Made by a program: the position numbers and the translations under genes. From contig NZ_FXUY01000001.1 in assembly GCF_900182985.1 (NCBI RefSeq), forward strand, positions 744,001 to 808,000: a stretch of DNA of 64,000 nt, read 5' to 3'. The notes under the pieces are model-generated. The model saw only the letters and a list, made by a program, of their open reading frames with translations, did not search any database and had not been told where the DNA came from. Position 1 is the first letter of the stretch. Every line of letters begins with the position of its first letter. Source of the stretch: Pseudomonas helmanticensis (lineage in GTDB: Bacteria; Pseudomonadota; Gammaproteobacteria; Pseudomonadales; Pseudomonadaceae). Below are positions 1 through 64,000 of this stretch, one piece after another.

Positions 1-375
1 CCCCAGTACGTAATCGCGCACCGAGCCGGCCCAGGGACGGCGCGGCCCGGACAACCCGGCAGCGAGCATGCCGCCGACAGTGGCGCCGTCCTCGCTGTGT
101 GGCGGCTCGCATGGCAGCATTTGCCCGGCGGCGTCGAGGGCGGCATTCAGTTCGGCCAACGGCGTGCCGGCGCGTGCGGTGATCACCAGTTCAGTCGGGT
201 CGTAGCTGACGATGCCGCGATGCACACGAGTATCGAGCAACTCGCCGTGGCTCTCGCGGCCCAGACGGGATTTGCTGTTGCCGCCCTGGATGCGCAACGC
301 AAGGTTGTCATGCAGCGCCTGCTCCACCTGTTGCAGCAGCTCGGCGGCAGCGTCGTGGCCATGTTCACTGATCAT
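1..375 (-). CDS. glcE: Glycolate oxidase FAD-binding subunit GlcE, partial at window edge
   Basis: Only the N-terminal 125 codons are visible; the rest lies left of the window. GlcE is the second FAD-binding subunit of the GlcDEF complex, which oxidises glycolate to glyoxylate at the membrane. The visible part carries RIQGGNSKSRLGR and a later SEDGATVGGML segment, both typical of the PCMH-type FAD domain. The start ATG at 375 overlaps the glcD stop in an ATGA arrangement, so the two are translationally coupled. The identification rests on this motif pair and on the position directly after glcD. Confidence 0.9.
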   Translation of the reverse strand, partial: MISEHGHDAAAELLQQVEQALHDNLALRIQGGNSKSRLGRESHGELLDTRVHRGIVSYDPTELVITARAGTPLAELNAALDAAGQMLPCEPPHSEDGATVGGMLAAGLSGPRRPWAGSVRDYVLG

Positions 376-1874
376 CAGAAACGCTCCAGATCGGGGAAGG
401 GCAACTGACCGTGGTGGACATGCATCGCACCGAATTCGGCGCAGCGGTGCAGGGTCGGAATATTCTTCCCGGGATTGAGCAGGCCGCCGGGGTCGAATGC
501 TGCTTTGACGGCATGGAACAGGGTCAATTCATCGCTGCTGAACTGCGCGCACATCTGGTTGATTTTCTCGCGGCCGACACCGTGTTCGCCGGTGATGCTG
601 CCGCCGACCTTGACGCACAATTCGAGGATCTTGCCGCCGAGGGCTTCCGCGCGATCCAGCTCGCCGGGCTGGTTGGCATCAAACAGAATCAGCGGATGCA
701 TGTTGCCGTCACCGGCATGGAAAACGTTGGCCACGCGCAAAGCGTATTCGGCGGACAAGTCGGCAATCGCCTGCAGCACACCGGGCAGCTCGCGGCGCGG
801 GATGGTGCCGTCCATGCAGTAATAATCCGGCGACAGGCGGCCGACAGCAGGGAAGGCATTCTTGCGTCCGGCCCAGAAACGCACGCGCTCGGCCTCGTCC
901 CTGGCCTGACGCAGTTCGGTGGCGCCGGCGTGTTGCAGCACCTGACGCACGCGCTGGCAGTCGTCGTCGACATCGGCTTCGACGCCATCCAGTTCGCACA
1001 GCAGGATTGCTGCGGCGTCGACCGGATATCCGGCATGGATAAAGTCCTCGGCGGCGCGGATGGCGAGGTTGTCCATCATCTCCAGGCCGCCCGGAATGAT
1101 CCCGGCGGCAATGATGTCAGCGACCGCGCGTCCGGCGTTTTCCACCGAGTCGAACGCTGCGAGCAGGACTTTTGCGGTTTGCGGTTTCGGCAGCAGTTTG
1201 ACCGTGACTTCGGTGATCACCCCGAGCATGCCTTCGGAGCCGGTGAACAGTGCGAGCAGATCGAAACCGGGTGAGTCCAGTGCGTCGGAACCGAGCGTCA
1301 GGCACTCGCCATCGACCGTTAGCATTTCGACCTTGAGCAGATTGTGCACGGTCAGACCGTATTTCAGGCAGTGCACGCCACCGGCGTTTTCCGCGACATT
1401 GCCGCCGATGGAACAGGCGATCTGCGAAGACGGATCCGGCGCGTAATACAAACCATGCGGTGCGGCCGCCTGGGAAATCGCCAGGTTGCGCACGCCGGGC
1501 TGCACGCGGGCAAATCGTCCAGCGGGGTTGATTTCGAGAATCCGGTTGAAGCGCGCCATCACCAGCAGCACGCCTTTCTCCAGGGGCAGGGCACCACCGG
1601 ACAGACCGGTGCCGGCGCCGCGCGGCACCACCGGCACGCGTTGTTGATGACAGATCTTGAGGATGGTCGCGACTTGTTCGATTTCGCGTGGCAGCACCAC
1701 CAGCATTGGCGTCGTGCGGTAGGCCGACAAACCGTCGCATTCGTACGGTTTCAACTGTTCCTCGCTGTCGAGGATTTCCAGCTCCGGCATTTGCGCCCGC
1801 AGCGCACTGAGCAATGCGGGTTTATCGGAGGCCGGAAGCACGCCATCAACGCGTTCGTCGTAGAGAATATTCAT
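375..1874 (-). CDS. glcD: Glycolate oxidase subunit GlcD
   Basis: This is the FAD-linked catalytic subunit of glycolate oxidase, 499 residues from the ATG at 1874, the same length as E. coli GlcD. The reading frame stays open upstream to 2288, but that extension crosses the glcC promoter and has no family features, so the MNILYDERVDG start is preferred. The FAD-binding motif VPRGAGTGLSGGALP lies in the N-terminal third, and TGEHGVGREK near the C-terminus is typical of the FAD-linked oxidase C domain. It is divergent from glcC and its stop overlaps the start of glcE. Confidence 0.95.
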   Translation of the reverse strand: MNILYDERVDGVLPASDKPALLSALRAQMPELEILDSEEQLKPYECDGLSAYRTTPMLVVLPREIEQVATILKICHQQRVPVVPRGAGTGLSGGALPLEKGVLLVMARFNRILEINPAGRFARVQPGVRNLAISQAAAPHGLYYAPDPSSQIACSIGGNVAENAGGVHCLKYGLTVHNLLKVEMLTVDGECLTLGSDALDSPGFDLLALFTGSEGMLGVITEVTVKLLPKPQTAKVLLAAFDSVENAGRAVADIIAAGIIPGGLEMMDNLAIRAAEDFIHAGYPVDAAAILLCELDGVEADVDDDCQRVRQVLQHAGATELRQARDEAERVRFWAGRKNAFPAVGRLSPDYYCMDGTIPRRELPGVLQAIADLSAEYALRVANVFHAGDGNMHPLILFDANQPGELDRAEALGGKILELCVKVGGSITGEHGVGREKINQMCAQFSSDELTLFHAVKAAFDPGGLLNPGKNIPTLHRCAEFGAMHVHHGQLPFPDLERF

Positions 1875-1974
1875 CGCGGGCAGGCAACCCTTGGTTATTG
1901 TTTTTGACAGGCCGACGCCAAATGGGCGTGCTTGCATCATTGGGCGCACGGGCAATACTGTCCAGTTGTCCGGC

Positions 1975-1989
1975 ACTGGTCGAACCAGT
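1975..1989. promoter_or_regulatory. Putative GlcC operator palindrome
   Basis: The glcD-glcC intergenic region contains the perfect interrupted palindrome ACTGGT-CGA-ACCAGT. FadR-subfamily GntR regulators such as PdhR, LldR and GlcC recognise TGGT-N3-ACCA-type sites, and this matches. It lies 101 bp before the glcD start and 90 bp before glcC, so one bound regulator could control both directions. Binding itself is inferred. Confidence 0.6.
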
Positions 1990-2078
1990 TCTTTTCGCCG
2001 GGTTTTTCGTACAAGGCCTTTCTGGGCTTTTAAAACAACAAGATGCGATGCTATTGCTAACCATGGAGGTGACGGGTT

Positions 2079-2849
2079 ATGGCTGGTCATACCAGTGAAG
2101 GGCGGGCTGTGCAGGTGGCGGATGTGGTTTGTGAGCGCATCGAGCGCTTGATCGTCGACGGTGTGTTGAAGACCGGGCAACTGTTGCCCTCTGAACGGCG
2201 GCTGACGGAAAAGCTCGGTGTCTCGCGCACCGCGTTGCGTGAAGGCCTGAAACTGCTCCGCGCCCGCGGGATCATCAACACCGAGCAAGGCAAAGGCTCA
2301 TTCGTCGCCGACCTTTCCGGGCAGAACGCCGCATCGCCTCTGATGCACTTGTTCAGCTCGCAACCGCGCACCCTGTACGACCTGTTCGAAGTGCGCAGCT
2401 TGCTGGAAGGTGAGTCGGCGCGGCTGGCGGCGTTGCGCGGCACTGAAGCGGATTTTGTCCTGATCACTCGCAGCTATCAGGCCTTGCTCGACGCGCGTGG
2501 CCAGGAGCTGCAAGCACCCGAACATGCGCGGCTCGACCACGCATTCCATCTGGCGATCTGCGAGGCTTCGCACAACCCGGTGCTGGTGCAGACGCTGCGC
2601 TCGTTGACTGATCTGCTGCTGAACACGGTGTTCGCCTCGGTCAACAACCTCTATCACCGCGAACCGCAAAAACGCCAGATCGACCGCCAACACGCGCGCC
2701 TCTACAACGCCGTGACCGGGCGCCTGCCGGAACAGGCGCGCAAGGCCGCTGTCGCGCATATCCAGAGCATCAGTGACAACCTCAAGGAGATCGAAAGCGA
2801 AGAGCAGCGGCTGGTGCGCGCGACGATGCGCCTGGAGGGCTGGACGTGA
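2079..2849 (+). CDS. glcC: GntR/FadR-type glycolate-responsive regulator GlcC
   Basis: A 256-residue GntR regulator of the FadR subfamily. The N-terminal winged helix-turn-helix includes LLPSERRLTEKLGVSRTALRE (about residues 34-54), and an FCD-type ligand domain follows. It is divergent from glcDE, which fits GlcC, the glycolate-responsive activator of the glc operon. GGAGGTG seven bases before the ATG supports the start. Function is assigned from family and locus; the ligand cannot be read from the sequence. Confidence 0.85.
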   Translation: MAGHTSEGRAVQVADVVCERIERLIVDGVLKTGQLLPSERRLTEKLGVSRTALREGLKLLRARGIINTEQGKGSFVADLSGQNAASPLMHLFSSQPRTLYDLFEVRSLLEGESARLAALRGTEADFVLITRSYQALLDARGQELQAPEHARLDHAFHLAICEASHNPVLVQTLRSLTDLLLNTVFASVNNLYHREPQKRQIDRQHARLYNAVTGRLPEQARKAAVAHIQSISDNLKEIESEEQRLVRATMRLEGWT

Positions 2850-2945
2850 GGTCAGGCGATTGTCCTGTTGAAGTTGACGGTGAAACACTTTTCAGCCGAT
2901 TTATCCCTTTTCAATGCGTCAGTAATCTGTACCCAACTTGAACGC

Positions 2946-2953
2946 AACAACAA
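2946..2953 (+). promoter_or_regulatory. Possible Hfq/Crc catabolite-repression motif
   Basis: AACAACAA, matching the AANAANAA motif bound by Hfq with Crc in Pseudomonas, lies 28 bases before the ycaC start. The same motif recurs at 4888-4895 in the duplicated copy. A motif this short occurs by chance, so this is a suggestion only. Confidence 0.3.
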
Positions 2954-2980
2954 TTTCAAAACTCAAAAGGGACGCAGACC

Positions 2981-3613
2981 ATGACCACTCCAACCTACAA
3001 CCGCCTGAACAAAGACGACGCCATCGTGCTGCTGGTCGATCACCAGACCGGGCTGATTTCGCTGGTGCAGGACTTCTCGCCGAACGAGTTCAAGAACAAC
3101 GTTTTGGCCCTGGCCGATCTGGCCAAGTTCTTCAACCTGCCGACCATCCTCACCACCAGTTTCGAACAAGGCCCGAACGGCCCGCTGGTCCCTGAGTTGA
3201 AAGAGATGTTCCCGGACGCGCCGTACATCGCTCGCCCTGGCCAGATCAACGCCTGGGACAACGAAGATTTCGTCAAGGCGATCAAGGCGACTGGTCGCAA
3301 GCAGATCATCATCGCCGGTGTGGTCACCGATGTGTGCGTAGCGTTCCCGACCTTGTCGGCGCTGGCAGAAGGCTTTGAGGTGTTTGTGGTAACCGATGCT
3401 TCCGGCACCTTCAACACCACCGTGCAACAAGCCGCATGGAGCCGCATGACCCAGGCCGGTGCGCAACTGATGAACTGGTTCTCGGTGGCGTGTGAGCTGC
3501 ACCGCGACTGGCGCAACGACATTGAAGGCTTGGGTAATCTGTTGTCGCAGCGGATTCCCAACTACCGCAACCTCATGAACAGCTACTCGGCGCTGACGGC
3601 GTTGCAGAAGTAA
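2981..3613 (+). CDS. ycaC: YcaC-type isochorismatase-fold hydrolase, copy 1
   Basis: A 210-residue cysteine hydrolase of the isochorismatase superfamily, close in length and motifs to E. coli YcaC (208 aa), whose substrate is unknown. The presumed catalytic Asp20 sits in LVDHQTGL and the nucleophile Cys119 in VVTDVCVAFP. AAAAGGGACGC before the ATG provides a ribosome site. The protein differs from the second copy at one position only (Asp13 here, Asn there). The neighbouring glc genes are unrelated, and the gene has its own terminator, so it is probably monocistronic. Confidence 0.85.
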   Translation: MTTPTYNRLNKDDAIVLLVDHQTGLISLVQDFSPNEFKNNVLALADLAKFFNLPTILTTSFEQGPNGPLVPELKEMFPDAPYIARPGQINAWDNEDFVKAIKATGRKQIIIAGVVTDVCVAFPTLSALAEGFEVFVVTDASGTFNTTVQQAAWSRMTQAGAQLMNWFSVACELHRDWRNDIEGLGNLLSQRIPNYRNLMNSYSALTALQK

Positions 3614-3632
3614 GTCGATACGGCGAAAACGC

Positions 3633-3661
3633 AAAGCCTGCCCTGAAAAGCAGGCTTTTTT
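3633..3661 (+). terminator. Rho-independent terminator of ycaC copy 1
   Basis: The hairpin AAAGCCTGC / GCAGGCTTT is followed by a run of T, starting 20 bases after the ycaC stop. Confidence 0.85.
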
Positions 3662-3711
3662 ATTGAGTTTGAATCAGAGTCTCGACAGCGGCGTGGCCGC
3701 AAGCGCGATGT

Positions 3712-4449
3712 TCACTCGAGGGGCTGCGCTCTATACGCTTTATAGAGCTGCTGGACTTCAGGATTATCGAGGTTCGCGTAGGTAATGCCTTCCTTGTCCA
3801 GCCCATCCAGGCCCTTGATGCCGCCAATCATCCCGGGCCATTCGTCTCGGTTTGAAATGTCGATGACGAAGGGCTTCAAATAACTGTCCAGATGGCCTTT
3901 GAACGGATTGCGGATTTCGTCACTGAGGGCATTGAGATAGTCGTCCTTGCTGGTTTTTGACCAATCGACGGCAAACCGGGTCCGAAAGCACAACTCCATG
4001 TAGATGAGCAGTATGGTGCGGCCATTGCCATCCAAAAACGGGTGAGCTGAAGCCAATTGCCCCATCACCTCGCCGGGCCGATCGCGGAAGCGTTTCTTGT
4101 TTGACGCCAGTTCAAGGGCGTATTCGATGGACCTTTTGATCAGGTCAGGGCGTTCGAATATCGTGTGGTGAGGATCATCTTTCGATCCCTTGAAAACCGC
4201 CAGATGAGGGATCAGTTCGTTCCGGTCTTTTCCCGCCCAGGGATAAAAGCCGGAGAAGAGGATTTCGTGTGTCTTGAGGACAGCTTTGTAGTCGATGGAT
4301 CTTTTCTTCGCCAGAAAGGCCAGGGCATCTTCGATACTGGCTTCGAAGGAAAGATGTTCGGATTCTTTTACTTCAACGGGGTCTTTCAGTTTGAGCGAGT
4401 TTTGAAGATAGCCTTCAGTCTCGAAATCGCCGAAAGGGTCGAAAGTCAT
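3712..4449 (-). CDS. Fic-domain toxin, probable AMP transferase
   Basis: A 245-residue protein with the complete Fic active-site motif HPFLDGNGR (His136 onward), so it is predicted to transfer AMP from ATP to a target protein. A flap-like segment precedes it at about residues 77-100, and the N-terminus carries DPFGDFETEGYLQN. No inhibitory (S/T)xxxE(G/N) helix is obvious within it, so control is expected from the separate upstream protein. Its ATG overlaps that protein's stop (ATGA). The target, perhaps a gyrase subunit as for related class I Fic toxins, is inference. Confidence 0.85.
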   Translation of the reverse strand: MTFDPFGDFETEGYLQNSLKLKDPVEVKESEHLSFEASIEDALAFLAKKRSIDYKAVLKTHEILFSGFYPWAGKDRNELIPHLAVFKGSKDDPHHTIFERPDLIKRSIEYALELASNKKRFRDRPGEVMGQLASAHPFLDGNGRTILLIYMELCFRTRFAVDWSKTSKDDYLNALSDEIRNPFKGHLDSYLKPFVIDISNRDEWPGMIGGIKGLDGLDKEGITYANLDNPEVQQLYKAYRAQPLE

Positions 4450-4709
4450 GCGCTAAGCTGCTTTTTCGAACGCCTTTTTTCCTGAAGATAGCGCCCTTGC
4501 AGCGCCATGATTTCTGCCTTGTTCAGCACGCCCTTTCTTTTCAGATTGACCAGCAGTTGCTCAACGCCGTCCAGCTCAACGACATCGCCCGCCAAACGTG
4601 TGATGGTCACCGCCATGCAGCTCAGGCTGTCACGGTCAGCGCTGATCTGGTGTTCTGCGGCGAGCTTGCGAACTTCGCTCGCAACGCTGTCAGTGGCTGA
4701 TCTGCTCAT
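4446..4709 (-). CDS. Putative antitoxin partner of the Fic protein
   Basis: An 87-residue protein encoded directly before fic with a 4-bp overlap, the usual antitoxin-first order. It is charged and mostly helical in appearance, with no DNA-binding motif I can recognise. The canonical VbhA-type inhibitory motif (S/T)xxxE(G/N) is not clearly present: SVASEV has the Ser and Glu but lacks the following Gly or Asn. The antitoxin role therefore rests on size, position and coupling. Confidence 0.65.
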   Translation of the reverse strand: MSRSATDSVASEVRKLAAEHQISADRDSLSCMAVTITRLAGDVVELDGVEQLLVNLKRKGVLNKAEIMALQGRYLQEKRRSKKQLSA

Positions 4710-4802
4710 TTGAAACCCCTGGTTTTCTTCCTGAAGAGCATAGCATGCGTCGATTCTGTAAATATTCGGCGGGCGCTCCTATGTGCGCATCGATCTTGCC
4801 AC

Positions 4803-5600
4803 TGTCCTGTTGAAGTTGACGGTGAAACACTTTTCAGCCGATTTATCCCTTTTCAATGCGTCAGTAATCTGTACCCAACTTGAACGCAACAACAATTTCA
4901 AAACTCAAAAGGGACGCAGACCATGACCACTCCAACCTACAACCGCCTGAACAAAGACAACGCCATCGTGCTGCTGGTCGATCACCAGACCGGGCTGATT
5001 TCGCTGGTGCAGGACTTCTCGCCGAACGAGTTCAAGAACAACGTTTTGGCCTTGGCCGATCTGGCCAAGTTCTTCAACCTGCCGACCATCCTCACCACCA
5101 GTTTCGAACAAGGCCCGAACGGCCCGCTGGTTCCGGAGCTGAAAGAAATGTTCCCGGACGCGCCGTACATCGCTCGCCCTGGCCAGATCAACGCCTGGGA
5201 CAACGAAGACTTCGTCAAGGCAATCAAGGCGACTGGTCGCAAGCAGATCATCATCGCTGGTGTGGTCACCGATGTGTGCGTAGCGTTCCCGACCTTGTCG
5301 GCGCTGGCAGAAGGCTTTGAGGTGTTTGTGGTAACCGACGCTTCCGGCACCTTCAACACCACCGTGCAACAAGCCGCATGGAGCCGCATGACCCAGGCCG
5401 GTGCGCAACTGATGAACTGGTTCTCGGTGGCGTGTGAGCTGCACCGCGACTGGCGCAACGATATCGAAGGGCTGGGTAATCTGCTGTCACAGCGGATTCC
5501 CAACTATCGCAACCTGATGAACAGCTACTCGGCGCTGACGGCGTTGCAGAAGTAAGTCGATACGGCGAAAACGCAAAGCCTGCCCTGAGAAGCAGGCTTT
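4803..5600 (+). repeat. 798-bp direct repeat, copy 2 (ycaC with promoter and terminator)
   Basis: Second copy of the block at 2861-3658, in the same orientation. Identity starts abruptly at TGTCCTGTTG and ends after the terminator stem. The two copies could recombine and release a 1942-bp circle carrying the Fic pair and one hydrolase gene. Confidence 0.95.
4923..5555 (+). CDS. ycaC: YcaC-type isochorismatase-fold hydrolase, copy 2
   Basis: A 210-residue duplicate of the gene at 2981-3613, with Asn13 in place of Asp13 and otherwise the same protein. Asp20 and Cys119 are kept, so both copies should be active. The upstream region is also duplicated, so the two copies are likely expressed alike. 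Most differences between the copies are third-position changes, which means a recent duplication or continuing gene conversion. Confidence 0.85.
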   Translation: MTTPTYNRLNKDNAIVLLVDHQTGLISLVQDFSPNEFKNNVLALADLAKFFNLPTILTTSFEQGPNGPLVPELKEMFPDAPYIARPGQINAWDNEDFVKAIKATGRKQIIIAGVVTDVCVAFPTLSALAEGFEVFVVTDASGTFNTTVQQAAWSRMTQAGAQLMNWFSVACELHRDWRNDIEGLGNLLSQRIPNYRNLMNSYSALTALQK

Positions 5601-5604
5601 CGTT
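5575..5604 (+). terminator. Rho-independent terminator of ycaC copy 2
   Basis: Same AAAGCCTGC / GCAGGCTTT hairpin as after copy 1. The loop differs by one base and the T-run is interrupted (TTTCGTTTT). Confidence 0.75.
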
Positions 5605-5636
5605 TTGTATGAATTTTATGCCGAACGCGGGAGGCT

Positions 5637-8108
5637 TCAGATCTCGGGCGTGTACTTGATGGACAGCAGGCCACTGACACGTGAAACCAGTGTGTCGACC
5701 GCAAAGGGTTTGGTCAGCACCTGCATTCTCGGCCCGAGTTGGCCGCTGCCGAGCACCGAGCTTTCGGCATACCCGGTAATGAACAAGGTCTTCAGCTTCG
5801 GTCTTATTTGCCGGCCCGCATCGGCCATCTGCCGGCCATTCATGCCACCGGGCAAGCCGACATCGGTGATCAGCAAATCGATGTGCGCGCTGGAACGCAA
5901 TGCTTCGAGCCCTTCAACGCTGTCGCTTGCTTCGAGCACGTGGTAGCCGAGGTCACTCAGCACATCTTTGAGCAGCAAGCGAACGGTGGGCTCGTCGTCG
6001 ACAATCAGGATGGTCTCGCCTGCTTTTGCATCAGGCGAGGTCGTACTTTGCGCGTCATCGTGATTGTGCTGCGCCTCGCCGCAGTAACGCGGCAGGTAAA
6101 TCAACATCGTGGTGCCGTGTCCCACAGTCGATTGCACCCGCACCTGCCCCCCGGATTGCTTGGTAAAACCGTAAATCATCGAAAGCCCCAGCCCCGTGCC
6201 CTGGCCCAGCGGCTTGGTGGTGAAAAACGGGTCGAAGGCTTTGGCGATCACTTCAGCGCTCATACCCGTGCCGGTGTCAGTGACAGCCAGGCACAGGTAT
6301 TGCCCTTCGGGCATGTCCAGTGCGTGCGCCAACTCGCCCTCGACCGCGCGATTCGCTGTCTCGACGGTGATGCTGCCGCCCTCGGGCATCGCATCGCGGG
6401 CGTTGATGCACAGGTTCAGCAGAGCGTTTTCCAGTTGGCTGGCATCCACCAGCGCAGGCCAAAGGTCGGCTGCAGTGACGGTCTTCAGGCGAATGCCGGG
6501 GCCGACGGTGCGCTGGATCAGTTCGGTCATGCCGGCAATCAGCGCGTTGACTTCGGTCGGCCGCGGATCGAGTGTCTGTCGCCGGGAGAAGGCCAGCAGG
6601 CGATGGGTCAGGGCGGTAGCGCGTTTGGCCGCGTCCTGGGCGATCAGCATGTATTTGTCGAGGTCGTTGAAACGGCCTTGGGCGGTGCGCTTTTCCATCA
6701 ACTCAAGGGCTGCGCAGATGCCCGCCAGAAGGTTGTTGAAGTCATGCGCCAGACCGCCGGTGAGTTGCCCGACCGCTTCCATTTTCTGCGATTGACGTAA
6801 CTTTTCCTCGGCTTGCATCAAGTCCGCCGTTCGCGCCGACACCCGCTGTTCCAGTGTGTCATTAAGCGCCTTTAAAGCAGCTGTCACGCGGTCTCGCTCG
6901 GCTTCGACATTGCGCCGGTCTTCGACATCGATGAGCACGCCGGGGAAGCGCAAAGGCGTGCCGTCTTCGGCGCATTCGACGCGTCCGTTTGCCTCAATCC
7001 AGGTGTATTGGCCATCCGCACCGCGTACTCGGTACTGGTGTGAATAGGGGCCGCCCCGGGCGATGACTTCATTGATGGCCGCGGTGAGTCCTTCGCGGTC
7101 CTCGGGATGCACGGTCATCGCCACTTGCTCAAGGCTCAGACCGTCTCGGCCCAAGGCAGGATCAAGGTTGAAAACCCTTGCGAAGGCTTCGTCGACGCTG
7201 AAACGATCGGTGGGCAAGTGCCAATGCCAGGTGCCGATGATGGCGCCAGCCGCCAGGGCGAGTTGCACGCGCTCGATGTTCTCCCGGGCGACCGCCTCGC
7301 TGACGCGCAAGCGTTCCTGCGCGTCGCGGCGCTCGGTGACGTCGCTGAAGAAGATCGCAATCTGCCGTTCGGCCGGGTCGCCGACACGCACGGCGCGCAC
7401 GTCGAACCAGCGTTCGAACGTGTTGGCGTAGTTCTCGAAGTTGGCTGGCTCGCCGGTCTTGGCGACATGGCCGTAGGTCTCGAACCAGAAACTCTCCAGG
7501 TTGGGAGCGAACTCGGTCACCCACTTGCCACGCAGGTTGACGCCAGCCTGACGTTCGAACGCCGGGTTGGCTTCAACGAAGCAATAATCGATAGGACGGT
7601 CGTCGGCGTCGAATTTGACCTTGACGATGGCAAACGCCGCCTCGATGGTTTGCAAAATGGTGCTGAAGCGTTCTTCGCTCCGGCGCAGTGCCGTTTCGGC
7701 ACTGCGCGAGCGGGTCAGGTCGAGCATCGCCCCGATCATGCGTTCTGCCTGGCCATCGGCGTTACGGATCAGATGGCCGCGGTCGAGCACCTCAGCGTAG
7801 GAACCGTCCTCGCAGCGAAACCGGTACTCAGCACTCCAAGTGGTGCCAGAGCCATCAATCGCAGCGCGAATCGAGGTTTCGACCCGTGCGCGATCCTGCG
7901 CGTGGATCTGCGCAAAGCGCCAGTCACACGTTGGCTCGATGGCTGCTGACGCATAGCCATACGCCTGTTGCAGCGAATCGTTCCAGATAACCTGGCTGGT
8001 TTTCAGATCCCAGTCCCAGACGGCATCGCAGGTTGCCTTGACGGCCAGACGCAGGCGCGTGACCTCGGACTCGAGCTCCTCGCGAGTAAGCTGTTTCAGG
8101 ATGTCCAC
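5637..8108 (-). CDS. Soluble three-PAS hybrid histidine kinase with C-terminal receiver
   Basis: An 823-residue hybrid sensor kinase with no signal peptide or membrane segment, so it is probably cytoplasmic. Three PAS/PAC units lie at about residues 18-135, 140-262 and 275-400. A short coiled coil follows, then the H-box GGLAHDFNNLL (His455), N-box NLCINARDA, and G boxes DTGTGMS and GQGTGLGLS. The receiver domain spans about 698-820, with the phosphoacceptor Asp749 in LLITDVGLP and Lys800. No flavin-binding Cys motif of LOV type is seen. The GTG at 8108 is used, with AAGG eight bases upstream. No partner regulator is adjacent, so the signal and output are unknown. Confidence 0.85.
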   Translation of the reverse strand: MDILKQLTREELESEVTRLRLAVKATCDAVWDWDLKTSQVIWNDSLQQAYGYASAAIEPTCDWRFAQIHAQDRARVETSIRAAIDGSGTTWSAEYRFRCEDGSYAEVLDRGHLIRNADGQAERMIGAMLDLTRSRSAETALRRSEERFSTILQTIEAAFAIVKVKFDADDRPIDYCFVEANPAFERQAGVNLRGKWVTEFAPNLESFWFETYGHVAKTGEPANFENYANTFERWFDVRAVRVGDPAERQIAIFFSDVTERRDAQERLRVSEAVARENIERVQLALAAGAIIGTWHWHLPTDRFSVDEAFARVFNLDPALGRDGLSLEQVAMTVHPEDREGLTAAINEVIARGGPYSHQYRVRGADGQYTWIEANGRVECAEDGTPLRFPGVLIDVEDRRNVEAERDRVTAALKALNDTLEQRVSARTADLMQAEEKLRQSQKMEAVGQLTGGLAHDFNNLLAGICAALELMEKRTAQGRFNDLDKYMLIAQDAAKRATALTHRLLAFSRRQTLDPRPTEVNALIAGMTELIQRTVGPGIRLKTVTAADLWPALVDASQLENALLNLCINARDAMPEGGSITVETANRAVEGELAHALDMPEGQYLCLAVTDTGTGMSAEVIAKAFDPFFTTKPLGQGTGLGLSMIYGFTKQSGGQVRVQSTVGHGTTMLIYLPRYCGEAQHNHDDAQSTTSPDAKAGETILIVDDEPTVRLLLKDVLSDLGYHVLEASDSVEGLEALRSSAHIDLLITDVGLPGGMNGRQMADAGRQIRPKLKTLFITGYAESSVLGSGQLGPRMQVLTKPFAVDTLVSRVSGLLSIKYTPEI

Positions 8109-8238
8109 TCCTCATGCCTTATTTGCTATCTGCTAAGCATTCAATTGGCGCGTTTAACACGAACACCCATGCGCTTTGTCACCCATTGACACGGGGCGGC
8201 ATATTTAAGTTGCACTCAGGCCAGGCGCGCCGGTGTTT

Positions 8239-9777
8239 TCAAAGCGCCTCGCCGTTATCCAGCCTGTCCAGCAGACGCTGCCCGCGTTGCCACAGTGCCT
8301 GCTGCTTTTCTTGCGGCATGCGATCAAGGTTTTTGTACATCATGCCCATGCGCTGATTGCCACGCAGGAGATCACCGTGGCGCATCAGAAAATGCCAGTA
8401 CAAGGCATTGAAAGGGCAAGCGTTGTCAGCCGTGGTTTCGCGCACCGCGTAAACACAGTCGCGACAATAGTCGGACATCCGGTTGATGTACTGGCCGCTG
8501 GCGCAGTAAGGCTTGGAACCGAGGTAACCGCCATCGGCGTGCATGACCATGCCGAGGGTGTTGGGCAGCTCGACCCAATCGAAAGCGTCCATATAAATGG
8601 CCAGATACCACTCACAGATCTGGCTCGGCGCAATACCGGCGAGCAGGGCGAAATTGCCGGTCACCATCAGCCGCTGGATGTGATGGGCGTAGGCGTGTTT
8701 CAAACTTTGGCCGATGGCTTGGCGCATGCAGTTCATCTGCGTTGCGCCGGTCCAGTAGAACTCAGGCAGACGCCGCGTGTTTGCGAACGCATTGCCCTCG
8801 GCGTACTCAGGCATTTTCAGCCAGTAAACGCCACGGACATATTCACGCCAGCCGATCAGTTGACGGATGAAGCCTTCGGCCGCATTCAATGCAATGCTGC
8901 CGGACCAATAGGCCGCCTCGACATCACTGCACAGCTGACGCAGGTCGAGTAAACCGATGTTCAGCGCGGCGCTGATGCGTGCATGGAACAGGAAGGGTTC
9001 ATCGCTGGCCATGGCGTCCTGATAATCGCCGAAGCCCGCCAGGCCATAGTCGAGAAAGTACGCCCACAATGCCTGGGCGTCGGCGTGGGTCACCGGATAG
9101 TTGAAATCATCCAGACTGCCGTAGTGACTGGCGAAGCGTTCTTTGACCAGTGCGAGCACGTCGAGGGTGATTGCATCGTTGGCAAAACCAACCGGGTAGG
9201 GCGCCTTTACGTGTTTAGGCAAGGTTTTGCGATTGTCTTCATCGAAGTTCCACGCACCGCCGACCGGCGTGCCGTCACCGTTGAGCAACAGGCGACTTTT
9301 GCGGCGCATCTCGCGATAGAAGAACTCCATGCGCAACTGCTTTTTGCCAGCAGCCCACGCGCGGAATTCGTCGCGACCGCACAGGAAACGGTTGTCGGCA
9401 TGCCAGTGGATCGGCAAGCCACACTCCTTGAGCGACTGCTCCAGACGCCAGTCGCCGCACTCGGTGACGTGCAACGCGTGCGCCTGTAGCAACGCCTGCC
9501 AACGCCTTAACTCGCCGGGCACCGAACCGCTGTTCTGCGGGTCGTCGAGGGCGACGTAATGCACTCGCATGCCCTTTTTTCTCAGCGCCTGAGCGAAGTG
9601 CCGCATGGCGCTGAAGATCAGGGCGATCTTTTGCGGATGATGGGCAACGTGGCTGGCTTCCTCCATGACCTCGACCAGCAGCACACTGTCGTGCGCGCAA
9701 TCCAGATCTGCCAATGAAGCCAGATCAAAAGACAACTGGTCACCCAGGACCAGGCACAGCCGATTGGTTTTGTTCAT
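8239..9777 (-). CDS. FeS-type bacterial (6-4) photolyase / cryptochrome-like protein
   Basis: A 512-residue member of the iron-sulfur bacterial cryptochrome/photolyase group, whose Agrobacterium member PhrB repairs (6-4) photoproducts in light. Four cysteines for the [4Fe-4S] cluster are present in MNCMRQ, YCRDCVY and ACPFN. Counted from the ATG at 9777 they fall at 350, 438, 441 and 454, the positions reported for PhrB, which supports this start over the GTG two codons upstream. The protein likely binds FAD and a lumazine antenna, as the family does. It stands alone beside the sensor kinase gene. Confidence 0.88.
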   Translation of the reverse strand: MNKTNRLCLVLGDQLSFDLASLADLDCAHDSVLLVEVMEEASHVAHHPQKIALIFSAMRHFAQALRKKGMRVHYVALDDPQNSGSVPGELRRWQALLQAHALHVTECGDWRLEQSLKECGLPIHWHADNRFLCGRDEFRAWAAGKKQLRMEFFYREMRRKSRLLLNGDGTPVGGAWNFDEDNRKTLPKHVKAPYPVGFANDAITLDVLALVKERFASHYGSLDDFNYPVTHADAQALWAYFLDYGLAGFGDYQDAMASDEPFLFHARISAALNIGLLDLRQLCSDVEAAYWSGSIALNAAEGFIRQLIGWREYVRGVYWLKMPEYAEGNAFANTRRLPEFYWTGATQMNCMRQAIGQSLKHAYAHHIQRLMVTGNFALLAGIAPSQICEWYLAIYMDAFDWVELPNTLGMVMHADGGYLGSKPYCASGQYINRMSDYCRDCVYAVRETTADNACPFNALYWHFLMRHGDLLRGNQRMGMMYKNLDRMPQEKQQALWQRGQRLLDRLDNGEAL

Positions 9778-9968
9778 TTGCACGGATTCAGCGTAATAAG
9801 CGGCAGCAGGCTACCGGTGGACAATTGAGCGTTAAGTCCAGATAGTTGTACAGATTGTAGTTTGTGTATAGGTTTTTTGTGTGCGCTTGATCGAAAGCCA
9901 GCGCATGGGCCAATCGCGCTCCTGATGTTTCAGAAGCGCTTCGCGGTTGCTGGAATGATGTTTAACGG

Positions 9969-11093
9969 TTAGCCACGATAAACCGGGTAATCGACATAGC
10001 CGTTGGCGTCACCGCCATACACCGTAGCCGGATTCAACGCATTCAGCGGCCAGTCATTGGCGATACGTGCGGGCAGGTCGGGGTTGGCCATGAACGGGCG
10101 GCCGAACGCGACAAAGTCGGCCAATCCGCAATCGAGCAATTGCGCGCCGGATTCGGCGGTGTAGCGTCCGGCATAAATAATCGCACCGCTGAAGGTATCG
10201 CGCACGGCCTGACGAAACGTGTGCGGCATCGCCGGCGCGTTGTCCCAATCGGCTTCGGCGATGGACAGATAAGCAATGCCGACATCCTCAAGCACTTTGA
10301 TCGCTTCGATGTAAGTGGTGTGCGGATCTTCCTCGACCATGCCCAGGTAAGTCCGTGCTTCATCGGTGGTGGTGAACAGTGGCGCAAAGCGCACGCCGAC
10401 TTTTTCCTTGCCGATGCATTCGGCGACGCCCGCCACCACTTCACGCAGAAAACGCAGGCGATTGTGCAACGAGCCGCCGTATTGATCGTCGCGCAGGTTG
10501 CTGTGGGCAGAGATGAACTGGTTGACCAGATAACCATTGGCGCAGTGCAGTTCGATACCGTCGAAGCCCGCTTCCATGGCATTGCGTGCAGCCTGGATGT
10601 AGAGCTGGACCAGTTCTTCGACTTCAACGGTGCCCAGCGCGCGAGGAGCGGACGGGGCAACCAGTTCACCTGCGCCGGGTTCGGTTTCGATGAACACGCT
10701 GACCCGATCGGTGGCTACGGCGGAGGCGGATACGGGCGCTGCGCCGTCGGGTTGCAAGGCGGTATGCGAGACCCGACCGACGTGCCACAGCTGGGCGAAA
10801 ATCACGCCGTCGACGGCATGCACGGCGTCAGTGACTTTGCGCCAGCCAGCGATTTGTTCAGCGGTATGAATGCCCGGCGTCCAGGCGTAACCCTGGCCGC
10901 GAGGTTCGATCTGTGTGCCTTCGGTGACCAACAGGCCGGCGCCGGCACGTTGCTGGTAATACTCGGCCATCAGTTCGTTGGCGATGTTGCCCGGTTGTGT
11001 ACTGCGCTGACGGGTGAGGGGCGGCAGGACGATGCGGTTTTTCAGGGTGTGATGACCGAGTGTGGCGGGTTTGAAGAAACTACTGTGATTCAT
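9969..11093 (-). CDS. nemA: NemA-type old yellow enzyme (alkene reductase)
   Basis: A 374-residue FMN-dependent ene-reductase of the old yellow enzyme family, acting on N-ethylmaleimide, enones and nitro compounds with NAD(P)H. The barrel begins KNRIVLPPLTRQRS, and the substrate-binding pair appears in GIELHCANGYLVNQF (His-Asn). FAPL(F) and ADFVAFGRPFMANPDL near the end are typical of the phosphate-binding region. An operator like those before the DJ-1 and TetR genes lies just upstream, so it belongs to the same regulon. Confidence 0.9.
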   Translation of the reverse strand: MNHSSFFKPATLGHHTLKNRIVLPPLTRQRSTQPGNIANELMAEYYQQRAGAGLLVTEGTQIEPRGQGYAWTPGIHTAEQIAGWRKVTDAVHAVDGVIFAQLWHVGRVSHTALQPDGAAPVSASAVATDRVSVFIETEPGAGELVAPSAPRALGTVEVEELVQLYIQAARNAMEAGFDGIELHCANGYLVNQFISAHSNLRDDQYGGSLHNRLRFLREVVAGVAECIGKEKVGVRFAPLFTTTDEARTYLGMVEEDPHTTYIEAIKVLEDVGIAYLSIAEADWDNAPAMPHTFRQAVRDTFSGAIIYAGRYTAESGAQLLDCGLADFVAFGRPFMANPDLPARIANDWPLNALNPATVYGGDANGYVDYPVYRG

Positions 11094-11116
11094 GGGTTAC
11101 CTTGTCTTTTGGCTTA

Positions 11117-11133
11117 TTAGACCAGTCGACTAA
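11117..11133. promoter_or_regulatory. NemR-like operator before nemA
   Basis: TTAGACCAGTCGACTAA is an imperfect palindrome 24 bases before the nemA start. It shares TAGACCAGTCG with the sites at 11975 and 12051. E. coli NemR binds a TAGACC/GGTCTA palindrome, so repression by the TetR protein encoded at 12087 is likely. Confidence 0.7.
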
Positions 11134-11197
11134 TAGTCGAATGTAAAAAAAACGCCGGCACCCCGTGCGCGGCGTTGGTATGAGTTGCGATGCAGTT

Positions 11198-11875
11198 TCA
11201 GCCCAACATTTTCAGCAGCTGTTCGGCGACAGCGGCGGAACTCGCCGGGTTCTGGCCAGTGACCAGTTGCCCGTCAACCACCACATGCACCTGCCAGTCA
11301 GCGACTTTCGAGTAATGCCCGCCGAGACGCTGGAACTCGTCCTCGATCAGGAACGGCACCACGTCGGTCAGGCCGACTGCAGCTTCTTCGGCGTTGGTGA
11401 AACCGGTGACCTGGCGATGCTGGATCAGCGGTTTGCCGTCAGCCGCGAGGACGTGACGGAGCACGCCGGGCGCATGGCAGACAAAACCGTGGGGCTTGTT
11501 ACTGCGGTCAAAGGCTTCGATCAAGGCGATCGAGTGCTGGTCTTCGGCCAGATCCCACAGCGGGCCGTGCCCACCTGGATAAAACACCGCATCGAAATCA
11601 TCAGCGCTGACGTTGGCTAGAAGTCCGGTGTTGGCCAGTGCCTGTTGCGCGGTCGGGTCGTTGCGAAAGCGCTCGGTCTCGGCGGTCTGGGCATCGGGCT
11701 CATCGCTTTTCGGGTCCAGCGGCGGCTGACCGCCAGCCGGGGACACCAGTGTGATCTCGGCACCAGCGTCCTTGAAGGCGTAGTAGGGAGCGGCGAATTC
11801 TTCCAGCCAGAAGCCGGTTTTCTTGCCGGTGTTGCCGAGTTGATCGTGAGAAGTCAGAACCATCAAGATTTTCAT
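11198..11875 (-). CDS. DJ-1/PfpI-family glyoxalase III-like protein
   Basis: A 225-residue class I glutamine amidotransferase-like protein (Hsp31/YajL/PfpI type). The nucleophile elbow is VCHAPGVL, with the catalytic Cys-His pair, and the acidic partner lies early in FWLEEFAAPY. Relatives detoxify methylglyoxal or deglycate proteins. The ATG at 11875 is chosen because the upstream extension crosses the operator region. It is divergent from the TetR gene and lies upstream of nemA in the same direction, so it forms part of one electrophile-defence locus. Confidence 0.82.
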   Translation of the reverse strand: MKILMVLTSHDQLGNTGKKTGFWLEEFAAPYYAFKDAGAEITLVSPAGGQPPLDPKSDEPDAQTAETERFRNDPTAQQALANTGLLANVSADDFDAVFYPGGHGPLWDLAEDQHSIALIEAFDRSNKPHGFVCHAPGVLRHVLAADGKPLIQHRQVTGFTNAEEAAVGLTDVVPFLIEDEFQRLGGHYSKVADWQVHVVVDGQLVTGQNPASSAAVAEQLLKMLG

Positions 11876-11974
11876 AGCGCACCCTGGATTGTTCGAGTGG
11901 CGTCGCGGCACAAGGAATTTGCCCGGCGACGACACCCGGTGGAAAGGTTGTCGGGGCGCAGCATAGTTTCCAAT

Positions 11975-11990
11975 TAGACCAGTCGTCTAG
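11975..11990. promoter_or_regulatory. NemR-like operator before the DJ-1 gene
   Basis: TAGAC-CAGTC-GTCTA is a perfect palindrome with a five-base spacer, 100 bases before the DJ-1 gene. It is the best-formed of the three operator copies in this locus. Confidence 0.75.
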
Positions 11991-12050
11991 TAATTTTTTT
12001 CGACGCAGGTTTTTCCTCGCCGGCTGTGGCAAACTCCTCATCCTCTGAAA

Positions 12051-12065
12051 TATACGACTGGTCTA
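12051..12065. promoter_or_regulatory. NemR-like operator before the TetR gene
   Basis: TATACGACTGGTCTA is the same motif read on the other strand, with one weak half-site. It ends one base before a possible TTG start and 21 bases before the ATG of the TetR gene, which indicates autoregulation and favours the ATG. Confidence 0.7.
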
Positions 12066-12086
12066 TTGTCTGGTACTTTGCGCCCC

Positions 12087-12671
12087 ATGAAACCGACTTA
12101 CGACGACACCCGCCAACACTTGCTCGACACCGGCCACCGGATGATGGCCGAGAAGGGCTTCACCAGTGTCGGCCTCAACGAAATCCTGCAAACCGCCGGC
12201 GTGCCCAAGGGCTCGTTCTATCACTACTTCAAGTCCAAAGAGCTGTATGGCCAAGCCTTGCTCGCGGATTACTTTGTCGGCTATCTCGCCGACATGGAGC
12301 GGCGCCTGACCCTGCCTGAGCTGAATGCGTATGAGCGGTTGATGGATTATTGGCAGGGCTGGCTGAACCGCTGCACCCTCGAAGGGCACGGTGATGAGTG
12401 TCTGGTAGTGAAGCTCAGTGCCGAGGTCGCCGATCTGTCCGAATCGATGCGCCTCACCTTGCGTGACGGCGCCGAGCAAGTGGTGTCGCGTATCGCTGTC
12501 TGCATCGAAGAAGGCCAGGCGCAACAGAGCTTGCCCGAGGGCGATGCCCGGCAACTGGCGGAGACGCTGTATCAATTGTGGCTGGGCGCCAGTTTGCTGA
12601 ACAAATTGCAGCGTACCGGGCAATCGCTCGACACCTCGATGGCAATGACCAAGCGACTGCTGAGCGTTTAA
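12087..12671 (+). CDS. nemR: TetR-family repressor, NemR-like
   Basis: A 194-residue TetR repressor. The helix-turn-helix covers about residues 25-49 (TSVGLNEILQTAGVPKGSFY). Cys96 and Cys105 lie where E. coli NemR has its redox-sensing Cys98 and Cys106, so sensing of electrophiles or reactive chlorine is plausible. It is divergent from the DJ-1 gene, and all three nearby promoters carry the same palindrome. A longer form from a TTG at 12066 is possible but would start immediately after the operator. Confidence 0.82.
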   Translation: MKPTYDDTRQHLLDTGHRMMAEKGFTSVGLNEILQTAGVPKGSFYHYFKSKELYGQALLADYFVGYLADMERRLTLPELNAYERLMDYWQGWLNRCTLEGHGDECLVVKLSAEVADLSESMRLTLRDGAEQVVSRIAVCIEEGQAQQSLPEGDARQLAETLYQLWLGASLLNKLQRTGQSLDTSMAMTKRLLSV

Positions 12672-12692
12672 GCCGTCGCTGACAAGTGGGTG

Positions 12693-13619
12693 TCACTGGC
12701 CTGCCGCCCACTCATCCCGATACTCCAGCAGAAAATCGACAAACGCCCGCACCCGTTGCGGCACATAGCGACCGTGCGGATACAGCAAGGTGTACGGCCG
12801 CGAGCGCCCGCCATAAGGCTGTAGCACCTCGACCAGACTGCCATCGGCCAACTCTTTTTCGACGATGAATTTGTACGTCTGAAAAACTCCCGCAGCGTGT
12901 TTCGCCAACGTCACGCCACCCAAGACATCGTCGGAACAGGAATAGCCGCCGTCCGAAATCACCTCGCGATCGCGGCCATTTTCCTCAAATAACCATGAGA
13001 TCCGTCGCCCGCTGCTGGGCAGTTCGAACTGGATGCATTCATGGTCGAGCAGATCTTCCAGTGTCTGCGGTGTTCCGGCCTTTTTCAGGTATTCGGGGGA
13101 GGCGACCACCACCAGTTTCGCGTCTTCGAGCAGGCGCGCAATCAGCGTCGAGTCCGGTTGGGCGCGAACGCGGATTGCCAGGTCGTAGCCTTCTTCGACG
13201 AAGTCGATATTGCGATTGCCCAAGTGGATATCGACGCTGACCTCAGGGTACAGCGCACGAAATTTTGGCAGCAGCGGCAAAATCCGATGGTGCCCGTAAG
13301 TGGTCGGCAGGCTGATGCGCAAGCGTCCCGACGGTGTGGTCTGCGCGCCCATCACTTGTTGTTGGGCTTCAACCAATTGCGTCAGGGCCTGACTGCACTG
13401 TTGGAAAAATATTCTGCCCGCGTCGGTCAAGCGGATGCTGCGCGTGGTGCGCGCAAACAGTCGCGAGCCCAGGCGTTTTTCCAGGCGCAGAATCGAGCGG
13501 CTGACGGCGGCCGGTGTCACCCCGGCGAGCTGAGCGGCGGCGGTAAAACTGCCCGCTTCGGCGGCGAGGCAAAACAGTTCGATACTGCCCAATTGCAAGT
13601 CTTCAAAGTGACGCTTCAT
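12693..13619 (-). CDS. LysR-family transcriptional regulator
   Basis: A 308-residue LysR regulator of the CrgA-like group. The winged helix is at about residues 10-65 (AEAGSFTAAAQLAGVTPAAV), followed by a substrate-binding domain. The ATG at 13619 is preferred over a GTG four codons upstream. It is convergent with the TetR gene and downstream of the SDR gene in the same direction. The regulated genes are unknown; the adjacent SDR and tautomerase are the natural candidates. Confidence 0.85.
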   Translation of the reverse strand: MKRHFEDLQLGSIELFCLAAEAGSFTAAAQLAGVTPAAVSRSILRLEKRLGSRLFARTTRSIRLTDAGRIFFQQCSQALTQLVEAQQQVMGAQTTPSGRLRISLPTTYGHHRILPLLPKFRALYPEVSVDIHLGNRNIDFVEEGYDLAIRVRAQPDSTLIARLLEDAKLVVVASPEYLKKAGTPQTLEDLLDHECIQFELPSSGRRISWLFEENGRDREVISDGGYSCSDDVLGGVTLAKHAAGVFQTYKFIVEKELADGSLVEVLQPYGGRSRPYTLLYPHGRYVPQRVRAFVDFLLEYRDEWAAGQ

Positions 13620-13707
13620 TTTGGCTGACACCGAGGATCATTCATCCTGATGTTTACCACAGGAAACGACACCGCCGGTACACACCGGCGGTGCAGTGGC
13701 GCAAAGA

Positions 13708-14418
13708 TCAGTGACCGGCGCTCTGGCCACCGTCGACGTGCAGGATCTCGCCGGTGACGAATTTCGCGCTGTCGAGGTAGAGAATCGCTTGCACGATGTC
13801 ATCGATCTCGCCCATGTGACCCAGCGGGTGCAGGTTGCCAAGCGCTGCGTGGGTGTCCTCGCCGTGCATCGGGGTTTTGATGATGCCGGGGGAGACCGCG
13901 TTGACCCGAATCCCGCGTTTTGCGTACTCGATGGCGAGCGATTTGGTCGCTGCGTTGATGCCGCCCTTGGTCAGCGAAGCCAGCACCGATGGCACGCCAT
14001 CAATCGCATGGTCGACCAGACTGGTGGTAACGCTGACCACGTGTCCGCTGCCGTGCTTCTGCATTTCAGCAATCGCCAATTGCGAGATGTGAAAGAAGCC
14101 ACTCATATTGGTCGCCACGACCAGGGCATAGTCTTCCTGGCTGTAAGCAGTGAACGGTTTGGCGAGAAAAATCCCCGCATTGTTCACCAGCGTATCGACT
14201 CGGCCAAAACGTTCGACGGCTTGACGAATCACCCGCTCGGCGGTTTGCGGGTCGGCGATGTCGCCGGGCACGCTCAGGATATCCGGATCATCCGACGGTT
14301 TGATGGAACGGGACGTCGCCACCACTTGATGACCAAGTGCGCGAAAGCCTTCGACCAGGCCAGCGCCGATGCCTTGCGAGGCGCCAGTGATCACTACAAC
14401 TTTTTTCGATGTGTTCAT
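13708..14418 (-). CDS. SDR-family protein lacking the usual catalytic tyrosine
   Basis: A 236-residue Rossmann-fold SDR with the NAD(P) motif TGASQGIG, NNAG at about residue 87, and the catalytic-region serine in VVSVTTSLVDHA. Where classical SDRs have YxxxK, this protein reads ASLTK, so the tyrosine is replaced by alanine while lysine is kept. The C-terminal HVDGGQSAGH tail is normal for the family. It follows a tautomerase gene at 24 bases and is likely co-transcribed with it. Either the mechanism differs from standard SDRs or the protein is not a typical dehydrogenase. Confidence 0.82.
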   Translation of the reverse strand: MNTSKKVVVITGASQGIGAGLVEGFRALGHQVVATSRSIKPSDDPDILSVPGDIADPQTAERVIRQAVERFGRVDTLVNNAGIFLAKPFTAYSQEDYALVVATNMSGFFHISQLAIAEMQKHGSGHVVSVTTSLVDHAIDGVPSVLASLTKGGINAATKSLAIEYAKRGIRVNAVSPGIIKTPMHGEDTHAALGNLHPLGHMGEIDDIVQAILYLDSAKFVTGEILHVDGGQSAGH

Positions 14419-14442
14419 GATGATTTCCTCAGGGATCCGAAA

Positions 14443-14652
14443 TTACTGGCTGGACAACTGTTTGCGGTAGTCGGTGGTGGTCATGCCCGCATAACCCCAG
14501 TTATCCGTATCGACTTCCTCGATGACGATGTGCGTGAGCTTCGGATCCTTGTTGAGCACGCGTTGCATGGTCTCGGTGATTTCCTTGATCACCTGGGCTT
14601 TCTGCTCTCGGGTCACGCCGTCGCGGGTGATGCGTACGCTGATGAAAGGCAT
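14443..14652 (-). CDS. 4-oxalocrotonate tautomerase-family protein
   Basis: A 69-residue tautomerase homologue. After removal of Met, the N-terminal proline (MPFISVRITRDG) would be the catalytic base, as in 4-oxalocrotonate tautomerase. The length fits the small-subunit type that forms oligomers. It is the first gene of a probable tautomerase-SDR-LysR transcription unit. The natural substrate is unknown. Confidence 0.85.
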   Translation of the reverse strand: MPFISVRITRDGVTREQKAQVIKEITETMQRVLNKDPKLTHIVIEEVDTDNWGYAGMTTTDYRKQLSSQ

Positions 14653-14779
14653 TGGGGGTTCTCTCCGCTCGCTAACCCGTCGGAATGAAAGGTTGCTGTT
14701 GGAGTGGACTTTAAGAAGTTGCGGGAGATTGATAAATGAGGGCTGAGGTACTTCATTTGTGATCTGGTGTAACTAATCG

Positions 14780-15718
14780 CTAGTGCGAAGAAACGTACTC
14801 CGAAGGTGTCGACGGCGCTGGCAGCGCATAAGTCGCCTTCATCCACTCGATCTCCGCTTGCGGTGTGCGGCCAAAAAAGCGTTTGAATTCGCGGCTGAAT
14901 TGCGAGGCGCTGGCATAGCCGACGTTGAACGCTGCGGTCGATGCGCTCATGGCCTGGCGCAGCATCAGCAATCGCGCCTGATGCAGGCGAGTCGACTTCA
15001 GGTATTGCATGGGAGAGGTGTCGGTGACGCTGCGAAAGTGCAAGTGGAAACTCGGTACGCTCATGCGCGCTTCTTCGGCCAGTTGCTCGACGTCGAGGCG
15101 CTGCTGGTAGCTGTTGTGGATCTTGCGGATCGCACGGCTGACTTTGCCGAAATGCCCCTGGCGATTCAGTGCGGCACGCAGCGAGCCGCCTTGCGCGCCC
15201 GTGAGAATCCGGTAATAGATCTCGCGTATCAGCGCCGGCCCGAGGATCTGCGCTTCGCCAGCGATGCTCATGGCCTGGAGAAAACGCAACGTCGTCGCGC
15301 GCAACGGCTCGTCCATCGGCGAAGCGTACATGCCTTTCGGTTGCGCATCGCTGGCGCCGTGCACCTCATCCACTTGCAGCATCAACTCGCTGGCCAGCTG
15401 CAAGTCGAGGTGCATGTAGATTGCGAGCATCGGCTCGGCCTCGGTGGCGTCGGTCTCCATGGTGAAGGGGATCGGCACCGACACCACCAGATAATGCTGG
15501 GCGTCATAGACGTAGGTGTCTGCGCCGAGATAACCGCGCTTGCGGCCCTGACAGAGAATGACGATGCCGGGGTCATACAGCACCGGCGTGCGGCTCAGCG
15601 GCCGATTCGAGCGCAGGAAGCGCACACCGTCGAGCGCACTGAGGTTGTAGCCCTCAACCGGAGCGAGAACCTCCATGAGCTGGACCATGTGCGCGGTGGT
15701 TGCATCGGCCTGGGTCAT
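14780..15718 (-). CDS. AraC-family regulator with AraC_N cupin domain
   Basis: A 312-residue AraC regulator of the type often found next to oxidoreductase genes. The N-terminal AraC_N-type domain contains LCQGRKRGYLG, and two helix-turn-helix motifs lie in the last 100 residues (AFNVGYASASQFSREFKRFF in the second). The ATG at 15718 fits the family better than the upstream in-frame start at 15763. It sits 11 bases after the stop of the SDR gene and is probably co-transcribed with it. Confidence 0.85.
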   Translation of the reverse strand: MTQADATTAHMVQLMEVLAPVEGYNLSALDGVRFLRSNRPLSRTPVLYDPGIVILCQGRKRGYLGADTYVYDAQHYLVVSVPIPFTMETDATEAEPMLAIYMHLDLQLASELMLQVDEVHGASDAQPKGMYASPMDEPLRATTLRFLQAMSIAGEAQILGPALIREIYYRILTGAQGGSLRAALNRQGHFGKVSRAIRKIHNSYQQRLDVEQLAEEARMSVPSFHLHFRSVTDTSPMQYLKSTRLHQARLLMLRQAMSASTAAFNVGYASASQFSREFKRFFGRTPQAEIEWMKATYALPAPSTPSEYVSSH

Positions 15719-15729
15719 CGCATCCTCTC

Positions 15730-16557
15730 TCAATGATCGGTGGAGCGGGTCAACGCTTGCCACTGATCAACCTCGGCGAGTGCGCGTTGCAGCCTGTCAC
15801 GGACCAACTGCAAAGCATCGCTGCCGAGCAGAAGATGGGCTGGAGGCGTCGGGCTGGCGATGATCTGCAGCATCGCCCGCGCAGCCTTTTGCGGATCACC
15901 GAGCTGCTTGCCGCTCTTTTCTTCGCGCGCTTTGCGGAGCGGATCGAAACTGGCGTCGTAATCGGCAATGCTGCGCGCGGTGCGCTGCATCGAGCGACCG
16001 GCCCAGTCGGTACGAAACGACCCCGGCGCCACCGCGGTGACGAAGACATCAAACGGGCGCAGCTCTTTGCTGAGGGTATCGGAGATCCCTTCAAGGGCAA
16101 ATTTGCTCCCACAGTAATAGGCGATCCCGGGCATGGTGATCGTGCCGCCCATGGACGTGATGTTGAGAATATGGCCCGCACGCCGCTGGCGAAAAAACGG
16201 CAGGAAGGCCTTGATGACGGCGACTGCGCCGAAGACGTTGACGTCGAATTGCCGGCGCATCTCTTCCAGCGGAGATTCTTCGAAAATGCCTTCGTGGCCG
16301 TAGCCAGCATTGTTAACCAGCACGTCGACCGGGCCGTGAGTGGCTTCAACCTCCGCGACGACGCTGTCGATCCGCCCGAAGTCAGTGACGTCGAGCATCA
16401 CCCCGTAAGCGTTTTCCGCGGACAGTGACTGCAAGGCTTGCAGATCGGCCTGATTGCGTACAGTGCCGATGACGCGGTGGCCGGCGGCAAGCGCTTCCTT
16501 GGCCAGCGCGTGGCCGAAGCCGCTGCTGACACCGGTGATGAACAGGGTTTTCGACAT
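15730..16557 (-). CDS. SDR-family oxidoreductase
   Basis: A 275-residue classical SDR with TGVSSGFG as cofactor motif, NNAGYG, the serine in NITSMGG and an intact YCGSK catalytic pair. It resembles the group often annotated as oxidoreductases acting on aldehydes or ketones. The ATG at 16557 gives the canonical MSKTLFITG start. The AraC gene follows at 11 bases, which makes it the likely regulator. Confidence 0.85.
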   Translation of the reverse strand: MSKTLFITGVSSGFGHALAKEALAAGHRVIGTVRNQADLQALQSLSAENAYGVMLDVTDFGRIDSVVAEVEATHGPVDVLVNNAGYGHEGIFEESPLEEMRRQFDVNVFGAVAVIKAFLPFFRQRRAGHILNITSMGGTITMPGIAYYCGSKFALEGISDTLSKELRPFDVFVTAVAPGSFRTDWAGRSMQRTARSIADYDASFDPLRKAREEKSGKQLGDPQKAARAMLQIIASPTPPAHLLLGSDALQLVRDRLQRALAEVDQWQALTRSTDH

Positions 16558-16796
16558 GACGAACTCCAGGGCTTGGGTGTTCAACCATGGTAGCTAGCGA
16601 CAACGAGTCTACCTATGCCGGTTCGTCTTCGAGCATTGCCTGTTCCTATGAGCGCACGCATCGCATTCCAAATGAAAACGTATACGGAAGCTACCCGGGA
16701 TGGAAAAAACACGCAGACGATTCTCAATGAAGGGTGAATGATGGCAGTATGCCCTTTGCCGAAATCGCTAAATATCGGTTTTAAAAGGAATGGTAA

Positions 16797-18059
16797 ATGG
16801 TAAAGGAATACGCTGAGTACGAAGTGCAACGTGCGCTACACCGTGTGTGCTCTGCAGAAAGTTTCAAGCAAGCCCTGGAGCGTTTTCAGGATGAAATCGA
16901 ACTGCTCGGTGAGTGGCGCATCCTGTATGCGGCAGAGGAATCGGGTGGGCCGTTTGGTCTGGAGCGGCAGCTATTCTCGGAAAAAGGTTTTGTTTCCACC
17001 ATGCTTCGTGGGAAATCTGTCTGGGTTTTGGACAAAACCTTTGCCTTGTCTGAGACGCGGGTGGGCTACACGCTGGGAGGCTCGCTTTTTCTGGATTCCA
17101 ATGCAGCCAGTTACATCCGAAAAATGTCCTACGCGCAGCATATATCTCCCGAGCTCGAGGTTGTGCGTGCAGATCTGCAGCGAACGTTTTCTTTCGACGA
17201 TCTCGGAAGATTGAACTGTTACATTTATCTATGTGAAGCACAGAAAAACTGGTCGCCTGAAACGCGTCAGTTCTGCAAGGAAACATTAGCCGCTACGTAC
17301 GCATTGTCACTTGATGCCACTCCCCTGAGTGCAGGCTGGGGAGAGCGGTATCGCAGCCTCTATCGAGAGCAGTCAGAAGCATTTGCCGAGGATCGGATCA
17401 AAGAGTTTTCGCGTAGTTTGGAGAGTGGTTTAGGTGTCGCGCTGGCTCAGCAAGCTGCGGCGGTTGAATGCATGATCCTGCGGGCCAAGATTCTGGAAAG
17501 CAGCTCAACCGCATCACCCGAAGCGAAGATGGGGGCGCTGCTCAGCTTCATGCACGACGAGTTACATATCTTCATGTTGCGAGAACTGATTGTTTGCGCA
17601 GACATTCTCTTCCATACCCAGAGAACGACGCTTTCGAAGAAGCTCAACTCGGTTCTGGACAAAAAAGACCCTCTGCGAATTATCAATAACTGCGCTTGGG
17701 ATTTATACATACTCCGAATCATCGAATCGTTTTCCAATCCTCAGCGTTGGCAAGGAGTGGATTTCTGCCTGGATCGATTGATCACTTTCGATGAAGATCT
17801 GACGGATATCATCTGTTTGACTGAGCTGCGTGCAGTTGCGATTCATCTCGGTTCACATCGGGCTTATCCCTTCTTTAATAGTGAGTTGACGGGCTGGCTG
17901 GCGGGCTTGATCGGGGACAAACGAATGGCGAATTTTTCCGGGAATTTGCAGGAAGACGCCTTTAACCAGCGCGCTGATCAAAGAAGCTTGGAGAATGTGC
18001 AGAGAATTTTGGTAGAAGACCGACGCCACCTCATGGGGCTGGCCAGAAAGTCGAGATGA
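16797..18059 (+). CDS. Uncharacterised 420-aa protein in low-GC island
   Basis: I do not recognise this protein. It is a soluble, largely helical 420-residue product without signal peptide or membrane helices. It has a charged N-terminus (YEVQRALHRVCSAESFKQAL) and many Leu/Ile-rich helices in the second half. Composition is less GC-rich than its neighbours. AAAGGAATGG lies just before the ATG. It opens an accessory island together with a truncated PHP-type gene and a HEPN-like gene, which makes a defence or mobile origin plausible but unproven. Confidence 0.7.
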   Translation: MVKEYAEYEVQRALHRVCSAESFKQALERFQDEIELLGEWRILYAAEESGGPFGLERQLFSEKGFVSTMLRGKSVWVLDKTFALSETRVGYTLGGSLFLDSNAASYIRKMSYAQHISPELEVVRADLQRTFSFDDLGRLNCYIYLCEAQKNWSPETRQFCKETLAATYALSLDATPLSAGWGERYRSLYREQSEAFAEDRIKEFSRSLESGLGVALAQQAAAVECMILRAKILESSSTASPEAKMGALLSFMHDELHIFMLRELIVCADILFHTQRTTLSKKLNSVLDKKDPLRIINNCAWDLYILRIIESFSNPQRWQGVDFCLDRLITFDEDLTDIICLTELRAVAIHLGSHRAYPFFNSELTGWLAGLIGDKRMANFSGNLQEDAFNQRADQRSLENVQRILVEDRRHLMGLARKSR

Positions 18060-18166
18060 TTTATCAATAGAGGCAATGTGAGCATTCTCCCTGCTCAATT
18101 TTTTAGTGTTCTTGCAGTGTGCTTGAATTTCTCGTTCTCATTAAAACATTGGCTGTTGGAAAAAAT

Positions 18167-18469
18167 ATGTACCAAGAATTTCACTGGTTCAAGGCCGATT
18201 TCCAAGTCCAGACTCCTGAAGACGGCAGGCACCGGAACGATGCAGATTTGCGTCTCGGTAATCTTCGCCGGCCGAGGATCAATGGTGAGCTGAACGCAGG
18301 TGAGTTAATCAGCAAAGCCAGAACCTTCCTGCGACGATGCTATGAGCTTGAGCTGCAGATTATCGGGATTACTGACCATAATTTTTCCGCTATAGAAGAT
18401 CCGCAGGACTGGTTTTTGACCCAGCTGGTCCAGCAGAACAAATCCGTCGATTTTGATCATGGCGTCTGA
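18167..18469 (+). pseudogene. Truncated N-terminus of a PHP/TrlF-like ATPase protein
   Basis: About 95 residues starting MYQEFHWFKADFQVQTPED look like the N-terminal part of large proteins that combine a PHP-type phosphoesterase domain with an SMC-like ATPase (TrlF-like). The metal-binding style motif IIGITDHNF is visible. Full-length relatives have many hundreds of residues, while here the frame ends after QQNKSVDFDHGV. I read it as a remnant left by deletion. The family assignment is from motif memory and moderately uncertain. Confidence 0.5.
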
Positions 18470-18675
18470 AGCGTTCATTGAGCTAGTGGCAGAATATCTA
18501 ATTCATGGTGGGAATAAAGAGGAAGTCATGAAGTCAGTAAGGGCTGGTTTTTTTTTGATGATGACGTCCGTTCCTTCTGCTGGTTACTGATGGGCATGGT
18601 TGGGTTAAGTGTTATGAGGCATAAATCTACAAATAAAAGTGGCTTGGTGTTTTGACTAAAATTTAAGGATGGACT

Positions 18676-19410
18676 ATGTCAGAGTATATTGACTTGGATG
18701 AAGATTTTGATTTCGACTCAGACGAATCAATGAAAGAGCTTGATGCTCTTGAAGCGGAGCTCGAAGAATTAATTCGACTTGATGAAATACAAAGCGAAGC
18801 ATACGAAAAGGCATTTGCATGGTTCGATGTGCTGTTTGATTTTCCGGCAAAAATTGAGATTTACAAATCAAATGTTGCGTCGCTGGAAAAACTTTTGTCA
18901 TCGCTTGATGATGAACCTGAGGATAGATTTTCTCGAGGCACACTACTGGTGGGGATGTTGTCAGCATATGAAGGTTTGGTTCATGATCTGCTGCTATTGT
19001 GCTGCCAGTCGCAGGTGCTCGTCAGCAAGGCAATCAAGAATTTGGAGAGGTTGGGTGGCCGTGATAGAAGTTATCTGGGTTTAAAGAAGAATCCAGTAGG
19101 TGAGGATCTTGTTGCCAAGCTTAAGGCTAAAACGCTTCACGATCCAGCCCAAGTTGTACGAATGTGTAATGTGTTATTTGAGTTGCCTCTTCCCGGGCCT
19201 CATGATAAGGAAGTTAAGTTCTATGAGGCCTTGCTAAGTGCCAGGAATTGCTACGCTCATGTAGGCGGATATCAGGCCGGTAAGGAGTACAAAGTTTCGA
19301 TTAAGACACTTCGTTTCTCCTTTGGCTATTTTCACAGGCTGGTTGATACGTATGCCTTATATGTAAGCGAGTGTGCGCATGCAGCATCAAAGGAAGCTGA
19401 TGAAACGTAA
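18676..19410 (+). CDS. HEPN-like protein of the low-GC island
   Basis: A 244-residue protein with a very acidic N-terminus (about residues 1-40) followed by helices. Near the C-terminus LLSARNCYAHVGG contains Arg190-Asn191 and His195, the R-N-x3-H arrangement typical of HEPN ribonuclease domains. Family members act in toxin-antitoxin and anti-phage systems. No minimal nucleotidyltransferase partner is adjacent. Codon use is AT-rich compared with neighbours, which implies transfer. The gene may be functional although its neighbour at 18167 is truncated. Confidence 0.6.
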   Translation: MSEYIDLDEDFDFDSDESMKELDALEAELEELIRLDEIQSEAYEKAFAWFDVLFDFPAKIEIYKSNVASLEKLLSSLDDEPEDRFSRGTLLVGMLSAYEGLVHDLLLLCCQSQVLVSKAIKNLERLGGRDRSYLGLKKNPVGEDLVAKLKAKTLHDPAQVVRMCNVLFELPLPGPHDKEVKFYEALLSARNCYAHVGGYQAGKEYKVSIKTLRFSFGYFHRLVDTYALYVSECAHAASKEADET

Positions 19411-19605
19411 TGATGAAGCGTGTTGTTGATTAATGTAAAGAACGATAACTTAAGACGTGATTTTTCGGGTTCTTGGCCAAAAATAGTCATCCTGGTTTTG
19501 CTGATCGTTTGTGCTGACTGTTGAGTGGTTTTACAGTCCACGAACACATAAATCTGGCGATAGATCGCGTCTTGAGTACCGCCATCGCAAACGACTTGCA
19601 CAAAA
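19411..19605. other. Junction between island and core gene; no clear gene
   Basis: This stretch separates the HEPN-like gene from the methyltransferase. On the minus strand a GTG-initiated frame from 19601 begins MQVVCDGGTQDAIYRQIYVF and looks protein-like for about 35 codons before running into AT-rich sequence. It could be the cut end of an older gene downstream of trmK. I see no terminator or repeat marking the island boundary. Confidence 0.3.
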
Positions 19606-20301
19606 TCAAATCAACAGTTCGTTAATCCACCGTACTTGCCGGGCAAGGCTCTCCACCCTTTCCTGCGGCAAGGCCCGTTCGGCACGAGTGATCTGGCTCA
19701 GGGTCTTCTGCTTGTGGCGAAGTTTGTGCTGCCACTTGATCAGAAACTCAGGGCTGCGGGCCTGCATCTGCAAGGGGCCGAAGTACAGTTCCTTATCGGT
19801 ATAAGTCACCGGCCCGACGTGTTCGGCAACGATGATTTCGTAGTCGAAACGGCTTTCGCGCAGCACTTCCTCGCTGAGAATACGGTAGCCATTTTCCATC
19901 AACCACAGGCGCAGCGGTTGTTCGCCACCATTGGGTTGCAGGATCAGGCGTTCGCCGCCGCTGAGGTGGGCCTTGCCGTGTTCGAGGATGTCGCGGATGG
20001 TTTCGCCGCCCATGCCGCAGATGCTGATTGCGCTAATCCGGTCTTCAGGCTTGATCGCCGCCAGCCCGTTGGCCTGGCGCACGGTGATGTGCGCGTCGAG
20101 GTGGTTCTCGCGAACGGTACGTTGGGCTGCATGAAACGGCGTCAGCGCCACTTCGCCAGCCACCGCCACGGTGATTGCGCCACGGCGCATCAGTGCCACC
20201 GGCAGGTAGCCATGATCCGAGCCGATATCGGCCAGGCGCGCGCCATTGGGTATGTGAGTGGCGACGCGCTCCAGGCGCATGGACAACGTGTTCTGGTTCA
20301 A
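19606..20301 (-). CDS. TrmK-family tRNA (adenine22-N1) methyltransferase
   Basis: About 231 residues of a class I SAM-dependent methyltransferase. The SAM motif is LADIGSDHGYLPVAL and the catalytic-region motif ISICGMGGETIRDIL. TrmK in Bacillus methylates A22 of tRNA; Pseudomonas homologues are annotated by similarity. I chose the TTG at 20301 because AGGGG lies eight bases upstream and NQNTLSMRLERVATH matches the family start. The ATG at 20280 is a shorter alternative. Confidence 0.75.
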   Translation of the reverse strand: MNQNTLSMRLERVATHIPNGARLADIGSDHGYLPVALMRRGAITVAVAGEVALTPFHAAQRTVRENHLDAHITVRQANGLAAIKPEDRISAISICGMGGETIRDILEHGKAHLSGGERLILQPNGGEQPLRLWLMENGYRILSEEVLRESRFDYEIIVAEHVGPVTYTDKELYFGPLQMQARSPEFLIKWQHKLRHKQKTLSQITRAERALPQERVESLARQVRWINELLI

Positions 20302-20405
20302 CGACAACCCCTGTTCGCCACAACCGTGCGGCATGTTTGGTTGGAAAAGGGGTGCGACTCTGGCGAGCAACGTCCGGCCTGTCAAATCCCGGCGACGGAA
20401 TTGCC

Positions 20406-20442
20406 CAGGCCCATTGGCAACCGATGGCTGCCAATGGGCCTG
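20406..20442. terminator. Perfect 14-bp hairpin after the alcohol dehydrogenase gene
   Basis: CAGGCCCATTGGCA and TGCCAATGGGCCTG form a 14-bp perfect stem five bases beyond the dehydrogenase stop. There is no strong T-run, so it may stabilise the mRNA end or act as a weak terminator. Confidence 0.55.
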
Positions 20443-20446
20443 CGCG

Positions 20447-21496
20447 TTAGCCGGCCAACGTCGCGTTATCGATCACGAAGCGATACTTCACATCGCCCTT
20501 GAGCATCCGCTCGTAAGACGCGTTGATCTGATCGGCGCTGATCAGTTCGATGTCGGAAACGATGCCGTGCTCGGCACAGAAATCGAGCATTTCCTGAGTC
20601 TCGGGAATGCCGCCGATCATCGAGCCGGCAATCGTGCGGCGCTTCATGATCAGGTTGAAGACGTTCGGCGACGGGTGTGGCGAGGCGGGCGCACCGACCA
20701 GCGTCAACGCACCATCGCGCTTGAGCAACACCAGGAATGCATCGAGATCGTGCGGCGCCGCCACGGTGTTGAGGATGAGGTCGAAGCTCTTGGTGTGCGC
20801 AGCCATTTCCTCGGCATTGCGCGACACCACCACCTCATCGGCGCCAAGCGCTTTTGCCGCTTCGCGCTTGGACTCGGAAGTGGTGAAGGCGACGACATGC
20901 GCGCCCATCGCGTGGGCGAGTTTGATGCCCATGTGGCCCAAACCACCGATGCCGACCACGCCGACTTTCTTGCCGGGGCCGGCGTGCCATTGGCGCAGCG
21001 GCGAGTAAGTGGTGATGCCCGCGCACAGCAGCGGCGCGACGGCGGCCAGTTGCGCTTCGGGATGACGGATGCGCAAGACGTAGCGTTCGTGCACGACGAT
21101 ATTTTGCGCGTAGCCGCCGAGCGTCCAGCCCGGTGCATCCGGGGTCGGAAAATTGTAGGTGCCGATCATGCCGTCGCAGTAGTTTTCCAGGCCGGTTTCG
21201 CAGTCGTCGCAATGTTTGCAGCTGTCGACGATGCAGCCGACACCGACCAGATCGCCGACCTTGTAATCGGCGACATGCGCGCCGACGGCCGCAACGCGAC
21301 CAACGATCTCGTGCCCCGGTACACAAGGAAACTGCGTGCCTGCCCACTCGGCACGCACCTGGTGCAGGTCCGAATGGCAGATGCCGCAGAAAGCGATATC
21401 GATCTGCACGTCATGCGCTGCCGGCGCGCGGCGCTCGATCTGCATCGGCTCCAGGGGTTTGTCGCCAGCGTGGGCACCATAGGCTTTTACAAGCAT
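20447..21496 (-). CDS. Zinc-dependent alcohol/aldehyde dehydrogenase (YahK/CAD-like)
   Basis: A 349-residue medium-chain dehydrogenase of the cinnamyl alcohol dehydrogenase/YahK group, the same length as E. coli YahK. Catalytic zinc ligands appear in FCGICHSDLH and GHEIVGRV, the structural zinc cysteines in CKHCDDCETGLENYC, and the cofactor motif is GIGGLGHMG. It should reduce aldehydes with NADPH. It stands alone with its own downstream hairpin. Confidence 0.9.
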   Translation of the reverse strand: MLVKAYGAHAGDKPLEPMQIERRAPAAHDVQIDIAFCGICHSDLHQVRAEWAGTQFPCVPGHEIVGRVAAVGAHVADYKVGDLVGVGCIVDSCKHCDDCETGLENYCDGMIGTYNFPTPDAPGWTLGGYAQNIVVHERYVLRIRHPEAQLAAVAPLLCAGITTYSPLRQWHAGPGKKVGVVGIGGLGHMGIKLAHAMGAHVVAFTTSESKREAAKALGADEVVVSRNAEEMAAHTKSFDLILNTVAAPHDLDAFLVLLKRDGALTLVGAPASPHPSPNVFNLIMKRRTIAGSMIGGIPETQEMLDFCAEHGIVSDIELISADQINASYERMLKGDVKYRFVIDNATLAG

Positions 21497-21603
21497 GGGA
21501 ACATCCTCAATCGGTGTGTCGGATGGCCATTCTTGCGGTTATTCAGGATCGGGGAGTAGTGCAATCCTGTGTAATGCTTGCCTGATCCTGTGAGAAGTCG
21601 CCG

Positions 21604-22860
21604 TCAAAAGCGATCCAGCGTATACGGTTTGTGGTCAGGGAGATCATCGGGCTGACTGCGCGGCGAAGCCATCTGCACAATCATCTCTGCCGTCACCGCC
21701 GCCTGCGTCAGCCCCAGATGCTGATGCCCGAACGCGAGCAGCACCTTGCCGTCGCACACCTGATCGATCACCGGAAGCGAGTCCGGCAATGACGGCCGAA
21801 AACCCATCCACGGTGTGGCGTTGTCAGCACTCAGGTCCTTGCGGAACAAACCCTGACTCAATCGATGCAGTTGCCACGCGCGCTCCATGCTCGGCGGCTT
21901 CTGCAGTCCGGCGAACTCGACAGTGCCAGCCAGTCTCAGCCCTTCGCTCATCGGCGTCATGATGAACTTGCGTTCCAGCGAGGTGACGGGGAAGGGCAAG
22001 CGGTTGTGTTCGTGCGGCAACATCAGGTGATAACCGCGCTCGGTGTCCAGCGGCACTTTTTTGCCGGTGAGTGCGGCGATAAGTTTCGCCGAATGCGCAC
22101 CGCAGGCGATCAGTACGCGGCGCGCTTTGAAACCTCCGCTGCCGGTGATCAACGACACGCCGTGTTCCTGCACATAACCGCCCTGGACCTGCTGTTTGAC
22201 GAAACTGACGCCGCTGGCCTTGGCCGCTTCGACCAGTTCGGTCACCACGCGATACGGATCGATGAAATGCCCGGTGCGCGGGAAGAACAGGCCGCCCTGA
22301 ATCCGCTCGCTGAGTTGCGGCGCGGTTTCATGCACCGCCGCGGCCTGCCAGAAATCTACGGGCACTTGTTGTTGATGCAGGCGCGTCTGGAGTGCTGCGA
22401 TGGCCTGACGCGATTCGGGCTTTTCGAACACCAGCAACGAGCCGTCGACTTTCAACAGATCGGGCCGCGAGATGTCAGCGAGCAGGCGCTGCCAGGCCGC
22501 CAGACTGCTTTCATTGAGTGCGCGCAAGCCGGCGACGGTTTTGCCAAAGGGTTCTGAACGCAAATTCAGCAACAGCCGGGTGAACCAGGGCAGGGCGCGT
22601 GGCAGGTATTTCCAGTCCAGTCGCAACGGCCCCATCGGGTCCATCAGCATCGCCGGCAAGCGCTTGAGAATCGACACGTCGGCAATCGGAAAAACCTGCT
22701 CGGTCGCCAGATGCCCGGCGTTGCCGAACGAGGCGCCGTGGCCCGGTTGCTGTTGGTCGATCACCACCACGCGCAGTCCCTGGCGTGCGAGGCGCAAGGC
22801 GCAGGAAACGCCGATGATCCCGGCACCGACTACGGCGATGTCATGAGCGTTATTCGGCAT
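21604..22860 (-). CDS. lhpB: FAD-dependent D-hydroxyproline dehydrogenase
   Basis: A 418-residue DadA-like flavoprotein. The FAD motif is [19 protein letters not shown] at the N-terminus. In the hydroxyproline pathway of Pseudomonas this enzyme oxidises cis-4-hydroxy-D-proline to pyrroline-4-hydroxy-2-carboxylate. The ATG at 22860 overlaps the aldehyde dehydrogenase gene by 11 bases. It is the last gene of the five-gene cluster running from 28089 down to here. The assignment is from context, since DadA-type enzymes differ in substrate. Confidence 0.82.
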
Positions 22861-24442
22861 GTGCAAGTGCTTCCCTGTGCCCATCGAGCAGGCGGCTCAA
22901 GTGCAGCGGATTGGCCTGTTGCAGCGCGCTGGGCAGCAGGCTGTCGGGGAAGTCCTGATAGCAGACCGGGCGCAGGAAACGCAGGATCGCCGCCGTACCG
23001 ACCGACGTTGTGCGCGCATCTGACGTCGCCGGGAAAGGTCCACCGTGAACCATCGCATTGCAGACTTCCACGCCCGTAGGCCAACCGTTGACCAGCAGCC
23101 GTCCGGCTTTGCGCTCCAGTATCGGCAACAGTGCGCGGGCCTGCTCAAGGTCGGCGTCATCAAGGTGCAGGGTGGCGGTCAACTGGCCTTCCAGTTGCTC
23201 GGTGACCTGACGGATTTCATCATCGCTGGCGCATTGCACAATCAACGCCGCCGCACCAAAAGTCTCGGCTTGCAGGTTGTGATCGGCGAGGAAATCGGCG
23301 GCATCAGTGACGAATAGATGCGCCTGACCCTGGTTCGGGCCGCTGCCGATCTGCCCCTGCGCGGCAATGTGCGCAGCGCTGTTTTCGGTCAGCGTATTCA
23401 CTGCCGATTCGTAGGCCTTGAAGATCCCCGGGGTGAGCATCGTCTGCGCTGCTTGACGTTTTATCTGCTCAGCGGTGGCCTCAATGAAACTGTCCAGCGC
23501 AGGCCCCTTGCATGCAATCACCAAGCCCGGATTGGTACAGAACTGCCCTGCACCCAACGTCAGCGAGCCAACAAATCCTTCGGCCAGTGCCCGCGCACGG
23601 TTGTGCAACGCCGCCGGGAACAGCAGCACCGGATTGATCGAACTCATTTCCGCGTACACGGGAATTGGTTCGGCCCGAACCTGCGCCGCTTGCAGCAACG
23701 CCAGACCACCACTGCGCGAACCGGTGAAGCCCACGGCTTTGATGCGCGGGTCGCTGACCAGCGCAATACCGACTTCACGCCCGGAACCGTACAGCAACGA
23801 AAACACGCCTTCCGGCAAACCGCAGGCCTTGATCGCCCGGGCGATTGCGCCACCGACCAGCTCGCTGGTGCCGGGATGCGCGCTGTGTGCCTTGACCACA
23901 ACCGGGCAACCGGCAGCCAATGCCGAAGCGGTATCGCCTCCGGCCACCGAAAACGCCAGGGGGAAATTGCTCGCGCCAAATACGGCCACCGGTCCCAGGG
24001 GAATCTGCCGTTGGCGCAAGTCCGAACGTGGCAGCGGCTGCCGTTGCGGTTGCGCAGTGTCGACGCGCACGTCCAGCCATTCACCGGCACGCACGGTGCG
24101 CGCGAACAGGCGCAATTGCTGGCACGTGCGGCGACGTTCACCCTGCAAGCGCGGGCGTGGCAGGCCGGTTTCGGCGTGGGCACGCTCGATCAATTCATCG
24201 CCGAGGGCTTCGATTTCCTCGGCAATGCTTTGCAGAAATTCGGCACGGCCACTGAGGGTTGTTTCGCGGTAAGCGTCGAGCGCCGCCGAAGCCAGCGCGC
24301 AAGCCTGTTCGACATGCTCGGCCGATCCACCGGCATACGCCGGCTCCAACACAGCGTCGGTGGCCGGGTCGATCCCTCGAATGGCTGCGCGATTGCCCGC
24401 GACAGTGTGCTGCCCGATCAACATATGGCCCGTCAGAGTCAT
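22850..24442 (-). CDS. lhpG: Alpha-ketoglutaric semialdehyde dehydrogenase
   Basis: A 530-residue aldehyde dehydrogenase that would oxidise 2,5-dioxopentanoate to 2-oxoglutarate, the last step of hydroxyproline breakdown. [29 protein letters not shown] and GQFCTNPG (catalytic cysteine) are visible. A 32-base palindrome precedes the gene inside the operon. The ATG at 24442 starts [10 protein letters not shown]. The gene for the dehydrogenase that feeds the pathway overlaps its 3' end. Confidence 0.88.
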
Positions 24443-24468
24443 GGTCTGTTCCTGATAAAAGAAGTGAT

Positions 24469-24500
24469 GCCTGCCGTGAGGTAATTACCTCGCGGCAGGC
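24469..24500. promoter_or_regulatory. Intra-operon palindrome between deaminase and aldehyde dehydrogenase genes
   Basis: GCCTGCCGTGAGGTAA and TTACCTCGCGGCAGGC form a near-perfect 16-bp inverted repeat with one central mismatch. It lies in the 69-base gap inside the hydroxyproline operon and has no T-run. It may protect upstream mRNA or modulate read-through. Confidence 0.5.
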
Positions 24501-24511
24501 GAAAGCATGGT

Positions 24512-25459
24512 TCAGGCGAAGTTCTGCTCGGCTGACCAGTTCTCGTACCAGTGACGGAACAGCGAATACTGCTTCTCGGCATAACGTCGTTGCGAATCGC
24601 TCAGCGCATCGGTTTCGTTGAAGTGCAGGGTGTATTCCTTGTCGCCGTTGAGCACCATCAGATGCTTGTAATACAGCACCAGATCGCAGCCTTCATCGAA
24701 CGACGACAGCACGACCAGTGCCGACTCCAACTCACGCGCCTGACGTCGTGCCTTCGCATCACCCTGGGCCGCTTTCTTGCTCAGTGCTACCAGTTGCAGC
24801 ACTTCGCGGGGCAGGGCGTTGCCGATCCCGGTGATCGCGCCGGTGGCGTTGCAGTTGACGAAACCGTGCACCACTTGCGTATCGACGCCGACCATCAAGG
24901 TCACGCTATCGTCCTTGGAGGTGATGTTTTCAGCGGCGTAACGCAGGTCGGCGCCACCGCCGAATTCCTTGAAACCAATCAGGTTCGGGTATTCGCGACG
25001 CAGTTCGAAAAACAGCTCGGCGCGGGTGGCGAAGCCGTAGTAAGGGCTGTTGTAGATCACCGCCGGCAAGTTCGGCGCCGCTTGCAGGATCGCCGCGAAG
25101 TGGGCTTTCTGCGCAGCCGCCGAAGCACCCCGGGACAGTACGCGGGGAATCACCATCAGACCCTGCGCGCCGACTTCTGCCGCGTGCGCTGCATGGGCGA
25201 CCGCTTCGCGAGTGTTGACTGCGCCGGTCCCGACAATCGTTGGAATCCCCGCCGCGACCAAGCGCGCCACGCCTTCCTGACGCTCGGCTTCGGTAAGCAG
25301 CGGCCAGTCACCCATGGAGCCGCAATAGACCACGGCACTCATGCCGATATCGATCAGCTCGCGACCCTTGGCCACCAGCGCATCGAAGTCCGGTTTGCGC
25401 TGGGCGGTGCACGGGGTCATCAGGGCCGGCATGCAACCGGTGAAGATGTTGTCGCTCAT
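24512..25459 (-). CDS. lhpC: 1-pyrroline-4-hydroxy-2-carboxylate deaminase
   Basis: A 315-residue member of the DapA/N-acetylneuraminate lyase family. The Schiff-base lysine is in IGFKEFGG and the tyrosine in YNSPYYGF. In this operon it should deaminate pyrroline-4-hydroxy-2-carboxylate to 2-oxoglutarate semialdehyde. The ATG at 25459 (MSDNIFTG) is preferred over an in-frame start eight codons upstream. The neighbouring epimerase and aldehyde dehydrogenase supply the flanking steps. Confidence 0.88.
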   Translation of the reverse strand: MSDNIFTGCMPALMTPCTAQRKPDFDALVAKGRELIDIGMSAVVYCGSMGDWPLLTEAERQEGVARLVAAGIPTIVGTGAVNTREAVAHAAHAAEVGAQGLMVIPRVLSRGASAAAQKAHFAAILQAAPNLPAVIYNSPYYGFATRAELFFELRREYPNLIGFKEFGGGADLRYAAENITSKDDSVTLMVGVDTQVVHGFVNCNATGAITGIGNALPREVLQLVALSKKAAQGDAKARRQARELESALVVLSSFDEGCDLVLYYKHLMVLNGDKEYTLHFNETDALSDSQRRYAEKQYSLFRHWYENWSAEQNFA

Positions 25460-25514
25460 TGTTTTAACTCCTTGGCACATCATTCAAATTGAGGTGAAAA
25501 GTCCGCGCGGCAGC

Positions 25515-26441
25515 TCAGATGCCCCACGCGAACGGATCTGCTTCGTCGATCAGCAAGGTGCTGTCGGCGGTCATGTAGGCGCGGCCGGTGATGAACGGCC
25601 GGATGCGCTCGCCTTGCCATTCGTAGCGACCTTCGAACTGGCTGCCGGTGATGCTTGCCTGCACCCAGCGTGCGCCGGCTTGCAGCTTGTCGTCGGCGGC
25701 GAGGCAGGCGAGTTTGGCGCTGGTGCCGGTGCCGCACGGGGAGCGGTCGTAGGCTTTGCCGGGGCACATGACGAAGTTGCGGCTGTCGGCGTTGGCGTCA
25801 TCGGCGAACAGTTCGATGTGGTCGATAACGGCGCCGTCTTCACCATGGATGCCTTGGTCTTCGAGGGCTTTGAGCATCGCCCAGGTGTAGGCGGTGAGGT
25901 GCTCGACGTTGTCCATGGAAAGCGTCTGGCCGTGCTCGGAGACGAGGAAAAACCAGTTGCCGCCGTAGGCGATATCACCGAATACCCGGCCGAATCCCGG
26001 AACATCCACCGGCACCTGTTTGCGGTGCCGATAAGCCGGGACGTTGCCCAGCGTGACGGATCCGTCGTCATGCAACGTGGCGCTGACCGCGCCGACCGGG
26101 GTGTCGATCTTGTGGGTGCCCGGGGCGATTTTCCCCAGATACTGCAGCGAGTTGATCAGGCCGATGGTGCCGTGGCCGCACATGCCCAGATAACCGGCGT
26201 TGTTGAAGAAGATCACTCCGCACGTGGCATCCGCCGAGACCGGCTCGCAATACAGCGCACCGACCAGCACGTCGTTGCCGCGCGGTTCCAGCAGGCAGGC
26301 GCGGCGCCAGGCGTCATGCTGATTGCGCAGGGCATCGCGCTTTTCCACCATGCTGTTGCCGGGCAGATCGGGGAAACCATTCATTACCAGGCGCGTGGGT
26401 TCACCGCCGGTGTGGGAATCAATGACGTGTACGCGTTTCAT
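25515..26441 (-). CDS. lhpA: 4-hydroxyproline 2-epimerase
   Basis: A 308-residue member of the proline racemase family that converts trans-4-hydroxy-L-proline to cis-4-hydroxy-D-proline without cofactor. The two catalytic cysteines are Cys88 (MCGHGT) and Cys236 (SPCGTGT), the positions known for the Pseudomonas putida enzyme. The ATG at 26441 is supported by this numbering; the open frame upstream overlaps the permease gene and is spurious. First enzymatic step of the pathway. Confidence 0.93.
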
Positions 26442-26463
26442 GAGTGTGTCCCGTTGGGTGATT

Positions 26464-28089
26464 TCAGTAGGCGCCGGCAGGGCGCGCAGACACGGTCGAG
26501 GCGGGGGCGGCGACTTCGCTTTCTTCATCGTCCTCCTCCAGACGTACCAGGTGCGCCGGCACTCCAGTCGCGGCGCCCCAGTAATAGATGCCGGTTGCGC
26601 AAGCAGCGACGACGATTGTGTCGAACGGATGAGCGAGGATGCCCAGGCCACCGAAAGTGCCGAGTTTCGACAGCACGATGGTCACCGCGTAGAAGGCGAT
26701 CAGCCACGCCGAGGAGCGCACCTGGCTGAGCAGATTGAGGTGAGCAGTCGGCACGAAACGACCGCAGAGCAGGTACACGACGAACATCAGGATTTGCAGG
26801 CCGAGCAACCACGACACCGTGCTCCAGCCCGACCAGTAAACGATCAGCGCGGCGATGATGAACGACACCGGCCCGAGCACGCCCATGCACTTGACCCGGA
26901 ACGGGCGCGGCATGTTCGGTGCATTGCGGCGCAACGCGGCCACGGAAACCGGCGCTACGGCGTAGCTCAATACCAGTGCGGCGGAAACCACATTGATCAA
27001 CGCTTCCCACGACGGGAACGGCAGGGTCCAGAACACCGACAGGGCGAAGGTCAGCCACAGCGCCGGACGCGGGATGCCGGACTTCTCATCGATGTGGGTA
27101 AAGACTTTGAAGAAGGTTCCGGTCTGCGCCCAGCCGTAGATCACGCGCGGGGTGGCGTTCATGTAGATGTTGCCGCAACCGCTCGGCGAGATCACTGCGT
27201 CGGCGACGACCAGATACGCCAGCCAGCCGACGCCCAGCGCCAGCGCGATGTCGCGATACGGCAGGGCAAATTCCTTGCTGATGCCAGCCCAGCCGTTGGC
27301 GAGCATTTCCGTCGGAATGCTGCCGAGGAACGCCATTTGCAGCAGCACGTAGATCAGGGTCGAGAGCAGCACCGAAAGGATCAGCGCGATGGGAATGGTG
27401 CGCTGCGGATTTTTCACTTCGCTGGCCACCGAGATGATCGGCGTCAGGCCCAGATACGCGAAAATGACGCCACCTGCCGACACTGCCATCTCCACACCGG
27501 ACAAGCCGAACGGCGCGAAACCTTGCACCTGGAAGTTAGCCGGTTTGAAGAAGGTGAACAGCACACCAATCACCAGCAGCGGCACGATGAACTTGAACAC
27601 GCTGATCAGGTTGTTGGCCTTGGCGAAGGTCTTCACGCTGCGATAATTGAGCAGGAAAAACACACAAAGCAGGGCGAACTGGAGCATCCAGCCGAGCATG
27701 GTCGGGTCGCCGCTGCCAGCCTTGGTCAGGCCGGGAAACCACGCTGCTGCGTATTGGCGCGAGGCAACCACTTCGATCGCCACCAGACTGGAAAAGGCGA
27801 TCAGCGTGATGAAACCCATCAGGTAACCCAGCAGCGGCCCGTGCGAGTAGACCGGGTAACGCACCACGCCGCCGGCACGTGGCAATGCCGCGCCCAGTTC
27901 GCAGTAGACAATGCCCAGCAACAACACGGCAAAACCGCCCAGCAGCCAGGAGAGAATTCCCGCCGGCCCGGCAATCGCGGACACATGACTGGCCGCGAAC
28001 AACCAGCCGGAACCGAAAATCGCTCCTAGCCCGATAAATGTGAGGTCGATCAGTGAAAGCTGTTTTTTGAACTTGCCTTGGCCTGACAT
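26464..28089 (-). CDS. APC-family permease, probable hydroxyproline importer
   Basis: A 541-residue amino acid-polyamine-organocation transporter with about 12 membrane helices, starting [19 protein letters not shown], the substrate-site region of this family. The cytoplasmic C-terminal tail is acidic ([10 protein letters not shown]). It is the promoter-proximal gene of the hydroxyproline cluster and divergent from the PAS-AraC regulator, so it likely imports hydroxyproline or a related amino acid. Confidence 0.8.
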
Positions 28090-28319
28090 GGCATCGCCTT
28101 CTTGTGAGTTATTGGATAGGCAGTTGTGTCACTGGGACGGCCAGACTTTGAACCGATCGCCAGGTCGGCGATTGATGTTTTGCTTCGGGATCGATGACGA
28201 AATCAGCACAATTGCGTAGAACAAACGTGCCGCTCGACAGGCCTTTGACGATGCTGCAATCTGCACGCGACGGCCGCAGCGCGGACACTTGGCCGATTGA
28301 TCAGCAGGGGAGACTTTCG

Positions 28320-29093
28320 ATGCAAAGCGCGTTTTCGATCCTGGCCCAGGGTCATGACGGTCATCGTCCTCAGACGCTTGCAGAGCTGTTGGCCGGCGCA
28401 GCGCTGCTGTTGCCGATGCTCGACGTGATCCCCAATGCGGCGATTTTCATCAAGGACATGCAGGCACGTTATGTGTTGGCCAACCGCACGCTGGTGCAGC
28501 GTTGCGGCCTGAAGGACTTGCGCCCGTTGCTCGGCAAAACCAGCGCGCAGGTGTTCCCGGCGCAACTGGGGCCTGGTTACACCGAGCAGGATCGCAAGGT
28601 GCTGGAGGAAGGGTTTGTGCTGGAGGATCAGCTTGAACTGCACCTGTATGGCAGCCGTGAGCCCGGCTGGTGCCTGACTCATAAACAGCCGCTGTACAAC
28701 CGCGATGGCGAGATCATCGGCCTCGCAGGCATTTCGGTCGATCTGCAATCGGCCAGTGAAACCCACCCGGCGTTCCAGCGACTGGCTGCTGTCGACGAGC
28801 ACATTCGCGCGCATTTCAATCGGCGCGTGACCCTCGGCGAGCTGACTAAAATCGCCGGTATTTCAGTCGCGCAACTGGAGCGCTACTGCAAGCGCGTGTT
28901 TCACCTGACGCCACGGCAGATGATCCAGAAAGTGCGCCTGGAGCACGCCCATCGCCTGCTGCACACCGACCTGCCGATCACCGACGTTGCATTGCAGTGC
29001 GGCTACACCGATCACAGTGCCTTCACTCGCCAGTTCAAGGCCTCGACCGGCTTCACCCCCCGCCAATATCGCCAAGCCACCTCACCCCTGTAG
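28320..29093 (+). CDS. PAS-AraC regulator of the hydroxyproline cluster
   Basis: A 257-residue regulator with an N-terminal PAS domain (about residues 33-140, with IPNAAIFIKDMQARYVLANR) and a C-terminal AraC-type double helix-turn-helix (HFNRRVTLGELTKIAGISVA and QCGYTDHSAFTRQFKA). GGGGAG eight bases before the ATG at 28320 supports this start over an upstream frame. It is divergent from the permease and probably activates the catabolic operon. Its stop codon lies inside a REP palindrome. Confidence 0.82.
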   Translation: MQSAFSILAQGHDGHRPQTLAELLAGAALLLPMLDVIPNAAIFIKDMQARYVLANRTLVQRCGLKDLRPLLGKTSAQVFPAQLGPGYTEQDRKVLEEGFVLEDQLELHLYGSREPGWCLTHKQPLYNRDGEIIGLAGISVDLQSASETHPAFQRLAAVDEHIRAHFNRRVTLGELTKIAGISVAQLERYCKRVFHLTPRQMIQKVRLEHAHRLLHTDLPITDVALQCGYTDHSAFTRQFKASTGFTPRQYRQATSPL

Positions 29094-29177
29094 GAGCTGC
29101 CGCAGGCTGCGATCTTTTGATCTGTCTTTTTAAAAACAACATCAAAAGATCGCAGCCTGCGGCAGCTCCTACAGGGG
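29087..29177. repeat. Paired REP element, class A
   Basis: Two inverted copies of a unit reading CTGTAGGAGCTGCCGCAGGC, continued by TGCGATCTTTTGAT, separated by a short spacer. The same arrangement recurs at 32034-32125 and 47654-47753. This copy supplies the TAG stop of the upstream regulator and ends five bases before the convergent LysE gene, so it probably serves as a shared bidirectional terminator. Confidence 0.85.
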
Positions 29178-29181
29178 ATAT

Positions 29182-29778
29182 TCAGGCGAGGATGGTGAGC
29201 CATGCCGACAGCAGCAGTAACAGCGCCAGGACTGCGTTCATGCGCTTGAACGCTTGCGGTGTTCCGATCAATCGTCTGCTGCCCACGCCAAGCAGCGCCC
29301 AGAGCGTCATGCACGGCAAAGACACCAACAGGAACGCCAGTGACAACACCAACAACTGCAGCGTCTTGTCGCCGCCGCCGAGAAATACGCTGACCACCGC
29401 CACGGCCATCATCCACACCTTGGGGTTGACCAGTTGCAGCATGGCCGCACCGACAACGCTGATGCCTTTTTCTTGCGTATCCGCCGGGTTCAGCGATGGC
29501 GGTGCACTGCGAAAGATCTGCCATGCCAGCCAACTCAACCAGAGCACACCGCCCCAGGCCATGGCTTGCTGCACACGTGGAAAGCGCAGCAATGTTTCGC
29601 CGGCGCCGAGACCCACCACCAGAACGATCAATGCAGCTGCCGCGCACGCACCAAAAATAATCGGTAGCGTGGCGAGCAAACCTTGGCGCGAGCTGTGGCT
29701 CAACACGAGGATGTTGGTCGGCCCCGGCGTGATCGAAGCAACGAAAGCAAACAGCAGGAAGGGCAACAATGACGCCAT
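29182..29778 (-). CDS. LysE-family amino acid exporter
   Basis: A 198-residue inner-membrane protein with six predicted helices and the LysE/RhtB signature SITPGPTNILVLSHSSRQG at the N-terminus. Members export amino acids or homoserine lactones. The ATG at 29778 (MASLLPFLLF) is preferred, since the upstream extension is not membrane-like. It is preceded by an AraC gene in the same direction that may regulate it. Confidence 0.85.
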   Translation of the reverse strand: MASLLPFLLFAFVASITPGPTNILVLSHSSRQGLLATLPIIFGACAAAALIVLVVGLGAGETLLRFPRVQQAMAWGGVLWLSWLAWQIFRSAPPSLNPADTQEKGISVVGAAMLQLVNPKVWMMAVAVVSVFLGGGDKTLQLLVLSLAFLLVSLPCMTLWALLGVGSRRLIGTPQAFKRMNAVLALLLLLSAWLTILA

Positions 29779-29833
29779 GATTCGGATTCCCTGAGAGTCA
29801 AAACAGGAAGCCATGATCGTCAGTTGGCGGGCG

Positions 29834-30670
29834 TCAGTCTGGAAGGTTTGAGCAGCGCTTGCGGTAGTCCGCCGGTGTCAGTTGGTAAGCGCGGCGAAAC
29901 CAGCGGCCCAAGTGACTTTGATCGGCAAAACCGAGCACGCTGGCAACCTGCGCCGGTGTTTCACCGCGTGCCAGCAACTGCCGTGCCTTGGCCAAACGAA
30001 GCTGGATCAGGTAAGCGTGCGGCGCGAGACCGAAAGCTGCCTTGAAGGCACGGCTCAGACGAAAACGATCCACCCCGCAAACGCGCGCGAGGTCATCGAG
30101 ACCAATGTCTTCATAGGTATGCGCATGCAGATAATCCCGCGCCACTTGGGCCACCATCGGCAGACGCGGATCGAAATCCTGACGCCTGCGCCAGGCGAGA
30201 TGGCCAGTGAGCGAGCCCAGCAGGCCATCGATGGCGGTTTGGCGAACGATGCGCAAGTCGCCGTCATGCAGTGCGTGGAAGGCCTGATGAATGGCGGTGG
30301 CCAGACGCGAGTCCTGGCTCAAGGTGTCGGCAAAACCGGGCTGGCTGTCGGACGGCGCGTCTTCGAACAGTGCGTGCATTTCGCGCTCCAGCCAATGCGG
30401 GTCGAGGTACAGCATCGAATAGGTAAAGCCGTCCTCGGTTGGCGCATGGCCATCGTGAATCTCTCCCGGTTCCAGCAAGATTGCCTGGCCTGGCGTACTG
30501 CGATGGCGCACGCGGCGGCAATTGAACTGCTGAACGCCTTGCTCAGTCACTCCGACGAGAAAGCTGTCATGCCAATGCGGGTCGTAGGCATGCCCTTCAA
30601 AGTGAGCGCGAATCGATTCAATCCCGGTATCGACATCCTGGGACAGATCGATCCAGTTGCGTTTATCCAC
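29834..30670 (-). CDS. AraC-family regulator with cupin sensor domain
   Basis: A 278-residue AraC regulator. The N-terminal cupin (YDPHWHDSFLVGVTEQG) is followed by two helix-turn-helix motifs, with FKAAFGLAPHAYLIQLRL and VASVLGFADQSHLGRWFRRA near the C-terminus. It starts at a GTG (30670) with GGAG seven bases upstream. It lies 56 bases before the LysE gene in the same orientation and is likely its regulator, an arrangement common in Pseudomonas. Confidence 0.85.
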   Translation of the reverse strand: MDKRNWIDLSQDVDTGIESIRAHFEGHAYDPHWHDSFLVGVTEQGVQQFNCRRVRHRSTPGQAILLEPGEIHDGHAPTEDGFTYSMLYLDPHWLEREMHALFEDAPSDSQPGFADTLSQDSRLATAIHQAFHALHDGDLRIVRQTAIDGLLGSLTGHLAWRRRQDFDPRLPMVAQVARDYLHAHTYEDIGLDDLARVCGVDRFRLSRAFKAAFGLAPHAYLIQLRLAKARQLLARGETPAQVASVLGFADQSHLGRWFRRAYQLTPADYRKRCSNLPD

Positions 30671-30816
30671 GGAAGGCTCCAGGGCTCGGCTTTGAAAAAT
30701 GCGGCCTCATAAAATACCGCGCAATGCAGGTGGACGTTTAGAAGATTTGTGCAGAAAGGCCAGGGCAAACGGCTAGACTCAACGGCACACGACCCTTTAG
30801 CGACAGGTGCAACACA

Positions 30817-31092
30817 ATGATCGACCGACGCTCGCTCTGGGTCCTGTATACCCTGATCACCCTTAGCCTGACGCTGACCGCAGGCTGCTCGAACCGTAAG
30901 CATTATCCACCCTCAGGCGTCGGCGACAGCTGTTATGCCAAAGCGTTGCCGACTGTGGGCGAGGGTGGTCTGGCATGGGGCTCCAGCCTGAACATGGCGC
31001 GACAGAAATCGATGAACAACTGCATCCGCTACGCCGGACGCTCCGGAGGCACGCCGAATACCTGTCAAGTGGTGTTGGCCAAGTGCAAATAG
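30817..31092 (+). CDS. Small predicted lipoprotein
   Basis: A 91-residue protein with a signal peptide and a lipobox LTAGC at about residues 20-24, so mature Cys would be lipidated. The rest has four cysteines and a DUF4189-like look (AWGSSLNMARQKSMNNCIRY), which is only suggestive. Its stop codon overlaps the first codon of the MarR remnant that follows. Confidence 0.65.
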   Translation: MIDRRSLWVLYTLITLSLTLTAGCSNRKHYPPSGVGDSCYAKALPTVGEGGLAWGSSLNMARQKSMNNCIRYAGRSGGTPNTCQVVLAKCK

Positions 31093-31288
31093 CCTGATCC
31101 ACAAAGTCCCTTCGCCCACCGACGCCCGCGCGGCCCAGTTGCACCTGACTGATCTGGGCCGCGAGATTCTCGCCCCGCTGGAAAAAGCTTCCCGCGAACA
31201 GATTGTCGCCATGCTCGAACGCTTGCCCGAGCCACAGCAAAAACAACTGCTTGGCGCCATGACCCAGGCCTGGGCGCGGACGTTGTGA
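31091..31288 (+). pseudogene. C-terminal remnant of a MarR-family regulator
   Basis: The frame reads SLIHKVPSPTDARAAQLHLT and continues DLGREILAPLEKASREQI to a TGA, 66 codons in all. The LTxxGREIL stretch is the wing and following helix of MarR proteins. No start codon or N-terminal half is present, because the frame begins at the stop of the lipoprotein gene. I read it as a deletion remnant. Confidence 0.6.
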
Positions 31289-31336
31289 TCTTTCCTTAAC
31301 CCTGCTGCGTGAACAGAAAGCGCGGAATTGCAGGCG

Positions 31337-31369
31337 AAAAAAAACCGCCTTTGCGGGGCGGTTCTTTTT
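31337..31369. terminator. Rho-independent terminator
   Basis: AACCGCC / GGCGGTT with A-tract on the left and TTCTTTTT on the right, so it could work on both strands. It closes the lipoprotein/MarR-remnant region. Confidence 0.75.
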
Positions 31370-31402
31370 GTAAACCTCGGTTTGCGGCCGGGGTTTGGAG
31401 CT

Positions 31403-31424
31403 TCACTAGCTGCTCCGACGTGCA
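31403..31424 (+). repeat. 22-bp direct repeat, left copy
   Basis: TCACTAGCTGCTCCGACGTG followed by CA, repeated exactly at 31701-31722. In the right copy the next bases complete a GCTGC/GCAGC hairpin; in this copy the sequence changes after CA, which suggests that the 276-bp segment between was inserted or duplicated in. Confidence 0.85.
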
Positions 31425-31605
31425 CTTATGGTATGAGCCTTTGTGCGTTCTTGCAATGAAGAATTTGTTTTCAACTGGTTTATTTGTTGTGAGTTAATCG
31501 AAAGAAAAGCTGACGGAAATAACATTTTACAATGGCTGGGAATTACTCTGCCTAGAACCTGGGATTTGAGAGGTATGATGACGCCGCTCTCATGTTTGTG
31601 TATCG

Positions 31606-31704
31606 GTGAGGTTTGGCTGGCACTTAACGATTTCATGCCCTCTGACACGGTTTTGCACCCGTGCCGGAATGATGGGTCGGAGGGGATCCAACCGGCCGCC
31701 TCAC
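31606..31704 (+). ncRNA. Candidate structured RNA element of unknown class
   Basis: Nested pairings are visible: an outer stem GTGAGG...CCTCAC with GTTTGG...CCAAC inside it, and an inner stem CCCTCTGAC...GTCGGAGGG around a small hairpin (GCAC/GTGC). The surrounding 31425-31600 is AT-rich with no gene of note. It matches no riboswitch I recognise. It could be an RNA, or DNA structure of a small mobile segment. Confidence 0.35.
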
Positions 31705-31722
31705 TAGCTGCTCCGACGTGCA
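31701..31722 (+). repeat. 22-bp direct repeat, right copy
   Basis: Exact copy of 31403-31424. Here the repeat runs on into GCCG and forms the hairpin GCTGC-N8-GCAGC, which looks like the undisturbed version of the site. Confidence 0.85.
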
Positions 31723-31789
31723 GCCGAAAGCAGGCATGATCCGGTAAGTCTGCTGGAGGTTTGGCCCCCTAGCCTGGAGGCCAAAACGT

Positions 31790-31888
31790 ATGAAGCATTT
31801 GCTGCGTACGCTGAGCCTCGTATGGAGATCGTTTAAAGCATTGAGCTTTTACGAATTCCTGCGAGACCACTTTGACGATCTGAAGTAA
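31790..31888 (+). CDS. 32-aa small protein
   Basis: A short ORF begins MKHLLRTLSLVWRSFKALSF and ends FDDLK, with GGAGG nine bases before the ATG and a terminator 17 bases after the stop. It is amphipathic: a basic, Leu/Trp-rich first half and an acidic tail. The ribosome site lies partly in the stem 31759-31787, so translation may depend on RNA structure. No function is assigned. Confidence 0.65.
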   Translation: MKHLLRTLSLVWRSFKALSFYEFLRDHFDDLK

Positions 31889-31905
31889 CGAACGTCCCAG
31901 TGGGG

Positions 31906-31943
31906 AAAACCCGTTTCAGTCTTATGCTGAAACGGGTTTTTTT
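31906..31943 (+). terminator. Strong rho-independent terminator
   Basis: AAAACCCGTTTCAG and CTGAAACGGGTTTT form a 14-bp stem followed by further T residues. Confidence 0.9.
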
Positions 31944-32033
31944 GTTGTGTAAAACTGTCAAAAGTAGGAATTGTCTTTTTCGCAGTCTTTGCCAGCGCCG
32001 AACAGCGCAGCCAACGCCCCCGCGCCTGACCCT

Positions 32034-32125
32034 CCCTGTAGGAGCTGCCGCAGGCTGCGATCTTTTGATGTTGTTTTTAAAAAGACAGGATCAAAAGATC
32101 GCAGCCTGCGGCAGCTCCTACAGGG
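32034..32125. repeat. Paired REP element, class A
   Basis: Same inverted pair as 29087-29177. The rest of the gap 31889-32293 holds the terminator above and the promoter region of the next operon, with AT-rich sequence around 32150-32190. I see no gene in it. Confidence 0.85.
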
Positions 32126-32293
32126 ATCGGCTTAAGCTAATGCGAAAAAGATATTGGATTGGTTTTTTTAAGATCGTTTAGTTTTGTCGCAACGACGAAT
32201 CAACGCATCAAACCGATAGACCCCCGATTGCCATGACGGCACACGCTGAATCGATCACAGGTTCTTCAGGTTTGATTCACACGGGAGTGAATC

Positions 32294-33340
32294 ATGCCGC
32301 ATGCCCTCGATATCACCACGTTGCCGACGCTCGACCTTTCGTTGTTCGACGGCACCGCGCAACAGCGCTACGAATTTCTTGAAAACCTGCGCCACGCCGC
32401 TCGCGATGTCGGTTTTTTCTATCTGACCGGACATGGCATCGACAGCACATTACTCAAGCAAGTGCAGGATCACGCCCGGCAATTTTTTGCCTTGCCCGAC
32501 AGCGAGAAAAACGCCGTCGGCATGATCAACTCGCCACACTTTCGCGGCTACAACCGCGCCGCTTCGGAAATCACCCGTGGCCAACCCGATCAACGCGAAC
32601 AGTTTGATCTGGGCGCCGAACGTGAAGCCTTGCCATTAGACGCGGACAGCCCGTTCTGGGCGCGGTTGCAAGGCCCCAATCAATGGCCGGCGGCATTGCC
32701 GGAACTCAAACCCTTGCTGCTCGACTGGCAACAGGCGATGACGCGCATGTCCTTGCATCTGCTGCGCGCCTTCGCTCAGGCACTGTCGTTACGGGCCGAT
32801 GCGTTTGATCAGTTGTACGGCGACAAACCCAACGAACACATCAAGCTGATGCGTTATCCCGGCCAGTCCGCCGGGGCAAGCCATCAAGGCGTTGGCGCAC
32901 ACAAGGACTCCGGGTTCCTCAGCTTTCTGCTGCAAGACCAGCAGGCCGGTCTGCAAGTCGAGGTCGAAGAGGGGCGCTGGATCGATGCGCTGCCTCGGGA
33001 AAACACTTTGGTGGTGAATATTGGCGAATTGCTTGAACTCGCCAGCAACGGCTACTTGCGCGCCACGGTGCATCGGGTGGTTTCACCGCCCGAAGGCAGT
33101 GAGCGCCTGTCCATCGCCTTCTTCCTCGGCGCACAACTCGACGCCACAGTGCCGCTGTATCCGCTGCCGACGGCGTTGTTGCGCGAGGCGCGCGGGCCAG
33201 CGAGTGATCCGCTCAATCCATTGTTTCGCGATGTCGGCTGGAACTACCTCAAGGGGCGTTTGCGCTCGCATCCGGATGTCGCGCAACGCTTCTATGCCGA
33301 CGCGCTGCTGCCACCTGTGCCGGTGCGTAAAACCGCCTGA
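32294..33340 (+). CDS. Isopenicillin N synthase-like 2OG/Fe(II) oxygenase
   Basis: A 348-residue non-haem iron oxygenase of the IPNS/plant-type dioxygenase family. The iron ligands are His203 and Asp205 in AHKDSGF and His260 in ATVHRVV. The cosubstrate-binding RLS motif is at 271-273. An N-terminal DIOX_N-type domain is present (DVGFFYLTGHGID). GGGAGTG precedes the ATG. It leads a seven-gene co-directional run with two ABC importers, so it probably oxidises the imported compound. The substrate is unknown. Confidence 0.85.
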   Translation: MPHALDITTLPTLDLSLFDGTAQQRYEFLENLRHAARDVGFFYLTGHGIDSTLLKQVQDHARQFFALPDSEKNAVGMINSPHFRGYNRAASEITRGQPDQREQFDLGAEREALPLDADSPFWARLQGPNQWPAALPELKPLLLDWQQAMTRMSLHLLRAFAQALSLRADAFDQLYGDKPNEHIKLMRYPGQSAGASHQGVGAHKDSGFLSFLLQDQQAGLQVEVEEGRWIDALPRENTLVVNIGELLELASNGYLRATVHRVVSPPEGSERLSIAFFLGAQLDATVPLYPLPTALLREARGPASDPLNPLFRDVGWNYLKGRLRSHPDVAQRFYADALLPPVPVRKTA

Positions 33341-33367
33341 TTGATCACTCGCTCAAGGACTCTCGAC

Positions 33368-34177
33368 ATGTTGAAACAAGCAGGTTTGACCCTGGCCGTC
33401 CTCGGCGCACTGGTGACATCGTTCGGTGCGCAGGCGCTGGAACCGTTGCGCGTGGCTGCCGACCCGGTGCCCCACGCGCAGATACTCGCGTACATCCAGA
33501 AAATCGATCCGCAACTCAACCTGAAGATCATCGAAATCCCCAACGGCGTGAACTCCAACGAGCTGCTGGTGCACGGTGATGTCGACGCCAATTACTTCCA
33601 GCATCTGCCGTACCTGAAGTCCCAGGAACAGGCCCTCGGTGAGAAACTGGCAGTGGCGGCCACGGTGCATATCGAGCCGCTGGGGATTTACTCACGCCGC
33701 TACAAAAGCTTCGCCGAGGTACCGGCAAAAGGCACGGTCGCCGTGCCCAACAACGTCACCAACCTGAGCCGCGCGCTGTATCTGCTGCAGGACAACGGCC
33801 TGATCAAGCTCAAACCCGGCTTCAACGATCCGGCCGCCGATCAGGCAACGCCCAAGGACATCGCCGAAAACCCGAAACAGCTGAAGATCCTCGAAATCGA
33901 ATCGCCGCAGATTCCACGCTCGCTGGACGACGTCGATCTGGCGGTGATCAACGGCAACTACGCGCTTGATGCCGGACTGGTACCGGCCAAGGATGCGCTG
34001 GGGCTGGAGAAGGCCGAGCACAATCCTTACGCGAATATTCTGGTGACCACGCCGAAGCTGGAAAACGACCCACGCATCGCGCAACTGGCCAAGGATCTGA
34101 CCTCGCCGCAAGTGGCGAAGTACATCACCGATAACTTCGCCGGTTCGGTGATTCCGGTGGCGGGCGGCAAGCCATGA
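33368..34177 (+). CDS. metQ: MetQ/NlpA-family substrate-binding protein
   Basis: A 269-residue periplasmic binding protein of the NlpA/MetQ family with a signal peptide ending GAQALEP; no lipobox is obvious. [14 protein letters not shown] and [15 protein letters not shown] are family stretches. Members bind D/L-methionine or other sulfur compounds. The ATG at 33368 is preferred over a TTG nine codons upstream. Its stop overlaps the metN start. Confidence 0.85.
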
Positions 34178-34974
34178 TCAGCGTCGAGCAGTTGAGCAAG
34201 ACCTATCCATCGGCGTCGCAACCGGCGCTCGATCAAGTCTCGCTGAGTATTCCCGATGGCGCCGTCTACGGGATTCTCGGGCGCAGCGGGGCGGGTAAAT
34301 CGACGCTGCTGCGTTGCCTCAATCTGCTCGAACGCCCGGACAGCGGGCGGATTCTGCTGGATGGCGTTGACCTGATGACGCTCTCCGCCAGCGACTTGCG
34401 CACGCAACGCCAACGCATCGGCATGATCTTCCAGGGCTTCAACCTGCTGCATTCGCGCAATGTCTTCGACAACATCGCCGTGCCGCTGGAAATCGCCAGT
34501 GTCGGCAAACCTTGGCGCCATGTGCGGGTGCGCGAGCTGCTGGAACTGGTCGGCTTGAGCGACAAGGCACAGGCTTTCCCTTCGCAATTGTCCGGCGGCC
34601 AGAAACAGCGCGTGGGGATTGCCCGGGCGTTGGCTGCGGAGCCGGCGTATTTGCTGTCGGACGAAGCGACCAGCGCCCTCGACCCGGAAACCACGGCGTC
34701 GATTCTCGAGCTGTTGCGCGATATCAATCGGCAACTCGGCCTGACCATTGTGCTGATCACCCATGAACTCGACGTGGTCAAATCGATCTGCGATCACGCC
34801 GCGTTCATGGCCAACGGCCGGCTGGTCGAAGCCGGTCCGGTACCGCGTCTGATGGCTGACCCACAATCGAGCCTGGGCAGTTCGCTGCGCCCGACCTGCG
34901 GGTTACCGCTGGGGCATGCGGCGCCGGGGCTGAGTTTCCTCAAACAGTACGGCGTACGGGCGGCGCAATCATGA
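34174..34974 (+). CDS. metN: MetN-type ABC transporter ATPase
   Basis: A 266-residue ATPase. Walker A is [11 protein letters not shown], signature [15 protein letters not shown], Walker [14 protein letters not shown], and the switch histidine is in LITHEL. It is shorter than E. coli MetN (343 aa) because it lacks the C-terminal NIL regulatory domain, so feedback inhibition by substrate is not expected. It overlaps metQ and metI by four bases each. Confidence 0.88.
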
Positions 34975-35642
34975 ACCGCTCGATCGACTGGCATGAAATC
35001 CTCCAACTGGTGCTCAACGCCACCGGTGAAACCCTGTACATGGTGTTGCTCGCCGGGCTGTTCACGCTGCTGATCGGTTTGCCGCTGGGCGTCTTGCTGT
35101 TTATCAGTCGGCGCAGCGGGCTTTACCCGATGCCACGTCTGAATGCGGCGCTGAGTGCCTTGGTCAATCTCGGCCGCTCATTGCCGTTCGTGGTGATGTT
35201 GATTGCGCTGATCCCGCTGACCCGCTTGGTGGTCGGTACAACCTTGGGCAGTACCGCCGCCGTGGTGCCGATCACCATCGGTGCGTTTCCGTTTTTCGCC
35301 CGCATCGTTGAAAACGCCCTGGACGAAGTCGACAAGGGGCGCATCGAAGCGATCCTCGCCATGGGCGGCGACATCGGCCATGTGATCTTCAAAGTGCTGT
35401 TGCCCGAAGCACTGCCGGCGTTGCTTGCCGGGATCACGTTGACGCTGGTGATGCTGATCGGATTCTCCTCGATGGCCGGGGTGATCGGTGGCGGTGGGCT
35501 CGGTGATCTGGCAATCCGTTACGGCTATCAGCGCTTCAACAATGAAGTCATGGTTGCCACCGTCGTGGTGTTGATCATCCTCGTTCAAGGCGTGCAGAGC
35601 CTGGGCGATCGATTGGTGCGTTCGCTGGCTCATCGCCGCTAA
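34971..35642 (+). CDS. metI: MetI-type ABC transporter permease
   Basis: A 223-residue inner-membrane permease with about five helices and the EAA loop region [20 protein letters not shown]. It completes a MetQNI-type importer, translationally coupled to metN by ATGA. The next gene, an ATPase of a different importer, starts eight bases after its stop. Confidence 0.88.
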
Positions 35643-35650
35643 GGAAATTT

Positions 35651-37207
35651 ATGAGTGCGCCTGTCGCTGTGGCCTGCGAGCCGCTGATTCGTGTGCGTGA
35701 GCTGAGCAAGTCGTTTGCTTCGAATCGGGCGCTGGACGGCGTCAGCCTGGATATTTATCCCGCCGAAGTGGTGGCGTTGCTCGGGGCCAACGGCGCGGGC
35801 AAGTCGACTCTGGTGAAAATTCTCGCGGGCAGCCAGACCGCCGATGCTGGCGAGATCAGCGTCGACGGTCAGCCTCGGCATTTCAGCTCGCCGTTGTCAG
35901 CGCGCAGGGTCGGCATCGTCGCCGTGCATCAGCAGATCAACGAAGGCATCGCACCGGGTTTGAGTGTGGCGGAGAACCTCCTGCTCGATGAGTTGTGCAA
36001 GCCTGGCGCGGATTTCTGGCTCAACCGCAAACGCCTGCTGGCACGCGCCGCGAGCATTGCGGCCGGCCTCGGTCTGACCTTGCCGCTGGAGCAGCCGATC
36101 GAACACCTCGGTCAGGCCGAACGGCAATTGGTCGTCCTGGCCCGAGCCTTTGCTTTGCAGCCGCGACTGCTGATTCTCGATGAGCCGACGGCGGCGTTGT
36201 CCGATGCCGAAGCGCAGCGCTTGTTCGCCCTGATCGACACCTTGCGCGGTCGTGGCGTGGCGATTGTTTACATTTCTCATCGCCTGTCCGACCTGCAACG
36301 TGTGGCGGATCGCGCCATCGTCCTGCGTGATGGACGGCTGGCCGGTGAGTTCACCGCGCGGCAGTTGCCCGAGGCGGTCACCGCCATGCTCGGCCAGGCG
36401 CTGCAAGCGCATACCTACACGCCGCGCGTGGCGGGGCAGCAAGTGGTGCAGTTGCACGGACTGAAAGTCCTGCCGCGCACGAAAAGCTTCGATCTGATGC
36501 TGCATGAAAACGAAGTCGTGGTGCTGACCGGGTTGTTGGGCGCCGGTAAAACCGAGATCGCCGAAGTCTTGTTCGGTCTGCGTCAAGCGGCGTCGGGCAG
36601 GCTGCAAGTGGATGGCGTTGAAGGGTTCGCCAGGTCGCCACGCGAGGCGATTCAGCGCGGTGTGTTCTTTGCCGCCGAAGACCGTGCCAGCCAGTCGCTG
36701 GTGCCTGACTTCTCCCTGCGTCGCACGCTGACCTTGCCGTTTCTTGAGCGTTTTACCCGTGGTGGCTTCATCCGCAATCGCGCTGAAGCCGCAGCAGTCG
36801 AGGCGCAAGTGGCGTCGCTCGGCATCAAGACCGCCGGCATCGATGTGCCGATGACCGCGCTGTCTGGCGGCAATCAACAAAAAGTCGTGCTCGGCCGGTG
36901 GTTGCTCGGCGAGGGGCGGGTATTGATCCTCGATGAGCCGTTCCAGGGCGTCGACGTGCGTGCGCGTCGCGAGATCGGCCAACTGCTGCGCGACAACGCC
37001 CACGGCCGCGCGACATTGGTGATTTGCGCCGATGTCGATGAAGCCCTCGAGATTGCCGATCGAATCCTGCTGGTGCGTGATCACGCGGTGGTCGCCGAAT
37101 ACCCGCGCGCGGGCCTCAATCGCGCCGAGCTGGTCAGCGCCCTGGCCGGCAGCGATGTCTTTGAAAAACCCCCTCAAGCCACGCCAAGGAGCAGAGCGAG
37201 TGCCTGA
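35651..37207 (+). CDS. Ribose-type sugar ABC transporter ATPase (double domain)
   Basis: A 518-residue tandem ATPase of the RbsA/MglA type. The first half has LLGANGAGKSTLVK and LLILDEPTAAL; the second has TGLLGAGKTE, LSGGNQQKVVLGRWL and VLILDEPFQGVDV. AAGGAA precedes the ATG. It pairs with the permease and binding protein that follow. Why it is fused into an operon with a MetQNI importer is unclear. Confidence 0.88.
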   Translation: MSAPVAVACEPLIRVRELSKSFASNRALDGVSLDIYPAEVVALLGANGAGKSTLVKILAGSQTADAGEISVDGQPRHFSSPLSARRVGIVAVHQQINEGIAPGLSVAENLLLDELCKPGADFWLNRKRLLARAASIAAGLGLTLPLEQPIEHLGQAERQLVVLARAFALQPRLLILDEPTAALSDAEAQRLFALIDTLRGRGVAIVYISHRLSDLQRVADRAIVLRDGRLAGEFTARQLPEAVTAMLGQALQAHTYTPRVAGQQVVQLHGLKVLPRTKSFDLMLHENEVVVLTGLLGAGKTEIAEVLFGLRQAASGRLQVDGVEGFARSPREAIQRGVFFAAEDRASQSLVPDFSLRRTLTLPFLERFTRGGFIRNRAEAAAVEAQVASLGIKTAGIDVPMTALSGGNQQKVVLGRWLLGEGRVLILDEPFQGVDVRARREIGQLLRDNAHGRATLVICADVDEALEIADRILLVRDHAVVAEYPRAGLNRAELVSALAGSDVFEKPPQATPRSRASA

Positions 37208-38225
37208 TTCGAGTTCACTGTTATCGACCCGCGCGGCACCTGCCGAACGTCTGCTGCAAGCGCTGATCCGCTATGGCCTGCTGTGGTTGCTGGCGCTGAT
37301 CGTGGTGTTTTTCAGTTTTGCCGAGCCTGCCTTCCTGCGCGTCGGCAATCTGTTCAGCATCCTGCAATCGGTGTCGATCGTGGCGCTGCTGGCGCTGGGT
37401 GTGACGCTGACCATGGCGGTCGGCGGCCTCGACCTGTCGATTGGCGCGGTGGCGGCGATGAGTCTGATGATCGCCAGTTACGTGATGGTCGTACTCGGCT
37501 GGGGCGCCGTGCCGGCGGTGCTGATCAGCCTGGCGGGCGGCGCGCTGGTCGGGCTGCTCAACGGCTGGCTGATCGTCAAACTGCGGGTGCCGGACATTCT
37601 CGCGACGCTCGGCAGCATGTTTCTGGTGATCGGTGTGCAGTTGATTCCCACGGGCGGGCGCTCGATTGCGGTGGGCATGACTTTGCCCAACGGTGAAGAA
37701 ACCGAAGGGACGTTCAGCGCCGCGTTCCTCGCTCTGGGTCGCGGGCGGCTGTGGGACGTGGTGCCGATTCCGGTGCTGATCACCGCTGTGGTGGCTGTTG
37801 CGGTGTGGCTGTTTCTCGAACGTACGCGCATTGGCCGGTTGTTCTATGCGATTGGCGGCAACGAGCAGGCGGCGCGGCTGGCCGGTGCGCCGGTACAGCG
37901 CTTCAAGTTGCTGGCGTACGTGCTCTCGGCAGTGCTGGCGTCACTCGGTGGGCTGTTGCTCGCGGCGCGCCTGGGCCGTGGCGATGTCAGTTCCGGTAAC
38001 GGCCTGGTGCTGGATGCACTGGGCGCGGCGCTGATCGGTTTTGCCGTGCTCGGCGCCAAGAAACCCAACGCGTTTGGCACCCTCGTCGGCGCGCTGCTGG
38101 TGGCGTCGTTGCTCAATGGCCTGACCATGCTCAACGCGCCGTATTACGCACAGGATTTCGTCAAGGGACTGGTGCTGGTGCTGGCCCTGATGTTCACCTT
38201 CGGCCTCGCGCATCGAGCGCGCTGA
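37200..38225 (+). CDS. Ribose-type ABC transporter permease
   Basis: A 341-residue RbsC-like permease with about eight to ten helices and the family segments GGLDLSIGAVAAMS and YAIGGNEQAARLAG. The start is a GTG at 37200, eight bases inside the ATPase gene and preceded by AAGGAG. The longer frame from 37032 is overlap with the ATPase gene and is not used. Confidence 0.87.
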   Translation: MPDSSSLLSTRAAPAERLLQALIRYGLLWLLALIVVFFSFAEPAFLRVGNLFSILQSVSIVALLALGVTLTMAVGGLDLSIGAVAAMSLMIASYVMVVLGWGAVPAVLISLAGGALVGLLNGWLIVKLRVPDILATLGSMFLVIGVQLIPTGGRSIAVGMTLPNGEETEGTFSAAFLALGRGRLWDVVPIPVLITAVVAVAVWLFLERTRIGRLFYAIGGNEQAARLAGAPVQRFKLLAYVLSAVLASLGGLLLAARLGRGDVSSGNGLVLDALGAALIGFAVLGAKKPNAFGTLVGALLVASLLNGLTMLNAPYYAQDFVKGLVLVLALMFTFGLAHRAR

Positions 38226-38249
38226 GCCGCCTCCATTCAAGGAAGTTGT

Positions 38250-39305
38250 ATGCACGGTTCAATCAAACAGTTTGCCCGCCATTGCCTCGCGGCGGCGGTG
38301 CTTTCGACGTTGGCGCTGGGCGCGCAAGCCAAGGCATTGCCTGGCGCACCGGCGCCGTTCGATAAAGGTCAGGTGCAGATTGCGCTGGTGGGTTATCTGT
38401 TTTCCGGGGACTTTCCCGAGGCGTATCTGCGCGGCGTGGAAAAACAGACTGAAGCGTTGGGTGCGAACTTGCGCGTGTTCGATGCGCGGCAGCAGGCGGC
38501 GAGTCAGGGCGAGATGATCGATCAGGCGGCCGATCTCGGTGTCGACGGGATCATCGTGCAATTGGGTCTGGCGGAAACCCTCAAAGGGCCGATTGACCGG
38601 GCCATCGCCAAAGGCATCAAGGTCGTCGCCTTCGATGTCGATCTGAACACGCCGCAAGTGACGCAAGTCGAGCAGGATCACCATGCCTTGGCGCGTCTGG
38701 CACTGGATCAAGCGGTGAAGGACAACGGCACGCGTTTCGATGCCGGTTATGTGTACATCAGCGGTTTCACGCCGATGGAGCGCCGTGACGAGATCTGGAG
38801 TCAGGTCAAGCAGGCCAACCCGGGAATCATCGAGAAGGCACGGTTCGGCACACTGAATCCGCCGATTGCCAACTCGGTGGCGGATCAGGCCAGTGCGGTG
38901 CTGCGGGCGAATCCGGGGATCAGCGTGATTTTTGCGCCGTTCGACGAGTTTGCCAAAGGCGCGAAGATTGCCGTGGACGAAGCCGGGCTGGCGCGCAAGG
39001 TGAAAATTTACAGCGCCGATATTTCCACGGCCGACATCCAGATCATGAAAGAGCCGGACAGCGCCTGGGCCGCGACGGCAGCGGTCAATCCGCAAGTGGC
39101 CGGGGCGATCAGTGTGCGCAGTCTGGCGATGTTGATTGCCGGGGAAAACCCTGGCCATCAGGTGCTGGTGCCGCCGACGTTGATCACTCGCCAGCAACTG
39201 CTGGACCTGGACGTGAAAAATGTCCGCGACCTCGCGCAGAAACTCCCGGCCTTCGGCGACACCGCCAACGTCGCGCGGGCGCCATGGATTCCCGTGGCTA
39301 ACTAA
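38250..39305 (+). CDS. Ribose-type ABC transporter substrate-binding protein
   Basis: A 351-residue periplasmic binding protein of the RbsB/LacI-like fold (Peripla_BP_4), with a signal peptide ending LALGAQAKA. QVQIALVGYLFSGDF and GVDGIIVQLG are typical of the first lobe. AAGGAA precedes the ATG. It is last in the seven-gene run, followed by a REP. The ligand cannot be deduced. Confidence 0.85.
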   Translation: MHGSIKQFARHCLAAAVLSTLALGAQAKALPGAPAPFDKGQVQIALVGYLFSGDFPEAYLRGVEKQTEALGANLRVFDARQQAASQGEMIDQAADLGVDGIIVQLGLAETLKGPIDRAIAKGIKVVAFDVDLNTPQVTQVEQDHHALARLALDQAVKDNGTRFDAGYVYISGFTPMERRDEIWSQVKQANPGIIEKARFGTLNPPIANSVADQASAVLRANPGISVIFAPFDEFAKGAKIAVDEAGLARKVKIYSADISTADIQIMKEPDSAWAATAAVNPQVAGAISVRSLAMLIAGENPGHQVLVPPTLITRQQLLDLDVKNVRDLAQKLPAFGDTANVARAPWIPVAN

Positions 39306-39312
39306 AACAGCA

Positions 39313-39409
39313 CCCTGTGGGAGCTGGCTTGCCAGCGATAGCGGTGTTTCAGCCGATAGAGATATAGACTCGACAGGCCTCATCGCTGGCAAGCCAGCTC
39401 CCACAAGGG
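39313..39409. repeat. Paired REP element, class B
   Basis: An inverted pair built on CTGTGGGAGCTGGCTTGCCA followed by GCGAT. This is the intact version of the REP that the IS110 element interrupts at 40163/41341. Confidence 0.85.
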
Positions 39410-39464
39410 CGGGTTGAGTCATAGAATTTACGGCTGATTTGCATTGGCGAAATCTGGAGAACAC

Positions 39465-40130
39465 ATGCACAACAAGGCTGCGCGCCTGCGCAAAAGCCGT
39501 TTGCCGAGTGCCGATCCGCTGTTCGGCGCACGACTGCCGCCGGGGCAAGTGCTGACGGAGCGCTTTCCGATTCTGCACGAAGGCGCAGTGCCGCAATACG
39601 ATCTTGCTGATTGGTCGCTACGCCTGTTTGGCACGCTCGAACAGTCGATCAAGTTGCGTTATGCCGACCTGCTGGCAATGCCGCAACGGCAGTTGCAATG
39701 CGACATTCATTGCGTCACGCGCTGGTCGAAGTTCGACACCCAATGGAGTGGGGTGCATCTGCAGGATCTGTTGCAAGTACTGAAAATCCAGCCCAAGTCA
39801 GCCTTCGTCATGGCCCACGCTGACCACGATTACCAGACCAATCTGCGACTCGACGATCTGTTGCACCCGGACAGCCTGTTGGCCACCCATTACCACGGCC
39901 AACCGCTGACCGCGCAACACGGCTGGCCGTTGCGTCTGGTGGTCGCCGGCCGGTATTTCTGGAAGAGCGCAAAATGGTTGCGCGGTCTTGAATTTGTCGA
40001 GCATGAACAACCGGGTTTCTGGGAGCAGAACGGCTTTCACCTGCACGCCGATCCGTTTGCCGAACAGCGTTTCAGCGGTGATGAACTGGACATTGCCGAA
40101 GATGCCTGGCGGGACAAAGAGTTCGACTAA
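39465..40130 (+). CDS. Sulfite oxidase-fold molybdopterin protein
   Basis: A 221-residue protein of the sulfite oxidase/YedY molybdopterin-binding superfamily without signal peptide. The molybdenum-ligand cysteine is in QLQCDIHCVTRWSKFD, and GWPLRLVVAGRYFWKSAKWL is the conserved dimer/cofactor region. GGAGAAC precedes the ATG at 39465. Related cytoplasmic proteins have no established substrate. It stands alone between a REP and the IS element. Confidence 0.82.
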   Translation: MHNKAARLRKSRLPSADPLFGARLPPGQVLTERFPILHEGAVPQYDLADWSLRLFGTLEQSIKLRYADLLAMPQRQLQCDIHCVTRWSKFDTQWSGVHLQDLLQVLKIQPKSAFVMAHADHDYQTNLRLDDLLHPDSLLATHYHGQPLTAQHGWPLRLVVAGRYFWKSAKWLRGLEFVEHEQPGFWEQNGFHLHADPFAEQRFSGDELDIAEDAWRDKEFD

Positions 40131-40186
40131 GCGCCCGCCTCGTAATGCGATCAACTGTGGGAGATTCTATGGTTGAGGGGAAGCCC

Positions 40187-41134
40187 TCAACCTCCCTTCG
40201 GCTGGTATTCGCTTTGCCCCTTCAGCAGCGCGAATACCACTCGCGCAAGCTTGCGAGCCAATATCACCAGCGCCTGTGTCGTACTGAACCCACGGTTTCT
40301 TTGCTCCTCGTAGAAGCTTTTCCAAGCCGGTGTACGGCTGGCCGACATGGCTGCGTTATGGAGCAGTCGCCGGGCCTCTGGGTCTCCGCGTTTGGTCAGG
40401 CTCCGGCGACCGTCCTTTTGTCCTGACTGCGACACGCGCAAATCCATCCCCAAAAACGCAATAAATGCATCCGCGTTTTTGAAGTCGCCCCGCTGAAATG
40501 TTGCGATCAAACGGGCTCCGGTCAAAAAACCAATACCTTCAACTTTTGTGCAGCGCTTCAGATCTGCGAGCAGCCCAGCCTCTTTTAATTGATCGTTGAT
40601 CATCTTCTCGACCAATGTTTCGAGCCTCTGCATTGAGGCCACTTGCTCAGCAAACGCGCTTTTGAGCAGCGGTTCATTCGCCCAGCTTTGCACCAGACCA
40701 ACCCGTGCCTGAACCAGCGCTGCACGACGGCGGAAAAGGCTCAGAAGGCGGCGATATAAAGGCGATGGCGGGATCCAAGGATGAAGCTCTTCGTATTCGT
40801 TTTTTAGATAACGAGCGAGCAGCTTGGCGTCCAGCGCATCGGTTTTGGCGCGAACTTTCACCCCTATTCGGTAATGACTCAACGCGTAGCCATCGACCAT
40901 GTAAATCGTGCACCCGGCTTCATGGGCCAGATCGGCGAACGCCAGGTGATAGATGTTGGTCGATTCGATAGCCAAATCAACAGGTGCAGGCAAGGCTTTC
41001 AGCCATTTTTTGATGGCTGTCTTGTCATTGGAAATAGTCTCGAGCAGATCCAGCTCGGCCTGATAGATGACCAGTTCATTCTTGGCAACATCCACGCCCA
41101 CAATAGGCTTTACGACAGAAACCGGCATTGCCAT
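40187..41134 (-). CDS. IS110-family recombinase (DEDD transposase)
   Basis: A 315-residue recombinase. The RuvC-like DEDD residues are in IVGVDVAKNELVI, DLAIESTNIYHL and RAKTDALDAKLLARYL. The C-terminal domain (VEGIGFLTGARLIATFQRGD, MSASRTPAWKSFY) holds the serine nucleophile region. Relatives use a bridge RNA encoded by the element to choose donor and target. GGGGGA precedes the ATG at 41134. The gene is intact, and the stop lies about 24 bases from the element end. Confidence 0.92.
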   Translation of the reverse strand: MAMPVSVVKPIVGVDVAKNELVIYQAELDLLETISNDKTAIKKWLKALPAPVDLAIESTNIYHLAFADLAHEAGCTIYMVDGYALSHYRIGVKVRAKTDALDAKLLARYLKNEYEELHPWIPPSPLYRRLLSLFRRRAALVQARVGLVQSWANEPLLKSAFAEQVASMQRLETLVEKMINDQLKEAGLLADLKRCTKVEGIGFLTGARLIATFQRGDFKNADAFIAFLGMDLRVSQSGQKDGRRSLTKRGDPEARRLLHNAAMSASRTPAWKSFYEEQRNRGFSTTQALVILARKLARVVFALLKGQSEYQPKGG

Positions 41135-41154
41135 TGAACATCCCCCGAGATATG

Positions 41155-41340
41155 GTTTTGAACACTTGAAGGGGCTCACCCAGGGGCGCAGGCTTGTTCC
41201 TATCGTCGGTCCTGGCCAGATGCATTCTTTATCGGCGCTTGGGTGAAAGGAGGAGGGGCGAAATCTCCCACGGATCTGTACTGCGTCAACAGTCAGAATC
41301 TGGCTTTGTCCCTCCTCCTCCCTTCAAGTCCCAGCATACA
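41155..41340 (-). ncRNA. Candidate bridge RNA of the IS110 element
   Basis: On the minus strand this region folds by eye into a closing stem ACTTGAAGGG/CCCTTCAAGT (41320-41329 with 41164-41173) around two loops. Loop 1 has stem GGAGGAGGG/CCCTCCTCC (41310-41318 with 41249-41257). Its inner sides read AAGCCAG and GTGGGAG, equal or complementary to the REP on either side of the CT core. Loop 2 has stem TCACCCA/TGGGTGA. It contains AAAGAAT and ACAAG, close to the element's own ends (ATAGAAT-CT-TGT). This is the arrangement of target and donor loops in IS621. Confidence 0.75.
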
Positions 41341-41425
41341 AGCTGGCTTGCCAGCGATGCGGTTCAGCCAGTCACCAGATTCGTTGATTGACACTCCGCT
41401 ATCGCTGGCAACCCAGCTCTTGCAG
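41341..41425. repeat. Right part of class B REP pair interrupted by the IS
   Basis: AGCTGGCTTGCCAGCGAT and an inverted, slightly degenerate partner ATCGCTGGCAACCCAGCT. It lacks the CTGTGGG start, which lies on the far side of the element at 40155. Confidence 0.8.
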
Positions 41426-41741
41426 AAGGCAGTTTTATAGTTGGATTAGTTTGTTTTTAATGAGCTTTAGTGTTGCCTCAGCAACACTTTTGTTGGACTA
41501 AGAACACTCCTTAAGAGCGATCTAACCTAAGCGTTATTGGTTCTTTTGCGCTAAGCATCCGCTCGTCTAGCATCAGGCTCCAAGGGGCAATGACTTACTC
41601 TGGGGATCTGCGCGTTACCAATATTCTTCGTTTCAACTGCCTTTAAAAATCAAAACTACAGCAGACATTGCCGCGCATTGATTGCCGACTTCTTATTGTC
41701 GGTGACGGCCGGGTATTAACTGCGATTCAAGGAGCTGTTAC
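41426..41741. other. Leader and promoter region of the TonB receptor gene
   Basis: No gene seen. The stretch is AT-rich, holds a small hairpin TGTTGCCTCAGCAACA near 41470 and ends in CAAGGAGCTGTTAC, the ribosome site of the receptor gene. No Fur box was recognised. Confidence 0.4.
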
Positions 41742-44129
41742 ATGCATTACCGTTCCCGTTCATTACTGGCCGCTGCTGTTGTAACTGCCATCTGGCAACT
41801 TCCCGTCAACGCCGAAGAAGCAGCCGCCAGTGCAGAAGACGAATCGCGCCTCGGCACGGTGTTGGTGACCGGCACGCGCGGCACTTCGCGCACGGTGCTC
41901 GACTCGCCGGTGCCAGTCGATGTACTCACCGCCGAGGACCTGAAAACCGCCGGCGCCGCTGATGGCGAACTGGGCGCCGCGTTGCAGACGCTGTTGCCGT
42001 CCTTCAGCCTGCCGCGTCAATCCAACTCCGGCGGTGCCGACCATGTGCGTGCTGCGCAATTGCGCGGCATGAGCCCGGATCAGGTGCTGGTGCTGGTCAA
42101 CGGCAAGCGTCGCCACACCTCGGCAGTGGTCAACGATTCGTCGAAAATCGGTCGCGGCACCGCGCCAGTGGATTTCAACTCGATCCCGATCAGCGCCATC
42201 AAACGCATCGAAGTGCTGCGGGACGGCGCCGGCGCGCAATACGGCTCCGACGCGATTGCCGGGGTGATCAACATCATCCTCGACGACGCGCCCGAGGGCG
42301 GCGAGGTCTCGACCAGTTATGGCGCCTATCACACCCATCAGGACGCGATTGGCAAGACCACCACCGACGGCCAGAACAGCGTGACCACCGCGAAGATCGG
42401 CACGCGGCTTGGCGAGGAGGGCGGCTTCATTCGTGGCGGCACCGAATACAAGGATCGCAACCCGACCAACCGCGCCGGTTTCGACGGTTTTGCCGACACC
42501 CCCGGCCAGCGCAACTACGTGATGGGCGACGGTCTCGCCCGCGACGTCAACTTATGGTTCAACAGTGAATTGCCGTTGGCGGGCGGCAAGGCTTACAGCT
42601 TCGGTACTTACAACCAGCGCCATACCACCGGCGCCGAGTTCTATCGCTATCCGTACGAGCAGCCGCAGTTCTACCCCAACGGCTACTTGCCGCAATCGCT
42701 CGGTGACAACAAGGATGTCTCCGCCACGGCCGGTTTCAAAGGCATGATCGGCGATGACTGGGACTTCGATAGCAGCGTCACCCACGGCCGCAACCGCTTC
42801 GAGGGTTCGACCCGACGCACCCTCAACGTCAGCCTCGGTGAAGACTCGCCGACCCGGTTCGATACCGGCGACTACGAACTGCGCCAGACCACCAGCAACC
42901 TCGATTTCAGCCGTGAACTGCGCCTCGGTGAGCGCTCGTTTGTGCTGGCCGTCGGCGGTGAATACCGCTACGAGAATTACCTGACCTACGCCGGCGACGA
43001 GGCCTCCTACATCGGCTCCGGCGCTGACGGCGCCAATGGCTTGCGGCCGAGCGAAGAGTCGGATCTGGACCGCAATGTGTTTGGCACTTACGCCGAATTG
43101 TCCGGCGACCTCACCGACCGTTTCTTCGTCGACGGCGCCACGCGCTGGGAGCATTACGACGATGCCGGCAGCAAGCTCACCGGCAAACTCAGCGGCCGCT
43201 ACAAACTGACCGATCAGTGGGCGTTGCGCGGTGCGGTGTCGAACAACTTCCGTGCACCCTCGCTGGCGCAAAGCGGCTTCCAGAACACCACCAGCAACTT
43301 CGGCGATGGCGGCACGCTGACCGATATTCGCGTGCTCTCGGTCAACGACCCGATCGCCCGTGCCTTGGGTGCGGAGAAACTCGATCCGGAAACTTCGAAG
43401 AACTTCAGCCTCGGCCTGACTTTCCAGTTGAACGAACGCTTCGACGCGTCGCTGGACGTGTTCCGCATCGACGTCAAAGACCGCATCACCCTGTCGCAAC
43501 GTATCGGCAGCGATGCCCTGGAAAGCTACATCAACGACAACTTCGGTGTCGCTGGTGTGCACGACGTCAACTTCTTCACCAACGCCGCCGACACCAGCAC
43601 CCACGGCGCCGAACTGGTGCTCAACTACCATCAGCCGTTCTATGACGGGCAATTGGGCCTGACCACCGCGTACACCTACAACCACACCAAAGTCACCAGC
43701 ACCAAAGGCACGCCGTCGCAACTGACCGCGCTGGGCATCGGCAATGATGCGCTGGTCGGTGTCGAGGAAACCAACACCCTGACCGACGCTGCACCGAAGG
43801 ATCGCTTGATCTTTTCCGCCAACTGGGCCAGCGAACATTGGGGCTTGCTCGGGCGTTTGACGCGTCAGGGCGAGACCACCCGCGTGTTCGATTTCGGCGA
43901 CTCGCAACCTGAGCAAACCTATGGCGCGGTGTGGCAACTGGATGCTGAGGTGAGCTACAAATTCACCCCGAAATTCAATATTGCCGTGGGTGGCAACAAC
44001 CTTACCGACAACTACCCGGAGCGCTCCGGTTCGGCGATCAACTACGGCGGCAACCTGCCGTATGACGTGCTCTCACCAATCGGCACCAATGGAGCCTATT
44101 ACTACGCCCGCGCCACTTATGGCTTCTGA
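41742..44129 (+). CDS. TonB-dependent outer-membrane receptor
   Basis: A 795-residue receptor with signal peptide (ending VNAEEAA), a TonB box-like stretch (GTVLVTG), a plug domain with RGMSPDQVLVLVNGKR and VLRDGAGAQYGSDAIAGVIN, and a beta-barrel ending in aromatic YARATYGF. It would import a bound nutrient with TonB energy. The APC permease gene starts inside its last codons, so the two may act as one uptake route, possibly for an amino acid-like or metal-chelated ligand. The ligand is unknown. Confidence 0.9.
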   Translation: MHYRSRSLLAAAVVTAIWQLPVNAEEAAASAEDESRLGTVLVTGTRGTSRTVLDSPVPVDVLTAEDLKTAGAADGELGAALQTLLPSFSLPRQSNSGGADHVRAAQLRGMSPDQVLVLVNGKRRHTSAVVNDSSKIGRGTAPVDFNSIPISAIKRIEVLRDGAGAQYGSDAIAGVINIILDDAPEGGEVSTSYGAYHTHQDAIGKTTTDGQNSVTTAKIGTRLGEEGGFIRGGTEYKDRNPTNRAGFDGFADTPGQRNYVMGDGLARDVNLWFNSELPLAGGKAYSFGTYNQRHTTGAEFYRYPYEQPQFYPNGYLPQSLGDNKDVSATAGFKGMIGDDWDFDSSVTHGRNRFEGSTRRTLNVSLGEDSPTRFDTGDYELRQTTSNLDFSRELRLGERSFVLAVGGEYRYENYLTYAGDEASYIGSGADGANGLRPSEESDLDRNVFGTYAELSGDLTDRFFVDGATRWEHYDDAGSKLTGKLSGRYKLTDQWALRGAVSNNFRAPSLAQSGFQNTTSNFGDGGTLTDIRVLSVNDPIARALGAEKLDPETSKNFSLGLTFQLNERFDASLDVFRIDVKDRITLSQRIGSDALESYINDNFGVAGVHDVNFFTNAADTSTHGAELVLNYHQPFYDGQLGLTTAYTYNHTKVTSTKGTPSQLTALGIGNDALVGVEETNTLTDAAPKDRLIFSANWASEHWGLLGRLTRQGETTRVFDFGDSQPEQTYGAVWQLDAEVSYKFTPKFNIAVGGNNLTDNYPERSGSAINYGGNLPYDVLSPIGTNGAYYYARATYGF

Positions 44130-45483
44130 CGCCGGGCCGGGACGGCATCTGCCGGTGTTTCAGGCGCTATTGATCACGCTGGGCATGGTGATCACCACCG
44201 ACATCCTGAAAACCGCGCCGACCGTGGCACTTAACGTCGGGCCAGAACATTTCTACCTGGTGTGGGTGCTCGGCGGTGTGGCGTCGATGATCGGCGCGCT
44301 GTGTTTTGCCGAGATGGCCACGGCATTTCCGCATCCGGGTGGCGATTATCATTTTCTGCGCATGGCTTACGGCGAACGCATGGGATTCCTGTTCGCCTGG
44401 TCGCGGTTTTCGGTGATGCACACCGGATGGATCGCGTTGTCGGCGTTCATGTTTGCCGATTACTTCAACGCGGTGGTGCCGTTGGGGCAGTACGGCTCGG
44501 GGTTGTTTGCCGGGGCGATCATTGCCGCCCTGGTGCTGCTCAATCTCACGGGTAAACACATCGGTTTCATCACCCAGACATTGTTGGTGGGCTTGCTCGC
44601 GTTGGGTTTTCTGAGCATTGCCAGCGCCGGTGTCTGGCTGCAGTGGCAGGGCATCGAACCACCGGTAGCGGACGTATCGGTTACGCCGGAGCACAGCGGT
44701 ATGGCCGGATTTTCGGCGGCGATGATTTTCGTGTTTCTGGCCTTTGGTGGCTGGAGCGACGCGGCAACATTATCGGCAGAAGTGCGCGACGGTCGACGGG
44801 GCATCTTCATCGCCATGATCGGAGCGCTGGCGGTGCTGATGAGCATCTATCTGGCGCTCAATTGGGCGTTCGTCGCCGGACTGGGATTCGCCGGACTGGC
44901 GGCGAGCAACGCGCCGGCAGTTGAGCTGCTGAACCGTGCATTCGGCGCGCCCGGGGTCATGCTGATTCTATTGATGGTCGGTATCGCCGCGATCGCCACT
45001 ATCAACTCGACGTTGCTGGTCGGCGCCCGGACGACCTACGCAGCCGCCCGCGATGTGCCGCAATTGCGCAGTTTCGGCGACTGGGACGATCGTCACGGGG
45101 TGCCGCGCAAAGCCTTGCTCGCGGAAGGCGCGGTGGCGTTGTTGTTGGTGTTGTTCGGCAGTTTCACCCAGAGCGGTTTCAACACCATGGTCGAGTATCT
45201 GACCCCGGTGTACTGGCTGTTTCTGAGCTTGAGCAGCGTCGCGTTGATCATTCTGCGGCGGCGCTTTCCCGAGGTGCCGAGGCCGGTGCGGGTGCCGTTG
45301 TATCCGCTGTTGCCGCTGCTGTTTTTCGGGTTGTGCCTGTACATGCTGTATTCCAGCGTGACAGTGGTCGGCTATGGCGCGTTTCTGGGGATTGCCGTGT
45401 TGCTGGTGGGGGCGCTGATTCTGGCGGGGTTGAGCCGCGTGGCGTCGACGCCTCGGCAAGCTCTTCGACAGACTTCGGACTAG
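44119..45483 (+). CDS. APC-family amino acid permease
   Basis: A 454-residue APC transporter with about 12 helices (LITLGMVITTDILKTAPTVA at the start, SMIGALCFAEMATAFPHPGG in helix 2). The ATG at 44119 overlaps the receptor gene by 11 bases. The frame open from 43981 lies inside the receptor gene and is not used. Overlap with a TonB receptor gene suggests coupled expression and a shared substrate. Confidence 0.83.
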   Translation: MASDAGPGRHLPVFQALLITLGMVITTDILKTAPTVALNVGPEHFYLVWVLGGVASMIGALCFAEMATAFPHPGGDYHFLRMAYGERMGFLFAWSRFSVMHTGWIALSAFMFADYFNAVVPLGQYGSGLFAGAIIAALVLLNLTGKHIGFITQTLLVGLLALGFLSIASAGVWLQWQGIEPPVADVSVTPEHSGMAGFSAAMIFVFLAFGGWSDAATLSAEVRDGRRGIFIAMIGALAVLMSIYLALNWAFVAGLGFAGLAASNAPAVELLNRAFGAPGVMLILLMVGIAAIATINSTLLVGARTTYAAARDVPQLRSFGDWDDRHGVPRKALLAEGAVALLLVLFGSFTQSGFNTMVEYLTPVYWLFLSLSSVALIILRRRFPEVPRPVRVPLYPLLPLLFFGLCLYMLYSSVTVVGYGAFLGIAVLLVGALILAGLSRVASTPRQALRQTSD

Positions 45484-45941
45484 AACGACACCTCGGCCGG
45501 TTGCGACAAACGCAGCACCGACAAGTCGCCGGTGATGCGTTTGTACGCCAGGCGAATCGCTTCGATGTCGCTGGAACGCTGCGCGCTATTCTCATGCAGG
45601 ATCACGATGACCTTGGTGCTCAAGCGTTCGGGCTCTTTCGCGCCTTTATCACGCCATTGTCCATACGCGTCGAGCACACTGAAGCCATCCGGGAAACGCG
45701 GCGTGACTTCCTTGTCGAGAAATTCGCGCCAGCGCGCCGGGCTGACCGCACCTTCCTTGCCATCGATCGCACCCACCGAAAAGTACAATTCGGTACGCAG
45801 CCATTGCGCCTGCGCCGGACGCGCGGCGTCACCTTGCAGCGTTGAACTGGCGGGATCATGGGTGTGAACGGAAACCGGAGGAGGGCTGGTACAACCGGCG
45901 ACTGCGACAAACAGTGCCGCCAGTAAAAGACGTTGAGGCAT
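45480..45941 (-). CDS. DUF3574 predicted lipoprotein
   Basis: A 153-residue protein with signal peptide and lipobox VAGC (about residue 17). The mature part reads LRTELYFSVGAIDGKEGAVS, matching the DUF3574 family of unknown function. Its stop overlaps the stop of the convergent permease gene. Confidence 0.75.
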   Translation of the reverse strand: MPQRLLLAALFVAVAGCTSPPPVSVHTHDPASSTLQGDAARPAQAQWLRTELYFSVGAIDGKEGAVSPARWREFLDKEVTPRFPDGFSVLDAYGQWRDKGAKEPERLSTKVIVILHENSAQRSSDIEAIRLAYKRITGDLSVLRLSQPAEVSF

Positions 45942-46063
45942 GGAGCATCCTTATTGAGCGGTGGGTGAACCGCTGAAGTATAAGGTTGCCGCTCGACCAT
46001 CAATAAAGACCTAAAAAGCAGGCTGGCAGGCGTTTCGGGAATAACCCGAAACGCCTGCGGCAC

Positions 46064-47560
46064 TCATTCGACCGCTTCGATCTTGAACTCGCCGTAGCTG
46101 CGATTCTGGGTGAGGTCGATCGGCACGAACATCCCGTACGCCTGCAAATAGGCATACATCGCAGTGCTTTCACCGTAGCGGTAGTGTCTGCCTGTACAAG
46201 TGATGACTTTGGCGGTGCCCGTCAACGATGGAAAGAACGCACTGGCAGGCTCTTGTGCTTCCACGGCGCAGTCAAACCGTGTGTCCTCAAGTTCAGCGGC
46301 TTTCTGGTGGCGGGTGCTGGACCTTTGTTCGGTGTAGCTCAGTAGCGCACCGACTGGCATGTTCGTCCAGTCACCGGTGAATCGCAGGTCGGTGATCGCG
46401 TTTTTACGCACGGTGATGCCGTCACTGTCATTCCTGTAATCAATATCGGCGAGGTCGATCAGCCCTCGGAAAGTGATGTTTACCGATTGATAATTTTTAC
46501 CGTTGTAGCGTTCTGTGAGCTGCTTGCCCGGCTCGTATCCGAGGTAGCGGCTGTCCCTGCCCAAGCGTCCCAGCGCCAGTCGTTCGGGGTTGTTCGAGAG
46601 CAGGTACGACATGCCCGCCTCCTGAAGCTGTTTGCGCCGATCAGCCTCGTTGGGATCTTTGAAGATCACGCGCAAGCGTTGAATGTTGTGTTCCGGGACC
46701 GGCAATTTCAACGCTTCAATGGATTTCGTCACGGAGGCAGGCAGCACTGGATCAGGCAATACGAATGGCGTTTGCTCTCGGCCGGAGAAAGGTTTCAGTG
46801 CCGCCAACACCTGCGGTGTGGCACATGCAGTTGCCAGCAGTTGACGGTGGTCGGCGTTCAGGTTTTTCTCGGCGATGGCGTCAACGCTGATCGCGCCGGC
46901 TATCACGCGGTTTTGCTTATCTACGTAGAAGGTACTCAGCGAGGTCAATTGTTGTTGAGCGCAATCAGCGCCCCAGCGCCTACGCTCTTGCGCATACAGG
47001 TCATTTCCCCGGGGCCGAAGTGTTTCGCCTGCGGGTACCCGGGCGGACCAGAAGAATATCTGGCCGTCTTTCTGATTCAGGCTGGCACGATCAATCAGCT
47101 GCCATTCCTGTAACTCCGGTGCCGAAATGACCCGCCATTGTGCCACCGGGGTCTGAGCACACACCTGTTTGAATTGAGGACTCTGCAGAAACAGCTTTTT
47201 CTGTTCGGCAGGCATTTGCTTGTCTTCGGCTGCGCGACTGTTTCGAACAGCCGCAAACTGAAGCATGCCCTTGTTGGTCAAATGCGCCATTTGCGCATCT
47301 GGCAGATGACAGTCGGCGGTGAAGTTCGCCAGATGAAGTATTCGCCGGCCCTCAGTGGCAATCACGTAATAGCTGACGTGATCGCCATCGCGCACGATGG
47401 TATTCGGGTTGGGTTGACCAAGCATTGCCGCGTCAAACTCCATGCGCCCCAGCGCATCGAAATCGGCACTCGTCTGTTTGGGGGACGGGGGGCTCTGGCA
47501 TCCGTAGAGGGCGAGGGCAAGCAAAGACAAACAACTGAAACGGCGGATCAAGGCATCCAT
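46064..47560 (-). CDS. Uncharacterised 498-aa predicted lipoprotein
   Basis: I do not recognise the family. There is a signal peptide with lipobox LYGC, then a long soluble domain with seven or eight cysteines, no membrane helices and no clear enzyme motif. The ATG at 47560 (MDALIRRFSC) is preferred because it begins the signal peptide. It shares direction with the DUF3574 gene downstream (122 bases) and may be co-transcribed. Confidence 0.7.
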   Translation of the reverse strand: MDALIRRFSCLSLLALALYGCQSPPSPKQTSADFDALGRMEFDAAMLGQPNPNTIVRDGDHVSYYVIATEGRRILHLANFTADCHLPDAQMAHLTNKGMLQFAAVRNSRAAEDKQMPAEQKKLFLQSPQFKQVCAQTPVAQWRVISAPELQEWQLIDRASLNQKDGQIFFWSARVPAGETLRPRGNDLYAQERRRWGADCAQQQLTSLSTFYVDKQNRVIAGAISVDAIAEKNLNADHRQLLATACATPQVLAALKPFSGREQTPFVLPDPVLPASVTKSIEALKLPVPEHNIQRLRVIFKDPNEADRRKQLQEAGMSYLLSNNPERLALGRLGRDSRYLGYEPGKQLTERYNGKNYQSVNITFRGLIDLADIDYRNDSDGITVRKNAITDLRFTGDWTNMPVGALLSYTEQRSSTRHQKAAELEDTRFDCAVEAQEPASAFFPSLTGTAKVITCTGRHYRYGESTAMYAYLQAYGMFVPIDLTQNRSYGEFKIEAVE

Positions 47561-47653
47561 GCGGAGGGCACACTGTCGGATTAAAAGTGATGGCACATTA
47601 ACATTTCGGCAGTGACGACAAAGACTTTACCCTCTGTCTGGTACAGCGCATAA

Positions 47654-47753
47654 CCTGTAGGAGCCGACGAGTGCAACGAGGCTGCGATCTTTTGATCTTA
47701 TTTTTTTTAAGATCAAGATCAAAAGATCGCAGCGTGCCGCAGCTCCTACGGGG
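47654..47753. repeat. REP element pair, class A, degenerate left arm
   Basis: The right arm matches the class A unit. The left arm reads CTGTAGGAGCCGACGAGTGC and is partly diverged. It lies between two minus-strand genes, five bases from the MscS gene stop, and likely acts as its terminator. Confidence 0.75.
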
Positions 47754-47757
47754 GGTG

Positions 47758-50145
47758 TCAGGGGCTGCTGGGTGGGGGAGTGGCGAGGGCGATTCCCGCT
47801 GCGCCGAGGCGCTTGAGAATCTCGAACAGCAAGTCACTCTTGGTCACCCCGACGATTCTCGGGCTGCCGACATAACCGGTCACCGTCAGGGTAATGCCGT
47901 CCGGCGACAGTTTGCTGAAACGCACGAACGACGCAGGTTTATCGAGGATGGTTTCGTTCTCGCGATAGGTGTTGAGCAGCAGGTCCTTGACCTCTTCGGG
48001 GTCGATGTCCAGCGGGAACATCAACTCCAGCGACGCCACCCCCTGAGCGCTACCGCCGAGGGTGACGTTGCGCAGGTTCTGCGAGATCAGTTGCGAATTC
48101 GGCACGATCACGATCGAGCGGTCGCTGAGCTGGATTTCCGTGGCACGCACGTTGATCCGGCGGATGTCGCCCTCGACGCCGCTGATGCTGATCAGATCGC
48201 CGACCTTCACCGGGCGCTCGGTCAGCAGAATCAGGCCGGAAACAAAGTTCTTCACGATCTCCTGCAAACCGAAACCGATGCCCACCGACAGCGCACTGAC
48301 GATCCACGCCAGGTTGGTCCACTGCACGCCTAGCGACGACAGGGTCATGAGGATCACAAAGGCATAACCGATATTGGAAAACAGCGTGCTGAGCGACGCG
48401 CACATGCCCGGGTCCATGTCGGTCTTGGGCAGGAACTCGTTGTCGAGCCAGCGGCGCAGGGCGCGGATCAGCCAGATGCCGATCATCAGCGCCAACACCG
48501 CATTGAGCAGGTGCGCCGGGACGATATTGAACTTGCGCAAGCCGGCGCCGCCGAGGATCGCCATGATATTGGTCGCCAACTGCCCGAGCGTGGTGCCGAT
48601 GCCGCCGACAAACAGCGCGATCACCGCCAGCAGCAACAGCGCTGCGCGGCTGAACCCGGACAACAGAATCGAGATCTGCTCGAGTCGTCGATCGCCAATG
48701 CCGAGCAATTGCTTGAGTGCTTTGCCGCTCGCATGTTTGGCTGAAAACGCGTACTCGCAGCCGTCCTTGATCACCTGGATCAGCAAGTAGAAACCCGAGA
48801 GCACGATGTAGGCCCAGACCACTTCATAGGTGATGAACCGGCTCAGCGAGATATAGCCGGTGAGCAGGGCAATCGCCGAGACCAACATCGAAATACTGGC
48901 GATGGTGTACACCACGCCGGAAAACGTACTGCCCGTCGCCGAGGCATCGTTCGCCGCGACCAGTGCCTTGCGCACTTTGCCCACGCGCAACAGCAACGAC
49001 ACGACAATCACCATGACCACAATCGAGATGACGCCGCGCCCGGCCACGACAATCTGGCTGCTCATGCCGGTGGAATTGCTCACCTGCACCAGCGTCACCA
49101 GCACCAGCAGCGTGCCGGACAAAATGCGCGGATACGGCTTCATCGCCAGCGCCACGGGGTCGGCAATCGCTGGCAGCCGCCACGACGGATGCTGGGTCGA
49201 CAACAACGCGCGGCTCAGCCCGGTGATCAGCACACAGGCATAAACGGCTTTTTCGAACTCCTCGGAAAACGTCTCCAGCACCGGCGTCAACGGCTCGTGG
49301 CGAGTGCAGGCATAGAACAGCAATTGCAGCGCAAGGCCCGTTGTAACAATCGTTGCCAGCGCCGAAGCAAACGCCAGCGCACTACGACGCAAACGCCCCT
49401 CCGGCACGCGATGAATGCATAGCCATGTCAGCCCGCGCTCGGCCAGCCGGCGTCCGAACGTCCAGATAACCAGCGCCAACAACACCAGGAAAGTGGTATA
49501 GAAACGCTGCCCCGGCGCCCAGACCGTGGCCCAGGTTTCGCTGATTTGGGCGATGAAAAAACGCCAACGCTGACGATCGTCCGGCGTCGGACTGACCAGC
49601 GGCGACCAGAAATGCGGGCTCAACACACTGTGGGTGCCCAGGGTCAACTCGCTCTCGAGCAATGAGCGGCGGATACCGGCGATCTGCGTAATCAGATCCG
49701 CCGCGCTTTGCTTGAGCGCCGCCAGACTCTTCAGCGACGCGTCGATCTTGCTCTTCTGTTCCGCCAACGACGCCCGCTGCGCAACGATATCCGCCTGCTC
49801 GGCCGCGACCTCAGTTGCCGGCGCCGCGCCCAACACACTCAACTGCACGGCCAACTGCGCCTGCTGCGGCAGCAACGCCGCCGACAATTTATCGACATCG
49901 AGAATGAACGCCTGCACCCGATCCTGCGGGCCTTCGAGCTGGTTGTAATTGTTTGCCGAGGAAATTTGCTGCTTGAGGCCGTCGAGGCGCTGCTGCAAGG
50001 CTTGCAGGTCGTTTTGTGAAATCACCGGCAGCGGCGCGACCGCGGCCACCGAAGGCGCAGGCAATTCGGCGGCCCACAGCGCCGGACTGCTGCTGATGAG
50101 CAAGACGAATACCACTGAAAACAACGACTTCAAGCTGTTGCGCAT
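47758..50145 (-). CDS. DUF3772-type MscS-family mechanosensitive channel
   Basis: A 795-residue large MscS channel. A signal peptide is followed by a periplasmic coiled-coil domain (about residues 40-175, DUF3772), a bundle of about ten membrane helices, and the MscS core with WIVSALSVGIGFGLQEIVKNF as pore helix and a beta domain (RPVKVGDLISISGVEGDIRR). It would protect against osmotic downshock. It is monocistronic by its position between a REP and a 372-base gap. Confidence 0.9.
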   Translation of the reverse strand: MRNSLKSLFSVVFVLLISSSPALWAAELPAPSVAAVAPLPVISQNDLQALQQRLDGLKQQISSANNYNQLEGPQDRVQAFILDVDKLSAALLPQQAQLAVQLSVLGAAPATEVAAEQADIVAQRASLAEQKSKIDASLKSLAALKQSAADLITQIAGIRRSLLESELTLGTHSVLSPHFWSPLVSPTPDDRQRWRFFIAQISETWATVWAPGQRFYTTFLVLLALVIWTFGRRLAERGLTWLCIHRVPEGRLRRSALAFASALATIVTTGLALQLLFYACTRHEPLTPVLETFSEEFEKAVYACVLITGLSRALLSTQHPSWRLPAIADPVALAMKPYPRILSGTLLVLVTLVQVSNSTGMSSQIVVAGRGVISIVVMVIVVSLLLRVGKVRKALVAANDASATGSTFSGVVYTIASISMLVSAIALLTGYISLSRFITYEVVWAYIVLSGFYLLIQVIKDGCEYAFSAKHASGKALKQLLGIGDRRLEQISILLSGFSRAALLLLAVIALFVGGIGTTLGQLATNIMAILGGAGLRKFNIVPAHLLNAVLALMIGIWLIRALRRWLDNEFLPKTDMDPGMCASLSTLFSNIGYAFVILMTLSSLGVQWTNLAWIVSALSVGIGFGLQEIVKNFVSGLILLTERPVKVGDLISISGVEGDIRRINVRATEIQLSDRSIVIVPNSQLISQNLRNVTLGGSAQGVASLELMFPLDIDPEEVKDLLLNTYRENETILDKPASFVRFSKLSPDGITLTVTGYVGSPRIVGVTKSDLLFEILKRLGAAGIALATPPPSSP

Positions 50146-50517
50146 GGGACGGGCCGACTCTCGATGGACACACAGTCTATGAGGTTAGGTGATCAGGCCG
50201 GATGGGGCGGAAAAGTTTCAGCGCCGGTATTCACTGGATCAGCAAAAGCCGGCCCTTCAACATGATGGACAGTCGGCTCTTCGAACAAAATATACCTTCA
50301 GACGTCGGCACCCATGCTTCTGGCGAACTCAACGTTGGCTGCGCGCACTGTCGTGAACACTTTCGCGCTCATCGCTTTTGCCAGCAGGATCGGGACAGTG
50401 AGTCGGTGGCCAATAACGCTGGCTTAATGCTCAAACGTTTATATCGCGCGCAGTCAGCGCTTTGCGGTGCTGCGAGCTGATTGTTAGTGCCCATTCCGAC
50501 GGCTACACTCCAACGCC
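50146..50517. other. Intergenic region upstream of the Cus operon
   Basis: It contains the promoter areas of the MscS gene and of the Cus operon. A plus-strand frame at 50202-50480 has no coding features I trust. No CopR/CusR box was recognised by eye. Confidence 0.4.
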
Positions 50518-50859
50518 ATGAAACGCTATCTGCGGTTGTTCCTCATCTTCGTGCTCAGCCTGGCGCTTCCCCTCAGCGGGATGGCGGGTGTTCAGGCACC
50601 GACAGAACCGTGCCCGATGAAGACGCTGGGCATGGCGATGATGGACGATATGGGCATGGACTGTTGCAACGACATGCAAGCCCCGATGGAACATGGCAAA
50701 CCCTGCAAGCCTGGTCAGGAATGCAAGACCGGTGGCATGTTGCAAGTCTCGATCAGCAAGCCAGCAGTAACCTTGTTCAGCCCCGTAGAACTGTCTTTTT
50801 CCAGCGACTCCGTTCCTGTGCCAACCCTGTCCGGGGTATGGCGACCGCCGCGCGCCTGA
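50518..50859 (+). CDS. Met/Cys-rich periplasmic protein of the Cus operon
   Basis: A 113-residue protein with a signal peptide (ending SGMAGVQA). Its mature part is rich in Met, Cys and His (MKTLGMAMMDDMGMDCCNDM), a composition typical of copper- or silver-binding proteins. It lies 100 bases before cusC in the same direction. A role as periplasmic metal sponge or chaperone is inferred. Confidence 0.7.
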   Translation: MKRYLRLFLIFVLSLALPLSGMAGVQAPTEPCPMKTLGMAMMDDMGMDCCNDMQAPMEHGKPCKPGQECKTGGMLQVSISKPAVTLFSPVELSFSSDSVPVPTLSGVWRPPRA

Positions 50860-50959
50860 TTCCTGTATCGCCATTGAGCCTCATCCCGTTTTAGCGGGAT
50901 GGCATAGCTGTGCGCAGGTCTTTTGACGCGCGCAGTGGATCATCACAGGAATCGTAGAC

Positions 50960-52216
50960 ATGAACTCCAAGTGCTTTTGCACAGGTTGGTCCCTCGTGGC
51001 CGGCCTCGCGGCGAGCATGCTGGCTTTGCCGAGCCTGGCCGCCACGCTGACCCTCGACGAAGCATTACGGCTGGCCGAAAACAATGCGCCGTCGCTGGCC
51101 GCACAGGATGCAAAAATTCAGGCCACCAGCAGTGCGGCTATTCCAGCGGGTGAATTACCTGACCCGAAGTTGCTCGCAGGTTTGCAGAATTATCCTATTG
51201 GCGGTCCGGATCGCTGGAGCGTCAACGACGACTTCATGACCATGCAGATGGTCGGCGTCCGGCAGGAAATGCCCAACAGTGACAAGCGCAAGGCGCGCAT
51301 CGAGGTGGCCAGCGCCGTCGTTGATCGCGCTACCGCCGAGCGCCGGGTCGAACGCTTGAACGTGCGCCAATCCACGGCGCTAGCGTGGATCAGCAGCTAT
51401 TCGGTCGAGCGCAAAGACGCGCTGTTTCAGGATTTCTACGCGGAAAACCGCCTGCTGGCCGATACCGTCCGGGCGCAGATTGCGGGTGGTCGCGCGCAAC
51501 CGGCCGATGCTGTGACTCCCCGGCAGGAAGCGGCGCAACTGGCAGAGCAGCAGGACGATTTGATTCGCCAGCGCACGCAAGCGCGCGCGGCGTTGAAACG
51601 CTGGATCGGTGCCGCTGCCAATCAACAGCCCGTGGGCAGCTTGCCGCAATGGCCGGTCGATCCTGCCAAGCTGTCCCATCAATTACAACACCACCCCGAG
51701 TTGGCGGCGTATGGGCCGATGAGCGAGGAGGCGCAAGCCAGGATTCGGGAGGCCGAGGCCGAGAAAAAATCCGACTGGAGTTGGGAGCTGGACTATCAGC
51801 ACCGTGACCGTCAGTTCGGCGACATGCTCAGCGTGCAGTTTTCCTGGGACCTGCCACTGTTTCCGGACTCCCGCCAAAACCCAAAAATCGCCGCCCGGCA
51901 AGCGCAACTCAGCCAGCTGGAGGCCGAGCGCGAAGCCCTGTCACGCGAGCATACCGAGCAACTGGAAAGTCAGCTGGCTGACTACGAGCGCCTGAACCGG
52001 GCAGTCCAGCGCAATGCACAAAGTCTGGTGCCGCTGGCCAGGGAAAAAGTCGCACTGAGCATGGCCAGCTACCGCGCCGGTAAAGGCGATGTGAATGCGC
52101 TTGTCGTGGCCCGGCGTGAACTCATCGAAGCCCGACTGAAACAGGTCGACGTGGAAGAGCAGCAAGCGCTGACCCGTGCGCGACTCTACTTTGCCTACGG
52201 GGAGCCGAGCCAATGA
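50960..52216 (+). CDS. cusC: CusC-type outer-membrane efflux protein
   Basis: A 418-residue TolC-family protein with signal peptide and two repeats of helical hairpins (LTLDEALRLAENNAPSLAAQ begins repeat 1). It forms the outer-membrane channel of the CusCBA pump. AGGAATCG precedes the ATG. The stop overlaps the cusB start by four bases. Confidence 0.85.
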   Translation: MNSKCFCTGWSLVAGLAASMLALPSLAATLTLDEALRLAENNAPSLAAQDAKIQATSSAAIPAGELPDPKLLAGLQNYPIGGPDRWSVNDDFMTMQMVGVRQEMPNSDKRKARIEVASAVVDRATAERRVERLNVRQSTALAWISSYSVERKDALFQDFYAENRLLADTVRAQIAGGRAQPADAVTPRQEAAQLAEQQDDLIRQRTQARAALKRWIGAAANQQPVGSLPQWPVDPAKLSHQLQHHPELAAYGPMSEEAQARIREAEAEKKSDWSWELDYQHRDRQFGDMLSVQFSWDLPLFPDSRQNPKIAARQAQLSQLEAEREALSREHTEQLESQLADYERLNRAVQRNAQSLVPLAREKVALSMASYRAGKGDVNALVVARRELIEARLKQVDVEEQQALTRARLYFAYGEPSQ

Positions 52217-53460
52217 AGCTTGCATGGAATGCAGTATGGCTGGCGAGCGCTGCGCTGGTATTGGGTGTAACCGCTGGTTATTGGTTCGCACAACAACGCC
52301 TCGGCAGCGGCGAGGGTGCTGTCATCGAACCAAGCCGCAATGCCCCGGACGCGGGTAAAGCGCTGTACTGGTATGACCCGATGTACCCGCAGCAAAAGTT
52401 CGACAAACCGGGCAAATCGCCCTTCATGGACATGCAACTGGTACCCCGTTACGCCAGCGCAACCAGCGACCGCGCAGCGGTGAGCATCGATCCGGGGCTG
52501 ACGCAGAATCTCGGCCTGCGTTTCGCGACGGTCACGCGTGGGGTGTTTGATTCCAGCCTCGACGTGAGCGGTGTGCTGACTTTCAACGAGCGCGATGTCG
52601 CAGTGATCCAGGCGCGCACTCCAGGTTTTGTCGAGCGCGTTTACGCCCACGCCCCCGGCGATGTGCTCAAGGCCAACGCGGCGCTGGCGGATATTCTGGT
52701 GCCGGAGTGGGCGGCGGCGCAGACCGAGTTCCTTGCCCTCAAAGGTTTCGGTGATAGCGAATTGTTGGCGGCCGCCCGCCAGCGTTTACGGCGTACAGGC
52801 ATGCCGGCGGCACTGATTGCTCAGGTCGAGCGCAACGGTAAGGTCCAACCTCATCTGACGCTGACCAGCCCCATTGCCGGCGTGCTGCAAGTGTTGAACG
52901 TGCGCACGGGAATGACCGTGGCTGCGGGTGAGACGCTGGCGACTGTCAACGGTTTGAGCTCTGTCTGGCTGGCGGTGGCCGTGCCGGAATCCGAGGCAGG
53001 GTCAATCTCTGTCGGGCAAACGGTCGAGGCGCAATTTCCAGCCTTTGCGGGGATAAAGATCAACGGCAAAGTCTCCGCGATTCTGCCGCAAACCAACGCG
53101 GATAGCCGCACCCTGCAAGTACGCGTGGAACTGCCCAATCCGGATGAACGCCTGAGGCCCGGTTTGACCGCGCAAGTGCGCTTGCACCCTACAACCGGAC
53201 CAAGTCAGTTGTGGGTGCCCAGCGAGGCGGTTATCCGCACTGGCCGGCGAACCTTGGTGATGCTTGCCGAAGACGCCGGCCGCTATCGCCCCGTGCAAGT
53301 GCAAACCGGGCAGGAAAGCGATGGCAGGACAGCCATCGTGGCAGGTCTGGAGGAGGGCCAGAAAGTGGTGACGTCGGGGCAATTCCTGCTCGACTCGGAG
53401 GCCAGACTCAAAGGCATCGTCTCAGGCTCAGAAGAAGAGCCGTCGGGAGTGCAGCCATGA
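52213..53460 (+). CDS. cusB: CusB-type membrane fusion protein
   Basis: A 415-residue periplasmic adaptor with a single N-terminal anchor. It contains the heavy-metal-binding domain stretch [16 protein letters not shown] and [11 protein letters not shown], which marks CusB/SilB rather than drug adaptors. The barrel-sandwich and beta-barrel regions follow (residues about 120-400). Its stop overlaps the cusA ATG. Confidence 0.9.
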
Positions 53461-56400
53461 TCGCTGCGCTCATTCGCTGGTCAGTCGCCAACCGCTTGCT
53501 GGTCTTGCTGGCAACACTGTTCGTCACGGCCTGGGGCATCTGGTCGGTGCAGAACACGCCCATCGATGCGTTGCCGGATCTGTCTGACGTACAGGTCATC
53601 ATCCGCACGCCCTTCGCCGGACAAGCCCCGCAAATCGTCGAGAACCAGGTGACTTATCCGTTGGCCACCACGATGCTTTCGGTCCCGGGTGCGAAAACCG
53701 TACGGGGCTACTCGTTCTTCGGCGACAGCTTTGTATATGTGCTGTTCGAGGACGGGACCGATCTGTACTGGGCGCGCTCACGTGTCCTGGAATACTTGAG
53801 CCAGATACAAAGTCGTTTGCCAGCGAGTGCAAAACCGGCTCTGGGGCCGGACGCGACAGGCGTCGGCTGGATCTACCAGTACGCCTTGGTGGACCGCACG
53901 GGCGGGCACGATCTGGCGCAACTGCGTGCACTTCAGGACTGGTTTCTCAAGTTCGAACTGAAGACCCTGCCCAATGTGGCGGAGGTGGCGACCGTCGGCG
54001 GCATGGTCAAACAATATCAAGTGCAGCTGGATCCGCTGAAAATGGCCAGCCTCGGTATCACTCAGGTGGAGGTCAGCGAGGCCATCGGCAAAGCCAATCA
54101 GGAAACCGGTGGCGCCGTACTTGAGATGGCTGAGGCCGAGTACATCGTGCGCGCTTCCGGCTATTTGCGGTCGCTCGATGATTTCCGCTCAATCGCGCTC
54201 AAGCTCGGTGCGGGCGGCGTGCCGGTGACCTTGGGAGATGTCGCGACGATCCAGTTGGGGCCGGAAATGCGCCGAGGCATCAGTGAACTCGATGGTGAAG
54301 GCGAGACCGTCGGCGGCGTGGTGATATTGCGCAGCGGCAAGAATGCCCGCGAGACCATTGCCGCGGTAAAAAGCAAACTCCAGGAGCTGAAAAACAGCCT
54401 GCCGGCCGGCGTGGAAATCGTCACCACTTACGATCGCAGCAAACTGATCGACCGTGCGGTAGACAACCTCAGCCACAAACTGCTTGAAGAGTTCATCGTC
54501 GTCGCACTGGTGTGCGGGATCTTCCTCTGGCATTTGCGCTCCTCGCTGGTGGCAATCATTTCGCTGCCTGTGGGCGTGTTGATTGCTTTCATTGTCATGC
54601 GCTACCAAGGCATCAACGCCAACATCATGTCTTTGGGCGGGATCGCCATCGCCATCGGTGCCATGGTCGATGCCGCCGTGGTGATGATCGAGAACGCGCA
54701 CAAGAAAATCGAGGCGTGGCACGCGGCCAATCCTGGGCAGGAACTGACCGGACAGCGGCACTGGCAAGTGATGACCGACGCGGCGGCGGAGGTCGGTCCC
54801 GCACTGTTTTTCTGCCTGTTGATCATCACGCTGTCATTCATTCCGGTGTTCACACTGGAGGCACAGGAGGGCCGGTTGTTCGGCCCGCTGGCGTTCACCA
54901 AAACCTACGCCATGGCCGCAGCGGCGGGACTCTCGGTGACGCTGGTGCCGGTACTGATGGGGTATTGGATTCGCGGGAAAATTCCGGGTGAACAACAGAA
55001 CCCGTTGAACCGCTGGCTGATCCGGATCTACCAACCCGCCCTCGATGCGGTGCTGCATCGGCCCAAAGTCACTCTGCTGGTGGCGCTCTTGGTGTTTGTC
55101 AGTACGTTGTGGCCACTGTCGCGTTTGGGCGGCGAGTTTCTCCCGCCGCTGGATGAGGGCGATCTGCTCTATATGCCGTCGGCGCTACCGGGACTGTCGA
55201 CGCAGAAGGCTGCACAATTGCTGCAACAGACCGATCGCCTGATCAAGACCGTGCCTGAAGTCGAGCACGTTTTCGGTAAGGCCGGACGCGCCGAGACCGC
55301 CACCGACCCGGCTCCCCTGGAGATGTTTGAAACCACGATTCAGTTCAAGCCCCATGAGCAATGGCGAGCGGGCATGACCGAGGAAAAACTGGTGGAAGAA
55401 CTGGATCGTGTGGTGCGTGTACCAGGCCTGACCAACATCTGGATTCCGCCGATTCGCAACCGCATCGACATGTTGGCAACCGGCATCAAGAGTCCGATCG
55501 GTGTGAAAGTTGCCGGCACGCGGCTGATGGACATCGATGCCGTCACCCAGGCAGTTGAACGCGTGGCCAAAGACGTGCCCGGTGTCAGCTCGGCTTTGGC
55601 AGAACGCCTGACGGGCGGGCGTTATATCGACGTGGACATCGACCGTAAGGCTGCTGCCCGTTACGGGATGAACATCGCTGATGTGCAATCGATCGTGGCC
55701 GGGGCAATAGGCGGTGAAAACGTCGGTGAAACCATTGAAGGGTTAGCGCGTTTCCCGATCAACGTGCGTTATCCACGCGAGTGGCGCGACTCGCCTGCGG
55801 CCCTGGAGCGATTACCCATTTACACCCGCTCAGGCAGCCAGATCACCCTCGGCACTGTTGCGAAAATCAGCATCACCGATGGCCCGCCGATGCTCAAAAG
55901 CGAGAATGCCCGGCTTTCCGGCTGGGTGTACATCGATGTGCGCGGGCGGGACATTGCGGCGGTGGTCGCCGATCTGCGCCGGGCCGTCAACGAGCAGGTC
56001 ACGTTGCAACCGGGCATGAGCCTGAGTTACTCGGGGCAATTCGAGTTTCTCGAACGCGCCAACGCGCGACTCAAACTGGTGGTGCCGGCCACGCTGTTGA
56101 TCATTTTCGTGCTGCTCTACCTGACTTTTTCGCGGTTGGATGAAGCGCTGCTGATCATGGCCACGCTGCCCTTCGCCCTGACTGGCGGGGCTTGGTTTCT
56201 CTACTGGCTGGGCTACAACCTGTCGGTGGCGACCGGTGTCGGTTTCATCGCATTGGCCGGTGTTTCTGCCGAGTTCGGCGTGATCATGCTGCTCTACCTG
56301 AAGAATGCCTGGGCCGAACGTGAAGCCCTTGGCGACAGCTCTGAGCGCGGACTGGTGGCCGCCATTCGTGAAGGCGCGGTACAGCGGGTTCGCCCCAAGG

Positions 56401-56573
56401 CCATGACGGTGGCCGTGATCATCGCCGGTCTCTTGCCCATTCTTTTGGGCAGTGGCACGGGCAGCGAAGTGATGAGTCGCATCGCCGCGCCCATGGTCGG
56501 CGGTATGGTCACGGCGCCGTTGCTGTCCCTGTTCGTCATCCCGGCGGCTTATCGCTTGATGCGCCGCCGATGA
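53457..56573 (+). CDS. cusA: CusA-type heavy-metal RND pump
   Basis: A 1038-residue RND transporter of the heavy-metal efflux family, close in length to E. coli CusA (1047 aa). [24 protein letters not shown]-like region [17 protein letters not shown], and [20 protein letters not shown] in helix 4 (proton-relay acidic residues) are present. With CusB/CusC it should export Cu(I) or Ag(I). The ATG at 53457 follows from the overlap with cusB. Confidence 0.92.
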
Positions 56574-56688
56574 CCATGGCCTTTTCTGCGTCGGCAGATC
56601 AGTTGACAGGGTTTGAGGCAGGCGACCGCGTGACGTTTTTTTCCAGATGGAGGGCGGCAAAGCGACGATTGTTTCGATGAAGAAATAA
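56564..56688 (+). pseudogene. CusF-like copper-binding remnant with frameshift
   Basis: In the frame of ATG 56570 the sequence reads [20 protein letters not shown] then DRVTF. After a run of seven T it continues in another frame as FQMEGGKATIVSMKK and a TAA at 56686. Joined, these match the C-terminal half of CusF-like proteins (PxMTM metal motif, GDxVxF strand, VSMKK end). The N-terminal half is missing and the start overlaps the cusA stop. I read it as a decayed cusF. Confidence 0.65.
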
Positions 56689-56920
56689 GGCACTGATGGT
56701 GTTGAACCCCGGCCCGCAGGAGCGTGCCGGGATTTTTGTTGTCGCAGGCAGCCCTTTGGAACCGCAGAGTGAGCAACGACGGAAAATGCTGCCAAACTGT
56801 TCTATATCAGCTGGAACCCGGACTTGGCGTCGGTGTTGCGTTCGCAGACTGAACAGGCGTAATTCCTGCTATTTGTCTGTGCGGCTCTTGTTTAGCCAAT
56901 GATTGCAAGGAGCTTTCAGA

Positions 56921-57376
56921 ATGGATTACCTGATTCGCACCGCGACCCCGGCAGATGCTTCGGCGATCAGCCGGACCATCATCAATACCCTTCGCCAGTC
57001 CAACGCGCTGGACTACTCATCCGACATCATTGATCAGGTTGAGCAGAGTTTTTCGCCACGGGCGGTTCTGGATTTGCTGGCCCGGCGTCAGGTACTCGTA
57101 ACCACGGTCGACGATCACATCGTGGCAACCGCGAGCCTTGATCACGACGTGGTTCGCAGCGTGTTCGTCGACCCACGCCATCAAGGGCTGGGTGTCGGAA
57201 GACACTTGATGGAGCAGATTCAAGCAGTCGCCTCGAGCGCGGGTATTGACTCGCTGCGTGTTCCCTCATCCATTACCGCCGAAGGCTTTTACGCAGCACT
57301 TGGCTTCAAGAAAGTCCGGGATGAATACCATCATGCGGAGCGCACGATCATCATGGCGAAGGCGCTGGATCAGTAG
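56921..57376 (+). CDS. GNAT-family N-acetyltransferase
   Basis: A 151-residue acetyltransferase. The acetyl-CoA-binding loop is DPRHQGLGVGRHLMEQI, and FYAALGFKK is the conserved C-terminal part. AAGGAG nine bases before the ATG at 56921 supports this start. Substrate unknown. The 232-base gap before it contains a hairpin CCCGGC/GCCGGG followed by T residues near 56706-56740, the likely end of the Cus transcript. Confidence 0.82.
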   Translation: MDYLIRTATPADASAISRTIINTLRQSNALDYSSDIIDQVEQSFSPRAVLDLLARRQVLVTTVDDHIVATASLDHDVVRSVFVDPRHQGLGVGRHLMEQIQAVASSAGIDSLRVPSSITAEGFYAALGFKKVRDEYHHAERTIIMAKALDQ

Positions 57377-57431
57377 AAAGGTCGTCATGGGATTTGGGCA
57401 GTAGCCCGCAGGCCCCCGCGCCAGATAACCT

Positions 57432-57890
57432 TCAAGGCAGAAGCTGGATGAGCTGCGGCTCCAGAGTATCAACGCCCACGTCTAACAGGGCGAGAGTAAC
57501 CGGAAGTTTGAAACGCCGACGTCCGGCGCTGCCAGGGTTTATGTAGAGCCGATCGCCGCGCCATTCGATCAAGGGCTTGTGGGAATGGCCGGTGATGATC
57601 AGTTTGATGGAGCTGTCGAGGAGGGCGGCGACGTCGGCGATGTCGTGGGTCAGCAGGGCTGGCCAGCCATTGAGGTCGAGGGTGAGGTGGTCCGGGAGGT
57701 CGGCGGCCCAAGGGAGATTTAGATCGTTGTTGCCTCGCACTGCCTGTACCGGCGCGACTTCGGCCAGTTGCGCGAGGATTTCGGCGGCACCGATGTCGCC
57801 GGCGTGGATGATCAGGTCGACGCCTTGAACGGCGGTCAGGGCCTCGGGGCGGAGGAGGCCGTGGGTGTCGGAGATGATGGCTATTTTCAT
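57432..57890 (-). CDS. YfcE-like metallophosphoesterase
   Basis: A 152-residue calcineurin-fold phosphodiesterase with the metal motifs ISDTHG, HAGDIG, GNND, TGHSH and a final NPGS, all in order. Small members (YfcE, MJ0936) hydrolyse phosphodiesters. The ATG at 57890 (MKIAIISDTHG) is the family start. Confidence 0.9.
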   Translation of the reverse strand: MKIAIISDTHGLLRPEALTAVQGVDLIIHAGDIGAAEILAQLAEVAPVQAVRGNNDLNLPWAADLPDHLTLDLNGWPALLTHDIADVAALLDSSIKLIITGHSHKPLIEWRGDRLYINPGSAGRRRFKLPVTLALLDVGVDTLEPQLIQLLP

Positions 57891-58074
57891 GGGGGAGAGA
57901 TTAGCAGGGTTGGTCTGCATGGCAGCGGTCAGCCAGTGAGCATTGACCTTGATAAGAGATACCGCCGGTATACTGCTCGATCAAACAGACGCGCACGTTG
58001 CCGAGGCAATCCGCGACCGGGTTCAAAAAGCCTGAGATGCCGCTTCCCCCTGATGATCTTCCAAGGAACTTGCA

Positions 58075-58443
58075 ATGCCTGCAGGCAAACGTGAACTGGC
58101 GCGCATGGAGCGCCGGCTGATCACCACGCTGACCGACGCGTGCGAAACAGCGAAAACTGAAATCAAAGGCTTCACCTGGCTCACCCACACGGCTGACCTG
58201 AGCGCACTGGCTGAAACCCTGAGCGTGATCTGGGTGTTCGAAACCCTCGCGGATAGAAAGCTCGCTCAAGTTGAGGCGAAAGTGCGCATCTTCGAACTGA
58301 CGGCTGTAGCGTTGAGTGAGGCCGGTATCGAGCTGAAGCTTACCGATCGCAATGTCCGCTTCGACTCGGAGCAAGAGTGTCAAAACATTCATGGCGGCGA
58401 TTGGGGGAAGCGACTGAAGGGCATGTCCACTCGTCAGAACTAA
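58075..58443 (+). CDS. Conserved small hypothetical protein
   Basis: A 122-residue protein with a basic N-terminus (MPAGKRELARMERRLITTLT) and a helical, charged remainder. Similar small proteins in Pseudomonas are sometimes labelled Fis-family regulator, but I see no clear DNA-binding motif, so no function is given. AAGGAACTTGCA precedes the ATG. Confidence 0.6.
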   Translation: MPAGKRELARMERRLITTLTDACETAKTEIKGFTWLTHTADLSALAETLSVIWVFETLADRKLAQVEAKVRIFELTAVALSEAGIELKLTDRNVRFDSEQECQNIHGGDWGKRLKGMSTRQN

Positions 58444-58573
58444 TCGAGTGTTAAGTCCTTGTGTAGCAGCAAAAGAATTTGAACCGCTCTTGGACACGCT
58501 CGCCTAATGATTAGCCTATGGGTATTCCCACAGGCGATGTGCCAATACCGGCATGCTCCGAGAGGTGATCAAC

Positions 58574-58819
58574 GTGGCTAAAGACGAGAAGAAAAGCAAA
58601 GGTGAAGCTTCCAAAGCCAGCAAAGAGTTGAAAGACAAAAAGGCATCACCGACGAAGAAAGCTGCGGCGGCCTCGGCGCTTTCGAAATCCTCTGACAAGG
58701 ACAAGAAAGACAAGAAAAAAGACCCTGAACCGAAGAAATCCGCGAAGAAAGCTGACAGCAAGCCCGAAAAAGCCAAGAAATCAGACAAGGCAGAAAAGGC
58801 TGCGAAAAAGAAAAAGTAG
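58574..58819 (+). CDS. Lys-rich histone H1-like small protein
   Basis: An 81-residue protein made almost only of Lys, Ala, Ser, Asp and Pro, in KKS/KKA-type repeats and ending KAAKKKK, reminiscent of the AlgP/histone H1-like tails of Pseudomonas. It would be disordered and bind DNA or RNA. The GTG at 58574 with AGAGGTG upstream is preferred over the ATG at 58553. A GCCAGGGC/GCCCTGGC hairpin (58832-58852) follows. Confidence 0.7.
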   Translation: MAKDEKKSKGEASKASKELKDKKASPTKKAAAASALSKSSDKDKKDKKKDPEPKKSAKKADSKPEKAKKSDKAEKAAKKKK

Positions 58820-58831
58820 TCTCTGCTGCCT

Positions 58832-58852
58832 GCCAGGGCTTTGCGCCCTGGC
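58832..58852. terminator. Hairpin after the Lys-rich gene
   Basis: GCCAGGGC-TTTGC-GCCCTGGC, 12 bases after the stop. No T-run follows, so termination may be weak. Confidence 0.5.
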
Positions 58853-58964
58853 GACTTCCGACAGTGGTTTGAGCGCGGATGTCATTCAAATCTATATCGC
58901 GTTTGCTGAGCCACTTCCAAGCCATGGCGAACGCTCTGAAGAACGCCCGCCCAGGCGTTAGAAA

Positions 58965-59525
58965 TCAATTCGGCATCAGCACCGTATCGATGACATGAAT
59001 CACACCGTTGGATTGCATGACGTCTGCGATAGTGATTGCAGCCTTGCCACCTTTTGCATCCACCAACCACAGTTTGCCGTCGTGCAACATGACGGTCAGC
59101 GATTCGCCCTGAACGGTTTTCAGCATCACTTTGCCGCTGTGCATTTTCGCGTCATCCATCAACTGCTTGGCGGTGTGGGTGCCGGCGACGACGTGGTAGG
59201 TCAGGATCTTCGTCAGGTCTGCTTTGTGTTCCGGTTTGACCAGCGTATCGACAGTCCCGGCGGGCAGTTTGGCGAAGGCCTCATTGGTGGGGGCGAAGAC
59301 GGTAAAGGGGCCTTTACTGTTGAGCGTATCAACCAGTCCGGCAGCTTTGACTGCGGCAACGAGCGTGGTGTGATCTTTGGAGTTGACCGCGTTCTCGACG
59401 ATGGTTTTCGTCGGATACATGGCGGCGCCACCCACCATGACGGTGTCGGCGGCGAAACCGAGTCCAGCGCCAAGGCTCAGCACTGTGAGGCAGGTAAGGG
59501 CAATGCGTTTGATGAGCGTGTGCAT
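58965..59525 (-). CDS. Secreted FAS1 (fasciclin) domain protein
   Basis: A 186-residue protein with a signal peptide (ending GLGFAADT) and one FAS1 domain: [35 protein letters not shown] and the late [13 protein letters not shown] motif. FAS1 proteins act in adhesion; the bacterial single-domain forms are poorly understood. AGGAG precedes the ATG. Confidence 0.88.
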
Positions 59526-59773
59526 GATGCATCTCCTGAATTCTTCGACCCTTCGAGTGAGGGTGATGAATTTACGGAGCAGGGGCGGGAATGGATGCAG
59601 CGTGGGGGAAAAGTTTTTATTTTGATCGCGGTTTTTGGTTGGCGTAGGGCGTTTTTGGATGGCTGCTGGGCCAGAAGCTGACGTTCAAGCCGATCAAGCG
59701 TCACTCCACCAAACTTGAGCTATCTTTCTGCGACTCACCAGCAAAAGGTGATCCCGCAAGTAAGGATGCTTTT

Positions 59774-61237
59774 ATGAATCAATCGCCCCATCGCCTGAAC
59801 CTGTTCGCACTGACGCTGCTCGGTGCACTGGCAACCACATCCCTGCTGGTGCCACCCAGCTACGCTGGCGAAGCTTCCGTTGCCGGGCCTGTCGCCAACA
59901 CCAAGGTCACTGAGCCCTACGTGCGGATGATGGCCCGTGAGGCGTATTTCTGGGGTTGGCCGATGGCCAATATTTTTAACCGTCGCCAAGCGTTCAAGGA
60001 TTTGCCTGAACCGGGCTTGATGGGCGGAATTGTTCCGGTCGCGCCAATCAATCGCCTATCGATGCTCAGCGATTACATTGATCCGGCCGAGCGCCTCGTG
60101 GCCTGCCCGAATCAGGACGTGGTCTACGGCGCGGGCAGCATCGCGCTGGATCTGGAACCGGTGGTGTTGCAGGTGCCGGATTTCGGCAGCCGTTTCTGGG
60201 TGTACCAAGTGGTGGATTTGCGTTCCGACAGCTTTGCCGAACTCGGCAAGATGTATGACACCAAGCCCGGTTTCTATCTGCTGGTGGGCCCTGACTGGAA
60301 GGGCGAAGTCCCGGCCGGGATCACCAAAGTCTTCCGCTCGCGCACCAACACCGGTTTCGTGATTCCCCGGGTGTTCCAGGATGATACCGCAGCCGACCGC
60401 ACAGCCATTCAAGCGTCGCTGTCGGGCGTGGACATGTACCCGTTGTCGCAATACGACGGCAAGGTCAAACACCGGGACTGGGCGAAACTGCCGAAACTCC
60501 CGGCGCAGGCGGCGGGCAGCGGCGAAACCAAATGGGTGATGCCGGAGAAATTCTTCGACGAGTTGCCGGCGCTACTCAAGGACGCCAAACCGTTGCCGGG
60601 CGAAGAAGCCCGCTACGCGCAGATGGCCACTCTCGCGGCCATCGCCAAGGCTGATCCCCAACTGAAGGCGGCGATGATCGATGAAGCGAAAAAAGCCGAC
60701 AGCGAAGTCATCGACCCGCTGTTGCAGTTTCGTAACTACGGCCTGCAACTGCCGGATCACTGGAGCACCATCAGCAACGGCGCGGCATTCGGCACCGACT
60801 ATTTCAGCCGTACCGCCGTGGCGCGCTCGAATATTTTCGTCAACCAGCAGAAAGAGACCAAATACTTCTATCAGGACTTGGACAAGTCCGGTACGCGTCT
60901 CAATGGGCAAAACGGCTACACCGTGACCTTCGCCAAAGGGCAGTTGCCGCCGGTCAAAGGCTTCTGGTCGCTGACGCTGTACAACGAACAGCACTTCTTC
61001 TCGCCAAACGACCTCAAGCGCTATTCCATCGGCACCAAAAACAAATCCCTGCAAGCCAATGCTGACGGCTCGCTAACGATTTACGCGCAGAGTGAATCGC
61101 CGGGCAAGAACAAGGAAACCAACTGGCTGCCGACGCCCAAAGGTGCTGATTTCTCGCTCTACATTCGCGCGTACTGGCCTGAGCCGGCCGCGCTGAACGG
61201 CCAATGGGTACCGCCCGCTGTGGTCAAAGCCAATTGA
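59774..61237 (+). CDS. DUF1254/DUF1214 protein
   Basis: A 487-residue exported protein with signal peptide (ending PPSYAGEAS), an N-terminal DUF1254 region (AREAYFWGWPMANIFNRRQA, DLRSDSFAELG) and a C-terminal DUF1214 region (GFWSLTLYNEQHFFSPNDL). Function is unknown. AAGGATGC precedes the ATG. A second, broken member follows directly downstream. Confidence 0.85.
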   Translation: MNQSPHRLNLFALTLLGALATTSLLVPPSYAGEASVAGPVANTKVTEPYVRMMAREAYFWGWPMANIFNRRQAFKDLPEPGLMGGIVPVAPINRLSMLSDYIDPAERLVACPNQDVVYGAGSIALDLEPVVLQVPDFGSRFWVYQVVDLRSDSFAELGKMYDTKPGFYLLVGPDWKGEVPAGITKVFRSRTNTGFVIPRVFQDDTAADRTAIQASLSGVDMYPLSQYDGKVKHRDWAKLPKLPAQAAGSGETKWVMPEKFFDELPALLKDAKPLPGEEARYAQMATLAAIAKADPQLKAAMIDEAKKADSEVIDPLLQFRNYGLQLPDHWSTISNGAAFGTDYFSRTAVARSNIFVNQQKETKYFYQDLDKSGTRLNGQNGYTVTFAKGQLPPVKGFWSLTLYNEQHFFSPNDLKRYSIGTKNKSLQANADGSLTIYAQSESPGKNKETNWLPTPKGADFSLYIRAYWPEPAALNGQWVPPAVVKAN

Positions 61238-61257
61238 ACGAGACAAGGGCGTTTACG

Positions 61258-61290
61258 ATGAACACCTTTGCAAAATCACTGGCAGCGCTA
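61258..61290 (+). pseudogene. N-terminal stub of a second DUF1254 gene
   Basis: ATG 61258 begins MNTFAKSLAAL, which looks like the start of an exported DUF1254 protein, and then the signal breaks at a LysR-like segment. The C-terminal end of such a gene lies at 61638-62072. Confidence 0.45.
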
Positions 61291-61294
61291 AGGA

Positions 61295-61531
61295 GTGACA
61301 GTGTCGGTGACCAGCTTTCTGGTACTTCCAGAGATTCTAGCGTACAGCGACATAATCGCTGTCGTGCCGCGTCGATTGGCAGTGAACAACATCGGGCTCA
61401 CATCAGTAGAGCCGCCTGTTGAAATTCTAGGCTTCAGAAAAATCTTGGCCTGGCATGAACGAACTCAGCGAGACGCAGGCCATCGCTGGGTGCGTTCACT
61501 TATCGTTGAAACACTACGGACACTCGATTGA
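61295..61531 (+). pseudogene. C-terminal fragment of a LysR regulator
   Basis: The frame reads VSVTSFLVLPEILAYSDIIA, then VVPRRLA and LAWHERTQRDAGHRWVRSLI. The WHERTxRDxGHRWLR-type motif is the characteristic end of a LysR substrate-binding domain. No helix-turn-helix half exists nearby. It appears to have landed between the two parts of the DUF1254 gene. Confidence 0.65.
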
Positions 61532-61590
61532 AGCAAACGAGGTGGCCAAACATGCAAAGTCGTCGTGGCAGCTGCGGTTTAGCAAAATAA

Positions 61591-61629
61591 GGGGACGGAT
61601 TTATTTTTTCTGAAAATAAATCCGTCCCC
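61591..61629. repeat. Long A/T-cored palindrome
   Basis: GGGGACGGATTTATTTT and AAATAAATCCGTCCCC form a 16-bp inverted repeat with a small loop. It marks the right edge of the inserted LysR fragment and directly precedes the C-terminal DUF1254 part. It may be the tip of a mobile element or a terminator. Confidence 0.7.
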
Positions 61630-61637
61630 ATTTTTGC

Positions 61638-62072
61638 GGCAACGCGACGTTTACCGCCGACACGTTCAACTACATCGACCCGCGCACCGGCCTCTTCACT
61701 AACGCCTATTCCGCCAGCCCGGGCATGGCCGTGAACATGGAAAACGTCGGCGCCAAGTACCCGGCCACGTTCGTCGATGCCAAGGGTGAATTCCTCTCCG
61801 GCAGCAATAGCTACACGCTGAACCTGCCCAAAGGTATTCCCGCTGCACTGTTCTGGTCGGTCACCGCGTACGACTCGATCACCGCGTCCGGCCTGGACAA
61901 TGGCCAGCCGTTTCCATCGATCAATACCATGGACAAACCTGTCGCCAATGCCGATGGTTCGATCGATGTGCATTTCGGCCCGGACTCACCCGGCGCCGGT
62001 AAAAACTGGGTCAAAACCCTGCCGGGCGAAGGCTACTTCGTGATTCTGCGTTTGTACGGCCGTAGTTCATAA
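61638..62072 (+). pseudogene. C-terminal fragment of a DUF1254/DUF1214 gene
   Basis: 145 codons with no start of their own read GNATFTADTFNYIDPRTGLF and end PGEGYFVILRLYGRSS. SVTAYDSITASGLDNGQPFP is typical of the DUF1214 region. Coding quality is high, so the break is recent. Its last codons overlap the convergent gene at 62067. Confidence 0.75.
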
Positions 62073-62864
62073 CGCCCAGTCCACCAGTTGCTCAGCATTC
62101 AAAATAACATTTTCCACGGTAGGTATAAGGATCTTGTCTCCCGCCACAATTGTGAAGCTGAATCGATATTCCTTCTCTGCCAAGAAAGAGGGGGGCTTTA
62201 CAAACGCCATATCCCAGATTTTGCGCATGAAGTGATCTGCGGTAAACACGCTTGTATCTGAAATGTGAATCTCGCGACCAAGGTAAGACACTGGTTCATG
62301 CCGACAGTAAATTGACAAGTTCTCTAGTGAGATGTGTGGATCAACTATGTGATTACCTGAATGACGCCCTGAGGTAATGCGATCCCGTAGCAGTGCTGAA
62401 AGCGTTACTCCTAAGTTATGCGCTTTTGATTTGGTCATGTACCAACAGTCATCGTAGTCGGGAAATAATCCTACAGCGTCTCGAAACCTCCTAACTTGAG
62501 ACATGCAAAAAATGAATCCGTTTAGTGCTTCTCGATGAATGCTCGCACTTGAATCTCGCACTCTAATGATCTGTTCGTTCCCGCCAACCATCTCCAGTTT
62601 ATGAATAGCTGCGCTCATAGTTCCTGGAATTCGTGGGTGATGCTCATCGTCACCTAAGCCGATTGCGCCTTGAAACATGACGCTGAACCAGCGTCGTTCA
62701 ATCTCTACTGTTCCGTCAAACTTTAGTAAAAAAGAGTACTTGCCTTCACCGTTATCGACAATCTGGGCACTCTCGATTTTTCTATATTCATACAAAGTGC
62801 CCAGCTTTATAGTTTTTCTAGTTTTCAGGTTGTCCTTTGTGAAGCAGTTCTTTGCGAGGAGCAT
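62067..62864 (-). CDS. Orphan low-GC gene, unknown function
   Basis: A 265-residue soluble protein I do not recognise with certainty. PPSFLAEKEYRFSF near the C-terminus resembles the E-x-EYR motif of DUF2971-like proteins of phage and defence islands. Codon use is clearly AT-richer than neighbours, which suggests transfer. It is convergent with the broken DUF1254 gene and followed upstream by a run of ten C. Confidence 0.6.
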   Translation of the reverse strand: MLLAKNCFTKDNLKTRKTIKLGTLYEYRKIESAQIVDNGEGKYSFLLKFDGTVEIERRWFSVMFQGAIGLGDDEHHPRIPGTMSAAIHKLEMVGGNEQIIRVRDSSASIHREALNGFIFCMSQVRRFRDAVGLFPDYDDCWYMTKSKAHNLGVTLSALLRDRITSGRHSGNHIVDPHISLENLSIYCRHEPVSYLGREIHISDTSVFTADHFMRKIWDMAFVKPPSFLAEKEYRFSFTIVAGDKILIPTVENVILNAEQLVDWAL

Positions 62865-63128
62865 TTGTATACCTATTTTTCTTATTGAGGGGGGCTACCT
62901 ACCCCCCCCCCACCTATCCTGTGAGGGCTCTTTGATATCACAAAACTCAGTTACTGTTCACTGGATGTCTACAGACATCTGCTTTTATTCAAGCCGGCGG
63001 ACGTCCTCATGGGTCGAAAACGGCCGCTCACGAATGACTGCTATTGGCCGAAAGCAGCCATTCGCAAGCGCTCAAAAGAATCTGATCCGATCAGTGGCGA
63101 CGGCCAAATCGCCACTGAATGCAATGAC

Positions 63129-63491
63129 CTAGTCTGTAATTTCAACCCTGTCCAAAGCCCTATTCACCGCCAACTCCCCAAACATTACCACCTGCGCAAT
63201 GCCCAGCAACGTCTTGCGAATCGGTCCATCCACCAACCCCGCAACATCCCCCAGCATGATGGAGGCCGAGGCCAGCGATTCGCACGCGTTAACCAGCAAT
63301 GACTCGGTATCTGTTTCCGGGTTAACCAGAAACATCGTGCTCGCCTGATACGGCGTAGCCATGATCGCGGCAGCGGGATTTAGGTAATGATCGAGCGCAC
63401 GCTCAGCCGCGTCGTGCATTTTTCTTGAATCAAGCGATTCATAAGGTGAGGCCGGATCGGTTTCTGGAGGGTTCGGCGTTATCTTGCACAT
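63129..63491 (-). CDS. DUF6124-family protein
   Basis: A 120-residue Pseudomonas-type protein. ITPNPPETDPASPYESLDSR followed by KMHDAAERALDHYL is the signature start of DUF6124. Function is unknown. AGGAAAAAG precedes the ATG. Confidence 0.75.
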   Translation of the reverse strand: MCKITPNPPETDPASPYESLDSRKMHDAAERALDHYLNPAAAIMATPYQASTMFLVNPETDTESLLVNACESLASASIMLGDVAGLVDGPIRKTLLGIAQVVMFGELAVNRALDRVEITD

Positions 63492-63499
63492 GTTCTTCT

Positions 63500-63800
63500 T
63501 TTTCCTGTTATGTGGCCGCCGCGCCGAGCTACTAAACAGGGGGTGGCAGCGGTGCGCAGGTTAGTAGACCGGGGAAAAGAAGAAAGCCGGCGCGCCCGAG
63601 GGCGCCCTACGCACAGCCGCCATCAAATGCAGGTACGTGAATACCTTTTTGACAGACGCTTGTGCACTTTCATTTACCTCGGGCTACTAAACCCGGTCAC
63701 TGCGAACAGTGACGCGAATCAAGTTACCGATGGCACTCCAGGCGCACAAGTCGGCGGATTCTGGCGTAGTCGTAGGCAACGGCGCAAGGCGTCGTAGCCT
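63500..63800. repeat. Conserved noncoding block upstream of DUF6124
   Basis: It contains GAGCTACTAAAC and GGGCTACTAAAC with an inverted TTAGTAG between, a GTCACTGCGAACAGTGAC hairpin at about 63697-63714, and a GC-rich GCCGGCGCGCCC segment. I recall similar blocks near DUF6124 genes in other Pseudomonas, but cannot verify this. The open frame 63510-63797 has no protein features I trust. Confidence 0.35.
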
Positions 63801-64000
63801 TTCGGACGTAACGCCAAGTGTCCTTAAACACAACGCAAAAAACGTTAAACAATCATGGCCTTCAGCGATGCGACCGCGCCGATGGTGACGTGCAACTCAG
63901 CCGCAGCCGCAGCCAGACTGCCCAGGCATCCTTTGATCTTGTCGCGTTAAAAATAATTTTGTACTGCAGAAACTTAGTTTTCGAAACTCAGTCTGTATAG
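63801..64000. other. Window end, no clear gene
   Basis: On the minus strand a short frame ending at 63845 reads RDKIKGCLGSLAAAAAELHV and looks like the tail of a decayed gene. The final 60 bases are AT-rich. Nothing else was recognised. Confidence 0.25.

Follow-up and report, generated by a model that had tools for sequence, protein, structure and literature searches.

Bridge RNAs were published in 2024, with the mechanism of IS621 set out in the cited sections of PMC11208160 and PMC11208158, and they have direct use in programmable DNA recombination. Two figure legends of Durrant et al. 2024 (PMC11208160) list ISPpu10 among six further elements with predicted loops matching target and donor (Extended Data Fig. 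10c) and set 16 natural guide classes against target motifs (Extended Data Fig. 5a). Natural redirection of the related pairs ISEc11/ISXne4 and ISEc21/ISMch6 was described in the same year (PMC11187229, cited section). REP-specific insertion of ISPpu9 and ISPpu10 had been described in 2006 (PMC1525189, cited section), and a folded 5' UTR of ISPpu9 was reported in 2021 (PMC8450116, cited section).

We analysed a window of 64,000 nt from Pseudomonas helmanticensis, which holds a complete IS110-group insertion sequence of 1,179 bp on its minus strand (Table 1). The element starts with CT-TGTATG and finishes with ATAGAAT, so that a CT core at both ends and a short ATA/TAT subterminal repeat (ATAGAAT-CT-TGTAT) are present. 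Its noncoding portions measure 208 nt upstream of the chosen ATG and 23 nt between the stop codon and the element end, in keeping with the long upstream noncoding end and short right end of the IS110 group. The 315-aa protein contains the DEDD RuvC-like domain PF01548 (7.5e-19) and the Transposase_20 domain PF02371 (1.6e-19), and its only PDB sequence matches at E <= 0.001 were the IS621 and ISCro4 recombinases. Similarity to the IS621 recombinase is low (64.7 bits). Residues E57, D99, D102 and S237 aligned by HMMER to IS621 E60, D102, D105 and S241, with a chain offset of 2 inferred by hand; D15 lies in the expected N-terminal motif and was assigned by motif only, as the HMMER alignment starts at residue 40. 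The start codon, ATG at 41134, was chosen by us, and the open frame continues upstream to a GTG at 41179.

The host genome contains three copies in all, which did not differ over the 1,175 bases searched (100% identity); Transposase_20 has no other match in this genome. All three interrupt a REP at AAGCCAG-CT-CCCAC, while the flanks outside the REP differ from copy to copy. Around the copy in the window, the left REP half reads ...GCTGGCAAGCCAG and the right one CT-CCCACAG. The intact 14-mer AAGCCAGCTCCCAC occurs 47 times in the genome. The element boundaries recur unchanged in relatives, and the left end carried CTTGTA in 160 of the 161 distinct insertions sampled (see below). Two unoccupied, intact AAGCCAGCTCCCAC REPs were also seen in the window, at 39317-39330 (-) and 39391-39404 (+), forming an inverted pair 0.8 kb from the element.

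Among described elements, ISPpu9 of Pseudomonas putida KT2440 also belongs to the IS110 family, inserts into REPs with an AG (CT) direct repeat and has a long folded 5' UTR; it differs in that ssr9 lies downstream of tnp in 5 of its 7 copies, whereas only 23 bp separate the stop codon from the element end here. ISPpu10 of Pseudomonas putida, compared by its published description only, is likewise an IS110-family Pseudomonas element with predicted target and donor loops, and all 7 of its copies lie in REPs, a 2-bp repeat marking the point of insertion (PMC1525189, cited section). The IS1111 group, in contrast, has subterminal inverted repeats of 11-13 bp and an RNA downstream of tnp; in our element the RNA lies upstream and the right end is 23 nt. 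Taking all the evidence below together, we put at about 95% the probability that this is an IS110-group element that splits REPs and whose 5' end encodes a bridge RNA.

Table 1. Features of the insertion sequence and its predicted bridge RNA (positions in the window)
Feature	Position	Strand	Basis
IS110-group insertion sequence	40164..41342	-	LE core CT 41342-41341; final base before RE-side core = 40164
Element ends	ATAGAAT 40170-40164; CT-TGT 41342-41338	-	Sequence
Left target half-site AAGCCAG (left part of interrupted REP)	41343..41349	-	Sequence
Core CT + right target half-site CCCAC (right part of REP)	40157..40163	-	Sequence
Transposase/recombinase gene, 315 aa, DEDD + Transposase_20	40187..41134	-	Pfam, PDB matches, ORF list
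Predicted bridge RNA, closing stem to closing stem	41164..41329	-	Covariance model R2, pair counts
Closing stem, 5' strand ACTTGAAGGG	41320..41329	-	94.1% of cells paired; two-sided changes in 3/10 pairs
Closing stem, 3' strand CCCTTCAAGT	41164..41173	-	Covariance alignment
Target-binding hairpin: stem AGGAGGAGGG/CCCTCCTCCT, internal loop, apical hairpin TCTGACTG...CAGTACAGA	41248..41319	-	Stem 88.3% of cells paired; 7/10 pairs two-sided
Left target guide AAGCCAG, predicted to pair with bottom strand of left target	41300..41306	-	Covaries with left target
Right target guide GTGGGAG, complement of core CT + CCCAC	41265..41271	-	Right-flank comparison in relatives
Donor-binding hairpin: CACCC/GGGTG, GCGC/GCGC, apical TC-GG/CC-GA	41177..41245	-	Covariance alignment
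Left donor guide AAAGAAT, 6/7 against element end ATAGAAT	41224..41230	-	Sequence, relatives
Right donor guide AU-(AGGA)-ACAAG, discontiguous complement of CTTGTAT	41193..41203	-	ACAAG = 41197-41193; IS621 analogue in PMC11208158 (cited section)
Donor-loop handshake bases CC; first C complements target G7	41191..41192	-	Relatives

A preliminary description of this locus had drawn a 10-bp closing stem around two internal-loop hairpins, and all the features it named were located on the minus strand. Its central observation, that the first loop carries AAGCCAG and GTGGGAG against a REP target AAGCCAG-CT-CCCAC, held as a sequence match. When the 208-nt noncoding end was shuffled 20,000 times with dinucleotides preserved, the left 7-mer and the right guide 7-mer co-occurred in 2 of the shuffles, both being required in order and 10-70 nt apart. 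A chance resemblance in a G-rich noncoding end would draw on the fact that REP and loop are both G+C rich, and on a single-sequence fold that is unremarkable (-74 kcal/mol, z -1.75; 8 of 200 shuffles fold equally well); we give this explanation a negligible probability, as it is contradicted by the shuffle result, the conserved fold and the covariation. Since the single-sequence fold does not stand out, the bridge RNA fold rests on comparison with relatives.

For this comparison we used covariance model R2, built from 24 relatives. It matched 55 of the 55 loci given to it at E <= 2.3e-24, these loci having been picked from earlier matches and 22 of them having contributed sequences to the model. 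In the model-fitted alignment (49 distinct rows), 94.2% of the cells were standard pairs, and two-sided changes were found in 16 of the 41 pairs; shuffles gave 8.4 and slid controls no more than 5. Such changes occurred in the closing stem, in the target stem and in the donor apical stem. When the 24 relatives were aligned by MAFFT without model fitting, 92.5% of the cells were paired and 7 of the 41 pairs were two-sided, against 3.0 in shuffled and at most 2 in slid alignments. Mean column identity of the RNA in relatives was 86-87%, and Rfam at gathering thresholds gave no family over the element. The covariance-model check that the preliminary description proposed thus found the fold conserved in relatives.

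What that description said of the second loop stood in part. Both donor guides are present; AAAGAAT, however, agrees with the element end at only 6 of 7 positions, and the right donor guide extends beyond ACAAG. In sequence, the predicted donor-binding loop matches the element's own ends, 6/7 on the left and through AU...ACAAG on the right. The mismatch between guide and donor position 2 is kept by relatives (A; G in one genome), and the base opposite donor position 12 in their right donor guide is A or G. The donor loop is nearly invariant in relatives, and its pairing with the element ends is a prediction from the sequence match.

IS621 of Escherichia coli shares with this element membership of the IS110 group, an upstream noncoding end with target and donor loops, a CT core and insertion into REPs. 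The left guide addressing the bottom strand and the right guide the top strand, the handshake base and the catalytic residues are also common to both, and the right donor CTTGTAT is the same as that of IS621 as read from the residue labels in PMC11208158. The RNAs differ in three respects. Here a 10-bp closing stem surrounds both hairpins, whereas IS621 has a 5' stem-loop; the right target guide matches 7 positions including the core, compared with 4 in IS621; and the spacer interrupting the donor guide is 4 nt long, in place of the 2 flipped-out bases of IS621. The 13 nt before the closing stem formed no stem-loop in the fold. As the closing stem encloses both hairpins and a 5' stem-loop is absent, the RNA would work like that of IS621 while representing a different subtype.

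To obtain relatives, we searched 398 Pseudomonas genomes. The DNA search, which scored 2 candidates per genome, gave matches in 91 genomes, the RNA model search, which scored 7, gave matches in 71, and 22 loci came from scanning named genomes; the sample consists of 90 among the matches listed plus the loci returned and is no census. The noncoding end was matched in full 174 times across its 174 loci, and after removal of 13 duplicates 161 distinct insertions remained. Guides were parsed in 152 of these, from 49 genomes; the 9 unparsed insertions belong to G080 (6) and G046 (3). Read by eye, the guides of G046 are AAGCTCG at AAGCTCG sites and those of G080 are AAGCCGCC at AAGCCGCC sites. The right flank was known for 134 of the 152. 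Since a rigid 7-mer register was applied throughout, matches were undercounted in G301, G364, G383 and G005. Three G046 elements that seemed to lack a full transposase turned out to be scaffold gaps, each with a 100-N run inside the gene.

The left guide varied among relatives: AAGCCAG, AGGCTCG, AAGCCCG, AAGCTCG, AAGCCGG, TAGTTCG and others were found, and relative L037, for example, has the guide AGGCTCG. Guide and own left target were identical at 7/7 positions in 80 of the 152 insertions, and 95 matched at 7/7 when G-U/G-T wobble was counted. In the 92 insertions of group 1 the mean match was 6.59, and it was no higher than 2.57 once the register was slid by 1-3 nt. In unique genome-guide-target rows, 23 guide/target differences were wobble-compatible (G/A 11, T/C 12) and 36 were non-wobble (T/A 10, A/G 7, A/C 7, C/A 6, C/T 3, C/G 2, G/C 1).

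Such likeness could also come from shared history, with related elements sitting in related hosts that have the same REPs and no base pairing involved. Both the elements and their hosts are related to one another, each species has its own REPs, and when targets were shuffled by genome label (48 genomes) the mean match was already 4.71 of 7. The observed mean was 5.90, a value reached in 0 of 2,000 shuffles, and shuffles confined to group 1 or to group 2 also gave 0 of 2,000. We then compared sister pairs, taken as disjoint pairs of nearest remaining elements, the later of which are distant (0.2-0.43). Among the 21 pairs with different guides, 16 were concordant with their targets, 1 was discordant and 4 were neutral. 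Counted by guide position, the pairs gave 29 concordant, 1 discordant and 21 neutral cases, and the 11 pairs closer than 0.19 gave 15, 0 and 3. Many switches of the left guide are thus accompanied by switches of the left target, which is the covariation of loop 1 with flanking sequence for which the preliminary description had proposed to test related copies.

Because REPs differ between hosts, we counted four REP variants in 28 genomes and asked whether site choice followed abundance. The counts cover REPs with the right half CTCCCAC; 3 of 74 insertions, whose left flank fell outside the four variants, and 37 more insertions in the 28 genomes, whose guide did, were left out. Insertions lay in exactly the REP variant of their guide in 61 of 71 cases, compared with 36.8 expected from abundance (P 2.6e-14, insertions being treated as independent in this and the following P values), and in a wobble-compatible variant in 68 of 71 (49.1 expected). 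Since four G367 insertions are at CTCCTAC sites, which were not counted, the test was repeated without this genome and gave 56 of 64 against 36.6 expected (P 1.3e-9). When each combination of genome and guide was counted once, 17 of 20 were exact (10.9 expected, P 3.4e-4) and 20 of 20 were compatible with wobble (15.2 expected); in 13 of these 20 combinations the guide variant was the commonest of the four. When it was not the commonest REP, 19 of 28 insertions were still exact (5.6 expected) and 25 of 28 compatible with wobble. In the P. helmanticensis genome, AAGCCAG sites make up 47 of 305 REPs of the four variants, yet they hold all 3 copies (P 0.0037). In genomes with several REP variants, the guide thus predicts which of them is hit, also when another variant is commoner, and the close sister pairs point the same way; both results argue against shared history, which we consider highly improbable as the source of the match.

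The preliminary description had treated copies with the same loop sequences at unrelated targets as the opposing case. These are rare: at least 6/7 Watson-Crick or wobble matches were found in 134 of the 152 parsed insertions, and the exceptions are L035, L011 and L050. L035, from Pseudomonas sp. DTU12.3, is 99.7% identical to our element and has the guide AAGCCAG but sits at AGGCTCG, with 3 mismatches; the other four distinct copies in DTU12.3 fit the guide-target rule. This case could be due to gene conversion among the copies or to a guide that acts in trans. In L011 (G186), the 16-bp direct repeat CTCCCACATTTGGTAG borders the element at either end; the left guide is unmatched, the right guide is fully matched and position 7 is G. 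L050 adjoins N in a draft contig, which blurs the rule. In G301, G364 and G383/G005, the guide fits only with a bulge or a shifted register.

The right guide changed in one lineage. Guide GTAGGAG was found at CTCCTAC in 7 of 7 insertions, all in one genome (G094), while GTGGGAG was at CTCCCAC in 122 of 127 insertions and at CTCCTAC in 5 (four in G367, one in G364), the latter combination being compatible with G-T wobble. The G080 right guide, GTGAGAG, has one mismatch to CTCCCAC.

These switches bear on a further explanation, in which the 5' fold serves solely to regulate the transposase mRNA as its 5' UTR, a role suggested for the 5' UTR of ISPpu9 in conjunction with an antisense RNA, while the protein itself recognises the REP. 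The 244-nt 5' UTR of ISPpu9 was reported to fold and, together with an antisense RNA, to control translation (PMC8450116, cited section), and in our element a weak promoter-like site lies on the plus strand at 41128-41156, but 0.8 such sites are expected by chance. A UTR would have no reason to follow the flanks in changing from AAGCCAG to AGGCTCG, AAGCCCG, AAGCTCG or AAGCCGG, or to change from GTGGGAG to GTAGGAG where CCCAC becomes CCTAC, and we regard this explanation as improbable. The 5' end may nevertheless have a regulatory role in addition to guiding. An Asr9-like antisense RNA was considered and set aside, the one weak promoter-like site being at chance level.

Target position 7 is G in 151 of the 152 parsed insertions, and a G there always goes with C as the base following the right donor guide. 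In G080, which lies outside the 152, target position 7 is C and the handshake bases are GC, so that the pair would be restored; in this one lineage the handshake base changed together with target position 7. G147 also has C at target position 7 but has TC (U) as handshake bases, and the pair would not be restored; this case is known from a draft contig end. G080 agrees with the handshake pairing of IS621 as described in the cited section of PMC11208158, whereas G147 does not. The G080 elements L175-L177 are also a longer relative, with about 1.37 kb between left and right end, the target AAGCCGCC-CT-CCCAC and the changed handshake base.

The conserved fold, the guide-target covariation and the choice among REPs support the IS621-like bridge RNA logic that the preliminary description had recognised. 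By analogy with IS621, the bridge RNA element would leave the chromosome as a circle, and its joined ends, ATAGAAT-CT-TGTAT, would form the donor site. The excised circle would make the noncoding RNA, as in IS621, and the recombinase would bind it; loop 1 would bind the REP and loop 2 would pair with the joined ends of the element. Strands would then be exchanged at the CT core, if catalysis proceeds as in IS621, so that the element splits the REP. For transcription, the RNA-protein complex, the circular intermediate and catalysis, we infer from IS621. At the end junction, a -35 element of a junction promoter did not score above chance (mean 3.07, compared with 2.81 in shuffles). TAGAAT at the joined ends fits a -10 box; it coincides with the left donor and served as the motif for finding right ends.

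The mechanism is already published, and what the element adds is a wide range of natural guide switches among repeats of a single family. As in the guide switches described in the cited sections of Durrant et al. and PMC11187229, changed guide bases sit at changed targets in related elements; the switches here all belong to a single Pseudomonas lineage, concern variants of the same repeat family and were controlled for host REP abundance, and no such control was found for the published switches in the cited sections of PMC11208160 and PMC11187229. The lineage is a natural experiment in which similar RNA and protein are combined with different target guides, in host genomes that mostly hold dozens to more than 1,000 competing, near-identical targets. 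It gives natural mismatch and wobble tolerance and some independent support for handshake pairing, and its compact 315-aa recombinase with a different RNA architecture is a candidate tool. We consider the chances slightly better than even that this IS lineage tracks host REPs. The left guide would evolve fast in an otherwise well-conserved RNA and be retuned with the host REP, discriminating, with wobble tolerance, variants on the same chromosome that are 1-3 bases apart; the handshake would be retunable with position 7, and the RNA would be a closed three-way-junction type lacking the IS621 5' stem-loop.

Several minor observations were made. L036 and L052 of DTU12.3 are almost the same in sequence, oppositely oriented and separated by about 200 bp, and perhaps occupy the two halves of one inverted REP pair. 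L140/L179 (G299) is a solo left end with a bridge RNA and no transposase match, and CTCCCACAG follows after about 0.24 kb; it is possibly a decayed or non-autonomous element. In L074 (G094), 1,257 bp separate the left end from the first TAGAATCT, compared with 1,178 in sister copies, and about 79 bp may have inserted within this copy. L178, the G252 copy at L112, is truncated, only the first 67 transposase residues being matched. C4 antisense RNAs occur in P4-like phages. One was detected at 63539-63627 (-) (Rfam RF01695, 74.4 bits), which suggests a prophage or satellite at the end of the window.
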